Assembly: GCA_000247545.1 (NCBI GenBank)
Contig: CP003316.1
Coordinates: 2,203,233 to 2,267,232 of the forward strand
Length of the DNA: 64,000 bases
Direction: 5' to 3'
Source of the DNA: Pyrobaculum oguniense TE7
GTDB lineage: Archaea; Thermoproteota; Thermoprotei; Thermoproteales; Thermoproteaceae
Shown here: positions 1-64,000 of the stretch, piece by piece
Position numbering within the stretch: position 1 is the stretch's first letter
Layout of the letters: the number at the start of each line of letters is the position of its first letter
Made by a program: the position numbers and the translations under genes
Notes under the pieces: model-generated
What the model saw: only the letters and a program-made list of their open reading frames with translations
What the model was told of the DNA's origin: nothing
Databases searched by the model: none

Positions 1-197
1 TTTCCAACAATTTGCCGCAACATCTTCACGTTAGAACCCCCCTTTCCCACAGCTAGTGCCGCTTGGTTTTTCTGCACGACGTAGATAACTCTAGAATAGG
101 CGTTGTCTATAACCACGTCTATAGGGGTCACGCCAGTAATGCTTTCAAAAAGCGTGGCGTATCTAATTTCTTCCTCAGTTAACCGGATATCAGGCAT
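1..197 (-). CDS. nusA: NusA-like KH-domain protein (partial)
   Basis: Only the first 65 or so codons lie in the window; the gene runs off its left edge. The ATG is at 197 and the protein begins [17 protein letters not shown]. It then has the KH-type loop [13 protein letters not shown], with GKGG as the nucleic-acid-contacting GxxG motif. Archaeal NusA-like proteins are short tandem-KH proteins encoded between rpl30e and rps12 at the end of the RNA polymerase operon, and that is the position here. The start overlaps the rpl30e stop by eight bases, so translation is probably coupled. The role in transcription elongation or termination is inferred from family and context. Confidence 0.85.
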
Positions 198-504
198 GTT
201 CTGTTAATTTCAAAATCTCGCTTTGGCCGGGGTCGATCACTGCCAGTGCCATTATTTTATGCGGCCTCTTAGCCGCAGCGCCCAGCTCTATGCTCGAGCC
301 GGGAAAAACAAATATCGGAATGCCGGCTAGTTTGGCGTAGTATTCAATATCGTCTTTTGCCCACTTAGGCGCGTTTGCCGCTATAATTACCAACTTAGGC
401 GTACCCGCCAACAACGCTCTTTTCGTTTCTTCGAAGCCTATAACCACGCTTCCCGTGTTGATTGCTACTTGGAGCTCCCTGCCTATATCAATCACGAGGG
501 CCAC
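190..504 (-). CDS. rpl30e: Ribosomal protein L30e
   Basis: This is a 104-residue protein with the L7Ae/L30e/S12e-type RNA-binding fold, a component of the large ribosomal subunit. It shows the family pattern of a hydrophobic N-terminus, then [18 protein letters not shown], then [10 protein letters not shown] and a C-terminal GRPHK-like loop ([11 protein letters not shown]). The start is GTG at 504, preceded by a TTTTTTAAAG box at about 515-525, so it may have its own leaderless promoter besides readthrough from rpoA2. The order rpoA2-rpl30e-nusA is the standard archaeal arrangement. Confidence 0.93.
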
Positions 505-543
505 TAAAAGCAGGCTTTAAAAAATTTACACCCACCGCGGCTG

Positions 544-1683
544 TTAGAACTGCATCAAAAGGCGCACGATGCCGGTACCAATGGGTATATACTTCCCCGC
601 AATTATGCTCTCGACCACTCCCTTAAAGGCCTCCTCTTCGCCTCTTACAGAGGCCTCAATCAGCGTCTTGACGGTGACCTCAAAGGCGGCGCGCGCCAAT
701 GGGGATTCCTTAGCCCCAACAACTCCGTGCCGTCCTATTGGCCTAAGCCTACCTGACCAAGTCATGGTGTCAGCAACCATGTACATATGCCTAATATCAA
801 CATCTAGGCCTTGCTCGTCAAGAACCCTCTTGATTTCTTGTGCCACTAGAGCCCTGGCCGCCTCTATGCCTAACACCTCCTCCACCTCGTGGAGATCGTT
901 GCTGTAGGTTCTCGTGGCGTCTACCTCCTCAAGTTGTAGCACCGCCTCCAAGTTTGTCCCCTCAGTTACGATAAACCATTCATCTGCTTTTGAGTCGTAC
1001 TGGAGCACCACCTTCCTCACTCCCTTTATCCCAGCTACTTTTATCTGCAGTATTTTATCTCTGACTTTTCTTAACTTGAAAATATCAGGCGAGGTAAGCG
1101 TAACTGTAATTGTGTGGCCACGGAAAGAAATTGATAAGTCCTTTCCCCTCGCCTTGCTGACAATCTTCTCGACCTCCTTTATGTTTAAACCTCTATACCT
1201 CAACTGCTCTGTGTCCAGCTCAATTGTGATTGCGCCACTTATATAATCTACATCCACCTCCTTTGCCAACATCTCTAGAGTCACTTGTTGTATCTTCTTT
1301 GCCACAGCCTCCGCCGCCTCTCGGCTCTTATTATGCGGAGGCTTCAAATAGATATACATCAAAGGCGTTGAGGGAGTCCTCCGGGCGTCTACCACCTCTA
1401 TAAGCCTCGGAAGACCACGCGCCATGGAGAACTCCCTCAGACCCGCGTAGTGGAAAGAGCGGAGGATCATCTGGGTGCCCGGCTCGCCTATCGACTGCGC
1501 CGTTACAATACCTATGGCCTCCCCAGGGTCTATCAACGAGTTTAGGTAAAGCCTCAGCACGCGGTATATGAGGCGGAGGGCCCTCTCATCGTCTAGATCC
1601 TTCACTGCGTTTTCAATCTCAGCGTACAGCGGCTTCGGCAATATGTGTTGTATTTTTGCCAAAAGCTCCTGCTTCGAGATCAT
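544..1683 (-). CDS. rpoA2: RNA polymerase subunit A''
   Basis: This is the C-terminal fragment of the archaeal homologue of bacterial beta', which forms part of the active site including the trigger loop. The diagnostic stretch TAQSIGEPGTQMILRSFHYAG sits near residues 60-85, and the C-terminus has GRLRPIGRHGVVGAKESPLARAAFE-type sequence. I place the start at ATG 1683 because it overlaps the rpoA1 stop in an ATGA arrangement, giving 379 residues. A GTG three codons upstream (1692) is the alternative. It is translated right after A' and assembles with it. Confidence 0.96.
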   Translation of the reverse strand: MISKQELLAKIQHILPKPLYAEIENAVKDLDDERALRLIYRVLRLYLNSLIDPGEAIGIVTAQSIGEPGTQMILRSFHYAGLREFSMARGLPRLIEVVDARRTPSTPLMYIYLKPPHNKSREAAEAVAKKIQQVTLEMLAKEVDVDYISGAITIELDTEQLRYRGLNIKEVEKIVSKARGKDLSISFRGHTITVTLTSPDIFKLRKVRDKILQIKVAGIKGVRKVVLQYDSKADEWFIVTEGTNLEAVLQLEEVDATRTYSNDLHEVEEVLGIEAARALVAQEIKRVLDEQGLDVDIRHMYMVADTMTWSGRLRPIGRHGVVGAKESPLARAAFEVTVKTLIEASVRGEEEAFKGVVESIIAGKYIPIGTGIVRLLMQF

Positions 1684-4334
1684 CTTATCCACATCTTGAG
1701 CAACTTTACGTCTGTGACCTTGCCGTGGTCTGAACGGCTCACATCAACGCCGTCTTCGCCGTATAGGGGCTGGAGTAGCATAGAGCCGCCAAACCTCACG
1801 GTCCCGTCGTAGGCCACGTAGACGTCTTGCAACGCGTTGATAAGACGCCTCTGCATGTAGCCTGACTGCGCCGTGCGCACCGCCGTGTCTATCAACCCAT
1901 CTCTACCTGCCGCCGCGTGGAAGAAATACTCAACAGGCGTGAGGCCGCACCTAAAGCAATGTTTAACAAAGCCCCCAGAAAAGGCGCCTATATCCCCCAC
2001 AGGGAAGTGGGGAAGCGTCCTACTTCTAAAGCCCCGCCTAATGCGCTCGCCCCGGATAGTCTGCTGGCCCAGCGTGGCGACCATCTGCACTATGTTAACG
2101 AGGCTACCCCTAGCGCCGGTCTTAGCCATTAGGTAGCCCTCAGAGTTCTTATCAATATACTTCTCCACAACCTGCGCCGCGTCTTCGCGAACTCTTGACA
2201 AGATATCTGTAACCTTGTTTTCAAACGTCTCCTCTACCGTAAAGCCGGGCATGGCCTCCAGACGCCCGCTTGTGAAATCCTCGATAAGTCCTTCAACCTT
2301 CTTCAAGGCTTGCTCTATGATTTCTTCCACCTCCCTATACGCCTCCGTGGGTATATAGACTGAATCCATGGCAAAGGTGAAGCCGCGTAGGTCAAGATAC
2401 CTTAGGAACAACCGGAGAGACGAGTCGAGCCACCTCCTCGCCACATCCGGCGGGTAGTCTCGGGCAATGCGGTGCCAGAGAGAGTCCACCTGCTCAGCGC
2501 CTATCGATTTTTTGTCCAACACCCCCTTTGCTAAGTAGCCGTTAAGCACGATAATCCACTCGTCACCATGGCAGGTATAGGCGTCTTGGCACTTCGACTT
2601 AAAAGCGGTGGGTTGCACCCAGTTGAAATCCTTCGGTAGGAAGTGGGAGATAATCTGCTTACCCGTCCACAGCTCTACTGGGTAGAGTATCGCCGGCTCT
2701 GGCGGATCCTCCTCCGACTTACCCGCGCCCAGGAGGAAGGCCACTTCCTTCTTAGTTAAGAAGGTAGTTTTGTGAGAAAGTAGATAGGCCCCGATTATGT
2801 AGTCCTGTCTCGCTCCGATAATGGCACCGCCGTAGCGCGGAGTGATTATGTGATTCTCCACCAGCATTAACAACCTCGCCTCCGCCCTAGCCTCCTCCGT
2901 CTGCGGCACATGGAGGTTCATCTCGTCCCCATCAAAATCAGCGTTATACGGAGGACACACGGCCAGGTGCAATCTAAACGTCCTCCCCGGCAACACCTTG
3001 ACCAAGTGGCCCATCATAGACACCCTGTGAAGAGAAGGTTGTCTGTTGAAAAGTACAATGTCGCCGTCTCTTAAGTGCCTCTCTACCACCCAACCCGGGG
3101 CCAGCCTCTCCGCGAGGGCCTTCCTGTCCTTCACATAGCGTAGATCTATTCTCCTCCCCTCGGGCGTCACGACGTAGTTCGCCCCCGGCCAAGTCTCGGG
3201 GCCGCGGATCACGTACTCCCGTAGCACGTCTATATTCCAAGCAGTCACCTTCTCCGGCACAGTCAAAATCTTGGCGATATCAGTAGGCACTCCAACCTCG
3301 TTTATGCTGATGTGGGGGTCGGGGCTGATAACAGTACGGGCTGAGAAGTTCACGCGCTTCCCGCTGAGAGATCCCCTGAAGCGCCCCTCCTTGCCCTTTA
3401 GGCGTTGGGCTATCCCCTTAAGCGGCCTCCCGCCCCTGTGCTTAGCTACAGGGATCCCCGGGAGCTCGTTGTCAAAGTAAGTAGCGACGTGATACTGGAG
3501 GAGGTCCCAGAGGTTGTCCACCACGTTAGTAGGAGCGCCGGTCTCAATGGCGATTTTAAGCTTCTCGTTCATCCTAATAATATCCACAAGCTTGTGAGTT
3601 AAGTCGTCCTCCGACCTAATACCGGTCTCTAGCTGTATAGAAGGTCTAACATGCGGAGGCGGAACGGGCAACACCTTAAGAATTGCCCACTCGGGCCGGA
3701 AAACAGAAGGGTTGATCCCAAGAAGCTCCAAGTCTTCACTAGGTATCTTACCAAGCCTATCTCTCAGCATCTCGGGATCAAGCTTAACTAAGGCGCCATT
3801 CTCAGTCTCCTCGTAGAAGTAGTAGGGCCGCTCAAACCTTACCTTATTCCGCTTATACCCACAATGGGGACAGGTCATACGCTCCGCCGCCTTCCTTCTG
3901 ATTCTCTCGTGCAGGTTCTGCGCAAGCAGACGCCACCTCTTACTAAGCCTAGTCAGCCTCTCCCTATAGCGCGCAATCTCCTCGTCGCGGAGCATTATGC
4001 GCCCGCAGTTGGGACAAGTAGTTCTCAAAATGTCGTATATCACACGGGCAAAACCAACGTGAACTACAGGCTTAACCAGCTCTATGTGTCCAAAATGGCC
4101 CGGACAAACATCGTGAGTCTGACCACACGTCTCGCAACGCGCCCCAGGCTCGGCCACCCCAAGCCTCCGGTCAGAAATACCGCCCCTCACCGGTAAGCCG
4201 CCCTCGTCGTAGACCTCCGACGTCGTAACCTCCATCACCGAGTACTTTCGAATAACCTCTGGGCTAAGGACTCCGAATTTTATAGATTTAATCACCTTAC
4301 GAGGAATAGTGTCAAGTTCCTCCCTTAACGACAC
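1680..4334 (-). CDS. rpoA1: RNA polymerase subunit A'
   Basis: This 884-residue subunit holds the catalytic magnesium aspartates in the invariant NADFDGDEMN motif at about residue 463. Zinc-binding pairs are visible at the N-terminus (CETCGQTHDVCPGH, then CPNCG and CPHCG). The protein stops where archaea and only archaea split the large subunit, with A'' following in an overlapping frame. The GTG start at 4334 lies about 20 bases after a TATA-like box (4349-4357) embedded just before the end of rpoB, so transcription can start here as well as upstream. Confidence 0.97.
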   Translation of the reverse strand: MSLREELDTIPRKVIKSIKFGVLSPEVIRKYSVMEVTTSEVYDEGGLPVRGGISDRRLGVAEPGARCETCGQTHDVCPGHFGHIELVKPVVHVGFARVIYDILRTTCPNCGRIMLRDEEIARYRERLTRLSKRWRLLAQNLHERIRRKAAERMTCPHCGYKRNKVRFERPYYFYEETENGALVKLDPEMLRDRLGKIPSEDLELLGINPSVFRPEWAILKVLPVPPPHVRPSIQLETGIRSEDDLTHKLVDIIRMNEKLKIAIETGAPTNVVDNLWDLLQYHVATYFDNELPGIPVAKHRGGRPLKGIAQRLKGKEGRFRGSLSGKRVNFSARTVISPDPHISINEVGVPTDIAKILTVPEKVTAWNIDVLREYVIRGPETWPGANYVVTPEGRRIDLRYVKDRKALAERLAPGWVVERHLRDGDIVLFNRQPSLHRVSMMGHLVKVLPGRTFRLHLAVCPPYNADFDGDEMNLHVPQTEEARAEARLLMLVENHIITPRYGGAIIGARQDYIIGAYLLSHKTTFLTKKEVAFLLGAGKSEEDPPEPAILYPVELWTGKQIISHFLPKDFNWVQPTAFKSKCQDAYTCHGDEWIIVLNGYLAKGVLDKKSIGAEQVDSLWHRIARDYPPDVARRWLDSSLRLFLRYLDLRGFTFAMDSVYIPTEAYREVEEIIEQALKKVEGLIEDFTSGRLEAMPGFTVEETFENKVTDILSRVREDAAQVVEKYIDKNSEGYLMAKTGARGSLVNIVQMVATLGQQTIRGERIRRGFRSRTLPHFPVGDIGAFSGGFVKHCFRCGLTPVEYFFHAAAGRDGLIDTAVRTAQSGYMQRRLINALQDVYVAYDGTVRFGGSMLLQPLYGEDGVDVSRSDHGKVTDVKLLKMWIR

Positions 4335-4363
4335 GGCGATTGGTACAAGTCAATATAAAAAGT

Positions 4364-7300
4364 TTAGTCCAGCACCTCAGAGAGCTCAAGCTTGGGGTAT
4401 ATACCCAGCGCAATCAGTTCTTGAAGCAGAAGCTTAAAGGCATAGGGCACTGTGACCTTGGCGAACTGTCCCGTATCGCCGTGGATTGGGCACTTCGGCT
4501 TATTACTCTTGGCATCCAGATACGCCGGCAGGCCGCAAAGCTCGCAGACATACATCGTGTATTTATCGCTCGACTCCACAAGCCTCTCGTAGAGCAACGC
4601 CGAGGCGCCGTGCGCTATCAAGACGTCGCGCTCCATCTCTCCCAGCCTTAGGCCGCCTTCGCGGGAGCGGCCCTCTGTGGGTTGTCTCGTGAGTATCTGC
4701 ACGGGGCCCCTCGCGCGGGCGTGTATCTTGTCGGCTACCATGTGGTGTAGCTTCTGGTAGTACACAATGCCTATGAATATGTCCGCTACGAGCCTCTCGC
4801 CGGTTATGCCGCTGTACATGACCTCTTTGCCGTCCCACTTGTAGCCGAGTTTTAGCAACAGCTTCCTCAAGTCCTCCTCCTTTACCCCCTCAAAGGGTGT
4901 GGCGTCTACTAGGTTACCTGTGGCGGCGCCGACCTTCCCGGCCATGCTTTCTAGCAACTGGGCGACAGTCATACGCGAGGGCAGGGCATGTGGATTTACA
5001 ATTATGTCGGGGACAATGCCCTCCTCTGTGAATGGCATATCCTCTTGTCTAAGCAACATCCCCACAACTCCCTTCTGGCCGTGCCGGCTTGCGAACTTGT
5101 CGCCGAGCTCCGGAATTCTGAGCTCCCTCAGCCTCACCTTAACAAGCTTGTTGCCCTCGGGAGACTCCGTGATTATGACCCTGTCCACTATACCCTTTTC
5201 TCCGCGCCTTACGGCCACCGAGGCATCGCGTCTCTCTTTCAGTATCCGCTCTGTCTCCAGTGTGGTGTAGAACCTCGGCGGGGATGTTTTGCCTATCAAC
5301 ACCTCGCTGCTACTCACATACACCTCAGGCGGGGCTATGCCGTCTTCGTCTAAGTGGCTGTAGGCCTCTGGCCCCCTATACCCCTTGACCGAGCTGTCGG
5401 GTATCTCAATCTTGTCCTCCTCGCCGCCGGGATACCTCTGCTCCTCCGTCTCGTATGTGCGGTAGAACACCGAACGGAACATGCCGCGCTCCACAGACGC
5501 CTTGTTTAGGATAACGGCGTCCTCGATGTTGTACCCCGTATAGGTGAGCAGAGCCACTACGGCGTTCTGGCCTGCAGGCCGCTTCGAATAACCCACTAAC
5601 TCCAGACCCCTGGTAGTCACTATCGGCCTCTCTGGGTAGTACAACATGTGGCCTCTGGAGTCCAGCTTGTACAAGAAGTTGGACTGCGGCAAGCCCAGAC
5701 TCTGCTTGGCCATCGCGGCCTCGTATTGGTTTCTCGGCGACTGGTTGTGCTCTAGGTAGGGTATAATCGAGGCAATTGCCCCCAGGATGGAGGATGGTAT
5801 AATCTCCACATGGGTGTAATTGCTTAGGTCGCCCTCGGGGTCAACAGCTATGTGGGCGTTTTCCTCTTCGTCGGCGTCTAGATACTCCACCACGCCCATT
5901 TTTAACAAGTCGTCCCAGGTGAGCTCCCCCCTCTTCACCCTCTCAACAATGTCCTTTGTGAGTTTCAGCTTCCCGTCTTCCACGACTAGGAGAGGCCTCC
6001 TTATGCGCCCCCCGTCGCTGTTCACGTAAACGACGCCGTTGAGATAAGCGATGTTTATCTCGTCGCTTATCTTGCCCTGCCTCCTCAAGCTCCTTACCGT
6101 CTTTACCAATTCTTCCGGTTCTGGGTGGATACCTATCAGCCTCCCGTTTAGGTAGACTTCGGCGCCGCGGATGCCCTCCTCTCTAGCTTTTAGTATAGGC
6201 ACGACGCCCTGCTGTAAGAGCATCTGTTCAACTTCGTTTTCGTCCACACCAGTGGTTATCTCGGCGAGGAGGGCGAGGTTCTTCACAAGTCCCACGTTTT
6301 GGCCCTCAGGCGTCTCAACTGCGCACAGCCTCCCCCACTGGGTTGGGTGGAGGTCGCGGGCCTCGAAGTGGGGCTGGGTCCTGGATAGGGAGGACACAAC
6401 ACGCCTCAGGTAGCTCAGAGTGGAGAGGTAGTTGGTGCGGTCTAAAATCTGGGAGACACCCGTCTTGCCCCCTACCCAGTTACCCGTGGCTAGGGCTTGC
6501 CTGACGCGCTCGGTTATTATATCCGGCCTTACAATTGTCTGCAGGTGGGGTATCCTCCCCCTGGCGTAGTACTTCTCCAGCTGGCTCCTCAGCTCCTGGA
6601 GCAACTGCTTAAACACTGTGCGGAAAAGCTGGGTCATCAAGTCGCCAACTAGGCGCACCCTCTTGTTTGCCACGTGGTCCTTATCGTCGGGCTTCCTCCT
6701 CCCCAGCTGGAGCTCCACAAGACCCTTAACAATTTGCCCCAGCATCAGCGCCTTCTTCAGCCTAATTTCTTGTTGCTTCTTCTCATCCTGCACCGTGGTG
6801 CCAAGGTGAGGCAGGAAGTACCTATCTAGCAGTTGCAACGCCCGCTCCACTCTGACGGGCCGGGGTTGCCCCACCGCCACCTTGCCGCCTATATAGTCAA
6901 GCGCGTCTTCGCGGGTTATCGCTATCTGGTTGGCAACCACGAGCGACGGGAGGAGCTCTTTCTGTATGTCTGGGTCGTCCGACACGGCCTTCACCACGTC
7001 CTCGTCCGTCTCGAGGCCGAGAGCCTTCATGTAGATGGGGAAGGGTATTTTGACGGGTATTGCCGAAAGCGTGGCGTAAATCACCCCGTCTTTGTTGAGC
7101 TCAACGGTCAACGTGCTTCTGTACCCTATGCCGGTGGATATAGTCTTGGCCAAGAACTTCACGGAGGGCTTGTCGCCCTTGTCGTAAATTGGCCTATCAG
7201 CGACGAGGTCCTCCTGGCTTATAATAACCCGCTCGCTCCCGTTTATGATAAAGTAGCCGCCGAAGTCTTGGGGGTCCTCAAACCTCTTAGGGTACTCACT

Positions 7301-7747
7301 TGGCCTCAGCCGGGACAGATTGCAACGTTTCGACTTAACCATTATGGGCAACTCCCCTATGTAGAAGGTCTCTGTGGCGTAGGGCTCATCATCTACGTAC
7401 AAAACCGCGGTTAGGTACAAGGGCGCCGAGTAGGTGGCGTTGCGGAGCCGAGCCTCCATGGGGTAGATAAGGGACTCGGAACCGTCCGACTCCTTAATCC
7501 TCGGCCACCCCACCTCGATTTTCTCCAACACCAGTTTCAGCCCCTTAATCTCCGTATCAACCACCTTGAAATCCTCGACAATGCGGGGGAGCCTCTTGTC
7601 TAGGAAGTCGTTGAAAGACTTTATCTGGTGGCTGGCGAGCCCCTTGTCTTTTATAAACCTCTCCACCAAGGCCCACCTATCGTCTTTTGTAAGAAGCCCT
7701 CCGTCTCCAGAGGGTGATATCACGGGTAGAGGAAGTAGATCAACCAT
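4364..7747 (-). CDS. rpoB: RNA polymerase subunit B
   Basis: This is the 1127-residue second-largest polymerase subunit, unsplit as in Crenarchaeota. The catalytic-region signature RHGQKGVVGM is near residue 890 and LTRQPTEGRSREGGLRLGEMERD near residue 1020. A C-terminal zinc site uses CELCG and CPIHG. The ATG at 7747 follows a TTTATATA box at about 7766-7773. No B'/B'' split or intein is seen. It is transcribed together with rpoH upstream and rpoA1 downstream. Confidence 0.97.
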   Translation of the reverse strand: MVDLLPLPVISPSGDGGLLTKDDRWALVERFIKDKGLASHQIKSFNDFLDKRLPRIVEDFKVVDTEIKGLKLVLEKIEVGWPRIKESDGSESLIYPMEARLRNATYSAPLYLTAVLYVDDEPYATETFYIGELPIMVKSKRCNLSRLRPSEYPKRFEDPQDFGGYFIINGSERVIISQEDLVADRPIYDKGDKPSVKFLAKTISTGIGYRSTLTVELNKDGVIYATLSAIPVKIPFPIYMKALGLETDEDVVKAVSDDPDIQKELLPSLVVANQIAITREDALDYIGGKVAVGQPRPVRVERALQLLDRYFLPHLGTTVQDEKKQQEIRLKKALMLGQIVKGLVELQLGRRKPDDKDHVANKRVRLVGDLMTQLFRTVFKQLLQELRSQLEKYYARGRIPHLQTIVRPDIITERVRQALATGNWVGGKTGVSQILDRTNYLSTLSYLRRVVSSLSRTQPHFEARDLHPTQWGRLCAVETPEGQNVGLVKNLALLAEITTGVDENEVEQMLLQQGVVPILKAREEGIRGAEVYLNGRLIGIHPEPEELVKTVRSLRRQGKISDEINIAYLNGVVYVNSDGGRIRRPLLVVEDGKLKLTKDIVERVKRGELTWDDLLKMGVVEYLDADEEENAHIAVDPEGDLSNYTHVEIIPSSILGAIASIIPYLEHNQSPRNQYEAAMAKQSLGLPQSNFLYKLDSRGHMLYYPERPIVTTRGLELVGYSKRPAGQNAVVALLTYTGYNIEDAVILNKASVERGMFRSVFYRTYETEEQRYPGGEEDKIEIPDSSVKGYRGPEAYSHLDEDGIAPPEVYVSSSEVLIGKTSPPRFYTTLETERILKERRDASVAVRRGEKGIVDRVIITESPEGNKLVKVRLRELRIPELGDKFASRHGQKGVVGMLLRQEDMPFTEEGIVPDIIVNPHALPSRMTVAQLLESMAGKVGAATGNLVDATPFEGVKEEDLRKLLLKLGYKWDGKEVMYSGITGERLVADIFIGIVYYQKLHHMVADKIHARARGPVQILTRQPTEGRSREGGLRLGEMERDVLIAHGASALLYERLVESSDKYTMYVCELCGLPAYLDAKSNKPKCPIHGDTGQFAKVTVPYAFKLLLQELIALGIYPKLELSEVLD

Positions 7748-7782
7748 CGGCCCACAAGAGAGATATGTATATAAATTTCAAC

Positions 7783-8010
7783 CTAGCCCGGGACGACTAG
7801 GCGATACACAACAAACTCGCCAGCAGTGGGGGACTCCCTAACTATTTTCAACACGTCCCCAGGCTTGGCGTCTACCAACTTGGCCAAGGGGTCGCTCGAC
7901 CTGATCCACGGTAGTTGCCATGGCCTTATCCTTAGCCTTTTGAGGAGTTCTTTTGCCTCCTCCTTAGGTATTACAGAGACTTCTCTAACCCCTAGAGAGA
8001 CTCTAGACAC
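7783..8010 (-). CDS. rpoH: RNA polymerase subunit H
   Basis: This is the 75-residue archaeal equivalent of the C-terminal domain of eukaryotic Rpb5, which contacts downstream DNA in the polymerase. Recognisable sequence includes the LLKRLRIRPWQLPWI core, the SDPLAKLVDAKPGDVLKIVR stretch and a C-terminal GEFVVYRLV. GTG 8010 is the chosen start. A TATA-like box at 8029-8038 lies at the spacing used for leaderless genes here and overlaps the region just before the atpA stop. It is the first gene of the polymerase operon. Confidence 0.94.
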   Translation of the reverse strand: MSRVSLGVREVSVIPKEEAKELLKRLRIRPWQLPWIRSSDPLAKLVDAKPGDVLKIVRESPTAGEFVVYRLVVPG

Positions 8011-8039
8011 GTGGCGAGGTTGTAGATACTATAAAAATA

Positions 8040-9821
8040 TTAAGACTTCTTGACAACCTTCTCTCTTATCTCCAGGACCAGCGTCTCTATGAATTTTGTG
8101 AGTTGTTCCTTAGCAGTGTCGTTAGTCACTTCCATTCTCAGTCTCGGCAACCTCTTTACGCTGTCTAACTCTCTCAGCGCTGATGCGGGTACACCCGCCT
8201 CAATCGCCTTTAGGCCTTCCTCGTAGTATGTATATATTGCCTTCATGAGGAGGAACTGCTTTATCGGCGCCGATGGCGTATCTATTGGGTTGTAGGCATC
8301 CTGTTTCAGGAAGCCCTCTCTTATCATAAACGCGACGTTGAGAATATGTTTCTCGTATTCGCTCAGCGCCTCTGTGCCCAGAATTCTCACAATCTCCTGA
8401 AGCTCGGCCTCTTTAACCAGTAGGGACTGGAGAGAGTCTCTGATTTTTCTCCACTCCGGCGAGACATTCTTTGACCACCACACCTCAACGGTGTCTACGT
8501 ATCTTGAGAAGGCGGCGAGCCAGTCGATAGCCGGGTAGTGCCTCGAATAGGCCAGTCTCGGCGACAGAGGCCAGAACGCGCCGATGAAGCGCAGGGTGTT
8601 TGAGGTAACCGGCTCCGTGAAGTCGCCCCCCGGCGGGCTGACAGACGCGGCGATAGTCAAAGATCCAATTCTCTCCTTGCTGCCCATCAGCACTACGCGT
8701 CCCGCGCGTTCGTAGAACTCGGCAAGCCTTGTGGGGAGGTAGGCGGGGTAGCCCTCTTCCGAAGGCATCTCGCCAATGCGGAGAGCTACCTCCCTCATGG
8801 CCTCCGCCCAGCGGGAGGTGGAGTCGGCCAGCACTAGGACGTCGTAGCCCTGGTCGCGGAAGTACTCGCCCAGGGTCGTCCCCATGTAGACCGACGCCTC
8901 TCTCGCCGCGACGGGCATGTTGCTGGTGTTGACGATAATCGTCGTCCTCTCCAGCAACGGTCTGCCGGTGGCAGGGTCCTTCAGCTTGAGCAGGCCCTGG
9001 AGGGCGTCGGCAGCCTCGTTGCCGCGCTCCCCGCAGAGCACGGGAATTATGAACCGGCTCTGGGCAAACATGGAGAGAGTCCTAATCATGACGGTCTTCC
9101 CTGAGCCGAAGGGCCCGGGCACCGCTGCGGCGCCACCCTTCGCAATCGGGAACATGGTGTCCACCGTGCGGACCCCTGTGATGAGAGGCTCCACTGGGGG
9201 TAGCTTCTCCTTAAATGGCCTCGGCCTCCTCACCGGCCACTTGTGCCACATCTTCACCTCGACGACGCCACGTTTTGTCTTAATCCTCGCAATCACGTCG
9301 TCTACCTTGTATTTGCCCTCCGCAACCCACTCCACCTCTCCCGGCGCGTGTTCTGGCAGAGGCGGGTAGAGGATGTAGTGTGTCATTAGTTCCGTCTCCT
9401 TGACAGATCCCAACACATCTCCGGGACTTACCTCATCGCCTGGCTTAACTGCGGGGCGGAAGTCGAACTCAGACTTTAAATCAAGTGGGGGCGCCTTGTC
9501 GTATCCAATTCCGCGGGCGATGAACGGGTTTTTGGAAATCTCTTCTATGTCCTTCAACGGCCTCTGCACTCCGTCGTAGATCTTGCCTATGATAGTGGGG
9601 CCGAGCCAAGCGCTTAGAGGCTCTCCTGTCCTCTCCACAGGCTCCCCCGGCTTTAGCCCCGTGGTGTCCTCGTAGACCTGTATAAAGGCCTTGTCGCCTT
9701 GTACTCTCACCACCTCGCCGAAGAGTTTTATCTCGCCTACGAATACCAGCTCGTATAGCCGCGCTCCTGGCAAGTCGGCTTTTACTACAGGCCCCGATAT
9801 GTACTCAATTTTCCCTCTCAT
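8040..9821 (-). CDS. atpA: A-type ATP synthase subunit A
   Basis: This is the 593-residue catalytic subunit of the archaeal A1Ao ATP synthase at the cytoplasmic face of the membrane. It has the P-loop GPFGSGKTV near residue 237, the family-specific inserted domain before it, and the [12 protein letters not shown] signature downstream. The ATG at 9821 overlaps the atpE stop in an ATGA arrangement. Only F, E and A are present here; the other subunits must lie elsewhere in the genome. Confidence 0.97.
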
Positions 9822-10384
9822 TGTGTCTCAAGATATAAGAGGTGTTTTATTTCTTCTAGTTTGTTCTGTATAATTGACTCCAACGTGTAGTCCACCACGA
9901 TGCTTCCATCTTTCGATGCGACAATGACGCCACCTCTTATATCCTTTTCATTTACCAGTCCTGTTAGCCCCATGTTCCTCGCGATGGCCTCCACCACCCC
10001 CCTATCTTTCGGCGATGTGTATATCACCACCTCTCTGCTCTGGATATACGCCGTCGCGCCTTCCATCAGCGATGTCAAAAACTTGACATACCTCTCTGAG
10101 CCTCTTATCTTGTCCACCTCCTCGTAGAGAGAGTTGACTAGGTCTTTAAGAAGCTCCTCATAGGTCTCCGCTATTCTTTTCCTGGCATTGACCGTAGCGT
10201 CGTAGAGGATACGCTCTCTTTCGAGAGTTACCTCGCTCTCGAGATTAGTAATTTGTTCTGTGTACTTATTCAAGGCAGCGTCGGCGTCTTTCCTTATTCT
10301 TGTCTCTATGTCAACGAGGAGGTTTTTTTTAAGCTCCTCCAGCTCCGCAATTTTAGCCCGGATTAAATCTTCGAAAAGCGACAT
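9818..10384 (-). CDS. atpE: A-type ATP synthase subunit E
   Basis: This 188-residue protein is the peripheral-stalk subunit. It has a long charged N-terminal helix ([17 protein letters not shown] through about residue 110) that forms the stalk coiled coil. A small globular C-terminal domain follows with [19 protein letters not shown], which is typical of the family. It sits between atpF and atpA and its stop overlaps the atpA start. A TTTATAAA box at 10405-10413 suggests that an atpE-atpA transcript can start here, separate from atpF. Confidence 0.92.
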
Positions 10385-10417
10385 ACCCTTCCAGACAGGC
10401 CACGTTTATAAATTATG

Positions 10418-10708
10418 TCACCCACCAAGGACCTGCCTTACAATTTGTAAATAATTAACCTCGCGGTCCATCCCCTCCCCGACACTAGGCACAACAACTA
10501 TTAGTTTTCTGGGGTTGCGCATGCGGATTTCGTCAAGCTCCTTACTAATAGCCTTTGCAATGTTAGAAGTTAGGAAAATCGCATCGTAGACGTCAAGACC
10601 TTTCTTAATGAAACTAAGAGCCTCCTCGGGGTCTACAATAGTCTTACCCTCAAACCCCATTAACTTAAACAGCGCAACAGTATAACGGTCACCTATCACT
10701 ATGTGCAT
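10418..10708 (-). CDS. atpF: A-type ATP synthase subunit F
   Basis: This is a 96-residue protein of the central-stalk F subunit family. It starts with the typical IVIGDRYTVALFKLMGFEG, followed by DAIFLTSNIAKAI and a loop with RKLIVVVPSVGEG. Its order F-E-A is usual for crenarchaeal ATP synthase genes. The ATG at 10708 lies about 22 bases after a TATATAAATA-like box (about 10729-10737), consistent with a leaderless transcript. Confidence 0.9.
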   Translation of the reverse strand: MHIVIGDRYTVALFKLMGFEGKTIVDPEEALSFIKKGLDVYDAIFLTSNIAKAISKELDEIRMRNPRKLIVVVPSVGEGMDREVNYLQIVRQVLGG

Positions 10709-10737
10709 AGATGCCTTATAAGGGATGTATTTATATT

Positions 10738-11001
10738 TCGCTCACCCATTGAAAAAGGTTTAGAGACTCATAGTAGACGTGCGTAGCAGGCGCACCGCCC
10801 ATTTCAATACTCGCGGCTACATGCCCGGCCTAGACGAGTTAAAGGCTGTTGCTATAGGCGGGTTTGCGGTGTACTGGCGTACCGCTTATGGTGAAAAGTG
10901 TCGCCATACGTAAGTGGCGAGCTTCATGCCTGGCGGCGTTGTTGACAGGAAAACGCGTACAAACGGCGGTGATCGGCTGGAGGAGAGCTTGCTAGCGCCT
11001 G
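10738..11001. other. 264-base gap, no confident gene
   Basis: Between the atpF promoter and the end of carS I find no recognised gene. A 30-codon plus-strand ORF (10821-10913) starts MPGLDELKAVAIGGFAVYW and reads somewhat protein-like. It has no obvious promoter at the local spacing and I do not recognise it. The base composition resembles coding DNA, so a decayed gene or an RNA gene is possible. Confidence 0.4.
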
Positions 11002-11497
11002 TTACCAAGGCTCTTTTTTTAGCCTCAGAATGTATGCGACTATGTTGGTTACTCTATGTATTATCGGCGTAACTACCGATGCGGCTATTATATACTCTAC
11101 GGGGACGTCTGCGTAGAGGCTACGAACCAGCATTGCCATGAGGATAAAGTCCAGCTGGTCTAGGGGAAAGGCGGGGTGCCCCCTCGGCATGCACAGCCTC
11201 CTCTTTATAAAAGCACCAAGCAGATCGCCGAGGAGAGCAGCGACTGAGAGAATTAGCGCATCTAACAAGGTTAATGTTGTATGTAGGAGATTGGGGAGAT
11301 ACCCTACGACTGTGCCCAAGAAAACGCCTATAGCCAAACCCTCGTATGTCTTTCCATCTCCAAAAAGGCGCCGGCCATCTACGAAGTTGCGCCCAAAGTC
11401 CACCGGATGGCGCCACTTGAGCCTCGACGCTAAAACTGCGGAGCCATTGGCGACGTAGGGAGGCCAGATAAGCGCGAAAAAAGACTAAGAGATCCAT
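11002..11497 (-). CDS. carS: CDP-archaeol synthase CarS, with apparent frameshift
   Basis: CarS joins CTP to 2,3-di-O-geranylgeranylglyceryl phosphate, an essential step of archaeal phospholipid synthesis in the membrane. The C-terminal 133 codons (GTG 11403 onward) show FGRNFVDGRRLFGDGKT and several hydrophobic segments. Upstream in that frame the family sequence continues (ALIWPPYVANGSAVLASRL, KWRHP) until a TAG with no start codon after it. The missing start is an ATG at 11497 in the next frame, giving MDLLVFF. The two frames join if one base of the six-A run at 11477-11482 (six Ts in the gene) is removed, yielding about 164 residues, the normal length. The ATG overlaps the upstream stop (TAATG), supporting this start. 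Confidence 0.85.
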
Positions 11498-11811
11498 TAC
11501 TCGTGGGTCTTCGATATGTGCACTATCAGCGACCTAAGCGTAACGAAGCTCCGGCCGCAGATCCCGCAGATATAGAAAAGCCCCCTCTTTGCCGCAAAGT
11601 GGCGCCTCACGTGGTTTCTGTACTCATGCTGTTTCACCTTGGTGTTACATATGGGGCACACGACGTCATTTCCGCTCTTTTTCCCATGTCCCATGTAGTG
11701 CGTCACAGTCTCTCTCCAGCTCACCTCCTTCTTGCACACACTGCATGTGATCGTTGTGGCTGGTATGGCGTAATCCTTGTCGGTACAGGCGAAACACAGC
11801 TCGGTGGCCAT
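11497..11811 (-). CDS. Small protein with three C2H2 zinc fingers
   Basis: This 104-residue protein is made almost entirely of zinc-binding modules. CFAC is at the N-terminus. Three C2H2-type units follow: CSVCKKEVSW with a THYMGH, CPICNTKVKQ with NHVRRH, and CGICGRSFVTL with HISKTH. Tandem classical C2H2 fingers are uncommon in archaea and suggest DNA or RNA binding. It starts at ATG 11811, leaderless from the TATA box at 11831-11838 shared with the divergent gene. Its stop overlaps the carS start, so the two are translationally linked. A regulatory role is an inference. Confidence 0.8.
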   Translation of the reverse strand: MATELCFACTDKDYAIPATTITCSVCKKEVSWRETVTHYMGHGKKSGNDVVCPICNTKVKQHEYRNHVRRHFAAKRGLFYICGICGRSFVTLRSLIVHISKTHE

Positions 11812-11830
11812 GGTGTGGCTGAAGAAACCA

Positions 11831-11838
11831 ATATATAA
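11831..11838. promoter_or_regulatory. Symmetric TATA box shared by divergent genes
   Basis: ATATATAA-type sequence lies about 22 bases from the ATG at 11857 on the plus strand and a similar distance from the ATG at 11811 on the minus strand. One box thus serves both genes, each apparently leaderless. Confidence 0.65.
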
Positions 11839-11856
11839 AGCTCAAGATGGAGAAAT

Positions 11857-12303
11857 ATGCACAGAGGTATAGCGTTAGTCGATTGGAGAGAGGGGCTGGT
11901 GTCGTACGTAGAGGCGGATGATGCGGCTATGGAAGAGTTTAGAAGAATCCTTAAGCTCTGTGGAGGTTCTATAGAACGGAGAGCTCTGCCCTGCCTAAAG
12001 TCGCTCGTCTCGCGAGTAAAAGTAAAGTCAGTTCTATATATAACAGATCTCTACGGAATCTCCAACTTAGTGGCGTTCGAACAAAAAGTAGCCAGACAGC
12101 ACCTCTTAGATAAGATATGGAGCTACCTTGACGGGCTCCTGTGCACTTCTGGCGACGTGGAGTGCGGAGAGGACGTCCGGCTGAGTTGTTGCAAGCAGTG
12201 CGGTGATGCTTGTATGCTCGCAACAGTAGTGGGACTTGCCCATCTTGGCGTCGAGGTGGATCTTAGAGATAAAATAAGGAGCTTGCTAGGAGGCGAAAGT
12301 TAG
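11857..12303 (+). CDS. Cysteine-rich conserved hypothetical protein
   Basis: This is a 148-residue protein I do not recognise. The C-terminal half has a cysteine cluster (CTSGDVEC then SCCKQCGDAC) that could bind a metal or an Fe-S cluster. The N-terminal half looks like a small alpha/beta domain (RGIALVDWREG, SVLYITDLYG). The start is set by the shared TATA box 22 bases upstream. It converges on the radical SAM gene, overlapping its 3' end by 18 bases. Confidence 0.7.
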   Translation: MHRGIALVDWREGLVSYVEADDAAMEEFRRILKLCGGSIERRALPCLKSLVSRVKVKSVLYITDLYGISNLVAFEQKVARQHLLDKIWSYLDGLLCTSGDVECGEDVRLSCCKQCGDACMLATVVGLAHLGVEVDLRDKIRSLLGGES

Positions 12304-13884
12304 CACCTCTTTCCGGACATTGCTTCTTGCATGTCTGAGAGCTTCTTTGTAATGTTCTACGTCTTCTTTAATTTTGTCTAGCCTTTTCTCAACGTAGTTT
12401 ATAAAGTAGTTCACCAGGAACCGGACCAAGAAGTACTGGGGGCCCTTGAAGTAGAATTTGTTCACAATATCCTTAGCCCAGTATATCGAGTGCCTTGCCA
12501 CCACCTCCAAGAGGTCAATGTGCTCTGGGTAGAGGTTCAGCTTATCCAGCCATCCAGCCTTGTCCGTCCTCACGTGGCTCATGGGGACATAGAACAGGGG
12601 GACTATCAAAGACCGGTAGGGCCTAAGCCGCTCCACAAGCTCTATAGTCTCCACCACGTCGTCCGGCTGTTCGTCGGGAAGGCCAACTATGAGGGTAATG
12701 GCGGGTATAAGCCTAATCTCGTGCATAATCGCGGCGGCCTCCTCCACGATCTCGTGCCACTGATCGATTTTGTAAGGCGCCGCCTTCCCCGGCATAATCT
12801 TACGCGCTAGCCGCACCGAGCCGGTCTCAAGGCCAATCTGGGCCCCCCACCAGTCCTGATGCTCGTCCAGTATAATCTCGGACAGCTTGGTGAATAACTT
12901 CCCCATCTTCTTCTCGCCGTGGTAGACGGCCACGAAGGTCGTGTGGCTCCAACCCACCTTACGGTAGTACCTTTTAGCCAGCCTGTGCAAGGCCACGAGC
13001 TTCTCCGGGTTGGGCTCTACAGTCGTCGAGCCGTAGAGAGGCACCTCGTCTGAGTGCAAAATGCCGTCGACAACGCCGGCCCTGGCATTCACCTTAAGCT
13101 CCTCCTCGATCTTCTCCAGCGGATACCACCTCATCGCCCTCAGCGTGACAGAACAAAAGGCGCACCCCCTCGGGCAACCCCTCCCAATCTCCACTAGCCC
13201 ATTTATACTCGGGTACTTAATCGTAGAGATCTCCTCAAGACTAGGCGCCTCGCTGACGCCGACGTAGATATACTTAGGCAGAGGCTTCCCCTCCACCGCC
13301 CTCCTAACCAGATCCACCACAAGTCTCTCCCCCTCCCCATCGAAAATAGTGTCTATACCCCATTTGTCAACCAGCTCCGGGAAGTAGAGCCACTGCCACG
13401 CGGCGGGCCCCCCCACGATCACCCTAAGCCCGTTCCCGGCCTTCGCCTTCCAGATGTGGGGAGATAGCCTTTCCATGAACCCCTTGAAAAACACCGCGTT
13501 CATTGGCTCCTTCCCGACGATGACCCCCCAAGTGCTACTCGGCGGATTGAGCCCAAAGTAGTCGTGATGGCTCAGCATAAGCACCTTGGCGTGGGGTAGG
13601 TACTTGTGTACGTGCTCTGGGTCAATTACGGCGGCGTTAATACCGGCGTCGAGGAGCTTCGCCTCTATCTTCCTCATCCCGTATGGCGCCTCTACCGGCC
13701 TCCCCCACTTGTCAGTCTTCAATTTTGGCGCGAATAGATACGAATGGAAGCGCTCGGAAAAGCCGAAGGGTAGCTCCACGAAGATAGGCCCAGTGGTGCC
13801 GAAGCCCAAAAACTCCTTACGGTGGTAATTCGACATCATCGACCTGTCGGCGGTAAGTATGACGTCAAAACGAGGTGACGGCAT
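12286..13884 (-). CDS. Radical SAM protein with B12-binding-like N-terminus
   Basis: This is a large radical SAM enzyme of about 532 residues. The [4Fe-4S]-SAM motif GRGCPRGCAFC is near residue 238. It is preceded by an alpha/beta region with GVIVGKEP and RVIVGGPAAW, which resembles the cobalamin-binding-like domain of class B radical SAM proteins. GLPDEQPDDVVETIELVERL lies in the C-terminal half of the barrel. I choose ATG 13884 because the TATA box at 13904-13912 lies 20-28 bases upstream; an ATG at 13905 would begin inside that box region. The substrate is unknown. Distinguishing a methyltransferase from another class needs comparison. Confidence 0.85.
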   Translation of the reverse strand: MPSPRFDVILTADRSMMSNYHRKEFLGFGTTGPIFVELPFGFSERFHSYLFAPKLKTDKWGRPVEAPYGMRKIEAKLLDAGINAAVIDPEHVHKYLPHAKVLMLSHHDYFGLNPPSSTWGVIVGKEPMNAVFFKGFMERLSPHIWKAKAGNGLRVIVGGPAAWQWLYFPELVDKWGIDTIFDGEGERLVVDLVRRAVEGKPLPKYIYVGVSEAPSLEEISTIKYPSINGLVEIGRGCPRGCAFCSVTLRAMRWYPLEKIEEELKVNARAGVVDGILHSDEVPLYGSTTVEPNPEKLVALHRLAKRYYRKVGWSHTTFVAVYHGEKKMGKLFTKLSEIILDEHQDWWGAQIGLETGSVRLARKIMPGKAAPYKIDQWHEIVEEAAAIMHEIRLIPAITLIVGLPDEQPDDVVETIELVERLRPYRSLIVPLFYVPMSHVRTDKAGWLDKLNLYPEHIDLLEVVARHSIYWAKDIVNKFYFKGPQYFLVRFLVNYFINYVEKRLDKIKEDVEHYKEALRHARSNVRKEVLTFAS

Positions 13885-13903
13885 ACAATTGTCTAGATTA
13901 TCC

Positions 13904-13912
13904 ATTTTTAAG
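13904..13912. promoter_or_regulatory. Symmetric TATA box for the 13884 and 13931 genes
   Basis: TTTTTAAGC reads as a TATA-like box on both strands. It lies about 20-27 bases from GTG 13931 (plus) and from ATG 13884 (minus). It decides both starts, shortening each gene relative to the longest possible ORF. Confidence 0.6.
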
Positions 13913-13930
13913 CCTTATTCCATATGTGTC

Positions 13931-14521
13931 GTGGAAATCGTCACGCTTGTTCCCGTCGGCGAGGAAACGTTGGTAGAGATACGGCAGCTAATTGAGAGTA
14001 TGGGCCCAAGCCCAATCGACGTAGTTGTAGTAGGCGCCGAGGAGACCAGGCTTGAGCCCTCAGATCTCTATGTGCTGAAAATCTCGGTGCCGGTTGATAA
14101 ATACGCCGTTCTTAAAGAAGTGGCTTACGCCCACGCGGTTACCGATCCGCAGTATGCCGAGGTGTGGGCCGCCCCGCCGGAGCTCGCCGCAGATCCGCTA
14201 GCCCAAGAGCTCTCCCTGGCTCTACTGAGGCGATTACTGGACGCCCTCGTGGCTAAGGTGGACGCCGGCCTAGTAATCGAAAGGGCACGCCCCGAGATAG
14301 TGGAGAGCGACACCCTGCTCTACACCCTCGTCCGCACCCTGGCCGTAGACGCCTCCCCCAGCCTCGCCGTGTCGGGCCGCGTTGCGGAGGCCCTCCAGCT
14401 CTTGTCGCGGCTAGCCGGCCACCCAGCCTACGAGGCATATAGGAAGTTCTGGGACTTCGTCACGTCGAATTTTAAATTCCTGCCCGCCTACAACTGGCTC
14501 CTCCTCATGTACGGCAAGTAG
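13931..14521 (+). CDS. Conserved hypothetical protein
   Basis: This is a 196-residue protein I cannot assign. It begins VEIVTLVPVGEETLVEI, which looks like the first strand and helix of a small alpha/beta domain, followed by a mostly helical alanine- and leucine-rich middle. It ends with an aromatic stretch (KFWDFVTSNFKFLPAYNW). The GTG start at 13931 is chosen over an ORF beginning at 13859 because of TATA spacing. It lies divergent from the radical SAM gene and convergent with the flavin reductase-like gene. No function is proposed. Confidence 0.7.
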   Translation: MEIVTLVPVGEETLVEIRQLIESMGPSPIDVVVVGAEETRLEPSDLYVLKISVPVDKYAVLKEVAYAHAVTDPQYAEVWAAPPELAADPLAQELSLALLRRLLDALVAKVDAGLVIERARPEIVESDTLLYTLVRTLAVDASPSLAVSGRVAEALQLLSRLAGHPAYEAYRKFWDFVTSNFKFLPAYNWLLLMYGK

Positions 14522-14523
14522 CG

Positions 14524-15066
14524 CTACTTCTTGGCGAACACGGGCCGAGGGTCTACGCGGTAGAAGGCCCTCCCGGCGCCGTGGAGGGGGATATTCACCT
14601 TCTTGAAGTCGAAGCCCCACTGGTCCGCCACTCCCGGCGCGACCCAGATCCCCAGCACTTTGAATACGAACAAGGCCACCTCGCCCACCTCCACCTCTTT
14701 GTACACCTCCACCTCGTAGGCCGCCAAGGCGCCGGCCACCCGCGGCACGTCCACCTTCTCAGACGGCTCCAGCCTCACGCCAAAGTGGGCCGCCTTGTCC
14801 ACCTCTCGCCCGCTCACGGAGCCCAGCTTGTATATCAAATCGGCGGCCTCAATGGGCGGTACATTAAGCGTTGCATATCTGTGGCTCTTCAAACACTGGT
14901 AGGTATACGTCTCCTTGTCCACTGCCACCGCCACAGTAGGCGGTTCTTCAGAAACGGGGGTATTCCAGGACGCAGGCATTAGGTTAAGCCTACCGTCTGG
15001 GCACCTAGATACGATAATAACTGTTGGCCGTGGGTGGAGGAGGCGGTAGAATTTCCCCTCGTACAC
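14524..15066 (-). CDS. Flavin reductase-like FMN-binding protein
   Basis: This 180-residue protein has the split-barrel flavin reductase-like fold. It starts FYRLLHPRPTVIIVSRCPDG, then NLMPASWNTPVSEEPPTVAV and a SHRYATLNVP turn, the usual FMN-phosphate region of this family. Such proteins reduce flavin with NAD(P)H or use bound FMN in small redox reactions; the substrate here is unknown. GTG 15066 is about 25 bases after ATTAAAA at the radA stop, so it can be transcribed alone or with radA. Confidence 0.85.
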   Translation of the reverse strand: MYEGKFYRLLHPRPTVIIVSRCPDGRLNLMPASWNTPVSEEPPTVAVAVDKETYTYQCLKSHRYATLNVPPIEAADLIYKLGSVSGREVDKAAHFGVRLEPSEKVDVPRVAGALAAYEVEVYKEVEVGEVALFVFKVLGIWVAPGVADQWGFDFKKVNIPLHGAGRAFYRVDPRPVFAKK

Positions 15067-15087
15067 AGCACTTGAGGGCTGGGGGTT

Positions 15088-16089
15088 TTAATCAATTAGG
15101 CCTTCCTCAGTAATTCTAAACGAGACCTCCCCCTCTGGGTGGTATGGCGAGTCGAATATCTTCGCTATTCTGATATTCTCCTTGGACTTTCTCAGCCAGA
15201 GACGGTATGTGGCGCCGTGTGCCAAGATATTTCCGCCGGCTGGTCTCAGTGGGTTGCCGAAGAAGACGTCTGGCTGTGCCATCACTTGATTTGTGATAAC
15301 GACGGCGACATCGTAGGCGTCAGCTAGGCGGAGCAGGTCTGCTACGTGTTTGTTCAGCTTTTGTTGTCTCTCGGCTAGATTTTCCCTGCCGGGGAATTCG
15401 GAGCGGAAGTGGGCTATTACCGAGTCCACTACGATGAGGGCCACGTTGTGTTGCTTAACTATCGATTTGGCATGTTCTACCAGTATCATCTGGTGGTCGG
15501 AGCTGTACGCCCTTGCGTAGAAGATGTTGTTAAGGGCTTGGTCTGGATCTAGGCCTCTGGCCCGCGCCATCTGCATAATGCGCTCTGGCCTAAAGGTGTT
15601 CTCCGTATCGATATATATGGCCTTTGCCCCCAGCCCGCCTCTTTCTTCTGGGAGTTGGACCATCACAGCCAGCTGATGGCAGAGCTGAGTCTTACCAGAG
15701 CCGAATTCGCCGACAACCTCGGTTACGGCCCTCGTCTCTATGCCGCCGCCTAGCAGTTCGTCTAGCGACCTCACACCCGTGGAGATGCGCCTTATCTTCT
15801 TGCGCCTTTCGTAAACCTCCAGCGCAGATATGAAGGAGTGTAGGCCGAGCATCTTCCTCGCCGCCTCGATTATCTGGAGCGCTCTCTCCTCATTGCCTAT
15901 GATCTCCGCCAGCTCCTTCACCGAGGCGAAGGCAACGTCCTTGACGGTGTAGAAGCCCTTCTCCTTAAGCTTCGCGCCGGTGACTTTGCCCACGCCCTCT
16001 AGCTCCTCCACATCTAGGTCGGGGCTTACCTCTACGGCGGCTTGTACTTGTGCCGCCTCTGCGTCGGTCTTTTTCTTCTTCGAAGACAC
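15088..16089 (-). CDS. radA: DNA repair and recombination protein RadA
   Basis: RadA is the archaeal RecA/Rad51 recombinase that forms filaments on single-stranded DNA and drives strand exchange. The 333-residue protein has an N-terminal helix-hairpin-helix domain ([20 protein letters not shown]), the polymerisation-linker region, the Walker A motif GEFGSGKTQ and the Walker B region [14 protein letters not shown]. No intein is present. GTG 16089 is about 22 bases from the A/T box at 16108-16120. That box also points the other way at the C/D-box RNA candidate. Confidence 0.97.
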
Positions 16090-16107
16090 GTACAGACAAG
16101 GGTGCAG

Positions 16108-16120
16108 ATATAAATATTTA
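16108..16120. promoter_or_regulatory. Bidirectional TATA box, radA and C/D RNA
   Basis: ATATAAATATTTA is nearly palindromic. It is correctly spaced for the leaderless radA start at 16089 and, on the other strand, for an RNA beginning near 16138, immediately before the C box of the guide RNA candidate. Confidence 0.6.
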
Positions 16121-16135
16121 CAGCTACAGCTCTAC

Positions 16136-16191
16136 AATGTGAAGATAACTAACCCATCTGATTGCATGAAGAAGGGGTCAGGGACTGAACA
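16136..16191 (+). ncRNA. C/D-box guide sRNA candidate
   Basis: The architecture is regular. The C-like box GTGAAGA (16139-16145) is followed by a 12-base guide, D' box CTGA (16158-16161), a 4-base spacer, C'-like box ATGAAGA (16166-16172), a second 12-base guide and D box CTGA (16185-16188). Both C-type boxes show the same TGAAGA variant of the consensus TGATGA, which weakens the case a little. Equal guide lengths and the short D'-C' spacer match crenarchaeal 2'-O-methylation guides. A promoter-like box lies 20-30 bases upstream. I did not determine the target RNA. Confidence 0.65.
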
Positions 16192-16277
16192 ACACAACAA
16201 CACTTCTCCGCCGAGCAAGACGCAACGAGCGTAAAAGGATCTGCATACACTTTTTAAGCGCTGTGCTAGAAGAGGCT

Positions 16278-17099
16278 GTGTCTCTCAAACGTCGATTAGA
16301 CGGCGTAGTCCCCCCTGAGTTGCTGGAAAAGGTGCCCACCTCATTTGAGGTTATCGGGTCCAGAGCTGGGGCTGTCGCCATTATCGAGATCCCGCCGGAG
16401 CTCGAGCCGTATAAGTACGCCATCGCCAAGGCCGTTGCAGAGATGAACAAGCACGTACGAGCGGTTCTGCGCAAAGTGGGCGGCCGCTCCGGCGAGTACA
16501 GGCTGTACAGCTACGAGACGCTAATAGAGGGGCCTACCGAGGTCCTCCACAAAGAGCATGGCTACTACATAAAGGTGGACCCGACGAAGGTGTTCTTCTC
16601 TTCCAGGGACCAGACGGATAGGCTAGACGTGGCGAGGAGGGTGGGCGAGGGTGAGCGGGTGTTGTACCTCTTCGCCGGAGTAGGCCCCTACGCGGTTGCC
16701 ATGGCCAAATTCGCAAAGCCGAGGGCAATAGTAGCAGTAGAGCTCAACCCATGGGGCTTCAAGTATATGGTGGAGAATTTTAGGCTGAACAAGATAAAAA
16801 ACGCGGTGGCGGTTCACGGCGACGTGGCCGTGGTGGCTCCGCTCTTTAAGAGGAGATACGACAGAGTCCTCTTAACGCTCCCCCTAGGGGCGTATAGATA
16901 CCTCCCACTAGCCTTTGAATGTCTCGAGAGCGGGGGTGTAGTCCACTTCTACCACCTAGGCAGAGAAGAGGACCCCTTCAGTGAGGCCGCGGAGATAGTA
17001 AAAAACCACTGCCCTGAGTGCAGGATAATGGAAAGAAGGGTGGTGAGAGACTACGCCCCCGGCGTCTACAAGGTCAGGCTAGACGTCTATAAGCCTTAG
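16278..17099 (+). CDS. Trm5-like tRNA (guanine37-N1) methyltransferase
   Basis: This is a SAM-dependent methyltransferase of the Trm5/TYW2 family, which modifies G37 next to the tRNA anticodon. It has the SAM-binding glycine loop LYLFAGVGPYAVAMAKFA and the family region VELNPWGFKYMVENFRLN. A motif DRVLLTLPLGAYRYLP follows where Trm5 usually reads NLP. The N-terminal domain is short. GTG 16278 is chosen because TTTTTAAG at 16251-16258 sits 20-27 bases upstream; GTG 16263 is the longer alternative. Archaea can carry several Trm5 paralogues, so the exact target (m1G or a wyosine step) is uncertain. Confidence 0.85.
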   Translation: MSLKRRLDGVVPPELLEKVPTSFEVIGSRAGAVAIIEIPPELEPYKYAIAKAVAEMNKHVRAVLRKVGGRSGEYRLYSYETLIEGPTEVLHKEHGYYIKVDPTKVFFSSRDQTDRLDVARRVGEGERVLYLFAGVGPYAVAMAKFAKPRAIVAVELNPWGFKYMVENFRLNKIKNAVAVHGDVAVVAPLFKRRYDRVLLTLPLGAYRYLPLAFECLESGGVVHFYHLGREEDPFSEAAEIVKNHCPECRIMERRVVRDYAPGVYKVRLDVYKP

Positions 17100-17563
17100 A
17101 AAAATCTCGGCGTGCCCCCCTCTTCTCCTCCGCGTCTCCTCGGAGGTGCCTGGGGTCTCTGTTGTATATACAGCATGAGGACGCTGGGAACCTTGCCCTC
17201 TCTGGCGAATTTTGACAAGAGGTCCCTGTACTCACTGGTGTGGGCTATGTCCACCTGTATGAACTTGATGGCGACCTCCCTCAGCATGGCCTCCAGCCTC
17301 CTTAGCATCTCCTCGGGCATTACCGAGGTGACGACGGGGTTGCTTAGCCAAGATTCGAAATCTTTCAAGACCTTGGCTATGTAGCCTAGCATGGCCTGGG
17401 CCGAGTATAGCAACTCCAGCCTGTCGGCGGTTTTCATGGAGTCCCCGTGCGTCTCCAGCTCCTTGACTTGTCTCTCCTGTTCTTTTACCCACTGGTCTAG
17501 GCGCTCCATCATGGATTCAAGATACTCCAAGACCGCCTCGGTGGTGGGAGTTTCACTAGTCAT
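17096..17563 (-). CDS. Helical conserved protein (DUF2153-like)
   Basis: This 155-residue protein is almost all helix: a charged N-terminal segment (LEYLESMMERLDQWVKEQER), a middle SAQAMLGYIAKVLKDFESWL and a proline/arginine/glycine-rich tail. It resembles the small archaeal DUF2153 family, but I make that assignment from memory of the pattern only. The start at 17563 is supported by TTTTTATAG about 20 bases upstream. It overlaps the Trm5-like gene tail to tail by four bases. Confidence 0.6.
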   Translation of the reverse strand: MTSETPTTEAVLEYLESMMERLDQWVKEQERQVKELETHGDSMKTADRLELLYSAQAMLGYIAKVLKDFESWLSNPVVTSVMPEEMLRRLEAMLREVAIKFIQVDIAHTSEYRDLLSKFAREGKVPSVLMLYIQQRPQAPPRRRGGEEGGTPRFF

Positions 17564-17593
17564 GACCCTTACCCTTTTATCTCTATAAAAACC

Positions 17594-19204
17594 TTATGCT
17601 AAAAGCGAAATTAGGAGTATTGGCAAGGCGAATACAACCGCCGTGATCAACACCCCAACTTTCTTGTACATTCTCACGGCGTCTTGGATCTTCCTAAAGC
17701 CCTCCTCACCCAAGACGTACGCCTCAACTTCTACCCTCTTGTAGTCTACGTTATGGTCGCCGAGCGATCTCTCGGCGATGGACACAGCCTCTTCTATGGC
17801 CTTTAAGATCTGTCCATGGTCTATGCGCTCGCCCACTATGCGGTATCCCTTGCCGATGCCAATTCCCGTGGCCCTGTGGGTGTCGGTGGTTACTACTTCA
17901 ACCAGCTTGTAGCCACGGCTCTCGAACGTGTCTACGATCTTGTTGTACAACTCGCTGTGTAGGTTGTTCCCGTCAAAAACTACCAGCAAGCTCCTCGCCC
18001 CGTCGCACTCGCCTACTATTGCCGATATCCCCGCCGGCCCAATCTCGTAGCCCAGGACATCGAGGTGGTGCGCACTTACTTTGCCCACGCCGATTTTGAA
18101 GACGCGGCACTGCGGGGCCTCCTGTAGGGCTTTCAGCCCCTTGGAGAGCGACGCCACGTCCTCCTCGCGCCACTGCACCGCGCCGTCGAATTTGTTCTGT
18201 GCGTCGATTAGTATATACGCGCCGGTCTCCACAAGCCGGCTAACCCAGGTGGGGATGTCGTCCGAGGCGGAGTTCACCCTGCTCACCACTGCTAGGTACG
18301 GCGGTGCGCCGAGGCTGAGGCCCACTACCTTTACGTCCCCAACAATGTGGCTCTGCGGATAGATCCCCCTAGGCGGGGCCCCGTTTCGCCCGTAAGCCAA
18401 GGCGGACTTGACCGCGTTTATTATTCTCCTGAGGGATTCCCCGTCCACGGGGTCGCGCTCGTGGCTACCGACGCCGTGGAGAAAGGTGAAGCTGTACCCC
18501 ATACCCTCAACCGCTTTCTGCAACTCATCTACCAGCATACCGCCGCCGATGTGCCTAAACGGCCCTGGGTGGAAGTCCGACACAACGACGACGTGCCTCC
18601 CGCCGATTGTGAAGACGTGGAGAGGCACCCTTTCCAATCTGCCCAACTCCCTAAAGGCGTCTTCCAAAACGTCATCTTCTGCAAAGACGGAGTAGATAAA
18701 GCTCGAAAACATGCACATGGCGTCGAGTCCCCTCACTATCTGGTTTATAACAAACCTAGTCAGCTGGAGCACCGCTATGTAAATGAGAGAAATGGCGAAA
18801 AGGTAAAGCTCCCCCACCGCGTAGTAAATAGCTGAGACCGCGACGAGTGGAGCGATGTACCAAAAGCTCCTGCATTTAAGCGACTGCAGGACCACCGCGG
18901 TTATCACGGCGCCGACTAGGGCAAAGGTCAGCGGAGCTTTTTGAAATAATAAATCGAAGAAGGAGACCACCAGCGTCGATATAACCGCGACGTAGTAAGA
19001 TCTGCGCGGGTTAATCACGGCGCGATCCGCTGAGAGCAGTATGAGCAGAATCACGCCGCCGAACAAGGCGTAAAGAAGTGGCGCCCGCTGTGCGGACAGC
19101 GCCTTCAAAGCCGCTAAGAAGGCTAAGAGGGCCGTTGCGTAAAGCGCAACTCTCTTCGGCGAACGCCCAAAGAGAATGCTATATCCCTTCTCGAAAGATC
19201 TCAT
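17594..19204 (-). CDS. DUF2070 membrane protein
   Basis: This is a 536-residue protein with five or six membrane segments in the first 165 residues, a large soluble domain, and one membrane segment at the C-terminus (VGVLITAVVFALPILLISLL). The soluble part contains VVVVSDFHPGPFRHIGGGML and FLHGVGSHERDPV, the conserved DUF2070 features. The aspartate and histidines there suggest a metal-dependent hydrolase-like site, which is inference. Its ATG overlaps the stop of the upstream 19201-20088 gene in ATGA form, so the pair is one operon. Confidence 0.8.
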   Translation of the reverse strand: MRSFEKGYSILFGRSPKRVALYATALLAFLAALKALSAQRAPLLYALFGGVILLILLSADRAVINPRRSYYVAVISTLVVSFFDLLFQKAPLTFALVGAVITAVVLQSLKCRSFWYIAPLVAVSAIYYAVGELYLFAISLIYIAVLQLTRFVINQIVRGLDAMCMFSSFIYSVFAEDDVLEDAFRELGRLERVPLHVFTIGGRHVVVVSDFHPGPFRHIGGGMLVDELQKAVEGMGYSFTFLHGVGSHERDPVDGESLRRIINAVKSALAYGRNGAPPRGIYPQSHIVGDVKVVGLSLGAPPYLAVVSRVNSASDDIPTWVSRLVETGAYILIDAQNKFDGAVQWREEDVASLSKGLKALQEAPQCRVFKIGVGKVSAHHLDVLGYEIGPAGISAIVGECDGARSLLVVFDGNNLHSELYNKIVDTFESRGYKLVEVVTTDTHRATGIGIGKGYRIVGERIDHGQILKAIEEAVSIAERSLGDHNVDYKRVEVEAYVLGEEGFRKIQDAVRMYKKVGVLITAVVFALPILLISLLA

Positions 19205-20088
19205 AGGGTCTCGATATAGTGCCTAATGGCTGCGGCGTACCTATGCGCCGAGATGCTCATTCTCAAATACCGGTTCTGACGCGGGAGCTTGAAGAGGTAC
19301 AACTCCTCCTCCATGGGGTTAATCACCGCGTAGCCAACTTCCGAGACGTCCCACCTATTCCTAATTCTGTTGGCCACATCTCTGTGGAAGCTCTGGTCGA
19401 CGTAGGGGTGGAGCAGGACAACTCTGTCCAGCCCGTAAAGGAGGAAGGTCTTAGCCATGGAGAACCCGAGGTGTGCGGTTTTTGTCACGTCTACGTAGCC
19501 GAATCCTGTAAGAGTGCCGTCTATACCTCTTAGCAAGATGTCAATCTTATCTGTGTATTTATTGGCTAACTGCGGGACGTAGGGCACCCCCCTTATCACC
19601 TTACTCAGCCTCTTGCCTAAAAAGACAGAGGCCGCCTCTATAAAATCTGCCAAAGCCTGGATGATGTCTGCCTCGCCGGAGATCCCTTTAAGGCTCACCG
19701 TGTAGAACTTCTTGATCTCGTAGTCTTCCTCCGAGACTTCGGGCAATGGCAGATTTTCCAGCACCTCGGAGGCAAGCAGTGTGTGGGGCAGGTAGTAGGC
19801 CACGCCCGACTTCTCAGCCAAGCCCGCCCGGCTCATGGCCTCCAGACTGGCGCACAGTGGCTCCTCCCATAGGCACTCCACCACTAGGCTACCTGATAGG
19901 AACATATAGATCGGGTTTTTTGTATTTACCCAGTTTAGAAAGAACTTCTGCAACAAGGCCATGTGATCCGGCGAAACCTCGACAAGGGCTTTCCTAACTC
20001 TTTCAAGCCCAAAGTTGGCGTTGCAGTACTCAAGTTCCTCTCTGTGATCTTTGGCAGTGCAGCCGCGCCTGTGGCAACGGAAGTCCAC
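19201..20088 (-). CDS. Hypothetical protein, possible nuclease-like fold
   Basis: This 295-residue protein is not recognised. The N-terminus has a cysteine/histidine cluster (CHRRGCTAKDH, then YCNANFG) that may bind zinc. The C-terminal half contains DKIDILLRGIDG, GFGYVDVTKTAHLG and RVVLLHPY. The run of strands around acidic residues and a following VDVTK resembles restriction-endonuclease-like cores, but this is a pattern-level guess. GTG 20088 follows a TTTATATAG box by about 20 bases. The gene is translationally coupled to the DUF2070 gene. Confidence 0.6.
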   Translation of the reverse strand: MDFRCHRRGCTAKDHREELEYCNANFGLERVRKALVEVSPDHMALLQKFFLNWVNTKNPIYMFLSGSLVVECLWEEPLCASLEAMSRAGLAEKSGVAYYLPHTLLASEVLENLPLPEVSEEDYEIKKFYTVSLKGISGEADIIQALADFIEAASVFLGKRLSKVIRGVPYVPQLANKYTDKIDILLRGIDGTLTGFGYVDVTKTAHLGFSMAKTFLLYGLDRVVLLHPYVDQSFHRDVANRIRNRWDVSEVGYAVINPMEEELYLFKLPRQNRYLRMSISAHRYAAAIRHYIETL

Positions 20089-20112
20089 GTTGATAGACCC
20101 CCTATATAAATT

Positions 20113-20396
20113 AAGTGTTGAGGCGAAGCCCGGGAAACGCCGCCGTACAGACCGCCGCCTGCCCTCTTCGGCGTCTATCTTTAAACACGGCCGCGCCCCA
20201 GTCGGCGTAACCGAAGACGCTAGAGGTACGCCGTGACGCGCTGATGCCAGACTCTAGACACGCCGCGGCAACTCTCCCGACCCCTCGCCGGCTCCCCCTG
20301 GTGCCGCGGTTGCCCACACACCATGAAATTGCGTCAGCCCCGGATCTGAAAGTTGCCACTATGTCGGACATCATGCAGTATACAAGCGACGCCGTG
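20113..20396. other. GC-rich 284-base gap without a recognised gene
   Basis: The interval between the 20088 gene promoter and the uracil-DNA glycosylase stop is GC-rich. An ORF shadow crosses it on the minus strand, but its composition (many Arg, Ser, Cys) does not look like a real protein. A short word GCTAGAGGTACGC at about 20219 recurs with one mismatch near 59940. I cannot assign an RNA or a protein. Confidence 0.35.
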
Positions 20397-20975
20397 TTAA
20401 AAGTACCGGTCCAGACCTCCTTTGAAAAACGTCGCAATATCCCGCCTAAAATCCTCCCCGAGCCTCGGGTTTCTCAAAACCGCAGCGGGGTGGTAGGTAA
20501 CGCAGATCTCCAGCTGGACGCCGGCTATCTTCCCCGGGTAGCACCTCCCCCTAACGTCGCCGACTTTTTCCACCTCTTTCCCAACGAGTCCGAGCAACGT
20601 TTTCGCGCTGACGGCGCCTAAGGCCACGACCCTCTTGGGCTTTAAGATAGAGATCTGCTTCAGTAGGTAAGGAAGGCACGCCGCGGCCTCCTCCCGGGCC
20701 GGGGGGCGGTTGCCAGGAGGCCTGCACTTAACCACGTTTGTGATGTAAACGTCCCCACGTTGGATCCCCAACTCGGCGAGGGTTTTTGTAAGTAGCTGGC
20801 CTGCAGCGCCGACGAAAGGCCTCCCCACCTCGTCCTCGGACGCCCCGGGGGCCTCGCCCACAATCATGATGCCAAGCTTAATATCCCCTTCTCCCGGCAC
20901 CGCGTTTCTGCGGGTCTTATGAAGAGGACACCTCGTGCAATTTTTTATTACCTCGTGGAGCTCCTCGAGAGTCAC
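20397..20975 (-). CDS. udg4: Family 4 uracil-DNA glycosylase
   Basis: This enzyme removes uracil from DNA after cytosine deamination, an important repair step at high temperature. The 192-residue protein has the [4Fe-4S] ligands CTRCPLH near the N-terminus and CLPYLLKQI and C-terminal-half cysteines. The active-site region is IVGEAPGASEDEVGRPFVG, and TYHPAAVLR gives the catalytic-loop histidine. GTG 20975 lies about 22-28 bases from an AGCTTAAG box. The gene is divergent from the CdvA-like gene. Confidence 0.94.
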   Translation of the reverse strand: MTLEELHEVIKNCTRCPLHKTRRNAVPGEGDIKLGIMIVGEAPGASEDEVGRPFVGAAGQLLTKTLAELGIQRGDVYITNVVKCRPPGNRPPAREEAAACLPYLLKQISILKPKRVVALGAVSAKTLLGLVGKEVEKVGDVRGRCYPGKIAGVQLEICVTYHPAAVLRNPRLGEDFRRDIATFFKGGLDRYF

Positions 20976-21037
20976 GATGAGCGCCGAAAATACACTATCT
21001 TAAGCTTTGGGCTTTTAAAAGGAGAGGAGCGATATAC

Positions 21038-21709
21038 GTGTTTTGGAGGCTTCTACCACCTCTCGGCAAGCAGGAGAAGAAGGATGTCAAGGTTCCCACA
21101 GTGAGGGGAAAGCCAGTGTATATTGGGGGAGTACTTCTAGTAGGGGTGGCGGAGAAGGGAGAGTTCAACGTCAAGATTAAGAAGCTAGTCTCCATAGAGG
21201 TCAAGGACGCTAGCGGCCAGAGCTACTACATAGACACCTCTAACGTTAAGGTGAAGATAACGAGGGAGTATGTAGACCTCGATATATCTGCCCTCCCCAG
21301 GTTTTTCGAGGTGAAGGTGAGGGAGGTGGGGAGGATGATAGAGGAGTTGAAAAAGACGCGGGGTGAGCTGGATAAGTCATACCACAAGCTGGAGGAGGCC
21401 CTCCTAAAAGGCGTAATAGGGATGGACGTCTACAATGAGCAGATAAAGAGGTTGCAGGAGAGGGAGAAGAGGCTCAGGACGGCGTGTATCGACATGGAGA
21501 AGAGCCTTGCCTCTGTCAGCCAGTCCCTAGCACAACTGAAGCTGGAGCTGGAGAAGAAGAGGGAGAGGCTAGAGGCCAAGCGCCTGTTGGAGAAGCTGGA
21601 GGAATCAGAGGCCGAGGAGTTGGGCAAGGTCCTCAACATTTTGGGTAGCATCAACGCCTTGAGCCACCTAATCACCTCGTCGATAATCCAGCTGAGGCTA
21701 ATCTGCTAA
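21038..21709 (+). CDS. CdvA-like PRC-barrel/coiled-coil protein
   Basis: This 223-residue protein has a short N-terminal beta domain with VPTVRGKPVYIGGVLLVGVA and YYIDTSNVKVKI. A long heptad-rich coiled coil of about 110 residues follows (VREVGRMIEELKKTRGELD through ESEAEELGKVLN). This arrangement resembles CdvA, the membrane-binding component of crenarchaeal division machinery. Thermoproteales lack the canonical Cdv/ESCRT set, so the role is open. GTG 21038 is leaderless from TTTTAAAA at about 21013-21020. Similarity is by architecture only. Confidence 0.55.
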   Translation: MFWRLLPPLGKQEKKDVKVPTVRGKPVYIGGVLLVGVAEKGEFNVKIKKLVSIEVKDASGQSYYIDTSNVKVKITREYVDLDISALPRFFEVKVREVGRMIEELKKTRGELDKSYHKLEEALLKGVIGMDVYNEQIKRLQEREKRLRTACIDMEKSLASVSQSLAQLKLELEKKRERLEAKRLLEKLEESEAEELGKVLNILGSINALSHLITSSIIQLRLIC

Positions 21710-21750
21710 GCGCTACGGAGCATTTTTTAAACTGGATATGCACTCATCTC

Positions 21751-21891
21751 ATGGCCTCTCTCCAAGCGGTGCTGGGACCCCACGCCTACTTCCTCCAGCG
21801 CTACGGCGTCTCCCCCTATGAGGACGTAGAAGCGGCAATTGAAAAGTTGAGAAAGGTGGCCCCCACCTGGCAAAGTTGCTGGAAGAGGTGA
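21751..21891 (+). CDS. Small hypothetical protein, probable frameshift near its end
   Basis: ATG 21751 lies 21 bases after a TTTTTTAA box (21723-21730). The 46-codon frame reads MASLQAVLGPHAYFLQRYG, then YEDVEAAIEKLRKVAP, and ends TWQSCWKR. Adding one C in the CCCCC run at about 21860-21864 gives KVAPHLAKLLEEVTRR and a TAG at 21900-21902. That reading continues the amphipathic helix naturally and stops exactly against the next gene. I therefore suspect a one-base indel. The function is unknown; it looks like a small helical protein. Confidence 0.5.
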   Translation: MASLQAVLGPHAYFLQRYGVSPYEDVEAAIEKLRKVAPTWQSCWKR

Positions 21892-21898
21892 CGCGACG

Positions 21899-22093
21899 CT
21901 AGTCTATAACATCCACCCCAGCGCTGAGACACTCCTCGCCCCCCTCTTCGCAACCTAGAATCAGATGTTCTCTATTCGCCTTGCATTTTCTGCAGTAGAG
22001 GTACATCTTCCCTCCGAACAGGCGTAGGTTGAATGCGGCTTCGAAAATTCTCTCCTCACCGCAGACTATACACTTCAGTATCCACCGCGTCAC
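21899..22093 (-). CDS. Small zinc-ribbon protein
   Basis: This 64-residue protein has two CxxC knuckles (KCIVCGEERIF and YCRKCKANREH) separated by about 25 residues, the pattern of a zinc ribbon, plus two further C-terminal cysteines. Such ribbons occur in transcription and ribosome factors, but nothing more specific can be said. It lies 5 bases downstream of the RimK-like gene and is probably co-transcribed with it. Confidence 0.65.
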   Translation of the reverse strand: MTRWILKCIVCGEERIFEAAFNLRLFGGKMYLYCRKCKANREHLILGCEEGGEECLSAGVDVID

Positions 22094-22098
22094 GGCCC

Positions 22099-22977
22099 CT
22101 ACTTCTTAACCACGCGTTGGATGTACTCGGCGAGGTGTACCGCGGGGTTTATGCCGGTTGCCTGTTTGAAGCCGCGCCAGTCGGGGCTCGCGTTTACTTC
22201 GAAGACGGCGTAGCCTTCTCTCCCCTCGCCAATGTCCACGCCGGAGTAGACAAGGCCCATGGCATCGGTAGCCTTGACCGCCAGCTCTTCTAGCTCTGGC
22301 GTAAGTGTGCAGGCCACGCCCACGGCGCCCTGGGCGATGTTGGTCTTCCACCCCGACGACACTCTGTACATACATCCAATGGCCCTCCCGTCTATCACTA
22401 TTATCCTAATATCTCTGTTAGGCTTCTCCACGTACTTCTGAATGTAGAGGGGGTTCCTGGCGATGAGGAGCGTCCGCATTACCTGGAAGGCCTGCTCCGG
22501 GTCCTCGAAAAGCATGGCGCCGAAGCCCCTGCTTCCCTGTATGGGCTTGAGCACTACCTTCCCCATTTCCTTGGCGGCCATGTAGCCGTAGTACAGATCT
22601 TCTGTCACGACGGTGGGGGGGACGGGTATGCCGTGTTTGCTGAGAGTGTATATAGTCTCTAGCTTGTTTCTGCAATTAACCAGGGCATCAACCGGGTTTA
22701 TGGCCACGGCTCCGCTTTGCTCGAGAATCCTCAGTGTAGAAATTCTCCTCATCAGCACGTTGGAGTCTATAACGTAGCCGAGTCCCCTAATCACGACGAC
22801 GGAGGCGCTGAGGGGCCCCCTCCGAGTCTCTACTACCGTAGCTCCATTGTAGATTTTTACCGAGAGGCGTTGAAGCGGTACGTAGCGCACGCCAAGTCCC
22901 CTCTTCTTCACCTCGAAGTATATATCGCGGGTGGGCTCGTCTGGAGTAGGCGACTCGGCGACGATGACGACGTCCAT
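22099..22977 (-). CDS. RimK-family ATP-grasp ligase
   Basis: This is a 292-residue ATP-grasp enzyme joining an amino acid or amine to a carboxylate through an acyl phosphate. It has the ATP-grasp elements VVLKPIQGSRGFGAML, the YIQKYVEKPNRDIRIIVIDG block, and the metal-binding YAVFEVNASPDWRGF near the C-terminus. Relatives include RimK, LysX and MptN, and the pocket residues do not let me choose. ATG 22977 is leaderless from the TATA box at 22998-23005. A zinc ribbon gene follows 5 bases downstream, an arrangement reminiscent of carrier-protein systems but not proof of one. Confidence 0.88.
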   Translation of the reverse strand: MDVVIVAESPTPDEPTRDIYFEVKKRGLGVRYVPLQRLSVKIYNGATVVETRRGPLSASVVVIRGLGYVIDSNVLMRRISTLRILEQSGAVAINPVDALVNCRNKLETIYTLSKHGIPVPPTVVTEDLYYGYMAAKEMGKVVLKPIQGSRGFGAMLFEDPEQAFQVMRTLLIARNPLYIQKYVEKPNRDIRIIVIDGRAIGCMYRVSSGWKTNIAQGAVGVACTLTPELEELAVKATDAMGLVYSGVDIGEGREGYAVFEVNASPDWRGFKQATGINPAVHLAEYIQRVVKK

Positions 22978-22997
22978 GCAGGTAAATATATGCCACT

Positions 22998-23005
22998 ATT
23001 TATAC
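22998..23005. promoter_or_regulatory. TATA box for the RimK-like gene
   Basis: TATAAATA on the minus strand lies 21-28 bases upstream of ATG 22977. The reverse orientation (TATTTATA) is somewhat far from the plus-strand start at 23041, which instead has a GGGGGTGG Shine-Dalgarno-like stretch just before it. Confidence 0.55.
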
Positions 23006-23040
23006 TGGTGGGCAACCTCTACTCGGCGAAGGGGGTGGCT

Positions 23041-23580
23041 ATGTGCAAGTCTTGTGGCTTTGCAACCCCAGCTCTCGACATGTGTAGAGTAACCGAGACG
23101 TGCGTGTTGTGCGCCCGGGCGGCCCTGGGCGATCGGTGCAACCCGTGCCCCGACAAGGAGAAGTGCGATGTGGCTGCTGAGGGGCTGAGGTTTTTGAAGT
23201 CGCTTGAGCCCAAACTTGACGTGTACATAGATCTAGGGAAGCAGGTGGCGAAGTCGCTTGAGCCTTACGACAGGGTGGAGATAGGGGTCGTCTTCCTGAA
23301 AAACTTAATGGGGCTTGTCAAGCTGTTGCAGAAGGAGAAGAAGGAGAGGGCCTTTCCGATTTGGGTTGCCTCGGTGGTAAGAGAGGACGTAGTGTCGAAG
23401 CTTGTTAGAACGCCGTTTGTCGCCAAGATCGACATATACCGCCCACTCAGGGAGTTCTGTGCCGCGCTTAACTGCTCAGGCCTCGAGGCGCCGCTAAACA
23501 ACCTCCTAAACGCTGTGGTGAGCCTGTCGCTTCTTGAAGGGTCCAAGGATCCAAGGCGCTACTTCCGCCTCGGCGTGTAG
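23041..23580 (+). CDS. Cysteine-rich hypothetical protein
   Basis: This 179-residue protein has a cysteine-rich N-terminus (MCKSCG, then MCRVTETCVLCARAALG and CNPCPDKEKCD), which could bind two metals or an Fe-S cluster. The rest is helical with no recognised domain. ATG 23041 is chosen because GGGGGTGG is placed as a Shine-Dalgarno-like site; ATG 22990 is an upstream alternative. The 3' end overlaps the convergent 23559-24056 gene by 22 bases. The function is unknown. Confidence 0.6.
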   Translation: MCKSCGFATPALDMCRVTETCVLCARAALGDRCNPCPDKEKCDVAAEGLRFLKSLEPKLDVYIDLGKQVAKSLEPYDRVEIGVVFLKNLMGLVKLLQKEKKERAFPIWVASVVREDVVSKLVRTPFVAKIDIYRPLREFCAALNCSGLEAPLNNLLNAVVSLSLLEGSKDPRRYFRLGV

Positions 23581-24056
23581 TAGCTGGTGACTGCCCTGAG
23601 GAGGAAGACGGCGTATACCAGCAACGCGACAGCGGCCGCGGCCATGGCTATATAGGCGTAGTACAGCGGGCTAATTACCAGGGATGCCGGCGGGGCTAAA
23701 GCCGCTGAGGCGAAGATAAATGCGAGACCAGCCGCCGTTATGGCCGCGTAGAGGAGTCTGTTAGACGAGGCGAATTCCCCCCGCGCCGTGGTCGACCTGG
23801 ATAGGAAAACCAAAAAGGCGGCGGCCACAGCCGCGACGAAGGACAAAAGCGTTAACAAACTCTGCACGAAAATCCCGGGCCCGTAGCCGCTGGCCATTGC
23901 CGCATTGAGGCTGAGGTAGACAGGCAGGTTGCTAGAGGCGTAGGCGATGCCGCCTACCAGCATTGTGACTATGAGAAACATGGCGGCGAACATGCCGTAC
24001 AGGGAGTACCTCTGTTTCAGCATTTCCGATCTCTTATACAGTACTGCCCGGCTCAT
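23559..24056 (-). CDS. Four-helix membrane protein
   Basis: This 165-residue protein has four clear membrane segments: after residue 20 (MFAAMFLIVTMLVGGIAYA), around 65-85 (LLTLLSFVAAVAAAFLVF), around 100-118 and around 128-155. Short basic ends follow. There is no catalytic motif and I do not recognise the family. Its ATG overlaps the stop of the small zinc-ribbon gene at 24053-24223 (ATGA), so they form one transcript. Confidence 0.7.
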   Translation of the reverse strand: MSRAVLYKRSEMLKQRYSLYGMFAAMFLIVTMLVGGIAYASSNLPVYLSLNAAMASGYGPGIFVQSLLTLLSFVAAVAAAFLVFLSRSTTARGEFASSNRLLYAAITAAGLAFIFASAALAPPASLVISPLYYAYIAMAAAAVALLVYAVFLLRAVTSYYTPRRK

Positions 24057-24223
24057 AGCTGTGCGTACTGTCTGATTTTTATATTACAGCTCTTGCAGTA
24101 CATCACCCTCTCTAGAGTTTTCCTGCCTGTCAGCTGGTCTATTCTGAGGTATTGGTTGGCGACTTCCATCCTACGTCCGCACGAAGGGCAGTATGCCGTG
24201 TATTCTAGGTACTCGTTGTCCAC
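24053..24223 (-). CDS. Small zinc-ribbon protein (56 residues)
   Basis: GTG 24223 opens a 56-codon gene. The protein has AYCPSCGRRMEVANQYL and MYCKSCNIKIRQ, that is, two CxxC pairs about 28 residues apart forming a zinc ribbon. The start sits about 14-25 bases from the A/T box at 24237-24248 shared with the divergent gene. The stop overlaps the next start in ATGA form. The coupling to a membrane protein suggests a joint role, which is unknown. Confidence 0.7.
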   Translation of the reverse strand: MDNEYLEYTAYCPSCGRRMEVANQYLRIDQLTGRKTLERVMYCKSCNIKIRQYAQL

Positions 24224-24236
24224 GGCCCCGCTAATG

Positions 24237-24248
24237 TATTTATTTAAT
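24237..24248. promoter_or_regulatory. Shared A/T promoter box
   Basis: GTATTTATTTAA lies between GTG 24223 (minus) and ATG 24264 (plus), at about the usual leaderless spacing on each side. Confidence 0.5.
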
Positions 24249-24263
24249 TGTTATTCGACGATC

Positions 24264-24683
24264 ATGAGCCGGGCCACTTTACAAGAAGTCGTAGAGAGAG
24301 TAAGGAGCGGGGAAAACATTGAAGTAATCGGTTACGAAGGCGATGTGGCCATTGTAGAAAAAGTCAAAGGCGTCGTGAAAGGGGAGTTTGCTCAGGAAGA
24401 GCTGAGCGAGCTCAAGAAGAGGAAGCCAAGGGGCAAGCCGACCAAGGAGCAGTTGGAGCTGGCGGCGAGGGTGGCGCGTCGACTGGGCGAGGCCAAGAAG
24501 CCTTTTAAGGTGATTTTCGGGCCTAAGGAGGTCACTATTAGGACGGGGGGCGGATTTATAAGAGTGACCGAAGACGCCGTGAAGCTAGCCGGCTACGGCA
24601 GTCTTGAAGACGACCCAATCCCGCTGGTTATAGACATCTTGAGAGAATACGGAGAGGTTAAGTTGCTGAGGCCTCTGAAGTAG
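24264..24683 (+). CDS. Conserved crenarchaeal hypothetical protein
   Basis: This 139-residue protein starts MSRATLQEVVERVRSGENIEV and contains a strongly charged linker (EELSELKKRKPRGKPTKEQ). A second domain has KPFKVIFGPKEVTIRTGGG and ends VIDILREYGEVKLLRPL. The basic central part suggests nucleic-acid binding, which is inference. ATG 24264 is set by the A/T box at 24237-24248. The 3' end overlaps the convergent HTH gene by 26 bases. Confidence 0.65.
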   Translation: MSRATLQEVVERVRSGENIEVIGYEGDVAIVEKVKGVVKGEFAQEELSELKKRKPRGKPTKEQLELAARVARRLGEAKKPFKVIFGPKEVTIRTGGGFIRVTEDAVKLAGYGSLEDDPIPLVIDILREYGEVKLLRPLK

Positions 24684-25014
24684 CTCTTTTCAAGATAACC
24701 ACGTTTAAGCGGCCCCGTTTCTGAATCTCCACGAAGCCGCCCTCGCTGAGCCTCCTCAGCGCTTTGTGGACGGTGCTCTTGGGTAGGCCCAGCTCTTTTA
24801 CGATCTCGCTTTGGTACATAACCCCCTGCCGCTCGGCGAGTAGTCTCAGTATCGATCTGTCCACCTCGGACATATCTCCCTCCAGCGGCTCATCTAGCTC
24901 AGCCTCGCCGTTGGTCTGGGCCTCAGACAATAGTCTTTTCAGCTTTGTCCTCCCAGCGTAGGCCGCCGCCACCAACACAGACAGTTGGACTATTAGAAGC
25001 GCCAACTCTAGCAT
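24658..25014 (-). CDS. Membrane-anchored winged-helix regulator
   Basis: This 118-residue protein has one N-terminal membrane segment (ELALLIVQLSVLVAAAYAG), a short acidic linker, and a winged-helix DNA-binding domain. The domain contains VDRSILRLLAERQGVMYQSE, KELGLPKSTVHKALRRL and a wing EGGFVEIQKRGRLNVVIL. The layout suggests a transcription factor tethered to the membrane. It overlaps the 3' end of the upstream 25008-25502 gene and is probably co-expressed with it. The target genes are unknown. Confidence 0.78.
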   Translation of the reverse strand: MLELALLIVQLSVLVAAAYAGRTKLKRLLSEAQTNGEAELDEPLEGDMSEVDRSILRLLAERQGVMYQSEIVKELGLPKSTVHKALRRLSEGGFVEIQKRGRLNVVILKRATSEASAT

Positions 25015-25502
25015 AGGGCTTGGGATATGCGCTCCTCCAACTCAAGGGCCTCCACCAACGAGGAGACGCGTCTAGTGGCCTCTAGGAAATACCGGCTATC
25101 CGACACGTTAAATCCAAGTCCTTTTAAGAAATCAGTGAGACACCTCTGCGTCGTGGTGATGGACATTGTTCTCGCCGCCTTGTCGTACTCCACAGTGATA
25201 AAACCTGCGACGCCTGCCCGCCTGCTCCTCCTCATCCTAACCACGTCTTTTCTACCCTCCACGAGCCAGCCCATGTGGAGTAGCGACTCCTTGATGTCAA
25301 GGAGTATGGCCGATACGTCGGCTTTGCACAGCTCTTGTAAAGAATGTACAATCTCCGGCACTGCAGGCGTTGCTCGAAGATGTCCCTCCCGGACCTCCAC
25401 CGTTTCCGTCAGCGGCTTCACGACTAAGTAGGCCATGGCGAGTTCCAGTTCAGGCGCGGCGAAGACAACGGCATCGCCTACTGTAGAAACCTCGCACACC
25501 AC
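25008..25502 (-). CDS. Hypothetical protein upstream of the HTH regulator
   Basis: This 164-residue protein is not recognised. It looks like a two-part alpha/beta protein: an N-terminal strand-rich part (VCEVSTVGDAVVFAAPELE), a central helix and a basic RMRRSRRAGVAGFITVEYD. The C-terminal helix is SLVEALELEERISQAL. No membrane segment is visible. Overlap with the membrane-tethered regulator suggests a partner or sensor, but this is inference from position only. Confidence 0.6.
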   Translation of the reverse strand: MVCEVSTVGDAVVFAAPELELAMAYLVVKPLTETVEVREGHLRATPAVPEIVHSLQELCKADVSAILLDIKESLLHMGWLVEGRKDVVRMRRSRRAGVAGFITVEYDKAARTMSITTTQRCLTDFLKGLGFNVSDSRYFLEATRRVSSLVEALELEERISQALC

Positions 25503-25684
25503 ACAGCGTCAGGCCCAAGTTTTTTAAGATTATCCCTTAGACACGCCGTTGAGGGCTGGGGCAAGCGTCCTGACAAGTCGGGGGCCGTCGTTGAGACGAC
25601 GCTACGGCACCTACGTCTGAGAAAGCGTCGTCTGTGTACAGCTGGCTTTGTAGGGCGGGACGGCGCGTGGGCGGCTGGTACATA
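25503..25684. other. 182-base gap before the ASCH gene
   Basis: I see no gene here. The only features are a TTTTTTAAGATT box upstream of the 25502 gene and AGCTTAATAC at about 25685-25694 serving the ASCH gene. The middle is GC-rich with short inverted words and no clear structure. Confidence 0.4.
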
Positions 25685-25712
25685 AGCTTAATACATTCAG
25701 TTATGAAGAGAC

Positions 25713-26087
25713 GTGGGAAGAGACGTAGGCCTTGGCCCCTATATGCGGTTTAAGAAAAAGTACCTAGATGCCGTGTTGGCGGGGAGGAAGCGGGTCACCG
25801 TGAGGTATGGAATAGTGAGACCTCGGTTTAGTCTAGTGTACGTCGTGTGTTGCGGCGAGATCTACGGCGAGGCGCTTATTACCCGGGTGGTTTACACCAA
25901 GCTGGGAAGCCTAGGCGACGACGTGGTATCCGCAGAGGGCATGGAGACTAGGGAGGAGCTGATGGGCGAGCTTAGAGAGATCTACGGAGACGTGAGCGAC
26001 GACGACCCCGTCTCTGTGATATATTTCACGCTGGTTAGGAAATACGACAAGCCGGTGCCCCTGGCACACGGACGCGGAGGTTATTAA
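25713..26087 (+). CDS. ASCH-domain protein
   Basis: This 124-residue protein is dominated by an ASCH domain, a beta-barrel fold related to PUA and implicated in RNA binding or nucleoside chemistry. The signature MRFKKKYLDAVLAGRKRVTVRYG is near the N-terminus and the basic GRKRVTVR loop is intact. GTG 25713 is 19-28 bases after the AGCTTAATAC box. An ATG at 25743 is possible and still keeps the whole domain. It lies 10 bases before the Xaa-Pro peptidase gene. Confidence 0.83.
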   Translation: MGRDVGLGPYMRFKKKYLDAVLAGRKRVTVRYGIVRPRFSLVYVVCCGEIYGEALITRVVYTKLGSLGDDVVSAEGMETREELMGELREIYGDVSDDDPVSVIYFTLVRKYDKPVPLAHGRGGY

Positions 26088-26097
26088 AAACCCGGCC

Positions 26098-27141
26098 ATG
26101 AACAGCTACATGGGTCTCGAAAAGCTAGTAAAGGCCTTCTCCGAGAGGTTTGACTACCTAGTACTAACCAGGGGCCCCAACCTCGCCTATGCCGTGGGTA
26201 TGCCCGACGCGGTGGGTCTCGTGGTAGATCTAAAGACGGGCGGCTCCACCCTCTACGTCTCCAGGCTGGACTACGCGCGGGCAAGGAGCATAGCCGCCGT
26301 GGACAAAGTCGTAGGCATTTCGTCGGCAGAGATCCCGCCCAGGAGGCCGGGCGAAGAGTTGGTTATTGCGCCGAGTTTTAACGAGGTGGTGAAAAAGCTA
26401 GAGGGGCGGGTGGCGTCGGACAACAAGGAGGTCGGCACAGACGTTTCCCAGGAGATATTGGAGATTAGGTCAGTAAAGGACGACTGGGAGGTGGCCATCA
26501 TGAAGGAGGCGCTTAGAATTACGGAAGGAGTCTATCAAAGGCTCGCGTCGGCGAGACTGGTGGGGCTGAGGGAGAGGGACGTGGCCGCGCTTGTCTACAA
26601 GTGGTTCATGGAAGACGGCGCGGACGGCGTTGCCTTCGACCCCATTGTCGCGTCGGGCCCCAACGGGGCGTACCCCCACTACAGGTTTGGGGACAGGAAA
26701 ATTGCCTACGGCGACTACGTCGTCGTGGACATAGGCGCCCGGAAGGACTTATACTGCGCCGACATGACAAGGACGTTTACAATAGGCGTGAACCCAGCCC
26801 TGAGAGACGCCCTATATGCGGTATACGAGGCAGTGAAGGCTGCGGAGAAAACCGCAGGCGAAGGCGTGCCAGCCGCGGAGGTGGACAATACGGCGAGGAA
26901 GGTCCTCGAGGATTACGGCTTTGGCCAGTACTTCATCCACTCCACGGGACACGGCGTCGGGGTGGAGGTCCACGAGCCCCCCAGGCTGTTCTCCACCTCT
27001 AAAGACGTCCTGAGGCGGGGCCACGTCGTCACGATTGAGCCGGGGGTGTATATAGAGGGCGTAGGCGGCGTCCGCATAGAGGACATGGTGTACATAAACG
27101 GCGGCGCCGTCGTGTTGAACAAGACGCCGTTGCTCCTCTAG
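26098..27141 (+). CDS. pepQ: Xaa-Pro dipeptidase/aminopeptidase (M24)
   Basis: This metallopeptidase cleaves the bond before proline in short peptides in the cytoplasm. The 347-residue protein has an N-terminal creatinase-like domain and the pita-bread catalytic domain with all five metal ligands. These are two aspartates in VVVDIGARKDLYCADMTRTF, the histidine in STGHGVGVEVHEPP, and glutamates in TIEPGVYIEG and GVRIEDMVYI. ATG 26098 or ATG 26110 is the start. A dipeptidase versus aminopeptidase preference cannot be told. Confidence 0.92.
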   Translation: MNSYMGLEKLVKAFSERFDYLVLTRGPNLAYAVGMPDAVGLVVDLKTGGSTLYVSRLDYARARSIAAVDKVVGISSAEIPPRRPGEELVIAPSFNEVVKKLEGRVASDNKEVGTDVSQEILEIRSVKDDWEVAIMKEALRITEGVYQRLASARLVGLRERDVAALVYKWFMEDGADGVAFDPIVASGPNGAYPHYRFGDRKIAYGDYVVVDIGARKDLYCADMTRTFTIGVNPALRDALYAVYEAVKAAEKTAGEGVPAAEVDNTARKVLEDYGFGQYFIHSTGHGVGVEVHEPPRLFSTSKDVLRRGHVVTIEPGVYIEGVGGVRIEDMVYINGGAVVLNKTPLLL

Positions 27142-28001
27142 CGCCGCCTCGCGTCGATGCCGTAGCCCTCCCTCACCCTCTCCACCACAAAACCAACTCT
27201 TCTTAGTCTCTCGGCGACCCCTCTGTAGGGATTTAGCCCCCTATACTTAGTGCCGCTCAGGCTCACGTAGTGGAAGAGGCCCCCGCCCTTCCTCAATATT
27301 CTGTAAAACTCCCTGTAAAGCTCCTCCGAGTAAAGCCTCTGGGTTGCGTAGCTCAGCCGCGGCGGATCGTGTATCACAAAGTCAAAAGAGGAGTCTCTCA
27401 ACGCGCGAACGAAGGAGAGGCAGTCGCCCAGTACTATGTCGATAGTGGGTGACCAAAGCCCCCTGCTGTAGGGGTTGAACGACGCCAAGAGCAACACGTT
27501 TGGGTCAACCTCCACAGTCACAACGCGTCTAGCCCCCTTCCTCAACGCCTCTACGGCGGTATATCCAAGCCCCGTGCAGCACTCAAAGACGGCCCCCCAC
27601 GCCCTTGTCACCTTACGCGCCGTCACGACGAGGGGGTTCTCCAGCACTGAGTGCATGGTGATGCCGTCTATCATAAGGGTGGGCGCCCAGCCTCTCTGAA
27701 AGACGCACAGCTTGTAAAACCGGGCTGAGGCCACGGAGAGCTCCCGCCACTCGCCGTCAATATATGCGTATACTTCGCAACTCTCCTCGTCGATATCGGG
27801 CAAGTCGTCGATGTTGACCTCGTACTCGGCTCCGCCGTATGCGAAATGGGCTCGTCCCCCTCTATACTTCACCTCGGTTTTTGTGAGCTCTAAGTCGAAA
27901 GAGACTCTTGCCTCCCCACTTTTCAAATCTTCTATCTGCCACCTAGACACTACGGGGATTTCTAAATAGCCCACGTCGCATAAGTCGTGGATATATTTCA
28001 C
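27138..28001 (-). CDS. SAM-dependent methyltransferase (COG2521-like)
   Basis: This 287-residue protein has a beta-rich N-terminal domain and a Rossmann methyltransferase domain. The domain contains GAVFECCTGLGYTAVEALRKGA as the SAM loop, VTVEVDPNVLLLASFNPYS as the acidic second motif, and FDFVIHDPPRLSY as an aromatic-proline motif of the DPPY type. The DPPR form is seen in nucleic-acid amino-group methyltransferases, so an RNA or DNA substrate is likely but unproven. GTG 28001 follows a purine-rich GGGGAGAGAG leader. Confidence 0.83.
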   Translation of the reverse strand: MKYIHDLCDVGYLEIPVVSRWQIEDLKSGEARVSFDLELTKTEVKYRGGRAHFAYGGAEYEVNIDDLPDIDEESCEVYAYIDGEWRELSVASARFYKLCVFQRGWAPTLMIDGITMHSVLENPLVVTARKVTRAWGAVFECCTGLGYTAVEALRKGARRVVTVEVDPNVLLLASFNPYSRGLWSPTIDIVLGDCLSFVRALRDSSFDFVIHDPPRLSYATQRLYSEELYREFYRILRKGGGLFHYVSLSGTKYRGLNPYRGVAERLRRVGFVVERVREGYGIDARRR

Positions 28002-28065
28002 TTAACTCTCTCCCCGCAGGTTTTCTTGAATTCTGGAAATAAATTATGGCAAAGTCTTTCTTACA

Positions 28066-28362
28066 ATGTATGCTCAATACATACGCTACAGCCCCGTCGG
28101 CGAGTACCTGCGCCTAGTCGTAATGCAGAGGCTGGCGCAGGGCCCTGCCTCTGTGGAGGAGATAAATCGGCTGGCCAAAGAGGCTGTGGAGAAGGTAGGG
28201 ATTAAGTACGACTGGCGGGTGTGGCCAGAACTGTTGAAGAGAGAGGTGGCGATAAAAAACGGCGTGGCGGAGCTGACGAGGGAGGGCAAGTGGATCTACG
28301 AACAGACAAGAGAGGAGGTGGCGGAGTACCTAAAACGCTTCCGGATAGAGCTACGCTTCTAG
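28066..28362 (+). CDS. Small winged-helix-like hypothetical protein
   Basis: This is a 98-residue helical protein containing LRLVVMQRLAQGPASVEEINRL, KYDWRVWPELLKREVAIKNG and ELTREGKWIYEQTREEV. This resembles a winged-helix fold with a wing near the C-terminus, but the match is by pattern. ATG 28066 is 21-30 bases after the AAATAAATTA box. Its last bases overlap the convergent HD-domain gene. Confidence 0.6.
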   Translation: MYAQYIRYSPVGEYLRLVVMQRLAQGPASVEEINRLAKEAVEKVGIKYDWRVWPELLKREVAIKNGVAELTREGKWIYEQTREEVAEYLKRFRIELRF

Positions 28363-29781
28363 CCTACGCACGGCGAGCTCCATCAAGGGCTCCAGTACCG
28401 TCAGGATCTTCTGCAAGACATCACCCCCGCATTTTTCGACAACATCCCTCTTTACATAGAGAAAGACGTGTGGAGCCCTTTTCCACGCCTCGTTCACCGC
28501 CTCCACCAGCGGCGATATTTTCGATATAGGGATGGGGCCCATGGCCGTGGTGATGTATATATCCTCCGCGTACGGGTCAAAGCTCACATACGACAGAATC
28601 ACGTCGTTAGGAGCTAGGCGGCAGCCGCCTACCTCTCCTACCTCGATGTTCAGCCGCTCGACGAACTTCCTCTTGAGCCTATTTATCAAAGCCCAGTGCA
28701 GGGGGCCTATCCTATCCACAGATTCGTTTACCCTCACCGGGTTTTGGAAAATTTCCATAAAGTCTTTTTCCCTCTTCCACAGCGGTATGTAGCCAGGCGG
28801 CTTCCTCGAAAGAAGATCCCTGAAGCGGGGGTCGCGCATGAAGACTGAGACAAAGTGGTCATCAGTGGCCTTCCAGATACTCACCTCGTCTGCACTTCCA
28901 GTCACGAACCGGGCCAGCTCGCAGAGGTAGCGGCAAATTTCGGGCTCCCCCACGCCCTCGGAACACTTCTCTATGTTATCGGCTAAGATGTCGCGGGCAA
29001 GCTCTGTGAAAAGCACAGTTTTGTGGTGCAGGTAAACGTGGCGGTAGAGGTTGTACCGCGTAATTATATAGCCCTCCAAGTTAACCCTCGCCTTTTCGTT
29101 AAACTGGAAGCTGTCGCCCACCACTTCGAGATTTTCCACTATCCGCTCAAGATCTATATGGGTAAAGCTAGTTCCCACAGCCGCGCCTGTAAAGTACATA
29201 TCGCGCATAATATAGTCAAGCCTATCTGCGTCGAATACGCCAGATAGAATACTGCTGTAGAGGCGATACTTACTCGGCGGCTCAAACAAGAGCCCTAAGA
29301 CAAGAGAGGGATTGTACCCAAGGGCCGAGAGCCTATCGCTCAGTTTCTCTACAAGCAACTTTGTGGTTACTTCGTGTGGTTTCTGGGACCTGTCAAACAA
29401 GGCCAGATCCACCTCCAAACAGCCCCTGACAGTTGCCATGTGGAGTAGCTCTCTAGTGAGGATCTCAAAAGAGTGGGAAAAAGGCAGATGGCCCACGTCG
29501 TGTAGCAGAGCTGCCATGCGGAGATGCTTCAACAAAACCTCGTCGAACTCCCCCCTCTGCTCCATTATTCGGCGTCCGAGCTGGGTGGCTATGTGCATGA
29601 CGCCGAGGGAGTGGTCAAACCGGGTGTGTGTGGCGGTGGGGTATACGAGGTAAGCAAAGCCAAGTTGCTTGACGTACCTAAGCCTCTGAATGATGGGCTC
29701 GCCGTCAATTAACCTCACCTCCTCCTCCGTGAGTTTAATGAAACCATGTACAGGATCTCTAATAGTCTTCCTATACTGCAC
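28351..29781 (-). CDS. HD-domain phosphohydrolase
   Basis: This 476-residue protein belongs to the HD superfamily of metal-dependent phosphohydrolases (YdhJ/dNTPase-like). Near the N-terminus are FIKLTEEEVRLIDGEPIIQR, RLRYVKQLG and the metal-binding THTRFDHSLGVMHIA, with HDVGHLPFSHSFE at about residue 97 and DADRLDYIMRDMYFTG later. Members hydrolyse nucleotides or cyclic nucleotides; the substrate here is unknown. GTG 29781 shares the box at 29798-29808 with the flavoprotein gene. Confidence 0.9.
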   Translation of the reverse strand: MQYRKTIRDPVHGFIKLTEEEVRLIDGEPIIQRLRYVKQLGFAYLVYPTATHTRFDHSLGVMHIATQLGRRIMEQRGEFDEVLLKHLRMAALLHDVGHLPFSHSFEILTRELLHMATVRGCLEVDLALFDRSQKPHEVTTKLLVEKLSDRLSALGYNPSLVLGLLFEPPSKYRLYSSILSGVFDADRLDYIMRDMYFTGAAVGTSFTHIDLERIVENLEVVGDSFQFNEKARVNLEGYIITRYNLYRHVYLHHKTVLFTELARDILADNIEKCSEGVGEPEICRYLCELARFVTGSADEVSIWKATDDHFVSVFMRDPRFRDLLSRKPPGYIPLWKREKDFMEIFQNPVRVNESVDRIGPLHWALINRLKRKFVERLNIEVGEVGGCRLAPNDVILSYVSFDPYAEDIYITTAMGPIPISKISPLVEAVNEAWKRAPHVFLYVKRDVVEKCGGDVLQKILTVLEPLMELAVRRLEA

Positions 29782-29797
29782 GCGTTGAACAACGTGC

Positions 29798-29808
29798 TAA
29801 TTTATATA
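29798..29808. promoter_or_regulatory. Shared TATA box, HD and flavoprotein genes
   Basis: AATTTATATA-type box centred between GTG 29781 (minus) and GTG 29824 (plus). It is at the local leaderless spacing for each and supports the shorter start of the plus-strand gene. Confidence 0.55.
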
Positions 29809-29823
29809 CAGATGGGAAAACAT

Positions 29824-30900
29824 GTGCGCGTCGCCGTAGTAGGCGCTGGCCCAGCGGGACTGGCCTTTGCTTCAGAGTTCGGGGATGCAGACGTGTTCGA
29901 AGAGCACCCCGAGGTGGGGTTGCCCAGACACTGCACCAGTTTAGTGAGCGCCTCTTCCGCCGAGGCGGTGGGAATCCCCCAGTCGCTTGTATTGGCTAAA
30001 TACGGCTACTTAACAGTGACGGATCTAGAGGGAAGAAGTATATACTTCCGGGTAAAACACGGCGTCTACCTAATCGATCGCCCAGGCCTCGAGCAGTGGC
30101 TCGCCAGCGGCGTGGGGAGAATTTTTACTAACCGGAAGGTGGTGGCAACGCGGGGCGGTTACGTGTACACCTCAGACGGTAGCAACCACGGCCCGTACGA
30201 CTACGTTGTGCTCGCCGAGGGGGCCGCTAGGAGGCTATCTGGTAGATACGGCCACGTGGTGAGGCTCCCGGGGCTCCAGGTAGATGTGAAAAGCGGCGTA
30301 GGCCTCCCGGGCATCACCGTGGTCTACAACCAGAAGCTGTCTAAGTCCTACTTCGCCTGGATAGTCGAAGTGGACAAGGGGCTCTACCGGGTCGGCTTGG
30401 CGGATCACTGCTGTACCGTTCAGAAGCTCTTTAAGCTGGTAAAGCTCGTGCGTGGCGAGCCCGTCGGCAAGCCCTTCGGCGGAGGTGTGCTGGCGGGTCC
30501 CCCGCTGAGGCAACTGGTCTGGGGGCGGGAGATACTGGTAGGCGACGCGGGTGGCCTCGTTAAGCCGCTCAGCGGCGGGGGGATAATATTAGCGGTGAGG
30601 AGCGGGCGCCTCGCCGCCGAGGCCTTAGCTCGGGGGGAGATAGCCCAGTACGAGGAGGCGACGAGGTGGGTTAGGCTTAGGCTGAGGCTTGCCTTCGCCG
30701 CCTTTAGGCTACTCTACGGCATGAGGTTAGTGGATAAGGCGCTTCAACTCCTCAATGGCGGCGAGTACGTCGCCGTGGACTACGACGACCATGTAAAAAC
30801 CCTTGTGTTCGCCGCGTTGACAGATTTAAGATCCCTCGCCGTTTTGAAAGAGGCAACGCGGTTTTTAGCGAGTAATCGTAATGTTCTTCATTTCCTCTAG
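29824..30900 (+). CDS. Geranylgeranyl reductase family flavoprotein
   Basis: This FAD-dependent oxidoreductase (358 residues) is related to digeranylgeranylglycerophospholipid reductase, which saturates archaeal lipid chains. It has the dinucleotide-binding [18 protein letters not shown] at the N-terminus, [17 protein letters not shown], and the C-terminal FAD motif [21 protein letters not shown] 29824 is about 22 bases after the TATA box; ATG 29812 is the upstream alternative. Quinone or lipid saturation is the family role, and the exact substrate is not visible. Confidence 0.87.
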
Positions 30901-31983
30901 AAGCTTGGCGCCGGGGCCCTGGAAGAACTTATAGACCGGCTCCAGCAGTCCAGCCAAGGCATCAGCCGCGGCGTTTTTGAGGTCGGCCGGGTGAATCTTC
31001 CCCTCCCTGTAGAGCCCCTCCAGCTCTTGGTAGCTCCACACCTCGACGTCGCCGCCGTATTGGGCAGGCCGCCTAATCACGAAGGGAGTCTTCCTCTCCT
31101 CCCTAAACGCAGAAACGCGGAGAAGCTCCAAGACGGGGTTGTACTCAACCTCTCTAGGCGGGCAGTACGCCTTCGCGATCTTTTGCTTAATCTCTTCGGG
31201 GCTGTCGTGGACGAAGATGGCGCTCTGGGGAATGCTCTTAGACATCTTGAGCTCGCTTAGCTCCTCCTTGCTGGCGGGCTTCGCCGAAATGTTCAGCGCC
31301 GGGAGAAGGCGGTGGTGCAAGGCCACCGGCTTTACCCGCTTCCCGTCCACCTCCAGGGGGTAGAACCTAATCTTATACGCTACCTCCCTCGCCAGTATGT
31401 GGGCGCGCCTCTGGTCGATCCCCCCGTGAGGTATGTGGGCCCCGAGTGCGAAGACGTCCGCTACCTGGAGAGGCGGGTAGACGAGATACGCCAGGGGGAT
31501 GGACTCGCCCATCTTTCTCCCCAAGATGGTGAGGCTGTGCCTAACCTGTGATAAGGTGAGGTGCCGGGTTATGTCCATGAGGAGGAGCCAATACTCGTCG
31601 TTGTGGTGGTAGAGGTCGGAGCCTAGGACAAACCTCGTCCCGTCGGGGTCGCCTCCCAACACCTCTATAATCTTCTTAAATGTCTCCACGTAGTACGTCA
31701 CCGCCACCCTCCTAATTGTCTCGAGGTCGCCTCCAAGCTTGTTGTTAAGCCAGCTGTGGATGTCAGCAAGGAGAATCTGCGTCCTCACCCCCGCTTTCTG
31801 CAAGTCGACAACCTTAGACATGCTCACCACGCCAGTGCCGATGTGGATAAACCCGCTTATTTCAAAGCCGATGTAGTGATTTAACTTATACCCAGCCTGG
31901 AGCATTTCTTTTAGCTCCTCCACTGTAATGACCTCCTCGGCAGGATACCTCAATATCAGGGATAGCTTGCTCTCCACATCCAT
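30865..31983 (-). CDS. tyrS: Tyrosyl-tRNA synthetase
   Basis: This is a class I aminoacyl-tRNA synthetase charging tRNA-Tyr. The HIGH motif appears as HIGTG near residue 49 and the KMSKS loop as LKMSKSIP near residue 270. The 372-residue length and the lack of the bacterial C-terminal S4 domain match archaeal TyrRS. ATG 31983 is 20-28 bases from TTTTTAAAA, the box shared with DUF371; a longer reading frame to 32154 is not supported. TrpRS is the alternative family, but the sequence around HIGTG favours TyrRS. Confidence 0.93.
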
Positions 31984-32003
31984 GGCGAAAGTTACTATAA
32001 GTG

Positions 32004-32011
32004 TTTTAAAA
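32004..32011. promoter_or_regulatory. Palindromic TATA box TTTTAAAA
   Basis: A perfect palindrome lies 22-23 bases from its centre to GTG 32030 (plus, DUF371) and about 24 bases to ATG 31983 (minus, tyrS). Both genes appear leaderless from this single element. Confidence 0.65.
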
Positions 32012-32029
32012 ACAAGCCCCCGCAATATA

Positions 32030-32500
32030 GTGCCCAATGATGCCGAGGAATGCCTGGAGAACGTTCTAAGAGGCGTATCTCCCGCCGACGTATTTACGGC
32101 GAGAGGCCACCCCAACATAACAGCTACGAACAGAAAGACACTAGAAATCACCAAAGACCCCTACGTCACAAGGCGAGGGGACTGCATAGTGGCGTGTTGC
32201 GCCGAGAAGGCGGCAGGAGAGTTAAGGCGAGACGTGCTACAGGCACTAACCGCCCCGGGGGTCGTAGTCGTAATCCTCAGCACGGGCTCCGCCTGGGACT
32301 ACACCGCCGGAGAGACCCCCCGCGTGGCGCCAACTTCGACCTGGCGCATCGTTGTTCGTACGAGTACTTACGTGGACGAATCCACCGTTGTAATAAGAGC
32401 CGGCAAAAGCGCCGCCGACCTGGATAGGAGATTGATCCAGGAGCTGAGACGGGGCGTACACCTTAGGGTGGTCATAGGAGTCTGCCCACTTAGTGTATAA
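32030..32500 (+). CDS. DUF371 family protein
   Basis: This is a 156-residue archaeal protein of the DUF371 family. It has the characteristic [21 protein letters not shown], then [21 protein letters not shown], the conserved core of the family. The function is not established; the RGD/cysteine-rich centre may bind a ligand or metal. GTG 32030 is fixed by the palindromic TATA box. It overlaps the promoter region of the downstream membrane kinase-like gene, which begins 23 bases later. Confidence 0.85.
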
Positions 32501-32522
32501 AAGCTGGCTGCTACACCCAGCC

Positions 32523-33209
32523 GTGTCACAAATAGAAGAGCTGAGGAGGCTGGCCGCCAGGAAGATGTTCCACGTAGCCTTCGTCGCGCTACTGGCATTA
32601 CCCTTCGTGGTGGACATTCCGCTAGAGACGTATACGGCCATCCTCGCGTTCATCGGCGGCGTGGTCTACTCTATACAAGTAAGACAGCCTGCGGTGTGGG
32701 AGCAGTTAAGGGAAGACTTTTTCAAGACGCTAGAAGACATCTTCATGCGGCTAGAGCAACTACTCCCCCTGGACAGACCCGGCGTCCGCGAGCAGTACGC
32801 CAAGGCCGTCCGCCAGTTTGAAGAACTGGTGCTCATGGCCGAACGGGACTACGAAAAGAGGCACGGCTACCTCGGCATACTGATGGGTGCCGTGGGGTTC
32901 CTAATTGCTGAATCCATCTTTGGAAGAGGGCACCTTCTGCCCGCGCTGATAAGTCTCGGAGTCTACGACGCCGTCAGCGCCGTCGCCGGGACGGCGATGG
33001 GGGGTAGAAGAATAGGCAAAGTATCGCTTTGGGGCACTACGGCGGGGGCACTGGCAAATATCCTCGCCTTAATTGCCGCGGGGGTGCCCATGGGAGCCGC
33101 GTTGCTCATAACAGCGCTAGTTGTGTTAGCCGACGTGGTCAGTCCCGAGGACAACTTGACAATCCCCGTCGCCGCCGCCGCAGGGTCGTATCTGTATCAC
33201 CTCCTGTAG
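32523..33209 (+). CDS. Polyprenol/diacylglycerol kinase-like membrane protein
   Basis: This 228-residue membrane protein resembles the CTP-dependent lipid kinases (dolichol kinase, Dgk1, phytol kinase). It has the N-terminal ARKMFHVAF motif, ISLGVYDAVSAVAGTAMGGRR with IGKVSLWGTTAGALAN, and the C-terminal VVSPEDNLTIPVAAAA, equivalent to the DDNLTVP signature. About six membrane segments are visible. GTG 32523 lies about 22 bases after TGTATAAAAG. A role in polyprenol phosphate supply for glycosylation is plausible; the substrate is inferred. Confidence 0.75.
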   Translation: MSQIEELRRLAARKMFHVAFVALLALPFVVDIPLETYTAILAFIGGVVYSIQVRQPAVWEQLREDFFKTLEDIFMRLEQLLPLDRPGVREQYAKAVRQFEELVLMAERDYEKRHGYLGILMGAVGFLIAESIFGRGHLLPALISLGVYDAVSAVAGTAMGGRRIGKVSLWGTTAGALANILALIAAGVPMGAALLITALVVLADVVSPEDNLTIPVAAAAGSYLYHLL

Positions 33210-33538
33210 AAAACACCCTCCACGCGGACCCCCAGCCTTCTCGCCGCCGCCGCCAACCTCCCGTCGTCTGTTATCAACGTGCACTCTCTCTCAAGCGCCA
33301 GTAGAAGAACAGAAACGTCTGCGCGCGACAGCTCCTTAAATCTTCTTGCCAGCTCGTCCACCTTCTTGCCGTCCACCTCCACCACCTCTACCCTTAGGAT
33401 CTCCAAGGCGGCCTGCGCCCGGGGGTCTTTTAGCTCCTCGGCCACCTCCCTAGTGGTGAGCAACCTACCAGAAAAAATTCTTGCGTCCCTTCCGTGGAGT
33501 ATGGCGGAGGCGTCTAGGACCAAACACGGCGCGCTCAT
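33197..33538 (-). CDS. PIN-domain protein (Nob1-like ribonuclease domain)
   Basis: This 113-residue PIN domain starts CLVLDASAILHGRD with the first catalytic aspartate. LLTTREVAEELKDPRA supplies the conserved glutamate, and RADVSVLLLALERECTLITDD the next acidic residues. The pattern follows archaeal Nob1, the enzyme that matures the 3' end of 16S rRNA. The C-terminal zinc ribbon of classical Nob1 is absent, so it may act with a separate partner. Its ATG overlaps the NAD kinase stop (ATGA). Confidence 0.82.
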   Translation of the reverse strand: MSAPCLVLDASAILHGRDARIFSGRLLTTREVAEELKDPRAQAALEILRVEVVEVDGKKVDELARRFKELSRADVSVLLLALERECTLITDDGRLAAAARRLGVRVEGVFYRR

Positions 33539-34263
33539 AGGCTCCTTAGCCGCTCCGCCACTCTGTCCAGGAACTGGAATTCGCCGAACATCGCCAGTCT
33601 CAGCCTTCTTTGCCCCTTGTAAATTTTAAAATAACGCCCAGTAGAGGCGGCCCTTCCGTCGCATACCAGCACAGCCTCCTCATTTGTCTCAATTTCGACA
33701 CTTCTGGAGGCCAGCACCAAGGGGCGGAGGTAGAGGGTGTACGGCGCTACGAAAGACACCACGATCACGTCGGCGCGGTAGTCCACCACCGGTCCAAATG
33801 TGGAAACCACATAGCCTGAAGTCCCATGAGGCGTCGAGACGATGATCCCGTCTGCTCGGCCCACCACCTCGCCCTCGTCTGTTCGGATGGCGAAGTTTAG
33901 CATCCTACCTGGCTCTCTTCTGTAGACAGAGATCTCGTTTAAGACAATGCATCCCCCCGCGTCAAGGGTAGACAGCTCCAAGACGTTGTATTTATTTTCC
34001 AAGATACGCCTCACGGCGTCGTCCACGGGAATGGCGAGCTGGGTGCTTCTGTAGAAATTAATCCTGCCAAGCCCCAGATGCACAACTACCGAGTCGAGAA
34101 CGCATGGGTACCGCCTTATAGCCTCCAGAAGTGTGCCATCGCCACCGAAAACAAATACATGAGTAAACTTGTCATTACATCTGAGCTCCACCGCGTTATA
34201 CTTCTTCTTAAACTCTAAAGCGGCCTCCCTGAGATCAGGCCTATAATAAACTGCGAACACCAC
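33535..34263 (-). CDS. nadK: NAD kinase
   Basis: NAD kinase phosphorylates NAD to NADP using ATP or polyphosphate. The 242-residue protein has the GGDGTLLEA motif near residue 40, the conserved LNEISVYRREPG, and DGIIVSTPHGTSGYVVS for substrate binding. The short length is typical of archaeal enzymes. GTG 34263 or the next codon GTG 34260 is the start, near CTATATATAG. It is followed by an overlapping PIN gene, and AOR lies just upstream on the same strand. Confidence 0.94.
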   Translation of the reverse strand: MVFAVYYRPDLREAALEFKKKYNAVELRCNDKFTHVFVFGGDGTLLEAIRRYPCVLDSVVVHLGLGRINFYRSTQLAIPVDDAVRRILENKYNVLELSTLDAGGCIVLNEISVYRREPGRMLNFAIRTDEGEVVGRADGIIVSTPHGTSGYVVSTFGPVVDYRADVIVVSFVAPYTLYLRPLVLASRSVEIETNEEAVLVCDGRAASTGRYFKIYKGQRRLRLAMFGEFQFLDRVAERLRSL

Positions 34264-34300
34264 GTCTTTAAAAAGTCCTATATATAGAAAAAACGGAGTT

Positions 34301-36148
34301 TTAGAGGAGGTACTGGAACTCTTCTAGACCGAGTCTCTTCAACGTCTCGTAGGTAGGCTTGCCGTCGACCCAGCCTCTCAGCTTGTAGAACTCCTTTATG
34401 CCTTCGTCGAACATTTTAGACGCTGTGTGGCCCTTCGCAGGGCCGGTCTTAATAGGCTCCCTCATCTTAGGCGGAAGCTCATCCTTAACCCACTTCCCCT
34501 CCTTCACGTGGAACAGCCTCTCCACGTTGAAGATGCGCTCTCCAATCGTCAACATCTCCTCAGGCGTGGTGTCCCAGCCGAACGCCGCGTTGAACAACTC
34601 GGCAATGTGCCGTTCGAAGATCCCATCTTTATCTAAAGTGTCGAATTTGCAGAAGGTAACAGAATCGGAAAGCGCCATGAGGTGCTGTGCGTATACAACC
34701 AGCCTCACCTGTTTCGAGATGCACTCAGAAGTCTCGCATAGCGGATCGACCTTCTCCGGCACCCCCAGCACCTCCCAAGTCGGCGAGTACGCCTCAAGGT
34801 GGTCGCCCCCACGGTTAGCCGTGACGTAAGATATGGCGAAGCCTTTAAGCGCCCTCGGGTCGTAAGCCGGGAAGCCCTGCCCCCTCGACCCCACAAAGGC
34901 GTCAGGCGCCCCATACTTGTTGGCCAGTCTCCAGTCGCCTTCTGCGAGGTCGCTTCCTATGCCGTCTCTGTAAGCCGTCTTGTACACCAAGTCGATCAAC
35001 GCCCCGGGATCGCCCCAGTCAATATCGTACTTAATCTTCCCCCTCTTTACTAGTTCTAAGAAGGTGCCCAGGGTATTGCCAAGCGAAATAGTGTCCATGC
35101 CTAGCTCGTTAGCCAACTTCTCCATTTTCAGCACAGCCTCCGTATTGGACAAGCCCAAATTACCGCCCAGAGCCCACGTCGACTCGTACTCGTACTTAAT
35201 CTTCTCGCCAGCAACCTTGTATGGGCCAGTTGTGACGACTGTCATCTGAGTACACTGTATGGGACATAGCATACATCCATGAGTTTCTTTTACATAGTTC
35301 TGCTTTATGTACTCGCCGCTTATCTTTTCGGCCTCCTCGAAATAGCCTGTGTCGAAGTTCCTGGTAGGGTAGCCGCCGATTGAGTTTATTATGTTCGTCA
35401 ACAGATTTGTGCCATACTGGTGTAGCGCTTTTGAAGTCGCGGCGTTCATCAACATCGTGGAGTACTCCGTAGCCACCTTGAGGAACCTCTGCCTGTCCAC
35501 GAACTCCCTCAGGGGGTCGTGAGTGCCCCACACCACAATGCCCTTCAGCTTCTTGGAACCCGCCACAGCGCCGAGGCCTCCGCGGCCTGCGAAACGCTCG
35601 TAGTCGCTGAACCTAAGACCCGCAATTCTCACTAGGTTCTCGCCGGCGGGACCTATGGTCATTACCCCTGCCTTCCTCTCATCGGGTTCAAACCCGGCGT
35701 CTTGGAGCAACGCCCTCGTGGCGGCGCCGGTCCACTTCCCCCATATGTGTTTGGCGGGGCGTATCGACACCTCGCCGTCCTTGACGAGTATGTAGACAGG
35801 CTCCTCGGCTTTGCCCTCCACGACTATGCCGTGGTACCCCGTCCTCACTAGCCAGTATGCGAAGTTGCCCCCAGCGTTGGAGTGGGTGTAGGAACCGGTG
35901 AGCGGGCTCTTGCCCACGACGTTTATTCTGCTTGTGGCTAGGTTGGCGGTGCCGGATAGGGGCCCCGCGAAGATGTACAGCTTGTTTGAGGGTGAGAATG
36001 GGTCTATGCCGCGGGGGAGCTCCTTGAGCATTAGGTAGGCCCCCAGACCCCGGCCGCCGAGGAACTTGCGGACTATATCATCTTTATAAACCTCTTCGCT
36101 AATTTTTTCAGTTGATAGATCTATGCGTAGTATTCTAAACACAACCAT
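34301..36148 (-). CDS. aor: Aldehyde ferredoxin oxidoreductase
   Basis: This 615-residue tungstopterin enzyme oxidises aldehydes to acids with ferredoxin as electron acceptor. The [4Fe-4S] ligands CMLCPIQC are near residue 291 and a fourth cysteine (ETSEC) near 475, matching the spacing in the Pyrococcus enzyme. The tungstopterin region SRINVVGKSPLTGSYTHSNAGG is intact. It supplies reduced ferredoxin for catabolism of peptides or sugars. The gene stands alone upstream of nadK, with an A/T-rich promoter region beyond its start. Confidence 0.95.
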   Translation of the reverse strand: MVVFRILRIDLSTEKISEEVYKDDIVRKFLGGRGLGAYLMLKELPRGIDPFSPSNKLYIFAGPLSGTANLATSRINVVGKSPLTGSYTHSNAGGNFAYWLVRTGYHGIVVEGKAEEPVYILVKDGEVSIRPAKHIWGKWTGAATRALLQDAGFEPDERKAGVMTIGPAGENLVRIAGLRFSDYERFAGRGGLGAVAGSKKLKGIVVWGTHDPLREFVDRQRFLKVATEYSTMLMNAATSKALHQYGTNLLTNIINSIGGYPTRNFDTGYFEEAEKISGEYIKQNYVKETHGCMLCPIQCTQMTVVTTGPYKVAGEKIKYEYESTWALGGNLGLSNTEAVLKMEKLANELGMDTISLGNTLGTFLELVKRGKIKYDIDWGDPGALIDLVYKTAYRDGIGSDLAEGDWRLANKYGAPDAFVGSRGQGFPAYDPRALKGFAISYVTANRGGDHLEAYSPTWEVLGVPEKVDPLCETSECISKQVRLVVYAQHLMALSDSVTFCKFDTLDKDGIFERHIAELFNAAFGWDTTPEEMLTIGERIFNVERLFHVKEGKWVKDELPPKMREPIKTGPAKGHTASKMFDEGIKEFYKLRGWVDGKPTYETLKRLGLEEFQYLL

Positions 36149-36331
36149 GAATTTATGGATTTATTCTCTTTTTAACTATTCTGTTCACAGACAAATTATG
36201 CGAGTGTTGCCTATGCATCGCAAATAGTTAGGTTTCTTAATTATACTTAATTTGCAACTTCTTCAAAATATTCTAAAACCTTTATACATGGTAATATAGT
36301 CAATATTAAAAGAGCCCTTTTCATTGGCCAC

Positions 36332-36727
36332 ATGGAATATCTTGTTTTAATGGGGGTGGTTGGATTGGCATGGCTAATCCTCGTAACTAGGGATAATATC
36401 TACGCATTTCTGTTGCTAGCGGGGTTAGGCCTAACGGCCGCTTTCGGCGTCTTTCTACACTTGGGAGAGCTTGGGTTTATACTCACGGCGCTTGTCTACA
36501 TAGTCGTCTCGCTTACCCTGGTCATTGTACCCGCCTCGACGCTTGGCGACGTACAGAAGACCGTAGAGATGAAGGCCGTAGCCCTGGCGGCACTGGCGTC
36601 CTTCGCCTTATTGCTCGCATTCCCGTCCGCCACCCCCCAGAAAGTGGCACAAGGCCTCGACCTCACAAATACTGCCCCTAGCCGCGGTGCTCGCGGCTTG
36701 ATAATAGCCTTTGAAATAACCACATGA
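36332..36727 (+). CDS. nuoJ: Complex I-like subunit NuoJ
   Basis: This is a 131-residue membrane protein of the NuoJ family with three or four hydrophobic segments (LVLMGVVGLAWLILV, FLLLAGLGLTAAFGVFL, GFILTALVYIVVSLTLV). It is a proton-path subunit of NADH/F420H2-type complex I. ATG 36332 is about 22 bases after AATATTAAAAG at about 36303-36312. It is the first gene of a nuo-like operon, and its stop overlaps nuoK. It is open here, but neighbours further along are damaged. Confidence 0.8.
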   Translation: MEYLVLMGVVGLAWLILVTRDNIYAFLLLAGLGLTAAFGVFLHLGELGFILTALVYIVVSLTLVIVPASTLGDVQKTVEMKAVALAALASFALLLAFPSATPQKVAQGLDLTNTAPSRGARGLIIAFEITT

Positions 36728-36960
36728 TCTCTCTCATCGTCTTCCTGGCCCTCATGGTCGGTAGCCTCGCAATCATAGCCACCGCTAGGTCTCTAGTCAG
36801 GGCGATAATAGGCGCAGAGGCGCTTACCCTGGCGGCGATATACGCCGGGGCCACAGCCGGTGGCCTAAGCATGGTCGCCGTTGCGGCCGCGGCAAGCGTC
36901 ATCGAGACTGTCATGCTAGTCGCCACGCTGTTCAAGCTGGCCAAGGGAGGCCATGTCTGA
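36724..36960 (+). CDS. nuoK: Complex I-like subunit NuoK
   Basis: This is a 78-residue membrane protein with three hydrophobic helices (SLIVFLALMVGSLAIIATA, RAIIGAEALTLAAIYAG, VAAAASVIETVMLVATL). It carries the conserved GAEALTLAA of the NuoK/MrpC family. It overlaps nuoJ by four bases and the NuoM-like frame by eight, so the operon is tightly coupled. Its length is slightly short of the usual 95-100. Confidence 0.8.
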   Translation: MISLIVFLALMVGSLAIIATARSLVRAIIGAEALTLAAIYAGATAGGLSMVAVAAAASVIETVMLVATLFKLAKGGHV

Positions 36961-38221
36961 GCCCTTCTACCTCCCCACCGTCTTGGCCACCCCACTTTCG
37001 CTGGCGGCTGTGAAGGCGGGGAGATGTGCCGTCGTTGCTGCTGTACTCTCCATGTTCCTCTTCGTGGTGCAGGTCAACTACTCCGCTACGCTCACGTCCC
37101 TCCCCTACCTTGGCGGGGTACGTGTCTCCGTGACGCCGGGCGTGATGTCGTTTGTCCTCACGTCGGTTGTCCTAGGGCTAATCGTCACGGTGTACGCTGA
37201 GAGGTATTTACAACATCTCAAGGCCGAGAGGTGGCACTACGCCGTCTAGTTGCTCTATGTCCTCTCCTTCGTCTACATAATAATATCCGAAAACCTCATA
37301 TTCGTCTTCCTGGCCCTGGAGCTGTCTATCATCACAAGCTACCTCCTCATCTGGTATTTTGGATACGGTGACAGGCGGAGAGTTGGGTTACTGTATTTCA
37401 TATGGGCCCAGATAGGCTCTATCCTTTTCCTGATCGGAGTCGCCATGTCCGGCACCTACCTCGCTGCTGTCTTTAAGGCGGCTGGGACGGCGTCTTTGAT
37501 GGTGCTGGTCGGGTTGCTGGTCAAGATGGGCACGGCGGGGGTCCACTTCTGGTTGCCCTACGCCCACGCCGAGGCGCCGACTCCCCCCTCAGCCCTTCTG
37601 AGCCCCGTCCACGCGGGGCTGATGGCCTACTGGCTCTGGCGACTCAGGGATGGGGCAGGCTGGCCGCTGGAGACGCTCTACCTCTACGGCCTGACCGCAG
37701 CCGTCTACGGCACCTCCCTCGTCTTCCGGGAGTCCGTAAATATGGCCTTGGCTGATTCGACCATCGCTAACATGGGCCTCCTCGTGGCGGCAGCGGCTGT
37801 ACAGAAGCCGGAGCTTAGTTACCTCGCCACGGCCGTGTTATTCGTGGGCCATGCCTTTGCCAAGGCCGCCGGCTTCATGCTGGCGGGTATCTACATCGTG
37901 AGGTTGCACACTGATCTCGACCAGCTCAAGTGGGACACTTGGGTCTTGGCGCTAGGCGTCCTCTCCTTCGTCACGCTATCCGACGTCTTTGGCATTAACC
38001 TGCTGGGTAGGGCCATGGTAGCGGTCGGCGTGTCCCAGGCCCTGGCGGCTATCCTCCTTATAGCTACGCTGTCCTCCACGGCTCTCTACAGCTTTTACCT
38101 CCTCCACAAGATCTACAAAGGCGGCCAAGCTGAGGTGCCCACGGACGGCGGGATGTACCTCTCGGCGTTGGCCGCCGCGGCGGCCCCCTTCATCATCCTC
38201 ATGGCCGTGTTCGCGATATGA
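36953..38221 (+). pseudogene. nuoM: NuoM/N-like antiporter subunit broken by an in-frame TAG
   Basis: One reading frame encodes a proton-translocating antiporter-like subunit, but a TAG stop at 37247-37249 divides it into 98 and about 323 residues. The sequence is continuous across the stop: LQHLKAERWHYAV, then LLYVLSFVYIIISENLIFVFLALEL with conserved LALELS and HFWLPYAHAEAPTPPSALLSP (the catalytic histidine/glutamate region). A TTG directly after the stop could restart translation, but the first half would lack the core. A mutation, a sequencing error or recoding are the possibilities. Confidence 0.8.
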
Positions 38222-38766
38222 CGCTTGAGCTCTGGTTGCTGGTCCTCGCCCTACTCGCCTTAACCGACCTCTTCCACTAAGAAGGGCATAGGCTCGCTGG
38301 TAGGCGGCGCAGCCACCCTCTACCTATACCTCACAAGGTCGTTGATGCCGGCGCCGCACCTCTCACACATGGGGGATCTCGCTCACACACTATATATCTT
38401 CATGTTTGTGATATATACCGCCGTCGCGGCCTACTCCATCTGGTACGCCAGCCATCTGGAGAGGAGGGGGTGGTTCTGGCTGTGGATGAGGGTGTTCTAC
38501 GCCTCCATGCTCATCTTCGGCGCCGCCGACCTCTGGCTTGTCTTGATAGCGGGGTGGGGAGGCCTCGACACTAGTGGTGCAGTACAACTGGCTACATATA
38601 CTTGGTGACGGCTATGGAGGCGCTGGTGGGGCTAATGATTGTAGCCGCCTTAGCCAACAAGTCGCTGGAGCCAATCGACATATCCATCGCCCTTACCCTC
38701 CTCCCGGTGCTTGTCTTAGTGGCGGCTAGCATAAAGTTGTTGCCAAATATAAGGAGGTGGTGCTGA
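38218..38766 (+). pseudogene. Frameshifted second antiporter-like nuo gene
   Basis: ATG 38218 overlaps the preceding stop (ATGA) and opens MTLELWLLVLALLALTDLF, ended by TAA at 38278. In another frame (from about 38280) the sequence continues KKGIGSLVGGAATLYLYLT. It then has MGDLAHTLYIFMFVIYTAVA, IWYASHLERRG and VFYASMLIFGAADLWLVLI with GWGGLD, the N-terminal half of a NuoL/NuoM-like protein. It ends again at 38606. A third stretch in the first frame from 38575 (TGYIYLVTAMEALVGLMIVAA) runs to TGA 38764. At least two frameshifts and a shortened C-terminus mark it as decayed. Confidence 0.75.
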
Positions 38767-38855
38767 GCAATGGTTTATTAGATTTGATTTCAAGTACAAA
38801 TTTATAATGATATAAATGTTAAAAACTTTTTCAAAGCTGAAATGAGCAGAGTCAT
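38767..38855. other. AT-rich spacer before the nuoB relic
   Basis: This 89-base stretch is strongly A/T-rich, unlike the surrounding GC-rich coding DNA, and contains GATATAAATGTTAAAAAC (about 38810-38827), a possible promoter. No coding potential is seen. Confidence 0.4.
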
Positions 38856-39289
38856 ATGGCTGATATTCTCAAGGTTGTTGACAGGTTGAGGAGTTGGGGG
38901 ACTAAGCGGTCGCTGTGATCTCCCCACCTAGTCACCGCCTGTTGCGGCGTCGAGTTCGGACACGCCTTCTACTCTGCTTATGACGCAGAGGCTTCGGCAT
39001 GCCTCCCATGGGCTCCTTGAGGCAGAGCAACATTATCGTCATCGAGGGTACTATTACGTTGAAGATGGCGAAGTTTGTAAAATATGTATATGAACAGATG
39101 CCGGAGCCTAAATACGTAATTGCCATGGGGGCCTGCGCGATTAAGGGCGGCGTCTTCTACGGGAGCTACCACATGGTGCCCGCCTCCAAGGTCGTCCCCG
39201 TAGATGGCTACGTCTCTGGCTGTCCGCCAACGCCCGAGGCCCTCCTCAAGGCAGTAAAGGAGCTCCAGGAGAAGATTGTCCATGCTTGA
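38856..39289 (+). pseudogene. nuoB: nuoB relic with a TGA and a frameshift
   Basis: NuoB carries the N2 [4Fe-4S] cluster of complex I. ATG 38856 reads ADILKVVDRLRSWGTKRSL, then TGA (38916-38918) where the family has tryptophan. Reading on gives SPHLVTACCGVEFGHAFYSA with the paired cysteines, then DAEA. One base is missing near 38993, after which the next frame gives GMPPMGSLRQSNIIVIEGT, YVIAMGACAIKGGVFYGSY and VSGCPPTPEALL. The remainder of the protein is well conserved. A TGG-to-TGA change and one deletion would explain both lesions. It overlaps nuoD. Confidence 0.85.
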
Positions 39290-40502
39290 CGAATGGCCTT
39301 TTAACTTGAGGTTCGGCGACACGTACTACGTGGAGAGGGAGGAGGAGCTAGTTGGCGGCCGCCGGGGTCTGACGCTTGTCGTCGGGCCGCAACATCCCGG
39401 ATCGGGCCACATGCGGATCTTCCTCGTGCTGGACGGCGACGTCATCGTAGACGCCTTCCCTGACCCGGGCTTTGTCCACCGCGGAATAGAAAAGCTGGCT
39501 GAGAACAGGCCCTACTGGACATTGATACCGTTGGTGGAGAAGGCCTCCATCATGGACAGCGCCAACATCATTTATCCCCTCGTGCTGGCGCTTGAAAAGA
39601 GTCTCGCCCTGGAGCCGCCGCCGCGGGCGAAGTATCTGCGGCTGATCATGGCGGAGCTTACGCGTATTAGGACCCACCTCTACGACTTGGCGCTTCTCGG
39701 CATCTTCCTAGGCCACTCCACCGCCTTTATGTGGGGGTTCGCCCTGCAGGACCTCATCGCCGAGGTCTTTGCCAAGATCGCCGGCGCCAGGACCACCACG
39801 GCGTACCTCGTGCCGGGGGGTGTGCGGAGGGATTTCAAGCCCGACCACGTAGAGCTTGTGGAGAGGCTGTTGAGGAAGGTCGAGGCCAAGCTCAACGATT
39901 TCAAGAATCTATTTTTGGACAACCCCGTGACAAGGGCGAGGCTGGAGGGGGTGGGCGTCTTGGACGCGAAGAGGGTGGCCGAGCTAGGGGTGGTGGGCCC
40001 CTTTGCCAGGGCCTCCGGCGTTGATTTTGACGTGAGGAGGGCCTATCCGTACGACGCCTATGCGGAGCTGGGCTACGAGCCGGTTGTGGACAAGGCCGGC
40101 GATGCTTGGGCGAGGACGTGGGTTAGGTGGGAGGAGGTGAGGAGGTCGATTGAGCTTGTGCGCAGGGCGCTTAGGGAGCTACCACAAGGTGACGTGATTG
40201 ACAGCGCCCTCCTCTTCAAAAACCCCGAGTACAGGCGGGAGGGGATTTCAGGTGTTATGGGCGTGTATACATACATGTACCCCGAGCCGGGCGAGTGGCT
40301 GGGCGTGGCCGAGGCTACGCGTGGACTCGCCCTAGCTCAGCTCTGGGCCTCAGGGTTGCAGCGGGTATATCGTATGAGGTTCGTCACGCCGTCGTGGCGC
40401 AACCTCCGTGCCATGATAGAGGCTATGAAGGGAGAGAGGCTGGCGGATATGCCTGCTGTGTACATGAGCTTCGGGTACTTCCCTCCCGAGGCTGATAGGT
40501 GA
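39282..40502 (+). CDS. nuoD: Complex I-like subunit NuoD (49 kDa)
   Basis: This is the 406-residue large subunit of the quinone-reducing module, related to [NiFe] hydrogenase large subunits but without the nickel-binding cysteine pairs. Diagnostic sequences are VVGPQHPGSGHMRIFLVLDG, PGFVHRGIEKLAENRPYW, ARTTTAYLVPGGVRRDF and the C-terminal TPSWRNLRAMIEAM. ATG 39282 overlaps the nuoB stop; a TTG at 39276 is an alternative. It is fully open while its expected partner NuoB is broken. Confidence 0.9.
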   Translation: MLDEWPFNLRFGDTYYVEREEELVGGRRGLTLVVGPQHPGSGHMRIFLVLDGDVIVDAFPDPGFVHRGIEKLAENRPYWTLIPLVEKASIMDSANIIYPLVLALEKSLALEPPPRAKYLRLIMAELTRIRTHLYDLALLGIFLGHSTAFMWGFALQDLIAEVFAKIAGARTTTAYLVPGGVRRDFKPDHVELVERLLRKVEAKLNDFKNLFLDNPVTRARLEGVGVLDAKRVAELGVVGPFARASGVDFDVRRAYPYDAYAELGYEPVVDKAGDAWARTWVRWEEVRRSIELVRRALRELPQGDVIDSALLFKNPEYRREGISGVMGVYTYMYPEPGEWLGVAEATRGLALAQLWASGLQRVYRMRFVTPSWRNLRAMIEAMKGERLADMPAVYMSFGYFPPEADR

Positions 40503-40505
40503 GCT

Positions 40506-40775
40506 ATGAAGGTCAGACTACTTGACCTAGATAGGGGCGGTGCGGTGGGGGTGGAGGTGGACGAGAAGGCGCACCCCATCGCGATAATCGATAAGTTGAA
40601 GGAGTTGGGTATCGTCGGTAGGTTCGAGACGGTTATATTCGGCGTGTCGCCCAACGGCCGCCAGGTGTTCTACGTACCTGCCGCCACGGTGGCGCAGCTG
40701 GTTGCATACAGCAACCAGACCAAGCAGCCGCTCTGCTTTAGGCGGTTCCCCATCCACGGCTACGGCAAGGGCTAG
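40506..40775 (+). CDS. Small hypothetical protein next to nuoD
   Basis: This 89-residue protein starts MKVRLLDLDRGGAVGVEVDE and ends FRRFPIHGYGKG. It looks like a small alpha/beta fold with AIIDKLKELGIVGRF and GRQVFYVPAATVAQLVAY. It is not recognised. It starts three bases after the nuoD stop and overlaps the radical SAM gene start by one base, so it belongs to the same transcript. A role with nuoD or with the radical SAM enzyme is possible. Confidence 0.6.
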   Translation: MKVRLLDLDRGGAVGVEVDEKAHPIAIIDKLKELGIVGRFETVIFGVSPNGRQVFYVPAATVAQLVAYSNQTKQPLCFRRFPIHGYGKG

Positions 40776-41812
40776 TGGTCCGCCCCATCTACAAAATAGG
40801 CCCGGAGACCCCCCTCGTTGGCGCGTTGGCCTTCGGCATAGTGGATCGGGGGACAAACGTCGTCGAGGTTAGGCCTACCAGCCTCTGCGCTCTGAACTGC
40901 ATCTTCTGCTCGGTCAATGCAGGACCTGCGTCTAGGACACGCTGGGCGGAGTACGTGGTGGAGCCGGAGCCCCTAGTCGCCGCGCTTGAGGAGGTGGTGA
41001 AGTACAAGGGGGTTGACGACGCCGAGGTGCACATAGACGGCATGGGGGACCCCGGCCATTATCCACATCTTGCCGAGCTGGTTAGGGGGGCTAAAACAAT
41101 AAAGGGAGTCGCCGTTGTGTCAATGCAGACCAGGCTATATATGCTCGACGAGGATAAGATAAGGGAGCTGGCCTCCGCCGGGCTTGACCGCCTCAACGTA
41201 AGCATTGACGCCTTGGATCCCTCCCTCGCTAGGAGACTCGCCGGAGCCGAGTGGTACGACGTGGAGAGGGTCCTGGATCTAGTGAAGAGGGCGCTTGAGG
41301 CTGGGATAAACGTGGTCATCAGCCCGGTGTGGGTACCTGGCTGGAACGACGGGGAGCTCCCTAAAATTGTAAAGTGGGCTTACGACAACGGGGTGGGAAG
41401 GGGCCTCCTCACTCCCGTGTTGATTCAGAAGTACATCCCCCACAAAAGGGGTAGGAGGGTGAAGACTAGGCCGATGGGATGGGGGGAGTTCTGGAAGAGG
41501 CTGAGGGTAATGGAGAAGGAGCTTGGGGTTAGGCTGGTGCCCGGGAGGGGCGAGTATAATATTCACAAAGCGCCCGAGTTGCCTAAGCCCCACGCCGTAG
41601 GAGAAGTGGTGGCCGTGGAGATAGTGGGCAGAGGCGTCTTCAGGGGGGAGATGCTGGCCACCCCCCTGAAAAGGAGGGGAACTGCCGTGTGGGATCGGGT
41701 ATTGACAGTCGCCTATGGCAAGGCGGCGTCGGACGAACTAGTTGGGAGTAGGGCAAGGGTAAGGGTGATTGAAAACAGACATAACATATACATTGCGAAG
41801 CCCATAGGCTAA
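40775..41812 (+). CDS. Radical SAM protein with C-terminal TRAM domain
   Basis: This 345-residue enzyme has the [4Fe-4S]-SAM motif LCALNCIFCSVNAG near residue 38, AEVHIDGMGDPG and LDRLNVSIDALDPS barrel motifs. A C-terminal beta-barrel region (VGEVVAVEIVGRGVFRGEML to RVRVIENRHNIYIAKP) resembles TRAM, an RNA-binding domain. The combination matches the archaeal COG2100 group and suggests tRNA modification, such as a methylthio- or related transfer, which is inference. GTG 40775 overlaps the upstream stop. Confidence 0.83.
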   Translation: MVRPIYKIGPETPLVGALAFGIVDRGTNVVEVRPTSLCALNCIFCSVNAGPASRTRWAEYVVEPEPLVAALEEVVKYKGVDDAEVHIDGMGDPGHYPHLAELVRGAKTIKGVAVVSMQTRLYMLDEDKIRELASAGLDRLNVSIDALDPSLARRLAGAEWYDVERVLDLVKRALEAGINVVISPVWVPGWNDGELPKIVKWAYDNGVGRGLLTPVLIQKYIPHKRGRRVKTRPMGWGEFWKRLRVMEKELGVRLVPGRGEYNIHKAPELPKPHAVGEVVAVEIVGRGVFRGEMLATPLKRRGTAVWDRVLTVAYGKAASDELVGSRARVRVIENRHNIYIAKPIG

Positions 41813-42083
41813 AAGTGGCTATGCGTTGTGGATTTGGAGGGCTTTGTAGATACTTTAGACTCTCAGCTCGATTGTTTCTTCTCCAGCGCCAGAAATAGCA
41901 CCTTGCTCCCCTGCTGTTGGCTATAAAACTATGTGGCGCTTAGCAGTCTGTCGAATTGCTGTGTCACGTAAAAAACGGCGTCGGCGCATTCAAAACCGGT
42001 AATATATGTAACAACGCGGCGTTTATGTTCGTAATGTTTGAACACTCTCCGACAAAGTACATCATGGCGTGGCGGCGACGCTA
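41813..42083. other. 270-base gap before ilvD
   Basis: No gene is recognised between the radical SAM gene and ilvD. The sequence holds several short A/T patches (CTATAAAAC at about 41930, ATAAAAATAAAA near 42090) and GC-rich segments. The last A/T patch is the ilvD promoter. A structured RNA is possible but I found no box motif. Confidence 0.4.
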
Positions 42084-42112
42084 GATATAAAAATAAAATA
42101 CTCGTAGTTGGT

Positions 42113-43807
42113 ATGGTAAAGCTCAGGATAAGGTCGTCTCAGTGGTACGACGGCGTTGATAATGCGCCTCACCGACCGTATCTACGGGCGGTGGGGCTCA
42201 CGGAGGCCGACTTTGCCAAGCCCCTCGTCGGCGTGTTGGTGTCTTGGTCTGAGCTGGGGCCATGCAACTTCCACAACCTGGAGCTGGTTAGGTACGTCAA
42301 GGAGGGGGTCAAGGAGGCTGGGGGTGTCGGCCTGGCGGCGCCTACGATTGTGGTTAACGACGGCATAAATATGGGCACGCCGGGGATGCGCTACTCGCTG
42401 ATCAGCCGGGACCTCATCGCAGACACCATTGAGGCGCAGTTCAACTCCCACGGAGTAGACGCCTGGGTGGGCATCGGCGGCTGTGACAAGACCCAGCCGG
42501 GCATCATGATGGCAATGGTTAGGCTCGACCTCCCGGCGGTGTACCTCTACGGAGGCTCGGCCGAGGCGGGGTGGCTCGGCGAGCGGGAACTCACCATAGA
42601 GGACGCGTTCGAGGCGGTGGGGGCGTACTTGGCGGGGAAGATAACTCTCGACGAGCTGAAGAGGGTAGAGGAGCTGTCTTTCCCGACATACGGCACTTGC
42701 CAGGGGATGTTCACCGCAAACACCATGGCGACTCTCGGCGAGGCGCTTGGGCTATCCCTCTTGGGCTCGGCCTCCCCTCCCGCCACCTCGGCAAGGCGGC
42801 GGAAGTACGCGGTGGAGAGCGGCAGGGCGGTGCTCAAGGCGGCTGAGCTGGGCGTGACGCCAAGGAAGGTGGTCACCTACGACGCGTTGTACAACGCCGC
42901 GGTGACGCTGTTTGCCACTGCTGGTAGCACCAACGCAATTCTCCACCTCCTCGCCATAGCCCACGAAGCCAACGTGAAGTTCACTCTCGACGACTTCGAC
43001 GAGATTAGCAGAAGGGTTCCCGTCATAGCGGCGCTGAGGCCCGCCGGGCCATATGCCATGCAGGACTTAGACAGGATAGGGGGCGTCCCCCGGGTGTTGA
43101 AGAAGCTGTATAAGGCCGGCTTGCTGAGGCCTGAGGCGCTGACAGTGGAGGGGGAGCCCATAGGCAAGTTGCTGGAGCGCTGGGAGCCGCCGGCGGTGCC
43201 CGAGGCCGGCATACTCTACGACGTGGAGAAGCCGTACAAGCCGTATTCCGGCATCCGCATCCTCAGGGGCAATCTGGCGCCCAGCGGCGCCGTGATGAAG
43301 ATAGGCGCGGCCGACAGGCTGAGGTTCGAGGGGAGGGCGAAGGTGTACGACTCAGAGGCCGAGGCCTTCAAAGCGGTGGCCGCCGGAGAGATTAAGCCGG
43401 GCGACGTGGTGATTATCCGCTACGAGGGGCCTAAGGGCGCGCCGGGCATGCCTGAGATGCTTAAGGTCACGGCTGCCATAGTCGGCGCGGGGCTGGGCGA
43501 TGCGGTGGCGCTGGTCACAGATGGGAGGTTCTCGGGGGCCACCCGCGGCATTATGGTGGGCCACGTGGCGCCGGAGGCCGCCGTTGGCGGGCCTATAGCC
43601 CTAGTCCAGAACGGCGACAGGGTGGTGATAGACGGCGAAGCCGGCCTCATAAAGCTGGAGGTGTCCGAGGAGGAGCTGGAGAAGAGGAGGAAGGCGTGGG
43701 CCCCCCCGCCGCCTAAGTATAAAGGCGGCCTTTTAGCCAAATACGCCGCATTGGTACAACAAGCCGACAAGGGAGCGGTTACGTCACCTTCTGCTTGGGG
43801 GACTTAG
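42113..43807 (+). CDS. ilvD: Dihydroxy-acid dehydratase
   Basis: IlvD converts 2,3-dihydroxy-isovalerate or -methylvalerate to the 2-keto acids of valine and isoleucine synthesis, using an Fe-S cluster. The 564-residue protein has [33 protein letters not shown] and [11 protein letters not shown] with the cluster cysteines, and [22 protein letters not shown] near the C-terminus. ATG 42113 follows an ATATAAAAAT box by about 22 bases; the frame extends upstream to 42038 without support. It overlaps the convergent DUF488 gene by four bases. Confidence 0.95.
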
Positions 43808-44292
43808 CCGATGGTATCATAACAGTCAGTCTCTTCGTGAGCTTCCTCACTATGTCTCCTTATGTGTATCACGGCGAAGCCCCTTTTTGTGAGGTAGTCT
43901 GCTATGAATTGCCTATGGCAGTGCCTCCAGTTCTCCTCTCTGCAGAGAATAGCCACAACACTTCTGTATGCCAGCTCTTCGAGTTGCTGGAGCTGGAGGA
44001 CGGCGGGGACGTGGTTCCTAAGTCTCCATACGTAGGCATCGAAAGTGGGCGATGTGGAGCAACCGGCTCCGGGCCCTTTTATTCCCAGCGCGCCGAGCTC
44101 TCCGAGCCACGTGTAAGTTATGCCGGCCCCCTGGAGCACGGTCTTTAGAGATTCTGCTGTGTAGTAGGGGATTTTAGAGCGTGGATATCGCCTAACGTCT
44201 ACAACTACTTCTACCTCTTTTTCTCTTAACTTGTTAAGAAAAGCCTCTGGGCGATATCCAGAATAGCCGATGGTGTAGACGAGCCTGGCCAC
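43804..44292 (-). CDS. DUF488 family protein
   Basis: This 162-residue protein has the DUF488 signature [37 protein letters not shown] and the C-terminal [23 protein letters not shown]. The last contains conserved histidines and a cysteine and a possible metal-binding site. The biochemical role of the family is not established. It is four bases from the stop of the ThDP enzyme gene and may be co-transcribed with it. Confidence 0.88.
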
Positions 44293-44296
44293 AGAC

Positions 44297-45946
44297 CTAG
44301 AATTTTAACGCGGCTTCTATATTCATTGGGGGGAAATCGTCGGGGTGGATTTTTACTTCCAAGAGTTTAGGTCTTTCAGAGTGCTCAGTTACGAACTTCA
44401 CAGCCTTGGGGATATCATCGTCGGAGCTTATAGACATTGCCTCAACGCCGAACGCCTCTGCTAGCTTGACGAAATCGGGATTTGTGTGTAGCGTGCCGAA
44501 GACTCTGCCCATTTTCTGCGCCCTTTGCCTTGCATATAGCACCCTATACGAATTGTCGTTTACAACTATAATTTTCACTGGGATTTTCTCCCTAGTCGCG
44601 GTTTCTAGGTCTTGTACGGTCATCATAAACTCGCCGTCTCCAACAACTGCATATACATCGCGTTCAGGCATAGAGAGTTTTGCCCCCAGCGCGGCGGGGA
44701 AGGCAAATCCCATGGCGCCTAGGTTAAAGGCCGCCAGGTAACCACGCACTGCTCTAATTTTTACAAAGCTGAAGGTGTACACAATGTGCATGCCTTGTCC
44801 TCCCACCATCACGATATCTCGGGGCAACGCCTTGTCCAGGTGGTAGAAGAACTTAGACGGGTTGACAAAGCCGTGGTAGCTTCTAGAGAGCGCCTCTTCT
44901 AGGTACGTATTCCAGCTTTTCCTCATCTCTTCTATTTCTTTATGCCAATTCGGGTCAACTTTCACATCTATCCCAGCCGCTACTAGTTTTCTGAGGAAAT
45001 CTACAGCGTCGGCGTAGAAGCGGAGAGTGTAGGGGATAGGCTTCTTCTCAGCTAATGGGTCTAGGTTGACAACAATTATATCACCCCTCGGCACATAGTT
45101 ATACCCGTAAGTCGTTGTGTCGGAGAGCCCGGCACCCACTGCGAGGACAAGATCGGCTCTTATAAGTGCTTGGTCGGCTACTGGATTGCCGCCGCCGAAG
45201 CCCGCCCTTCCTAGAAACAGCGGGTGGTCCTCGGGAAACGCCCCCCTCCCGTTTCCAGTTACAGCAACTGGTATTTGCCACCTCTCAGCGAGTTGTAAAA
45301 GTAGCCTGGCGCCTTCGTCGTTGTTTATGCCCCCTCCAGCTAGCAAAACCGGCCTTCTTGTTTTTGAAAGCAGTTCCGCCACTTTTTTCAAATCTTCGTC
45401 GGAGACAACTGGCGGAGGTCTAACATTAAACCTGCAAGGGGCAGTCTCCGAGGACATGGACCACACGTCTTCTGGAACTTCCACAAATACAGGTCCCTGT
45501 GGCGGGGAGGCCGCTGTTGAGTATGCCTCTGCGATAATTTTAGCCACATCGAGGGGCTTGTCAACTCGGAAAACGGCCTTGACAATAGGCCTTATAATAT
45601 CCCTCTGAGGCACTTCGAGCCAGGAATCAAGTCCCGCAAGCCGTCTCTTGACCGCCCCCGATATTAACAACAAAGGCGAGGTGTCCTTGTACGCGTTTGC
45701 CACAGAGATGAGCGAGTTTAAAAACCCCGGACCGGCGTGGACAACAGCTACGCCGGGTTTGCCGGTGAGCCTCCCCTCTGCGTCTGCCATGGATACTGCA
45801 ACCTGCTCGTGGCGTGTCGAGATGTATCTTATCCTGCTGTCCTTGACGGCGTCTATGAAGTCCAGGATCGATGTGCCGATTAGGCCGTAGATCCTCTTGA
45901 CGCCTAGTTGTTCAAGGCACCATACGGCGACTTGTGCCACGTTCAT
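44297..45946 (-). CDS. Thiamine diphosphate enzyme, acetolactate synthase-like
   Basis: This 549-residue ThDP enzyme has the catalytic glutamate in STRHEQVAVSMADAEG near residue 47, a central domain with RPVLLAGGGINNDEGA, and the ThDP/Mg-binding pair VVGDGEFMMT with VNDNSYRVLY near residues 435-460. It is like acetolactate synthase large subunits, but a small regulatory subunit gene is absent and the start overlaps a 2-hydroxyacid dehydrogenase, so oxalyl/keto-acid enzymes are alternatives. Next to ilvD, a branched-chain role is the simplest inference. Confidence 0.83.
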   Translation of the reverse strand: MNVAQVAVWCLEQLGVKRIYGLIGTSILDFIDAVKDSRIRYISTRHEQVAVSMADAEGRLTGKPGVAVVHAGPGFLNSLISVANAYKDTSPLLLISGAVKRRLAGLDSWLEVPQRDIIRPIVKAVFRVDKPLDVAKIIAEAYSTAASPPQGPVFVEVPEDVWSMSSETAPCRFNVRPPPVVSDEDLKKVAELLSKTRRPVLLAGGGINNDEGARLLLQLAERWQIPVAVTGNGRGAFPEDHPLFLGRAGFGGGNPVADQALIRADLVLAVGAGLSDTTTYGYNYVPRGDIIVVNLDPLAEKKPIPYTLRFYADAVDFLRKLVAAGIDVKVDPNWHKEIEEMRKSWNTYLEEALSRSYHGFVNPSKFFYHLDKALPRDIVMVGGQGMHIVYTFSFVKIRAVRGYLAAFNLGAMGFAFPAALGAKLSMPERDVYAVVGDGEFMMTVQDLETATREKIPVKIIVVNDNSYRVLYARQRAQKMGRVFGTLHTNPDFVKLAEAFGVEAMSISSDDDIPKAVKFVTEHSERPKLLEVKIHPDDFPPMNIEAALKF

Positions 45947-46947
45947 GGCATATTCACCACATTTTCAGGCTTTAGACCTGCAAGCACTCTCAACACGTTA
46001 TCTAGCGTCACGTTGATAATTCTCATCCTAGCCTCATTGGTGGCGCCGGCGATATGCGGCGTGACGATGACGTTGAAGCCCTCCCTTGCGACCTGTAACA
46101 ATGGATGATCCGGAGGCGGGGGCTCGACGGAGAATACGTCTACCCCCACCCCGGCAATCCAGCCCTCGCGCACAGCTTTAGCGAGTGCCTCTTCGTCGGT
46201 GATCTCGCCGCGCGAGACGTTGATAAGCACCGCGGTGGGCTTCATCATCCTAAGCTCCCGCTCCCCGATCATGCCCCTTGTCTTCTCTGTAAGAGGCACG
46301 TGGATGCTAAGCACATCGCTCTCCGCCAGCAATCTGTTGAAAGGCCTATACTCGACTCCCAGTTTTTCCGCATCTTCCCTCCTCACGACGTCGTAGTAAA
46401 TAACTTTGGCACCAAAAGCTAGGACCCTTATGGCGACCTCCTTTCCAATTCTGCCCATGCCGAGTATCCCCCATGTTTTGCCATAGAGCTCCCCAATAGT
46501 GTTCATGAGCTCCCCCTGCGTCCACTGGCCGTTAACTAGCTTCTGGTGAGCGTACACAGCTCTCTTCAACAACATCAAGGCCAGCATTATGGTGTGCTCG
46601 GCCACAGAGATGGAGTTAGCCCCACCGATATTCGCCACTGGGATGCCCCTCTTTGCGCAAGCTACGACATCTATGTGGTCGTAGCCGGTGCTTGGCTGTT
46701 GAATTAGTTTCACCTTAGACATTTTTTGGCACAAATCGGCGTCGATTTTAATTCTGAAGGTGTAGTCGCCAACCACAACGTCTGCGTCGGCAACCTGGCG
46801 AGCTACCTCCTCGTAATTGGGCTCGAAGAGGGTAACAACTTCAATATCTTCGATGGGTATGCCATATTTTTGAGCAATGGGCGTAGCCCACATTTTTATC
46901 AATGCCTCAGGTACAGGCGATAAGACAACAACTTTGTATTTAGCCAT
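45943..46947 (-). CDS. D-2-hydroxyacid dehydrogenase family protein
   Basis: This 334-residue NAD(P)-dependent dehydrogenase reduces a 2-keto acid or oxidises a 2-hydroxyacid. It has the Rossmann glycine motif GILGMGRIGKEVA and the catalytic arginine in INVSRGEITDE. The glutamate is in GVGVDVFSVEPPPPDHP and the histidine in IVTPHIAGATNEARM. Phosphoglycerate, glyoxylate or other keto acids are possible substrates. Its stop overlaps the ThDP gene start (ATGA), a strong sign of a shared pathway. An A/T-rich promoter region lies upstream. Confidence 0.9.
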   Translation of the reverse strand: MAKYKVVVLSPVPEALIKMWATPIAQKYGIPIEDIEVVTLFEPNYEEVARQVADADVVVGDYTFRIKIDADLCQKMSKVKLIQQPSTGYDHIDVVACAKRGIPVANIGGANSISVAEHTIMLALMLLKRAVYAHQKLVNGQWTQGELMNTIGELYGKTWGILGMGRIGKEVAIRVLAFGAKVIYYDVVRREDAEKLGVEYRPFNRLLAESDVLSIHVPLTEKTRGMIGERELRMMKPTAVLINVSRGEITDEEALAKAVREGWIAGVGVDVFSVEPPPPDHPLLQVAREGFNVIVTPHIAGATNEARMRIINVTLDNVLRVLAGLKPENVVNMP

Positions 46948-47130
46948 AATATATGCAAATAAAAGCCATATTTAACTATTCAATATAAAAAATGTAAAGA
47001 AACAAATAAGAAACAATTTTTATTTATAAAGAATTTTTCAAGGCAATACTCTAAGTACACAAGGAGCCACATGCATTTTGAGCCGGAAGGATTTCAACAA
47101 ACTCTTTAAAACAAGCAGTAGTGGCACCAC

Positions 47131-48138
47131 ATGTCGCAGATTTTGAAAAGATACGACCTGGACAAGCTTGCGGTTGCCACCATCGCATCACATACAGCTT
47201 TGCAAATCCTCAGAGGGGCAAAAAAATACGGATTTAGAACAATCGCCATAGCAAAGAACGAGGACATCGCCCAGTTCTACAAGCAGTTTTTCTTCATAGA
47301 TGAGGTGTGGACTGGGGATTTCTCCAACTTTAGAAAAACTGCCGAAAGGCTCGTAGCGGAAAACGCCCTGTTGATACCCCACGGCTCCTACGTCGAATAT
47401 GTCGGCTGGAGACAAGCTCTGGAAGCCCCAGTCCCTACGCTCGGCTGTAGAGAGTTGTTGAGATGGGAGGCCGACCAGTACAAAAAGATGGCGTTGTTGG
47501 AAGAGGCTGGGATACCCATCCCCCGGGTGTACAGATCACCAACGGAGGTGGACGGGCCTGTTATCTTGAAGCTCTTCGGCGCAAAGGGCGGCAGGGGCTA
47601 CTTCGTGGCTAAGGGCAGGGAGGAACTGGAGGCTAGGCTAAAGGCGCTGGGCGAGGAGTACATCATACAAGAGTACCTCTTCGGCGTGCCGGCCTACTAC
47701 CACTACTTCGCCTCGCCTGTCTACTCCCGCATCGAAGTTTTCGGCGCCGACATCCGCTACGAATCCAACGTTGACGGCAGGACCTTCGGCTGGGCCGAGC
47801 CGACCTTCGTCGTGGTGGGTAACCTGCCGCTGGTGCTCAGGGAATCCCTCTTGCCCATCATTCACAAATACGGAGTCCAGTTCGCCAAGGCCGTGGAGAG
47901 GCGGGTTGGATGCAGGTTGGCCGGCCCCTACTGCTTGGAGTCGATAATAAAAGACGACATGTCCATCGTGGTGTTTGAGTTCTCTGGGAGAATCGTGGCG
48001 GGGACAAACATCTACATGGGCTACGGCTCGCCCTACTCCGTCCTCTACTTCGACAAACCAATGGACATGGGCGAGAGGATAGCCCACGAAATAAGAGAAG
48101 CCGCAAAAGCTGGCAAACTAGATCAGCTGTTTACTTAG
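47131..48138 (+). CDS. purP: Formate-dependent AICAR formyltransferase PurP
   Basis: PurP is the archaeal enzyme forming FAICAR from AICAR, formate and ATP, in purine synthesis. The 335-residue ATP-grasp protein begins with AVATIASHTALQILRGAKKYG. It has LKLFGAKGGRGYFVA, EEYIIQEYLFGVPAYYHYF and VFEFSGRIVAGTNIYMGYG, which match the family. ATG 47131 is about 22 bases after TTTAAAAC. A clear paralogue lies at 48757-49800. Confidence 0.9.
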   Translation: MSQILKRYDLDKLAVATIASHTALQILRGAKKYGFRTIAIAKNEDIAQFYKQFFFIDEVWTGDFSNFRKTAERLVAENALLIPHGSYVEYVGWRQALEAPVPTLGCRELLRWEADQYKKMALLEEAGIPIPRVYRSPTEVDGPVILKLFGAKGGRGYFVAKGREELEARLKALGEEYIIQEYLFGVPAYYHYFASPVYSRIEVFGADIRYESNVDGRTFGWAEPTFVVVGNLPLVLRESLLPIIHKYGVQFAKAVERRVGCRLAGPYCLESIIKDDMSIVVFEFSGRIVAGTNIYMGYGSPYSVLYFDKPMDMGERIAHEIREAAKAGKLDQLFT

Positions 48139-48165
48139 TGAAAAATTATCTTTGTCAACAATCCT

Positions 48166-48441
48166 CTACTTAAGCTCTTCCTCTGTCTTCCGGCGCTTGA
48201 CGGCTTGGTCAAATATTATCCAGTTCCGGTACCACTCCTCGTTTATCCTCTTCAGCTCTGTTAGTATAATCTTCGTCAGCTCCTTCGCCGTTACGTTGTC
48301 CTTGTCCAATACGAAGCACTCAACTTTCTTCGCGATCATCCTAGCAACGTCCGGCGGAGCACCTGCCTTAAGCACACTTACAACAATCTTTTCGGGAATA
48401 AACTCCTCCATCCTGCCATCTCTCTTCACCACCTTAACCAT
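48166..48441 (-). CDS. Stand-alone ATP-cone domain protein
   Basis: This 91-residue protein consists essentially of one ATP-cone domain, a regulatory nucleotide-binding fold found at the N-terminus of ribonucleotide reductase and in NrdR. It has VVKRDGRMEEFIPEKIVVSV, APPDVARMIAKKVE and TAKELTKIILTELKRIN. NrdR-type proteins also have a zinc ribbon, absent here. As an isolated domain it may act as an allosteric subunit or repressor partner. ATG 48441 follows AATATTTAAAATAC by about 15-25 bases. Confidence 0.82.
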   Translation of the reverse strand: MVKVVKRDGRMEEFIPEKIVVSVLKAGAPPDVARMIAKKVECFVLDKDNVTAKELTKIILTELKRINEEWYRNWIIFDQAVKRRKTEEELK

Positions 48442-48548
48442 GAAAGGCCCTACAGAGTATTTTAAATATTGCCTGCCCCCGGCGTCTGTCGACTGGACTT
48501 AGCCTTTTGTTAGGAATAGTGTTTATAAAAATGTGGCCCCCTCAGTGC

Positions 48549-48767
48549 GTGATTGAGGTACGAGTTGACAGGTGGCTATGCACTGGTTGCGGCTTATGCC
48601 AGGGCCTCGTCTTCACGCTGGAGAAGGGCTACTCAGCCGTGCGGCCTGAGTTCCGCACAAACGAGGACGGGACTGAGGGCCTTGTGGATCTGAAGTATTT
48701 AGATAACGTAAAGCGTGCCGCCAGGGCCTGCCCTAACGGGGGGATAAGCTGGCGCCTCAAGTCGTGA
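48549..48767 (+). CDS. Small single-cluster ferredoxin
   Basis: This 72-residue ferredoxin has [14 protein letters not shown] with three cysteines and the fourth in [11 protein letters not shown], enough for one [4Fe-4S] cluster. GTG 48549 lies about 22-27 bases after GTTTATAAAA, the preferred start; a longer frame to 48507 is not needed. Its gene overlaps the convergent PurP-like gene by 11 bases. It may pass electrons to an unidentified reductase. Confidence 0.85.
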
Positions 48768-49800
48768 CCTCCTCCAGCCTCTTCTGCTCGGCAGCCTCTC
48801 TTATCTCCATTGCAATCCTCCTCCCAATGGATATGGGCTTGCCGAAGTAGAGCTTCGAGTACTGCCCCCCGATCCCTATGTAGACGTTGGTGCCTCCCCC
48901 GATGCGCGGAGCCACGTCGTACACCACGAGATCTAGCTGGGGAGTTACTATGAACTGTAGGGTGAAGGGGCCGATCACGCCCGGCGGCACCAGCCTTCTG
49001 GTAGCCTCCAAGAAGCGGTACCCAATGTCGAAGACCTTTTCGAGGAGGGACTCCCTAATCGTGGCGGGCTCGTGGCCCACCTCGATGTAGCGCACATCCG
49101 GGTCGAGGTCTAGCTGGTCCCTCGCTGGGAGGCGGAACACCCCGTCTAAGTTGGACTGAATCCTCCTGTCGAAACTGTGTAGCTCCAGCCTCTTCCGGAG
49201 GGGGGAGTAGAAGTAGTTGGCGTTGAAGTGGGCCCCCAGCACCAGTTCCTCAATGGAGGCGGCCTCTAGATCCTCGAGCCTTATGACCCCGGCCTCCGCC
49301 AGCCTCTTGGCCTTCCTCCACAAGTCGTCTCTGTCCCTCGCCACGAAGAAGCCCCGCTCGACCCTCCGCTCGGCCTCTGGCATCTTCACTATGACGGGGC
49401 GGTCCACCTCGTCGGGGCGGAAGGTCCTAGGTCTCTTGACCCCAGCCTCGTCTAGGAGGCGGTAGTAGCTCTGTGGACCTGTCCGCTCCTCCCACCTCAG
49501 CAGATATCTGTTCCCGAAGACGGGGACGGGGAACCTCCTCTCTATGTTGTCGTAGCCGACGTACACGGCGAATGAGCGGTTCGGCACAAACACGGAGCCT
49601 TCAGCCTTAAGCATATCGACAATACTCAAGATGTCTACATAGTCGTCAAGAACTATGAGCTTGTCCACTACGGGGAACTCCCTGTAGGCCCGGTCGCGGC
49701 CCTTCTTCGCCACAGCTACCGTCCTCAACCCCTCGTCCTTGGCGCCGTCTAGCACGTCGAGGGCGCTGTGGCTGGCCAACACGGCCACTGAAACCGCCAT
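48757..49800 (-). CDS. Second PurP-like ATP-grasp protein
   Basis: This is a 347-residue paralogue of PurP, recognisable from the start ([20 protein letters not shown]), [20 protein letters not shown] and [21 protein letters not shown]. Compared with 47131-48138, the ATP-loop region differs (no GAKGGRGYF) and residues around [10 protein letters not shown] differ, so it may bind a different substrate or be a non-catalytic partner. Archaea often carry two PurP paralogues. Start ATG 49800. Confidence 0.87.
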
Positions 49801-49879
49801 AGCTGGATGAGTGGTGGAATTTAAAGAAATTTCTCCCCCTTCTATAATATCGTTTAAATATTAGTTGTTGCAAACGGCT

Positions 49880-51076
49880 ATGGATCTCCTTTCTCCTCTT
49901 TCAGCCGTTATTTTGACTTACAGAGAAGCCGACGCCAATGCATTGGGGCGGATAGGCGAGGAGATGAGGCGTTGCATCGAGGTTATTGGACCCAAGACTC
50001 CAATGTTCGTCCTCCACACGTGCCACAGAGTAGAGGCCTACCTCTACGGCGCCTCGGAGGAAGAACTCTCCAGCCTTGTGGAGCGCTACAAAAGGCACGT
50101 GGAGTCGGCGCGGATTCTTAGAGGGATCGAGGCCGCCAGGCACCTCTTCAGAGTGGCGGCTGGGCTTGAGTCCATGTTGCTGGGAGAGACGGACATCCTC
50201 GGACAGCTTGAGGAGGCCTATGACAGGCAGGTGAGGGCTGGGTTCACCCGGGGTCTTTTAAAGACAGTGGTGGAGAGGGCGGTGAGGGTGGGTAAAAAGG
50301 TTAGGACTGAGACGGGGATTTCCAGAGGGCCCGCTGGGCTGGGCTCTCTTTCTATTATATACGTCTCCCAGTTCGTGGACTTGAAGAGCGCCAAGGTGGC
50401 GGTTCTTGGGGCGGGGGCTGTGGGGGCTGGGCTGGCCAAGGAGCTGGCGGAGAGGGGGGTGGCGAAGCTACATATACTCAACCGTACTCTCGAAAAGGCT
50501 ACAGAGGTGGCAAAGAAGACGGGGGCCGAGGCGAGGCCCCTCACTAGGGAGGAGGTGGAAAGATGCCTCTTAGAGTGCGACGTGGTTTTCTCAGCAGTAC
50601 ACACCTTAGAATACGTGATAGACATGATCCCGCCGGGAGCCTCAGTAAAGGTTGTGGTGGATTTGGGTGTTCCCCAGTCAGTCGCGCCGGGCCTCCCGGT
50701 CAAGGTGGTGAGGCTCTCCGACTTGGCCGAGCTGGCTCAGAGGTACAGCGCCTTGCGAAAAGAGGAGGCGAAGAAGGCAGAGGCCATAGTTGAGGAGGAG
50801 CTAGAGATGCTCCCCAAGGCCCTTGCGAAGAGGGCTGTGGAGGAGGCCGTGGCCGAGGTTATGGCAAGGGCAATGGAGATCGCTGAGGAGGAGGGAAGGA
50901 GGGCTGGTTGCGAGGTGGCTCAGCTCGCAGCTAAGACGACGGTGAAGCGACTCCTACTGCCCATAGTCGAGGAGTTGAAGAAAATGGCGGAGAACGGCCG
51001 AGTGGAGCATGCATTGGAGGTGTCGCAGATATTTACAAGGCTTGTGGGGCGCCCCGTGGAGAGCCACAAAACTTAA
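49880..51076 (+). CDS. hemA: Glutamyl-tRNA reductase
   Basis: HemA reduces glutamyl-tRNA(Glu) to glutamate semialdehyde with NADPH, the first step of the C5 heme route. The 398-residue protein has [16 protein letters not shown] with the catalytic cysteine, [22 protein letters not shown], and the NADPH-binding [24 protein letters not shown] 49880 is about 23 bases after TTTAAATA; a TTG at 49865 is less likely. The last codons lie in a repeat shared with the paREP2 relic. Confidence 0.95.
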
Positions 51077-51090
51077 AAACAGCAAAGTAG
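51048..51090 (+). repeat. Inverted repeat arm A (hemA end/tRNA promoter)
   Basis: This 43-base stretch matches 52160-52202 in inverted orientation: 33 bases identical (from GGCGCCCCGTGG on), then two mismatches, then CAAAGTAG identical. It encodes the last hemA residues and contains CTTAAAAAC, the TATA box for the following tRNA. Confidence 0.75.
51071..51080 (+). promoter_or_regulatory. tRNA-Pro TATA box
   Basis: ACTTAAAAAC lies about 26 bases upstream of the mature 5' end of the tRNA at 51102. It falls inside inverted-repeat arm A and just after the hemA stop (51074-51076). Confidence 0.6.
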
Positions 51091-51101
51091 AGGGGAGTAA
51101 C

Positions 51102-51176
51102 GGGGCCGTAGTCTAGCCTGGCTAGGATGCGCGGTTCGGGTCCGCGTGACCCCGGGTTCAAATCCCGGCGGCCCCA
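51102..51176 (+). tRNA. tRNA-Pro (anticodon CGG)
   Basis: The cloverleaf is complete: acceptor GGGGCCG/CGGCCCC, anticodon stem CGCGG/CCGCG around the loop TTCGGGT, T-arm CCGGG/CCCGG with TTCAAAT, and discriminator A at 51176. CGG at positions 34-36 reads CCG, proline. No intron is present and the CCA end is not encoded, so it is added after processing. Confidence 0.93.
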
Positions 51177-51212
51177 CTGGCCTTTTAGTCCGGCGTCTTG
51201 CTCGGCTGTGGG

Positions 51213-52265
51213 CTACTCGGCCATCACCTCGGCGTACCACCTTAAAAGCCCCCAGCCGACGCCCTTAATCCTCGCCATGGCGAACAAGTGCTTGGCGGTG
51301 AGTGTCACCACGCCATTTCTGCCCTTCAGCTTGTCGTCTCCCGTCAACGCCGCGAGGACGGCGGCTTTCTCCACGTTTAGCCTCACACTGGCTCTGATCG
51401 CCTCACCCGTATCCACGCGCCAGGTGAAGGAGAGGGACATCACGCCGCCGTTTACTTCGTACTCCACCTCTATCCTCGGCCTGCCGTCTTCCCACATTCT
51501 TCCCACTGCACCCACACATCTTTAACCACGGCTTTTATCCCCCTCTCCGGGTCTTCTACAACCATCCCCTTGGATTTACTGTTTCCGCCTCCCCAGCTGG
51601 CTTCAAATACTCCTCCACGAGGGTCGTAGAAGCCCCTCGCCTTTACTATTTCCTCCAGACGTCTGACGGCCCTTTCGGCCCGCCCCACGCCTTGCCTAGC
51701 CAGCTCTTCAAGCTTCCAAAGGCCGGCCCAGAGCTTGAGATGGATGTAGGCTCTCTCATCTTTCTCAGGCTTCTTGGCGGTGAAGTGCACCCCTCCACAA
51801 AGCCCGCCTCCTTCAGCGCCTTTACCGCGATCTCGAAGGCTTCAGCCTAGCCCGGGTGGTAGGCGATTACCAGTTGCTCGGATTTGCCGGCTTTTTCACC
51901 AATACGCTCATCTCCACTCCGGCTATCTCCACGACGTTGGGGCCGGCGGCTAGCTCCCTCAGCAGATACTCACTCTTCCCGCCGTCTATCACGCCGCATC
52001 TCTGTAGCTCCTCTACAAGGGCCTTCACAGCCTCCAGCCACTCAGGTCGGCGTATCGCCGTGATTGAGTCGGTGTATAGCTGTACGCGCCAATCCTTGCC
52101 GTAATTCTTCGCCTCGGCCTCCGCGCCTAGCGCGCTTAGTATTGAGGCGAGGCGCTCCGCTACTTTGTAGTTTTTAAGTTTTGTGGCTCTCCACGGGGCG
52201 CCTTTATTGCGATCTTCCCTACCGATATTGGCGAGCTCTCCTTTATCTGGAAGACGCTTGTGCGG
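51213..52265 (-). pseudogene. paREP2 family relic
   Basis: The reading (minus strand) is in pieces: [18 protein letters not shown], then NYKVAERLASILSALGAEAEA and VIDGGKSEYLLRELAAGP. Next come KSEQLVIAYHPG (ended by TAG), AEAFEIAVKALKEAGFVEG and HFTAKKPEKDERAYIHLKL, with the C-terminus ARIKGVGWGLLRWYAEVMAE stopping at 51213. At least four frameshifts and one stop separate these blocks. This is a repeat family of Pyrobaculum genomes whose function is not established. The 5' end contains inverted-repeat arm B. Confidence 0.85.
52160..52202 (-). repeat. Inverted repeat arm B (in the paREP2 relic)
   Basis: Reverse complement of 51048-51090 with two mismatches. In the paREP2 relic it encodes [11 protein letters not shown] and includes the first frameshift at its A-run. 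The two arms flank tRNA-Pro and most of the relic. Confidence 0.75.
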
Positions 52266-52266
52266 G

Positions 52267-52809
52267 CTAGTAGTTTGTTGCGATATCGGCTTGCCTGTAC
52301 CTGCTTATTATTATGGGCAGAGTTCTTCTTAGGTACTCGATAAAGGTTGGTTGCTCGGCTAAGGGGGGGAGGAGATTGGCTTGGCATCTGCTGTACTTAG
52401 CCGAGATTTTTTTGTAAATATAGCCTCGGGTGAGGACCACAGGAGCCGCCGTTTCTACACAGGGGGCGTCTTCAATGTTAGGTTCCCCTTCTAGGAACGC
52501 CACTGGGAGCCCCAGCGCCGCCACGTCGCCGCGGTCTGGGCCGTGGAAAATGTAGAGCTGGGCGCCGAGGCCTTTTAAATAGTCGGCGAAGCCGGGCCAG
52601 CGCAGAAGAGGGGGGGCCTTCACCGTGGCTACCTCTGCTGCGTGTCTGTAATCTGCGCCGTCTGCCACGAACATAGGCACGCCGACGCCGCCTCTGAACC
52701 TAGGCTCCGCCTCCATGAAGGCGTACCCCACTCCGAGTGCCCTCGCCAGCTCGGCTGCCTGCAAGTTGTGGTCGGGGTCCCGGGAGCCGTGGAAAATCAA
52801 CACAATCAC
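52267..52809 (-). CDS. CbiX/SirB-like chelatase
   Basis: This 180-residue protein resembles class II chelatases that insert iron or cobalt into sirohydrochlorin. It starts VIVLIFHGSRDPDHN, where the HGSRDP histidine is the catalytic/metal ligand, followed by YAFMEAEPRFRGG and VPMFVADGADYRHAAEV. The C-terminal domain is less conserved. Within this heme locus ferrochelation to siroheme is the likely role. GTG 52809 is about 20-27 bases after CTTTTTAAG. Its 3' end abuts the paREP2 relic. Confidence 0.8.
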   Translation of the reverse strand: MIVLIFHGSRDPDHNLQAAELARALGVGYAFMEAEPRFRGGVGVPMFVADGADYRHAAEVATVKAPPLLRWPGFADYLKGLGAQLYIFHGPDRGDVAALGLPVAFLEGEPNIEDAPCVETAAPVVLTRGYIYKKISAKYSRCQANLLPPLAEQPTFIEYLRRTLPIIISRYRQADIATNY

Positions 52810-52838
52810 GTGTGCTCAGCGACTCGTCTTAAAAAGCT

Positions 52839-53087
52839 TTAGTCAAAAATCTCCTCGAAAAATTCGAAGATGCCTCTCTTCTTCCTCTCTGTCTTATACC
52901 TCTCCTCCCACCTCCTGTAGTCCTCGTAGCTGTAGTACTCGTCGTGGTATTCCCTTACCTTTGCGAGTAATTTGTTCAGCTCCCCGCCGTCTAGCCACAC
53001 GCCGCCGCATTTAGGGCAGGTGTCCACCTCTATTTCATACACGATGCGGGGCCTTAGCTCGATCCCGCAAATGGGGCAGAGCTTCAC
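52839..53087 (-). CDS. TFIIB-type zinc-ribbon protein
   Basis: This 82-residue protein has LCPICGIELRPRIVYEIEVDT and CPKCGGVWLDGGELNKLL, the zf-TFIIB signature with WLD and an E at fixed distance, followed by a helical charged tail. These small proteins are found in many archaea and bacteria and their function is not known. The gene lies between the chelatase and the radical SAM heme gene on the same strand and may be co-transcribed. Confidence 0.83.
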   Translation of the reverse strand: MKLCPICGIELRPRIVYEIEVDTCPKCGGVWLDGGELNKLLAKVREYHDEYYSYEDYRRWEERYKTERKKRGIFEFFEEIFD

Positions 53088-53142
53088 AAAACGCCGCCTT
53101 TTTGGCGGTTTTAAACATTTCGCCGTGCCCCGGCGCCGTGGG

Positions 53143-54252
53143 TTATGTGGGCTTGTAAATGCATGCGGGGTCCTCGGCTAGGGGGTCTTTGTAATACGCG
53201 AAGGCCCTGGCGCGGGATCCGCCGCAGATGTCTTTGTACCTACATACGCCGCATCTCCCACCGAACTCCCCCCTGCGCATTTTCTGGAGGAGTGGGTGGT
53301 TGCGGTATATCTCCACTAGGCTCTGCCTCCGCACGTTGCCGAGGGGGTAGGGCAAAAAGCCTGAGGGGTGCACCGTACCGTCGTAGGCGACGAATATGAT
53401 GCCGAACCCGTCCCTAGTCGGCACAATTGTGGGGTCGACGCCGCGGGTAGGCGGCCCCAGGAGCTTTCTCAGCCTATCCACAAGCTGGAGGTGGAGGGGG
53501 TGGTCGTAGACCCTGCCTTCCATCCTCTCCAGCTTTGCTCTCCTATAGAACGGGGCCTCAACGGTCCTGACTTGGAAGCCGTATGTCGACACGTCTACTA
53601 GGAACTGCACCGCCGCCTCGTACTCCTCCGGCGTGATGTCCAGCTCCTCCCTTGCCCGGCCCGTGACTATCAGGAAGAACACCTCCCAGATCTTGACGCC
53701 GAGGTTTTTGAGGAGGTATGCCACGTCTGGGAGCTCGCCTAACGATTTCTTCCAGACGACGGTGTTTACCTGAACGGGGAGCCCTATCTCCACGGCGGTT
53801 TTTATCGCCGTGACTGTCTCCTTGTAACTCCCGGGGACGCCTCTAAGCTCGTCGTGAGTCTCCGGGAACGCCCCGTCTAGGCTGATGGAGACGGACTTAA
53901 CCCCAGCTTGTTTCATCTCCTTCATCACCTCTGGCGTCAAGTTGGGCGACACGGCGGGCGCCAGCGATACAGGTACTGACAACGAGTTGGCGTAGTCCAC
54001 CAGCTCGAAGAGGTCGGCTCTCATTAGGGGGTCTCCCCCCGTGATGATCAGAAGGGGTTTGGGGTCGCCGAATTGGGCCACCTGCTCTATAAGCCGCTTC
54101 CCCTCCTGGGTAGTGAGTTCGCCCGGAAGCGGCTTGAGTATGGCGTCGGCTCGGCAATGCTTGCAGGCCAAGGGACAGGCCTTTGTGGACTCCCAAAAGA
54201 CCAGTAGCGGCGCCTCGTGGAATCTGCGGATTAATTCCTGTACGTTCCTCAC
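53143..54252 (-). CDS. Radical SAM heme-synthesis enzyme (AhbC/AhbD/NirJ family)
   Basis: This 369-residue protein has the radical SAM motif TKACPLACKHCRADAIL near residue 25, GGDPLMRADLFELVDYAN, and the SPASM-like C-terminus GRCGVCRYKDICGGSRARAFA with DPACIY. These match enzymes that convert didecarboxysiroheme to Fe-coproporphyrin (AhbC) or Fe-coproporphyrin to heme (AhbD), and NirJ of heme d1 synthesis. Which step it performs cannot be told from sequence alone; a second radical SAM of this family is not in the window. The start lies three bases after the hemL stop. Confidence 0.88.
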   Translation of the reverse strand: MRNVQELIRRFHEAPLLVFWESTKACPLACKHCRADAILKPLPGELTTQEGKRLIEQVAQFGDPKPLLIITGGDPLMRADLFELVDYANSLSVPVSLAPAVSPNLTPEVMKEMKQAGVKSVSISLDGAFPETHDELRGVPGSYKETVTAIKTAVEIGLPVQVNTVVWKKSLGELPDVAYLLKNLGVKIWEVFFLIVTGRAREELDITPEEYEAAVQFLVDVSTYGFQVRTVEAPFYRRAKLERMEGRVYDHPLHLQLVDRLRKLLGPPTRGVDPTIVPTRDGFGIIFVAYDGTVHPSGFLPYPLGNVRRQSLVEIYRNHPLLQKMRRGEFGGRCGVCRYKDICGGSRARAFAYYKDPLAEDPACIYKPT

Positions 54253-54255
54253 GGA

Positions 54256-55527
54256 CTACCCGATTTCCGTCTTTAATTGTTGAAAGGCCTTCTCCAGTGC
54301 GGCGAGGGTCTCCTCGACCACCTCTCTGGTGTGGGTTGCCGATGTGAAGTTCACCTCGAACTGGGAGGGGGTTAGGTAGACGCCGTGTCTAAGCGCGATT
54401 TCGTGGAGTTTTAGGTACATCTTCTCGTTGCTCTCCCTGACGTCTTGGGGGGTCTTCACGTCGCCTTTCTTGAAGTAGAACTGGAACATGGAGGATATCT
54501 GCTTCACGACCACGTCAAAGCCGAGCCTCCCGGCGATGTCCTCTATGCCCTTGGCAAGCCTCCCCGCCGCCTCGTCGGCTATGCGGTAGGGCTCGCCGGT
54601 TTCCAGTTCTTTCAACACGGCGAGGCCGGCCGCCACTGAGACGGGGTGGGCGTTGTACGTGCCTGCGTTGTACACGGGGCCGCTGGGCGCGATTAAGTCC
54701 ATCACCTCTGCCCTTCCGCCGAATATACCGATGGGGAAGCCTCCGCCCACGACCTTGCCCAGGGTGGTGAGGTCTGGCCTTATGCCGAAGCGGCCTTGGG
54801 CACCGCCGAGGCCCAGCCTAAAGCCCGTAATTACTTCGTCGAATATCAGGAGGGCCCCCACGCGTTTGGTCTCCTCCCTCAGCGCCTTAAGAAACTCCGC
54901 GTCGGGTATTATGAGGCCGTAGTTCCCCGCCACCGGCTCCGCAATCACCGCCGCTAGTCTGTCCCCCACTTCCCTTACAGCCTTGAGGAATGCGTCTACG
55001 TCGTTGTAAGGCGCCACTACCGTCAGCTTGACTACGTCTTGCGGCACGCCGGCGCTTGTGGGTATGCCCCAAGTCGCCGCCCCGGAGCCGGCCTTGACCA
55101 AAACATAGTCGTGGGAGCCGTGGAAGTTTCCGTCGAATTTAATTATCACGTCGCGCTTCGTGTAGCCCCGGGCGAGCCTTATGGCGTTCATCGTGGCCTC
55201 GGTTCCGGTATTCACTATCCGCATCTTCTCCACAGAGGGCATGTGCCGCCTTATGGCCTCGGCGAATTCCACCTCCTGCTCGGTGAGCAGGGCGTATATC
55301 CAGCCCCTCTCCAGCTGCTCCTCCACGGCCCTTTTCACCCGGGGGTGGGCGTGGCCGAGGATAATGGCGCCGAACGCCATGCAGTAGTCCACAAGCCTCC
55401 CGCGGTCGGTGTATAGATAGGGCCCAGAGGCGGCCTTTGCCACAAGCGGCGAGGGGAGATGTTTAAGCGCCCTGGCGGGGGAGTTCACCCCGCCTGGGAA
55501 CACCTGCCTCGCTCTTTCAAAAAGCAT
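54256..55527 (-). CDS. hemL: Glutamate-1-semialdehyde aminotransferase
   Basis: HemL converts glutamate semialdehyde to 5-aminolevulinate with PLP. The 423-residue protein begins MLFERARQVFPGGVNSPARA, and contains GTEATMNAIRLARGYT, FDEVITGFRLGLGGAQG and the PLP lysine in TTLGKVVGGGFPIG. ATG 55527 is about 22 bases after TTTTTATAAC; a frame extending to 55719 has no support. It shares the minus strand with the radical SAM gene downstream. Confidence 0.96.
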   Translation of the reverse strand: MLFERARQVFPGGVNSPARALKHLPSPLVAKAASGPYLYTDRGRLVDYCMAFGAIILGHAHPRVKRAVEEQLERGWIYALLTEQEVEFAEAIRRHMPSVEKMRIVNTGTEATMNAIRLARGYTKRDVIIKFDGNFHGSHDYVLVKAGSGAATWGIPTSAGVPQDVVKLTVVAPYNDVDAFLKAVREVGDRLAAVIAEPVAGNYGLIIPDAEFLKALREETKRVGALLIFDEVITGFRLGLGGAQGRFGIRPDLTTLGKVVGGGFPIGIFGGRAEVMDLIAPSGPVYNAGTYNAHPVSVAAGLAVLKELETGEPYRIADEAAGRLAKGIEDIAGRLGFDVVVKQISSMFQFYFKKGDVKTPQDVRESNEKMYLKLHEIALRHGVYLTPSQFEVNFTSATHTREVVEETLAALEKAFQQLKTEIG

Positions 55528-55598
55528 GAGGAAGGGGGACGCTCCCGTTATAAAAATTTGTTTTAAGAGATAGGCTGGACAACGGGGGTCTCGCCGAG

Positions 55599-56402
55599 TT
55601 ACCTCTCCAGTATTTTGACCACTTTGTTCAGCTTGTCGCGGCTCACCAATGCGATTACACCGCGTTTGTCCACCTTGGGCAAGGCGCACGCGTCGATTAC
55701 GTGGCGCCCGCCGAGCCACGCCTCGCCTATCCTGGTCACGTTTATGATAGTGATCGCCTCGGGCAGGCGTAGGGGTTTAATAGTCCTATTCTCGACGAAG
55801 AAGTTCACCTCCACTCTCTTATCTATCACAACTCTCAGCGGCTTTACGTCGGGGCCGTAGTATGTCCCGTTGCAGAAGGGTATGGCAAAGGCTGAGTAAG
55901 TAAGGGGCATGTCGAACCTATACTCTATGAGCCGGATTTGTATTTCAGGTAGCGTGTCGTTTAGCTCTCTGCCTTTCTCCAGCAGTGTCCAGAAGGCGTC
56001 TTCTACGTTGTCCGTAGTGTAGTTGAAAATCACCTTGCCCCTCAGCCTAATCTCCACGACGATTTTCCCGTCTTTTCTGTAGATGCGGTATGCGAATGGG
56101 TGCGTTGTCTTTTGTCTCTCGCCCCGCTCGTTCACTACAACAGACAAGGGGCCTTCTTCATCTCTTCCTATACCCCACTCCTCCAAGGCCTTGTTTATTT
56201 CGCCTCTCTGCTTCTTTAGGGCGAGGCCCGCGTCCCCGAACCAGCTGGACCATTGGGCCTCCTTCTTCACCTCTTCCAGCGCCTTGTCTATGCTTCCGGC
56301 GAGGTGGGGCGGGAAGTGGGCAATTACTAAGTACCTATCTGCCTTGGCTTGGGAGGCGAAGGACGTGAAGGCAAGTCCTATAAAAGCGGCCGCAGTCTTC
56401 AC
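55599..56402 (-). CDS. Secreted hypothetical protein
   Basis: This 267-residue protein has an N-terminal hydrophobic signal with AFIGLAFTSFASQAKA and a likely cleavage before DRYLV. The rest is a mixed domain with repeated strands (IYRKDGKIVVEIRLRG) and several N-x-T/S sites (NYT, NDT, NGT, NRT, NVT) suited to glycosylation. I know no family. GTG 56402 is the start, about 26 bases after a TTTTTAAAA-type box, so a short leader exists. It is divergent from cobA. Confidence 0.65.
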   Translation of the reverse strand: MKTAAAFIGLAFTSFASQAKADRYLVIAHFPPHLAGSIDKALEEVKKEAQWSSWFGDAGLALKKQRGEINKALEEWGIGRDEEGPLSVVVNERGERQKTTHPFAYRIYRKDGKIVVEIRLRGKVIFNYTTDNVEDAFWTLLEKGRELNDTLPEIQIRLIEYRFDMPLTYSAFAIPFCNGTYYGPDVKPLRVVIDKRVEVNFFVENRTIKPLRLPEAITIINVTRIGEAWLGGRHVIDACALPKVDKRGVIALVSRDKLNKVVKILER

Positions 56403-56474
56403 CTTTCAGGAGCTCGCACACATCAGCACAGGTGGTGTATGCCATTGTTTTTAAACAGTGTGGAGGAGGTGGAC

Positions 56475-57212
56475 GTGGGCGTTGTGTATATCGTGGGGGC
56501 TGGCCCCGGCGATCCTGAACTTATAACTGTGAAAGGGTTAAGGCTAATAGAAAGGGCCGACGTGATTCTCCACGACCGCCTTGTTTCGAGGGAGCTTCTA
56601 AGATTTGCCAAGCCTGGCGCCTTGATTATAGACGTGGGGAAGAGCCCAGGCGGGGCCGGGCCAACACAGGAGGAGATTAACCACATGCTTCTCTCATATG
56701 CGGCTAAGTACGACGTCGTTGTGAGGCTCCACGGCGGCGACCCCCTCGTCTTTGGGCGTGGGTTTGAAGAGTGTCTATACCTAGCAGAAAGGGGGGTTCC
56801 ATGCGAGATCGTGCCGGGGGTGACCAGCGGATTGGCGGCCCCAGCCAAGTATTACATACCCCCAGTCCTTAGGGGAGTGGCCAGCTCTGTCGCGTTGGTC
56901 ACGGGTCGGGAGGATCCCGCAAAGGGTGTCCGCCAGGTGGATTTCAAGAAGCTCGCCGCTGCGGTAGATACGATAATAATATACATGGGGGCATCGGCGG
57001 CCGGGGATATAGCCGGTGATCTACTCGCCGGGGGTCTTCCTGCAGACACGCCGGTGGCAGTTATAAAGTCGGCGTTCTTCCCAGACGAGGAGTTTAAAGT
57101 AATCAAGCTCGGCGATCTCGGCCCCGTGCCTAACCCCAGCATTATCGTAGTGGGCAGAGTCGTGGAAAGGGGGCTACACCTACGGCGGCTAAGGGGCGTA
57201 GCGCTACCTTAA
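56475..57212 (+). CDS. cobA: Uroporphyrinogen-III C-methyltransferase
   Basis: CobA/SUMT methylates uroporphyrinogen III twice with SAM to give precorrin-2. The 245-residue protein has VYIVGAGPGDPELITVKG, RADVILHDRL, the VVRLHGGDPLVFGRG motif and EIVPGVTSGLAAPA, all family hallmarks. GTG 56475 is about 22 bases after TTTTTAAA; GTG 56469 and a longer frame to 56349 are alternatives. A single-domain enzyme, not fused to HemD or CysG. Confidence 0.94.
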   Translation: MGVVYIVGAGPGDPELITVKGLRLIERADVILHDRLVSRELLRFAKPGALIIDVGKSPGGAGPTQEEINHMLLSYAAKYDVVVRLHGGDPLVFGRGFEECLYLAERGVPCEIVPGVTSGLAAPAKYYIPPVLRGVASSVALVTGREDPAKGVRQVDFKKLAAAVDTIIIYMGASAAGDIAGDLLAGGLPADTPVAVIKSAFFPDEEFKVIKLGDLGPVPNPSIIVVGRVVERGLHLRRLRGVALP

Positions 57213-57363
57213 GTCGCCACGAGTTCGTAGTCATCGTGTTGGAAACCGGCGCCTTCCTAACTTTTTGGAATTTACAGAAAGTGGGATGGAAGCCCCGCAT
57301 CACGTACGCGGCTACAGTGTAGTCGCTATCGGATCGTGCACATACTTAATTACGTGTTGAGTA
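57213..57363. other. Spacer between cobA and hemD
   Basis: No gene is seen in these 151 bases. They contain an ACAGAAAG word of the kind found in RNase P RNAs, but without the other conserved parts, so I do not call an RNA. ACTTAATTA at about 57343-57350 is the hemD promoter box. Confidence 0.4.
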
Positions 57364-57996
57364 ATGTCTGTGGATTCCCGGGTAGTAGTGGTGAGGGTAA
57401 AAGACGGCCCGTGTCCGGAGGGGGCTTTCTGCGTGTCGATTGGGAGGGTTGTGCCTAGGAGAGGAGTGGAGGTGCCTGACGGGGACTACCTAGTAGTGAT
57501 GAGCCCAGCTGTGGCCGACGCCGTTGACGTCGCGGCGTTGGCGGGTAGGTTTAGGTGTGTAATTTGTGTTGGCCCCTCCACCGCGGCGAGGGTTGGGAAG
57601 TGCGTGGTGCCGCGTGAATACACGAGCTATGGGATCGCCGAGCTTTTGAAAAGCCTCGCCCCGGGCCGGGTTGTGGTTTTGAGGTCTAGCTCGGGGAACG
57701 AAGTTTTGCGGTCATTAGTGCCTAATGTCGTCGAGGTGGCGGTGTACGACCTCGTAATAGACGAGGAGAGGGTCAGAGAGGTTGCGGGAATTTTAAGCCG
57801 CGCCGAGGCTGTGGTCTTGACGAGCGCAAAAGCGGCGGAGGCCGTGGCGAAATACGTGGATCTAAGTGGGAAAACTGTAGTGGCCATCGGCAGGGTGACT
57901 TCCCAAAAGCTGGCCCAGCTCGGCGTCCTCCACCTAGTGGCTGATGAGGCGACGATTAAAAGTGCAGTTGAGGCGGCGCTTAGGGCGATTGGTTAA
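57364..57996 (+). CDS. hemD: Uroporphyrinogen-III synthase
   Basis: HemD closes hydroxymethylbilane to uroporphyrinogen III with inversion of ring D. The 210-residue protein shows the weakly conserved two-domain pattern: YLVVMSPAVADAVDVAALAG, CVGPSTAARVGKCVVP with YGIAELLKSLAPGRVVVLRS, then VVLTSAKAAEAVAKYVDL and VVAIGRVTSQKLAQLG. ATG 57364 is about 18 bases after the ACTTAATTA box centre; a GTG two codons later fits slightly better. Sequence similarity in this family is low, so the locus supports the call. Confidence 0.85.
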   Translation: MSVDSRVVVVRVKDGPCPEGAFCVSIGRVVPRRGVEVPDGDYLVVMSPAVADAVDVAALAGRFRCVICVGPSTAARVGKCVVPREYTSYGIAELLKSLAPGRVVVLRSSSGNEVLRSLVPNVVEVAVYDLVIDEERVREVAGILSRAEAVVLTSAKAAEAVAKYVDLSGKTVVAIGRVTSQKLAQLGVLHLVADEATIKSAVEAALRAIG

Positions 57997-58022
57997 GTTG
58001 CTTTTAAGCAATAAATATAAAC

Positions 58023-58217
58023 ATGAAGACAAGAGGCGCAATACTTGTTGAAGAGGTCTTACTCCTGCTAGTCGCGATTGCGCTAATCAGCGCTTTCGCC
58101 ATGACCGTAACAGGCGTTGTGCAAAGCGCGGTGGGTCAAATACTGGGCTTCCGCAACGCCACCAACAACATACTCAACGGTCTCGTAGACGCCATTAGGC
58201 AACTAATCGGGGTATAA
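58023..58217 (+). CDS. Type IV pilin-like small protein
   Basis: This 64-residue protein has MKTRG followed by AILVEEVLLLLVAIALISAF, the prepilin pattern of a basic residue and glycine before a hydrophobic helix with glutamates, so cleavage by the archaeal prepilin peptidase after RG is likely. The remainder (VTGVVQSAVGQILGFRNATNN) is small and has one NAT glycosylation site. ATG 58023 follows CTTTTAAGC. It stands between hemD and sirC. Confidence 0.65.
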   Translation: MKTRGAILVEEVLLLLVAIALISAFAMTVTGVVQSAVGQILGFRNATNNILNGLVDAIRQLIGV

Positions 58218-58247
58218 CCCATTTTTAACATACATTTTTTTCCGCAT

Positions 58248-58892
58248 ATGAGAATCCCTCTTTGGGTGGAGGCCTCTAGACTTAAGGTTCTGGTCTTCGG
58301 AGGGGGGCCCGTGGGCGCCAGGAGGGCTAAGTTCTTCTCGGCGGCCGGGGCGAAGGTCAGGGTATTGGCCAAGAAAGTGGTGCCGGAGCTTCAAGTAATA
58401 GGTGTTGAGATTAAGCTCGTAGATCTCTACCAATACGACCCCTCCGACGATATTCGATGGGCCGACGTCGTGGTTGTGGCTGTCGACGACCCCGTCCTCG
58501 CCGAGCAGCTGTTCAGAAAAGCTGAGTCGATGGGGAAGCTCGTAAACGACGCCACAGACGCCTCAAGGACACATGTGGTGGTTCCCTACGAGCGGGTGGT
58601 AGGGGGATTGAGAATAGCCGTCACGAGCGAAGGGGCGGCTGGCACACCAGCCCGCCTTTCGCTAGACGTAATAGAAGGCTGTATCAAAAACAGCTGGATC
58701 CCCCTCTTTTTCCAGATCTACAAACAACTTAAGGCTGAGGCGAAAGAGGCTATAAAAGAGACGAAAAAAAGACTTGCATACTACCAAGCCTTGGTAGAGG
58801 ACGAGGAGTTTCTCGAACTGGTAAAGGCAGGGAGAGCCCAGGAGGCCCTGGCCAGGGGCAGGTCAATAATGTCAAAAATATTAATAGCTTGA
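58248..58892 (+). CDS. sirC: Precorrin-2 dehydrogenase
   Basis: SirC oxidises precorrin-2 to sirohydrochlorin with NAD. The 214-residue protein has VLVFGGGPVGARRAKFFSAAG, RWADVVVVAVDDPVLAEQLF and AVTSEGAAGTPARLSLDVIE, matching the N-terminal part of CysG. It lacks the C-methyltransferase domain, which CobA supplies. ATG 58248 is 22-23 bases from the centre of TTTTTAAC (about 58221-58229). It is six bases from hemB. Confidence 0.92.
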   Translation: MRIPLWVEASRLKVLVFGGGPVGARRAKFFSAAGAKVRVLAKKVVPELQVIGVEIKLVDLYQYDPSDDIRWADVVVVAVDDPVLAEQLFRKAESMGKLVNDATDASRTHVVVPYERVVGGLRIAVTSEGAAGTPARLSLDVIEGCIKNSWIPLFFQIYKQLKAEAKEAIKETKKRLAYYQALVEDEEFLELVKAGRAQEALARGRSIMSKILIA

Positions 58893-58898
58893 GTCACC

Positions 58899-59915
58899 AT
58901 GCATGTGCGGTTCCCCCAGCACAGGCCTAGGCGTCTCAGAGCCACCAAGCTGATTAGAGACGCCGTGGCTGAGACATCGCTAGACCCCGGCGACTTCATA
59001 TACCCCATTTTTGTCAAGCCTTCTGGCGAGAAGGAGCAAATACCCTCCATGCCCGGCCAGTACAGGTGGCCTGTGGGGGACGAATTGACAAGGCACGTGG
59101 AGGAGGCCCTCGCCTTGGGCGTGAACAAGGTGATTCTCTTCGGGGTGGTGCCCGACGAGCTGAAAGACCCGGCTGGGTCCCTGGGCTACGACCCACACGG
59201 CGTGGTGCCGAACGCCATCCGGTTGCTGAAACAGACCTTCGGCGACAAGTTGCTTGTGTTTGCCGATGTCTGTCTCTGCGAGTACACAGATCACGGCCAC
59301 TGCGGCGTTGTGAGGGAGAGGAGGGGGAGGTGGTATGTGGACAACGACGAGACTATAAAGCTGTACGCAAAAGAGGCAGTGGCCTACGCCGATGCCGGTG
59401 CGGATTTTGTAGCGCCAAGCGGAATGATGGACGGACAAGTGGCGGAGATAAGAAAGGCGCTGGACTCACATGGGTTTCACGACGTTGGGATTATGGCATA
59501 TAGCGCCAAGTACGCCTCGGCGTTTTACGGGCCTTTCAGAGTGGCCGCCGCCTCAGCGCCTAAATTCGGCGATAGGAGGACATACCAGATGGACCCCAGA
59601 AACGCCTACGAGGCCGTCAAGGAGGTCATGCTCGACTTAGAGGAGGGCGCAGACATAGTCATGGTGAAGCCAGCGCTGGCCTACCTCGACGTAATCCGCA
59701 TCGTGAAGACGCAACTCCCGTGGGCCCCCCTCGCCGCCTACAACGTGTCGGGGGAGTACTCCATGGTCAAAGCCGCCGCCTCCCTCGGCTACGTAGACGA
59801 ACGCGTCGTCACGTTGGAGATTTTAACAGCGATAAAGAGGGCAGGTGCTCAGCTAATCCTCACCTACCACGCCCTCGAAGCCGCCAGGTGGTTGAAAGAG
59901 GGCGTGCCGTTTTAA
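58899..59915 (+). CDS. hemB: 5-Aminolevulinate dehydratase
   Basis: HemB joins two 5-aminolevulinates into porphobilinogen. The 338-residue protein has the zinc-ligand cysteines in ADVCLCEYTDHGHCGVV, the Schiff-base lysine region MAYSAKYASAFYGPFR and IVMVKPALAYLDVI. It contains the usual PSGMMDGQVAEIRKALDSHG. ATG 58899 is six bases after sirC, in the same operon. Confidence 0.97.
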   Translation: MHVRFPQHRPRRLRATKLIRDAVAETSLDPGDFIYPIFVKPSGEKEQIPSMPGQYRWPVGDELTRHVEEALALGVNKVILFGVVPDELKDPAGSLGYDPHGVVPNAIRLLKQTFGDKLLVFADVCLCEYTDHGHCGVVRERRGRWYVDNDETIKLYAKEAVAYADAGADFVAPSGMMDGQVAEIRKALDSHGFHDVGIMAYSAKYASAFYGPFRVAAASAPKFGDRRTYQMDPRNAYEAVKEVMLDLEEGADIVMVKPALAYLDVIRIVKTQLPWAPLAAYNVSGEYSMVKAAASLGYVDERVVTLEILTAIKRAGAQLILTYHALEAARWLKEGVPF

Positions 59916-60045
59916 CAAGACCAGCATCACGACGACAGCCGCTAGAGGTTCGCGGAGGTCAAGCGCCGATACCGTCGTAGTTATAGACGAATTGAGACAA
60001 GCGTCTACAAGGCGTTGGCATAGTGGTAAGCAACTACAACAAATC
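59916..60045. other. 130-base gap with repeated word
   Basis: No gene is recognised. GCTAGAGGTTCGC at about 59940 matches GCTAGAGGTACGC at about 20219 with one mismatch, possibly a relic of a shared repeat. Confidence 0.3.
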
Positions 60046-60513
60046 TCAGCCGCGGCCCTGGATCAATGCCAGCAACTTACCGCGGAGCTCTCTTGCCGAC
60101 TCTGCGAGGATCCTCACGTCGTACTCGTCGAGGTGTCCTTCGTAGAAGTTCTGATGTAGTTGCTCAACCTCGGCGAACAGTCTTATGTACGTAGCATCGC
60201 CCGTCTCTTGGGCAATACGCCTCAGGGCCGCCCAGATAAGTCTGTGAGCATCGTGGCGCCACCCCCTCCTCTCCGCCACTGCCTTAACAGCCTGCACGAC
60301 AGAGTTCCATATCTTCTCACCAGCTTGCCTATAGTCGCCTTTATCCAAAAGCCGGATCCCCTCTTCCCAAAACCAGTCGGATGACTCGACGTAGAAAGCC
60401 GTGCGGTCCTCTGGGTCTAGCTCCCGCCCGAGAAGCTCCACCAGATACGCTACTAAATCTCCGCCGCCTGATTTCCTCTCAAGCACTTCAAGAACAAACT
60501 TAGGCAACTCCAC
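60046..60513 (-). CDS. paREP1 family protein
   Basis: This 155-residue protein belongs to the paREP1 family of Pyrobaculum, which has a HEPN-like helical look. It starts VELPKFVLEVLERKSGGG, with SSDWFWEEGIRLLDKGDYRQ, AGEKIWNSVVQAVKAVAERRG and AEVEQLHQNFYEGHLDEYD. GTG 60513 is 22 bases from the centre of TTTTTAAG at 60531-60538. The function of the family is not established; HEPN relatives often act in toxin or RNA-processing systems. Confidence 0.85.
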   Translation of the reverse strand: MELPKFVLEVLERKSGGGDLVAYLVELLGRELDPEDRTAFYVESSDWFWEEGIRLLDKGDYRQAGEKIWNSVVQAVKAVAERRGWRHDAHRLIWAALRRIAQETGDATYIRLFAEVEQLHQNFYEGHLDEYDVRILAESARELRGKLLALIQGRG

Positions 60514-60950
60514 ATCTTTACATAACATCCTTAAAAATCTGTGAATGCGTGATACGACGCCTCTAACCCCCAACAGAAGCGACCCCTCACAAAGACCGAC
60601 GTTGGGGCTGGCGTCTATAACGTTGATTACGCCAATAAGACCTACTAAAGACAAATACTTCGCCACAAGCCTTGCTGTCCCTCCTCTATTGAGTCGCCTT
60701 TTAGATGCGTAACAAGCACATCGGTCCACTCGTCGTCCAGCACCGCAGTATCTCGAGTATCCCCATCACGTCCCAAACAAGGGAGCTCCCCTTTCGCTAC
60801 GCACCTCACACGCCACTATAATCCACGACCTGCAAGCTTCTATTTGCTAAATCTTCTTTCCCACCTCGATATCCCCATCATACGTTACTACATCCCCTAA
60901 GGGTAAAAGAAAGTGGGGACTTTGGATGTGGCAAAGAGGGGGAAAATTGT
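60514..60950. other. Region upstream of paREP1 without a gene
   Basis: The long minus-strand frame continues to 60729 but its sequence (basic, cysteine-containing, no domain) does not look coding. Bases 60730-60950 hold only A/T- and purine-rich stretches near 60900-60920 after the secreted-protein gene stop. I see no RNA motif. Confidence 0.45.
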
Positions 60951-62417
60951 TTATCTAAATTCGACGTATACAAATGGGAGATCCACCTTGCCGCAACTCG
61001 GTATCTCCACCTTGGCCTGCGTGGTGTAGAAGTAGGCGGAGAACTGCACTCCCTGCGGAGCGTCAAACCTCACGTGACCTAGAACCACGAGGGTGCTGGT
61101 GCCTCCGGTCCATGCAACATCAATTCCAATCATCTCCAACACCTCTGTATACCTCTCAGAAATAACTTTCCCAACCTTTGTTGCATAATATTTTATCAAC
61201 TTGCCCAGATCTGTCCCAGCACCTACATCCGGCGCGGTGATCGAGCCGGGGCATTCCTGGTAGAACCAGCCGGCTAGATCGGTCGTTTCGATTTTATACT
61301 GGGGCTCTGACGAGCCCGTGCCGCTATAAGATCCATATTTTATAGTTGTAGTCCCCGCAATCTCAGCCTCTGGCATGCCAGTGACGTCTGCAACGTCCAT
61401 GACTATTTTATTGCCGCTAGTCAACACATTGGTCGGATACACCCTGTAGAGCCAATCCTCGTCTAGTATGAGACAGCCGCTTACATCGCTTGCGTAGTAC
61501 ACGATTTTGTAGATCTCGTATCTTCCCCATGTGTAGATCGAGATGGCCTTAACTTTGCCTTTGGGAGGTATTGTGGAACTGGCCACACCGGCGTATTGGG
61601 CGCCTAAGCTGTAGGAGTAGGGCTCTATCCTAAAGTTTACATTTACCAAATCTCTTATATCTTCTTGTAGAGCGACGCCGAAGCTGAACCTCTTTTCGTA
61701 CACTGGAACAAGGCCCATGCTGAACGTGCCGCTAACATCCGCGTTGTTCTTAACGCGCATTAGCGGGGTCGTAATCCACCCTCCCTGGAACTCATCCTCC
61801 TTAAACATCTGCGCTTCGGGACACGCCGCCAAGCTCAGCGGGCCCCGCCCTTTGTCTTGCCTCTTTATCTTACCCTTCACCTTTGCCCTTATTTCGTAGT
61901 CCAGCCCGGAGTCCAGCGCCTTGGCCACCTCTCTCGGGTCCACCACAGCAGTGGCTATGGCCACGTCTGTCCCGTTGACGACCACTAGCATCACGCCGAT
62001 TTTATGTACCCTGTGAGAAGTCCAGTTCCTTATTATCTCCACTGCGTACCCAGGCGCGACGCCCCTACCCATGGACACCGGCGCTGGCTTAATCAACGAG
62101 GGCATCGTGTAATTCTGCGGAGCCGCCGGTAGCACAAACACAGAGCCGTTTATAGGCCCGAGGTCGTCCTCAACATACAGCCTTATAAAGCCGCGGCGGG
62201 TCTCGCCGTTGTCCGCACGCGGCGCTGGGACGGTGTCGGAAGGGGACACCCAACCTTCATGCCCTTCCGAAATCGAAGATCTGTTCGCCGTCGCTTTGGT
62301 ATCCATCAAAGGCGGCTTTACCTGAGGAGTCTGGCTTATCGTAATATGGAGTAAGGTTATCGCAATCGCAACGGCGAACGTGGCGAGCATTATGTGTTTG
62401 ATTCTTAACTTCTGCAT
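60951..62417 (-). CDS. Large secreted/surface hypothetical protein
   Basis: This 488-residue protein has an N-terminal membrane or signal segment (IMLATFAVAIAITLLHITIS). A serine/threonine/proline-rich linker follows, then a long strand-rich extracellular domain ending KVDLPFVYVEFR. Many N-x-S/T sites are present (NRSS, NGS, NYT, NWT, NGT). No recognised domain. It may be an envelope protein. It lies between paREP1 and the siroheme decarboxylase, with its A/T promoter (TTTTTAAACC-like) at about 62432. Confidence 0.75.
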   Translation of the reverse strand: MQKLRIKHIMLATFAVAIAITLLHITISQTPQVKPPLMDTKATANRSSISEGHEGWVSPSDTVPAPRADNGETRRGFIRLYVEDDLGPINGSVFVLPAAPQNYTMPSLIKPAPVSMGRGVAPGYAVEIIRNWTSHRVHKIGVMLVVVNGTDVAIATAVVDPREVAKALDSGLDYEIRAKVKGKIKRQDKGRGPLSLAACPEAQMFKEDEFQGGWITTPLMRVKNNADVSGTFSMGLVPVYEKRFSFGVALQEDIRDLVNVNFRIEPYSYSLGAQYAGVASSTIPPKGKVKAISIYTWGRYEIYKIVYYASDVSGCLILDEDWLYRVYPTNVLTSGNKIVMDVADVTGMPEAEIAGTTTIKYGSYSGTGSSEPQYKIETTDLAGWFYQECPGSITAPDVGAGTDLGKLIKYYATKVGKVISERYTEVLEMIGIDVAWTGGTSTLVVLGHVRFDAPQGVQFSAYFYTTQAKVEIPSCGKVDLPFVYVEFR

Positions 62418-62632
62418 AAGCGGTAAAAAAAGGTTTAAAAACTTTAACTCTTATACCTATTCGTCTTGACGCGTTGGGAAGATGTTAGACTATTGTTGTG
62501 GAACTAGTGTTGCTTGATTCTAACACCTTATTTAACTCGCTTCGGAGTAACCGTGATGATAGACAAATGGCGTAAGGCAACGCTACCTTGTAGACGTGCA
62601 ATATATATAATTAGCCACAACGCATATGCAGT

Positions 62633-63604
62633 ATGGACACGAAGACTGTAGACCTCCTCATGGAGGTGCAGTACAACTTCCCCCTTGTCGAGAGGCCTTT
62701 CCTCGCAGTCGCCGAGAGGATAGGCGCCAGCGAGGAGTGGGTGATAAATAGGCTCAGGGAGGCCGTCGTGGAGGGGGTTTTGAAGAGGATCGGCGCAATT
62801 CTAAATTACAGAAGCCGCGGACTCACGGCGGCGCTGGTGGGCATGGCGGTTCCCGAGGAGAAGATCGAGGAGGTAGCCGCCGAGGTGAACAAAGACCCCT
62901 ACGTCAGCCACAACTTCCAGCGGGACTACAAGCCGTACAACCTGTGGTTCGTAACGAAGGCCCAGACGAAGGAGGAGCTGGAGGCCAAGGTAGCCGCCGT
63001 TGCGAAGAAGTACGGGCTGGACTACGTAATTCTCTACTCCCTCAGAAGCTATAAGGTGGACGTCCGCTTCGATCTCAGAAAGGGCATTTCCTGGACCAAA
63101 GGCTACGTAATGCCGGAGAACCCCCCAAGCGTCTCCGAGGCGGGAGTCCCAATGGCGTTTTTTGGCAAGATAAAATCCCTGCCCTTGACCCCCGAGCCTT
63201 TTAAAGAGGCGGCGCAGATCCTAGGCGTATCGGTGCCGGAGGCCTTGCAGAAGATAAGGCAGCTCATAGAGCTGGGCATACTCCGCGACCTCCACGCCAC
63301 ATTAGACGGAGAGAAAGCCGGTTTTAGAGAAAACGCCATGGTGGTGATGAGAGACGTCAAGTGCGAGGAAATAGCGGTGTTGCCCATCTCCACCCACGTC
63401 GTCCTCCGAAACACAGTGCCTGGGAAGTGGGAATACCCGTGTTACTTCATGGTGCACGGCGTGTCGAGACAAGTCATTGAGGACTACGTCGGGGAGGCGT
63501 TGAGGAAGCTTGGCGTGAGGGAGTATAAGCTACTCTACAGCGTCAGGGACTTCTTAGGCGGAAGGGAAATGGCACGGCGCGTAGAGAAGGTGGCTGAGGA
63601 CTAA
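62633..63604 (+). CDS. ahbAB: Fused siroheme decarboxylase (AhbA-AhbB)
   Basis: This enzyme removes the acetate carboxyls from siroheme to give didecarboxysiroheme in the archaeal heme route. The 323-residue protein is two related Lrp-like halves. The first has [31 protein letters not shown] and [16 protein letters not shown]. The second has [39 protein letters not shown] and [15 protein letters not shown]. In many organisms AhbA and AhbB are separate; here they are one chain. ATG 62633 follows ATATATATAA. Confidence 0.9.
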
Positions 63605-64000
63605 ACGCCTCCGTCTTTAAACTTACGGATTTCCTCCGCGGCTCTCCGCCCCACCTCAACAGGGTCGTCGCCTACAACCCTGACTATGTACTTTCTGCCG
63701 CCGGAGGCGTATCCCGCTATGAATTCCACAGTGCCGTTTCTAGCGAATGCCACGCCTCCGACAGCCACGTGGCAGCCGGCGCCCACCGCTTTGAGGAATT
63801 CCCTCTCAGCTATTGCCTCCAACGCGGCTTTGGGGTCGCTCGCCTTCTTTAACAAATCAATTAACCAACTATCGGCCTCCTTCACAACGGCCGCGACGAT
63901 GCCCTGGCCTGGCGGTGGGGGCAAGACCTCAGGCCTCAAGACTGCCAGCTTTATGGGGGGCGAGGCTCCGTATAGCCTATATATGCCGGCTACTGCCATA
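63601..64000 (-). CDS. hemC: Hydroxymethylbilane synthase (partial)
   Basis: Only the C-terminal 133 residues or so are in the window; the frame runs past its right end. [19 protein letters not shown] contains the cysteine that carries the dipyrromethane cofactor, and [17 protein letters not shown] is the conserved glycine-rich region before it. It polymerises porphobilinogen to hydroxymethylbilane and completes the early heme genes of the locus. The stop overlaps the fused decarboxylase tail to tail. Confidence 0.9.

What the first reader, a model, noticed from the sequence alone, without database searches (positions are those of the whole stretch)
36332..40502. Complex I-like operon caught in decay
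nuoJ, nuoK and nuoD are open, but the NuoM-like gene has a TAG, the next antiporter-like gene has at least two frameshifts and a shortened end, and nuoB has a TGA plus a one-base deletion. No nuoA, nuoC, nuoH or nuoI is nearby. This looks like recent loss of a respiratory module, yet nuoD still looks selected.
Basis: partly seen in the sequence, partly recalled or inferred. Interest (0 to 1): 0.75.

Follow-up and report, generated by a model that had tools for sequence, protein, structure and literature searches.

The report
Broken second complex I operon
In this heat-loving archaeon, a second copy of a respiratory proton-pump operon, the kind that relatives carry wrapped around a 2-oxoacid-oxidising enzyme, has lost its middle 7 kb and is falling apart gene by gene, while the main copy of the pump survives elsewhere in the genome; this is ordinary gene decay, caught in a usefully clear intermediate state.

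Summary
The window matches the published Pyrobaculum oguniense TE7 chromosome length. Positions 36332-40502 are the wreck of the "fqo/oor" cluster described in Thermoproteus tenax (PMC3189178): a second complex-I-like set, J-K-M-L-N-[2-oxoacid oxidoreductase, 3 genes]-I-H-A-B-D. At least eight relatives keep it in the same gene order.

One deletion of about 7.2 kb, with its junction at 38568-38575, joins the N-terminal stub of nuoL to the C-terminal half of nuoA. At least seven small disabling lesions add to it: J x2, M TAG, L +1, A +1, B TGA, B -1.

The proton-pump arm shows excess changes at otherwise invariant sites (32, against 8 in the soluble parts; relatives 59:59; p=0.0009). nuoD and the small gene after it look as constrained as in intact relatives. 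A second complex I survives elsewhere, spread over four loci, without NuoF. Another Pyrobaculum (G006) has lost the same cluster by different lesions. Sequencing error is very unlikely. It is a well-resolved case of decay in a known kind of cluster.

The parts
34301..36148 (-). Aldehyde:ferredoxin oxidoreductase family gene, divergent neighbour; intact; marks the left border of the cluster
   Evidence: 615 aa, 86-93% identical in five relatives and at the same border in G001, G002, G004, G006, G010; NCBIfam family match
36332..36727 (+). nuoJ (fqoJ): open frame, last transmembrane helix scrambled by compensating indels at about 36655-36700
   Evidence: 5 changes at 24 otherwise invariant sites
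36724..36960 (+). nuoK (fqoK): open, full length
   Evidence: 3 changes at 19 otherwise invariant sites
36953..38221 (+). nuoM (fqoM) pseudogene: TAG at 37247-37249; one codon lost and D-I-K-R motif destroyed at 37733-37744
   Evidence: Pfam PF00361 on the 3' part
38218..38570 (+). nuoL (fqoL) N-terminal stub, +1 frameshift near 38275, cut by the deletion
   Evidence: residues 4-20 in one frame and 21-~118 in another, against L052 NuoL; DNA match ends at 38569
38568..38575 (.). Deletion junction: ~7.18-7.20 kb missing relative to three intact relatives (rest of nuoL, nuoN, oxidoreductase gamma-delta, alpha, beta, nuoI, nuoH, 5' part of nuoA)
   Evidence: DNA match jumps from L052 12319 to 5138, L053 11748 to 4567, L054 11425 to 4229; alignments
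38575..38766 (+). nuoA (fqoA) C-terminal remnant, +1 near 38588
   Evidence: matches residues 58-115 of intact NuoA of 116; alignment
38770..38855 (+). AT-rich spacer with a conserved promoter-like element (CAAATTTAYAATGATAWAAA) ahead of nuoB; possible own promoter for B-D-small
   Evidence: compared by eye with G002, G004, G010, G001 spacers; inference
38856..39289 (+). nuoB (fqoB) pseudogene: TGA at 38916-38918, -1 near 38990
   Evidence: PF01058 on the 3' part
39282..40502 (+). nuoD (fqoD): open, 406 aa, no cysteine, no excess of substitutions
40506..40775 (+). Small conserved protein (89 aa) that follows nuoD in relatives; open and constrained; function unknown
   Evidence: found after D in G001-G004, G007-G010, G012, G014; 0 of 18 invariant sites changed; no family match over a cut-off
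40775..41812 (+). Radical SAM protein, intact; marks the right border in G002, G004 and G006

Best explanation
This is the decaying remnant of a second complex-I-like gene cluster (fqo/oor type) of P. oguniense TE7. When intact, as in relatives, it encodes a quinone-linked, proton-pumping core (J, K, M, L, N, H, A in the membrane; I, B, D as electron path and quinone site) with the alpha, beta and fused gamma-delta subunits of a pyruvate/2-oxoacid oxidoreductase encoded in its middle. The most likely function is to carry electrons from 2-oxoacid oxidation into the quinone pool (inferred). In TE7 the cluster became dispensable beside the other complex I. Shown here: the ~7.2-kb deletion, the seven small lesions, and excess change in the pump arm. 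Inferred: the pump arm relaxed first, the deletion ended any function, nuoB broke later, and nuoD and the small gene remain open because too little time has passed or because of a separate promoter and leftover selection.
For: Conserved order J-K-M-L-N-ORcd-ORa-ORb-I-H-A-B-D in eight relatives, with split or partial variants in others; families assigned. The same clean deletion seen against three relatives, junction aligned. Lesions mapped. The cluster's NuoH type and oxidoreductase alpha type are absent from the whole genome; only one NuoH remains. nuoM relative rate 40 vs 13, p=0.0003; nuoD 10 vs 11. Pump vs soluble changes 32:8 vs 59:59, p=0.0009. Second complex I: A at 145773, B-C at 1136 kb, D at 2405 kb, H-I-J-K-M-L-N at 1481-1488 kb. 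Another species, G006, decayed at the same locus with other lesions.
Against: No close relative (P. arsenaticum, ~96% identical by PMC3558965) was available, so lesion ages and dN/dS at short range are not measured. nuoD remaining open is only weakly unexpected (p about 0.05 against the lesion density of the rest). No reads, transcripts or proteins were examined. The coupling of oxidoreductase to the pump is a proposal even for the intact cluster.
Confidence: 0.92

Rival explanations
1. The lesions are sequencing or assembly errors and the cluster is intact.
For: The genome rests on 454 reads, which miscount homopolymers (PMC3558965). A 1-base G-run difference in nuoD of relative G004 looks like just such an error.
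Against: Two lesions are stop substitutions. The indels do not lie in long homopolymers. A 7.2-kb deletion is joined within coding sequence, and the missing gene types are nowhere else in the genome. Coverage was 59x 454 plus ~500x SOLiD. No frame breaks in ~6.9 kb of flanking genes. The excess of missense changes in nuoM cannot come from error.
Confidence: 0.03
2. nuoD plus the small 89-aa gene (and perhaps the radical SAM gene) are kept by selection as a separate unit, for example as a spare NuoD for the other complex I or in a new role, while the rest decays.
For: nuoD and the small gene have no lesions and no excess change. A conserved promoter-like spacer lies ahead of B-D-small, and in G012 B-D-small is a unit divergent from J-N.
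Against: nuoB, its direct partner upstream, is broken. The other complex I has its own nuoD. In G006 nuoD and the small gene were lost too. Short elapsed time explains the same pattern.
Confidence: 0.15
3. A reduced but working complex is still made, with missing subunits supplied by the other complex I and stops read through.
For: All missing subunit types except the oxidoreductase exist in the other complex I set.
Against: nuoM lost an invariant lysine/arginine motif and nuoB needs both stop read-through and a frameshift; cluster-type partners are only ~30-48% identical to most of the other set.
Confidence: 0.02

Closest known systems
fqo/oor cluster of Thermoproteus tenax (TTX_0203-0215; PMC3189178)
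   Same: Complex-I-like genes with 2-oxoacid oxidoreductase genes in the middle, no F420-oxidising subunit, present beside another complex I set
   Different: Here the oxidoreductase, N, I, H and parts of L and A are deleted and J, M, L, A, B are disabled
Other complex I set of the same genome (A; B-C; D; H-I-J-K-M-L-N)
   Same: Homologous subunits; no NuoF found
   Different: Mostly 30-48% identical to the cluster type (NuoB 60%), spread over four loci, has NuoC, all genes found are open
Membrane-bound sulfane sulfur reductase (MBS) of Pyrococcus, PDB 6u8y
   Same: Best solved-structure match of this NuoD (E=1.2e-60); NuoD-like subunit, not a [NiFe] enzyme (the MBS identification of 6u8y is from memory)
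   Different: Gene set here includes NuoA, H, I, J, K, L, M, N of complex I type and an embedded oxidoreductase
Remnant of the same cluster in G006 (contig length as P. aerophilum IM2, from memory)
   Same: Same borders (AOR and radical SAM genes), same cluster lost
   Different: Different lesions: one join from nuoK start to nuoD codon ~203, another from nuoD ~359 to the small gene codon ~61, a different nuoJ frameshift

Membership tests
fqo/oor-type complex-I-like cluster | Orthologous J, K, M, L, A, B, D in conserved order at the same chromosomal border | tested here: met
fqo/oor-type complex-I-like cluster | 2-oxoacid oxidoreductase genes (alpha, beta, gamma-delta) inside the cluster | tested here: not met
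   Deleted; cluster-type alpha absent from the genome; hence a degenerate descendant, not a working member
fqo/oor-type complex-I-like cluster | Complete membrane core with NuoH, NuoN and uninterrupted NuoL/NuoM | tested here: not met
Pseudogene cluster | Disabling lesions plus relaxed constraint relative to intact orthologues | tested here: met
   lesions in J, M, L, A, B; excess change in M; not shown for D, K only suggestive
Group 4 [NiFe] hydrogenase | Cysteine pairs binding NiFe in the large subunit | tested here: not met
   The 406-aa NuoD has no cysteine
NADH-linked complex I | NuoF (NADH-binding) encoded in the genome | tested here: not met
   No PF01512 match in the genome

The most novel reading that the evidence does not exclude
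nuoD and the small 89-aa protein after it have been freed from the dead complex and are kept by selection as a separate unit (exaptation of a complex I subunit).
Probability: 0.1. Interest if true: 0.55.

Novelty: new member of a known kind. Interest (0 to 1): 0.38.

Why it matters
The 2-oxoacid oxidoreductase embedded in a complex I cluster was called unprecedented when found in T. tenax, and I found no test of how it works. TE7 is a natural loss mutant of that cluster in a cultured species with a still intact second complex I, and a second species lost it separately. Comparing electron transfer from 2-oxoacids to quinone in membranes of TE7 and of a relative with the intact cluster would test what the cluster does. 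It also suggests a stepwise order of loss, pump arm before quinone-site subunit.

Tried and rejected
Maximum-likelihood branch dN/dS for nuoD was run but synonymous change is saturated on the TE7 branch (branch length at its bound), so omega there is not used; relative-rate and invariant-site counts were used instead. A scan of genome contigs with nuoD found nothing usable although close relatives exist, so that collection seems to leave this group out. The P. arsenaticum accession is not held. A search of ~400 genomes of the phylum for the cluster-type oxidoreductase beta found 59-66% relatives outside the family; six loci inspected are not next to complex I genes, apart from weak ferredoxin-like matches. 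The small protein was folded without an alignment: mean pLDDT 55.8, not interpretable. A hydrogenase reading was rejected (no cysteines). A shared ancestral decay with G006 was considered: their nuoJ lesions and deletion ends differ and they are not sisters in the border-gene trees, though those trees disagree with each other.

Full report
Identity of the window. Names of the other handles rest on my memory of genome sizes and are leads only: G006 P. aerophilum IM2, G010 P. calidifontis, G003 P. islandicum, G009 P. neutrophilum, G016 T. tenax.

What the intact thing is. The window's NuoD is one of two in the genome. Its orthologues in relatives sit in a cluster of fixed order: J, K, M, L, N, then 2-oxoacid oxidoreductase gamma-delta fusion, alpha and beta, then I, H, A, B, D and usually an 89-aa protein. 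Pfam and NCBIfam confirm the antiporter-type subunits, NuoH, NuoB, NuoD, the iron-sulphur protein I, a below-cut-off NuoA match, and a pyruvate/2-oxoacid oxidoreductase of the PorA/PorB/PorCD type. T. tenax carries such a cluster, described in 2011 as fqo/oor with the open question whether the oxidoreductase feeds the membrane complex directly (PMC3189178). In a sample of about 400 genomes of the phylum, close relatives of the oxidoreductase beta outside this family are not next to complex I genes in the six loci inspected.

What has happened in the window. Against three intact relatives, window DNA follows nuoL to 38569 and resumes in nuoA at 38571-38575, with 7.18-7.20 kb of the relative skipped. 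The junction alignment shows the nuoL sequence ..GGAGGCCTCGAC and the nuoA sequence CTAGTGGTGCAGTAC.. side by side. Independent small lesions: nuoJ has compensating indels that scramble its last helix; nuoM has a TAG (His in the relatives aligned) and has lost the D-I-K-R motif; nuoL and nuoA each carry a +1; nuoB has a Trp-to-TGA change and a -1. nuoK, nuoD, the small gene and both border genes are open.

Relaxation by part. Counting changes at columns invariant in all other taxa, TE7 has 32 of 274 in the membrane genes and 8 of 323 in B, D and the small gene; eight relatives pooled have 59 and 59 (Fisher p=0.0009). nuoM alone has 40 TE7-only against 13 G002-only changes (p=0.0003), nuoD 10 against 11, the AOR border gene 12 against 15. 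The five nuoD changes at invariant sites are conservative (L46I, V58A, E270D, L326M, T357S). So the pump arm relaxed earlier than the quinone-site subunit, or nuoD is still constrained. Absence of lesions in nuoD and the small gene, given the lesion density elsewhere, has p about 0.05, so it does not decide between these.

What is left in the genome. Another complex I set is present: A at 145773, B and C at 1136 kb, D at 2405 kb, and H-I-J-K-M-L-N at about 1481-1488 kb. No NuoF was found. Two further alpha-type oxidoreductases remain at 52% and 42% identity, so the genome keeps other enzymes of this kind.

Parallel loss. G006 keeps the same border genes but only a frameshifted nuoJ, nuoD codons ~203-359 and the end of the small gene, joined by two deletions with other end points. 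Its nuoJ lesion is not shared with the window, and nuoK, nuoM, nuoB and a full nuoD survive in some form in the window, so most of the loss was separate. G005 has no second NuoD and no cluster-type NuoH or oxidoreductase alpha, though it is a draft.

Error as explanation. TE7 was sequenced with 59x 454 and about 500x SOLiD. The stops are substitutions, the indels are not in long homopolymers, flanking conserved genes are unbroken (p about 2e-4), and the deleted gene types are missing genome-wide. By contrast G004 nuoD differs from G002 by one base in a run of G, which does look like an error.

Verdict. Shown: a real, multi-lesion wreck of a known but rare cluster type, with a defined deletion. 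Inferred: the order of events and the function of the intact complex. Not shown: the age of the loss and whether nuoD is still used.

Noticed in passing
G000 (TE7) C1:2405248 and C1:1486600; L050, L051: In TE7 the other complex I's nuoD and nuoH, adjacent in G004, G006 and G010, are about 918 kb apart; nuoD is now followed by a chorismate-pathway gene on the other strand.
   Followed up: partly
window 40506-40775: An 89-aa protein with no family match over a cut-off follows nuoD in ten relatives and stays constrained here; it could be an unrecognised part of the complex (the cluster has no nuoC).
   Followed up: partly
L052:3200-3330: nuoD of G004 has one extra base in a G run, shifting its last ~30 codons into the frame of the small gene; probably a sequencing error.
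   Followed up: yes
window 36235-36255 and upstream of nuoJ in G002, G004, G006, G010: A conserved element close to AATTATAYTTAATT lies between the divergent AOR and nuoJ genes, even in the decayed G006 locus; possible shared promoter or operator.
   Followed up: no
L045:5600-8400 (G012): In G012 the J-to-A part and the B-D-small part are divergent units, so B-D-small can be a separate transcription unit.
   Followed up: partly
L076:6617-8113 (G008): In G008 about 1.5 kb of extra sequence lies between nuoN and the oxidoreductase gamma-delta gene, where the others have about 0.1 kb.
   Followed up: no
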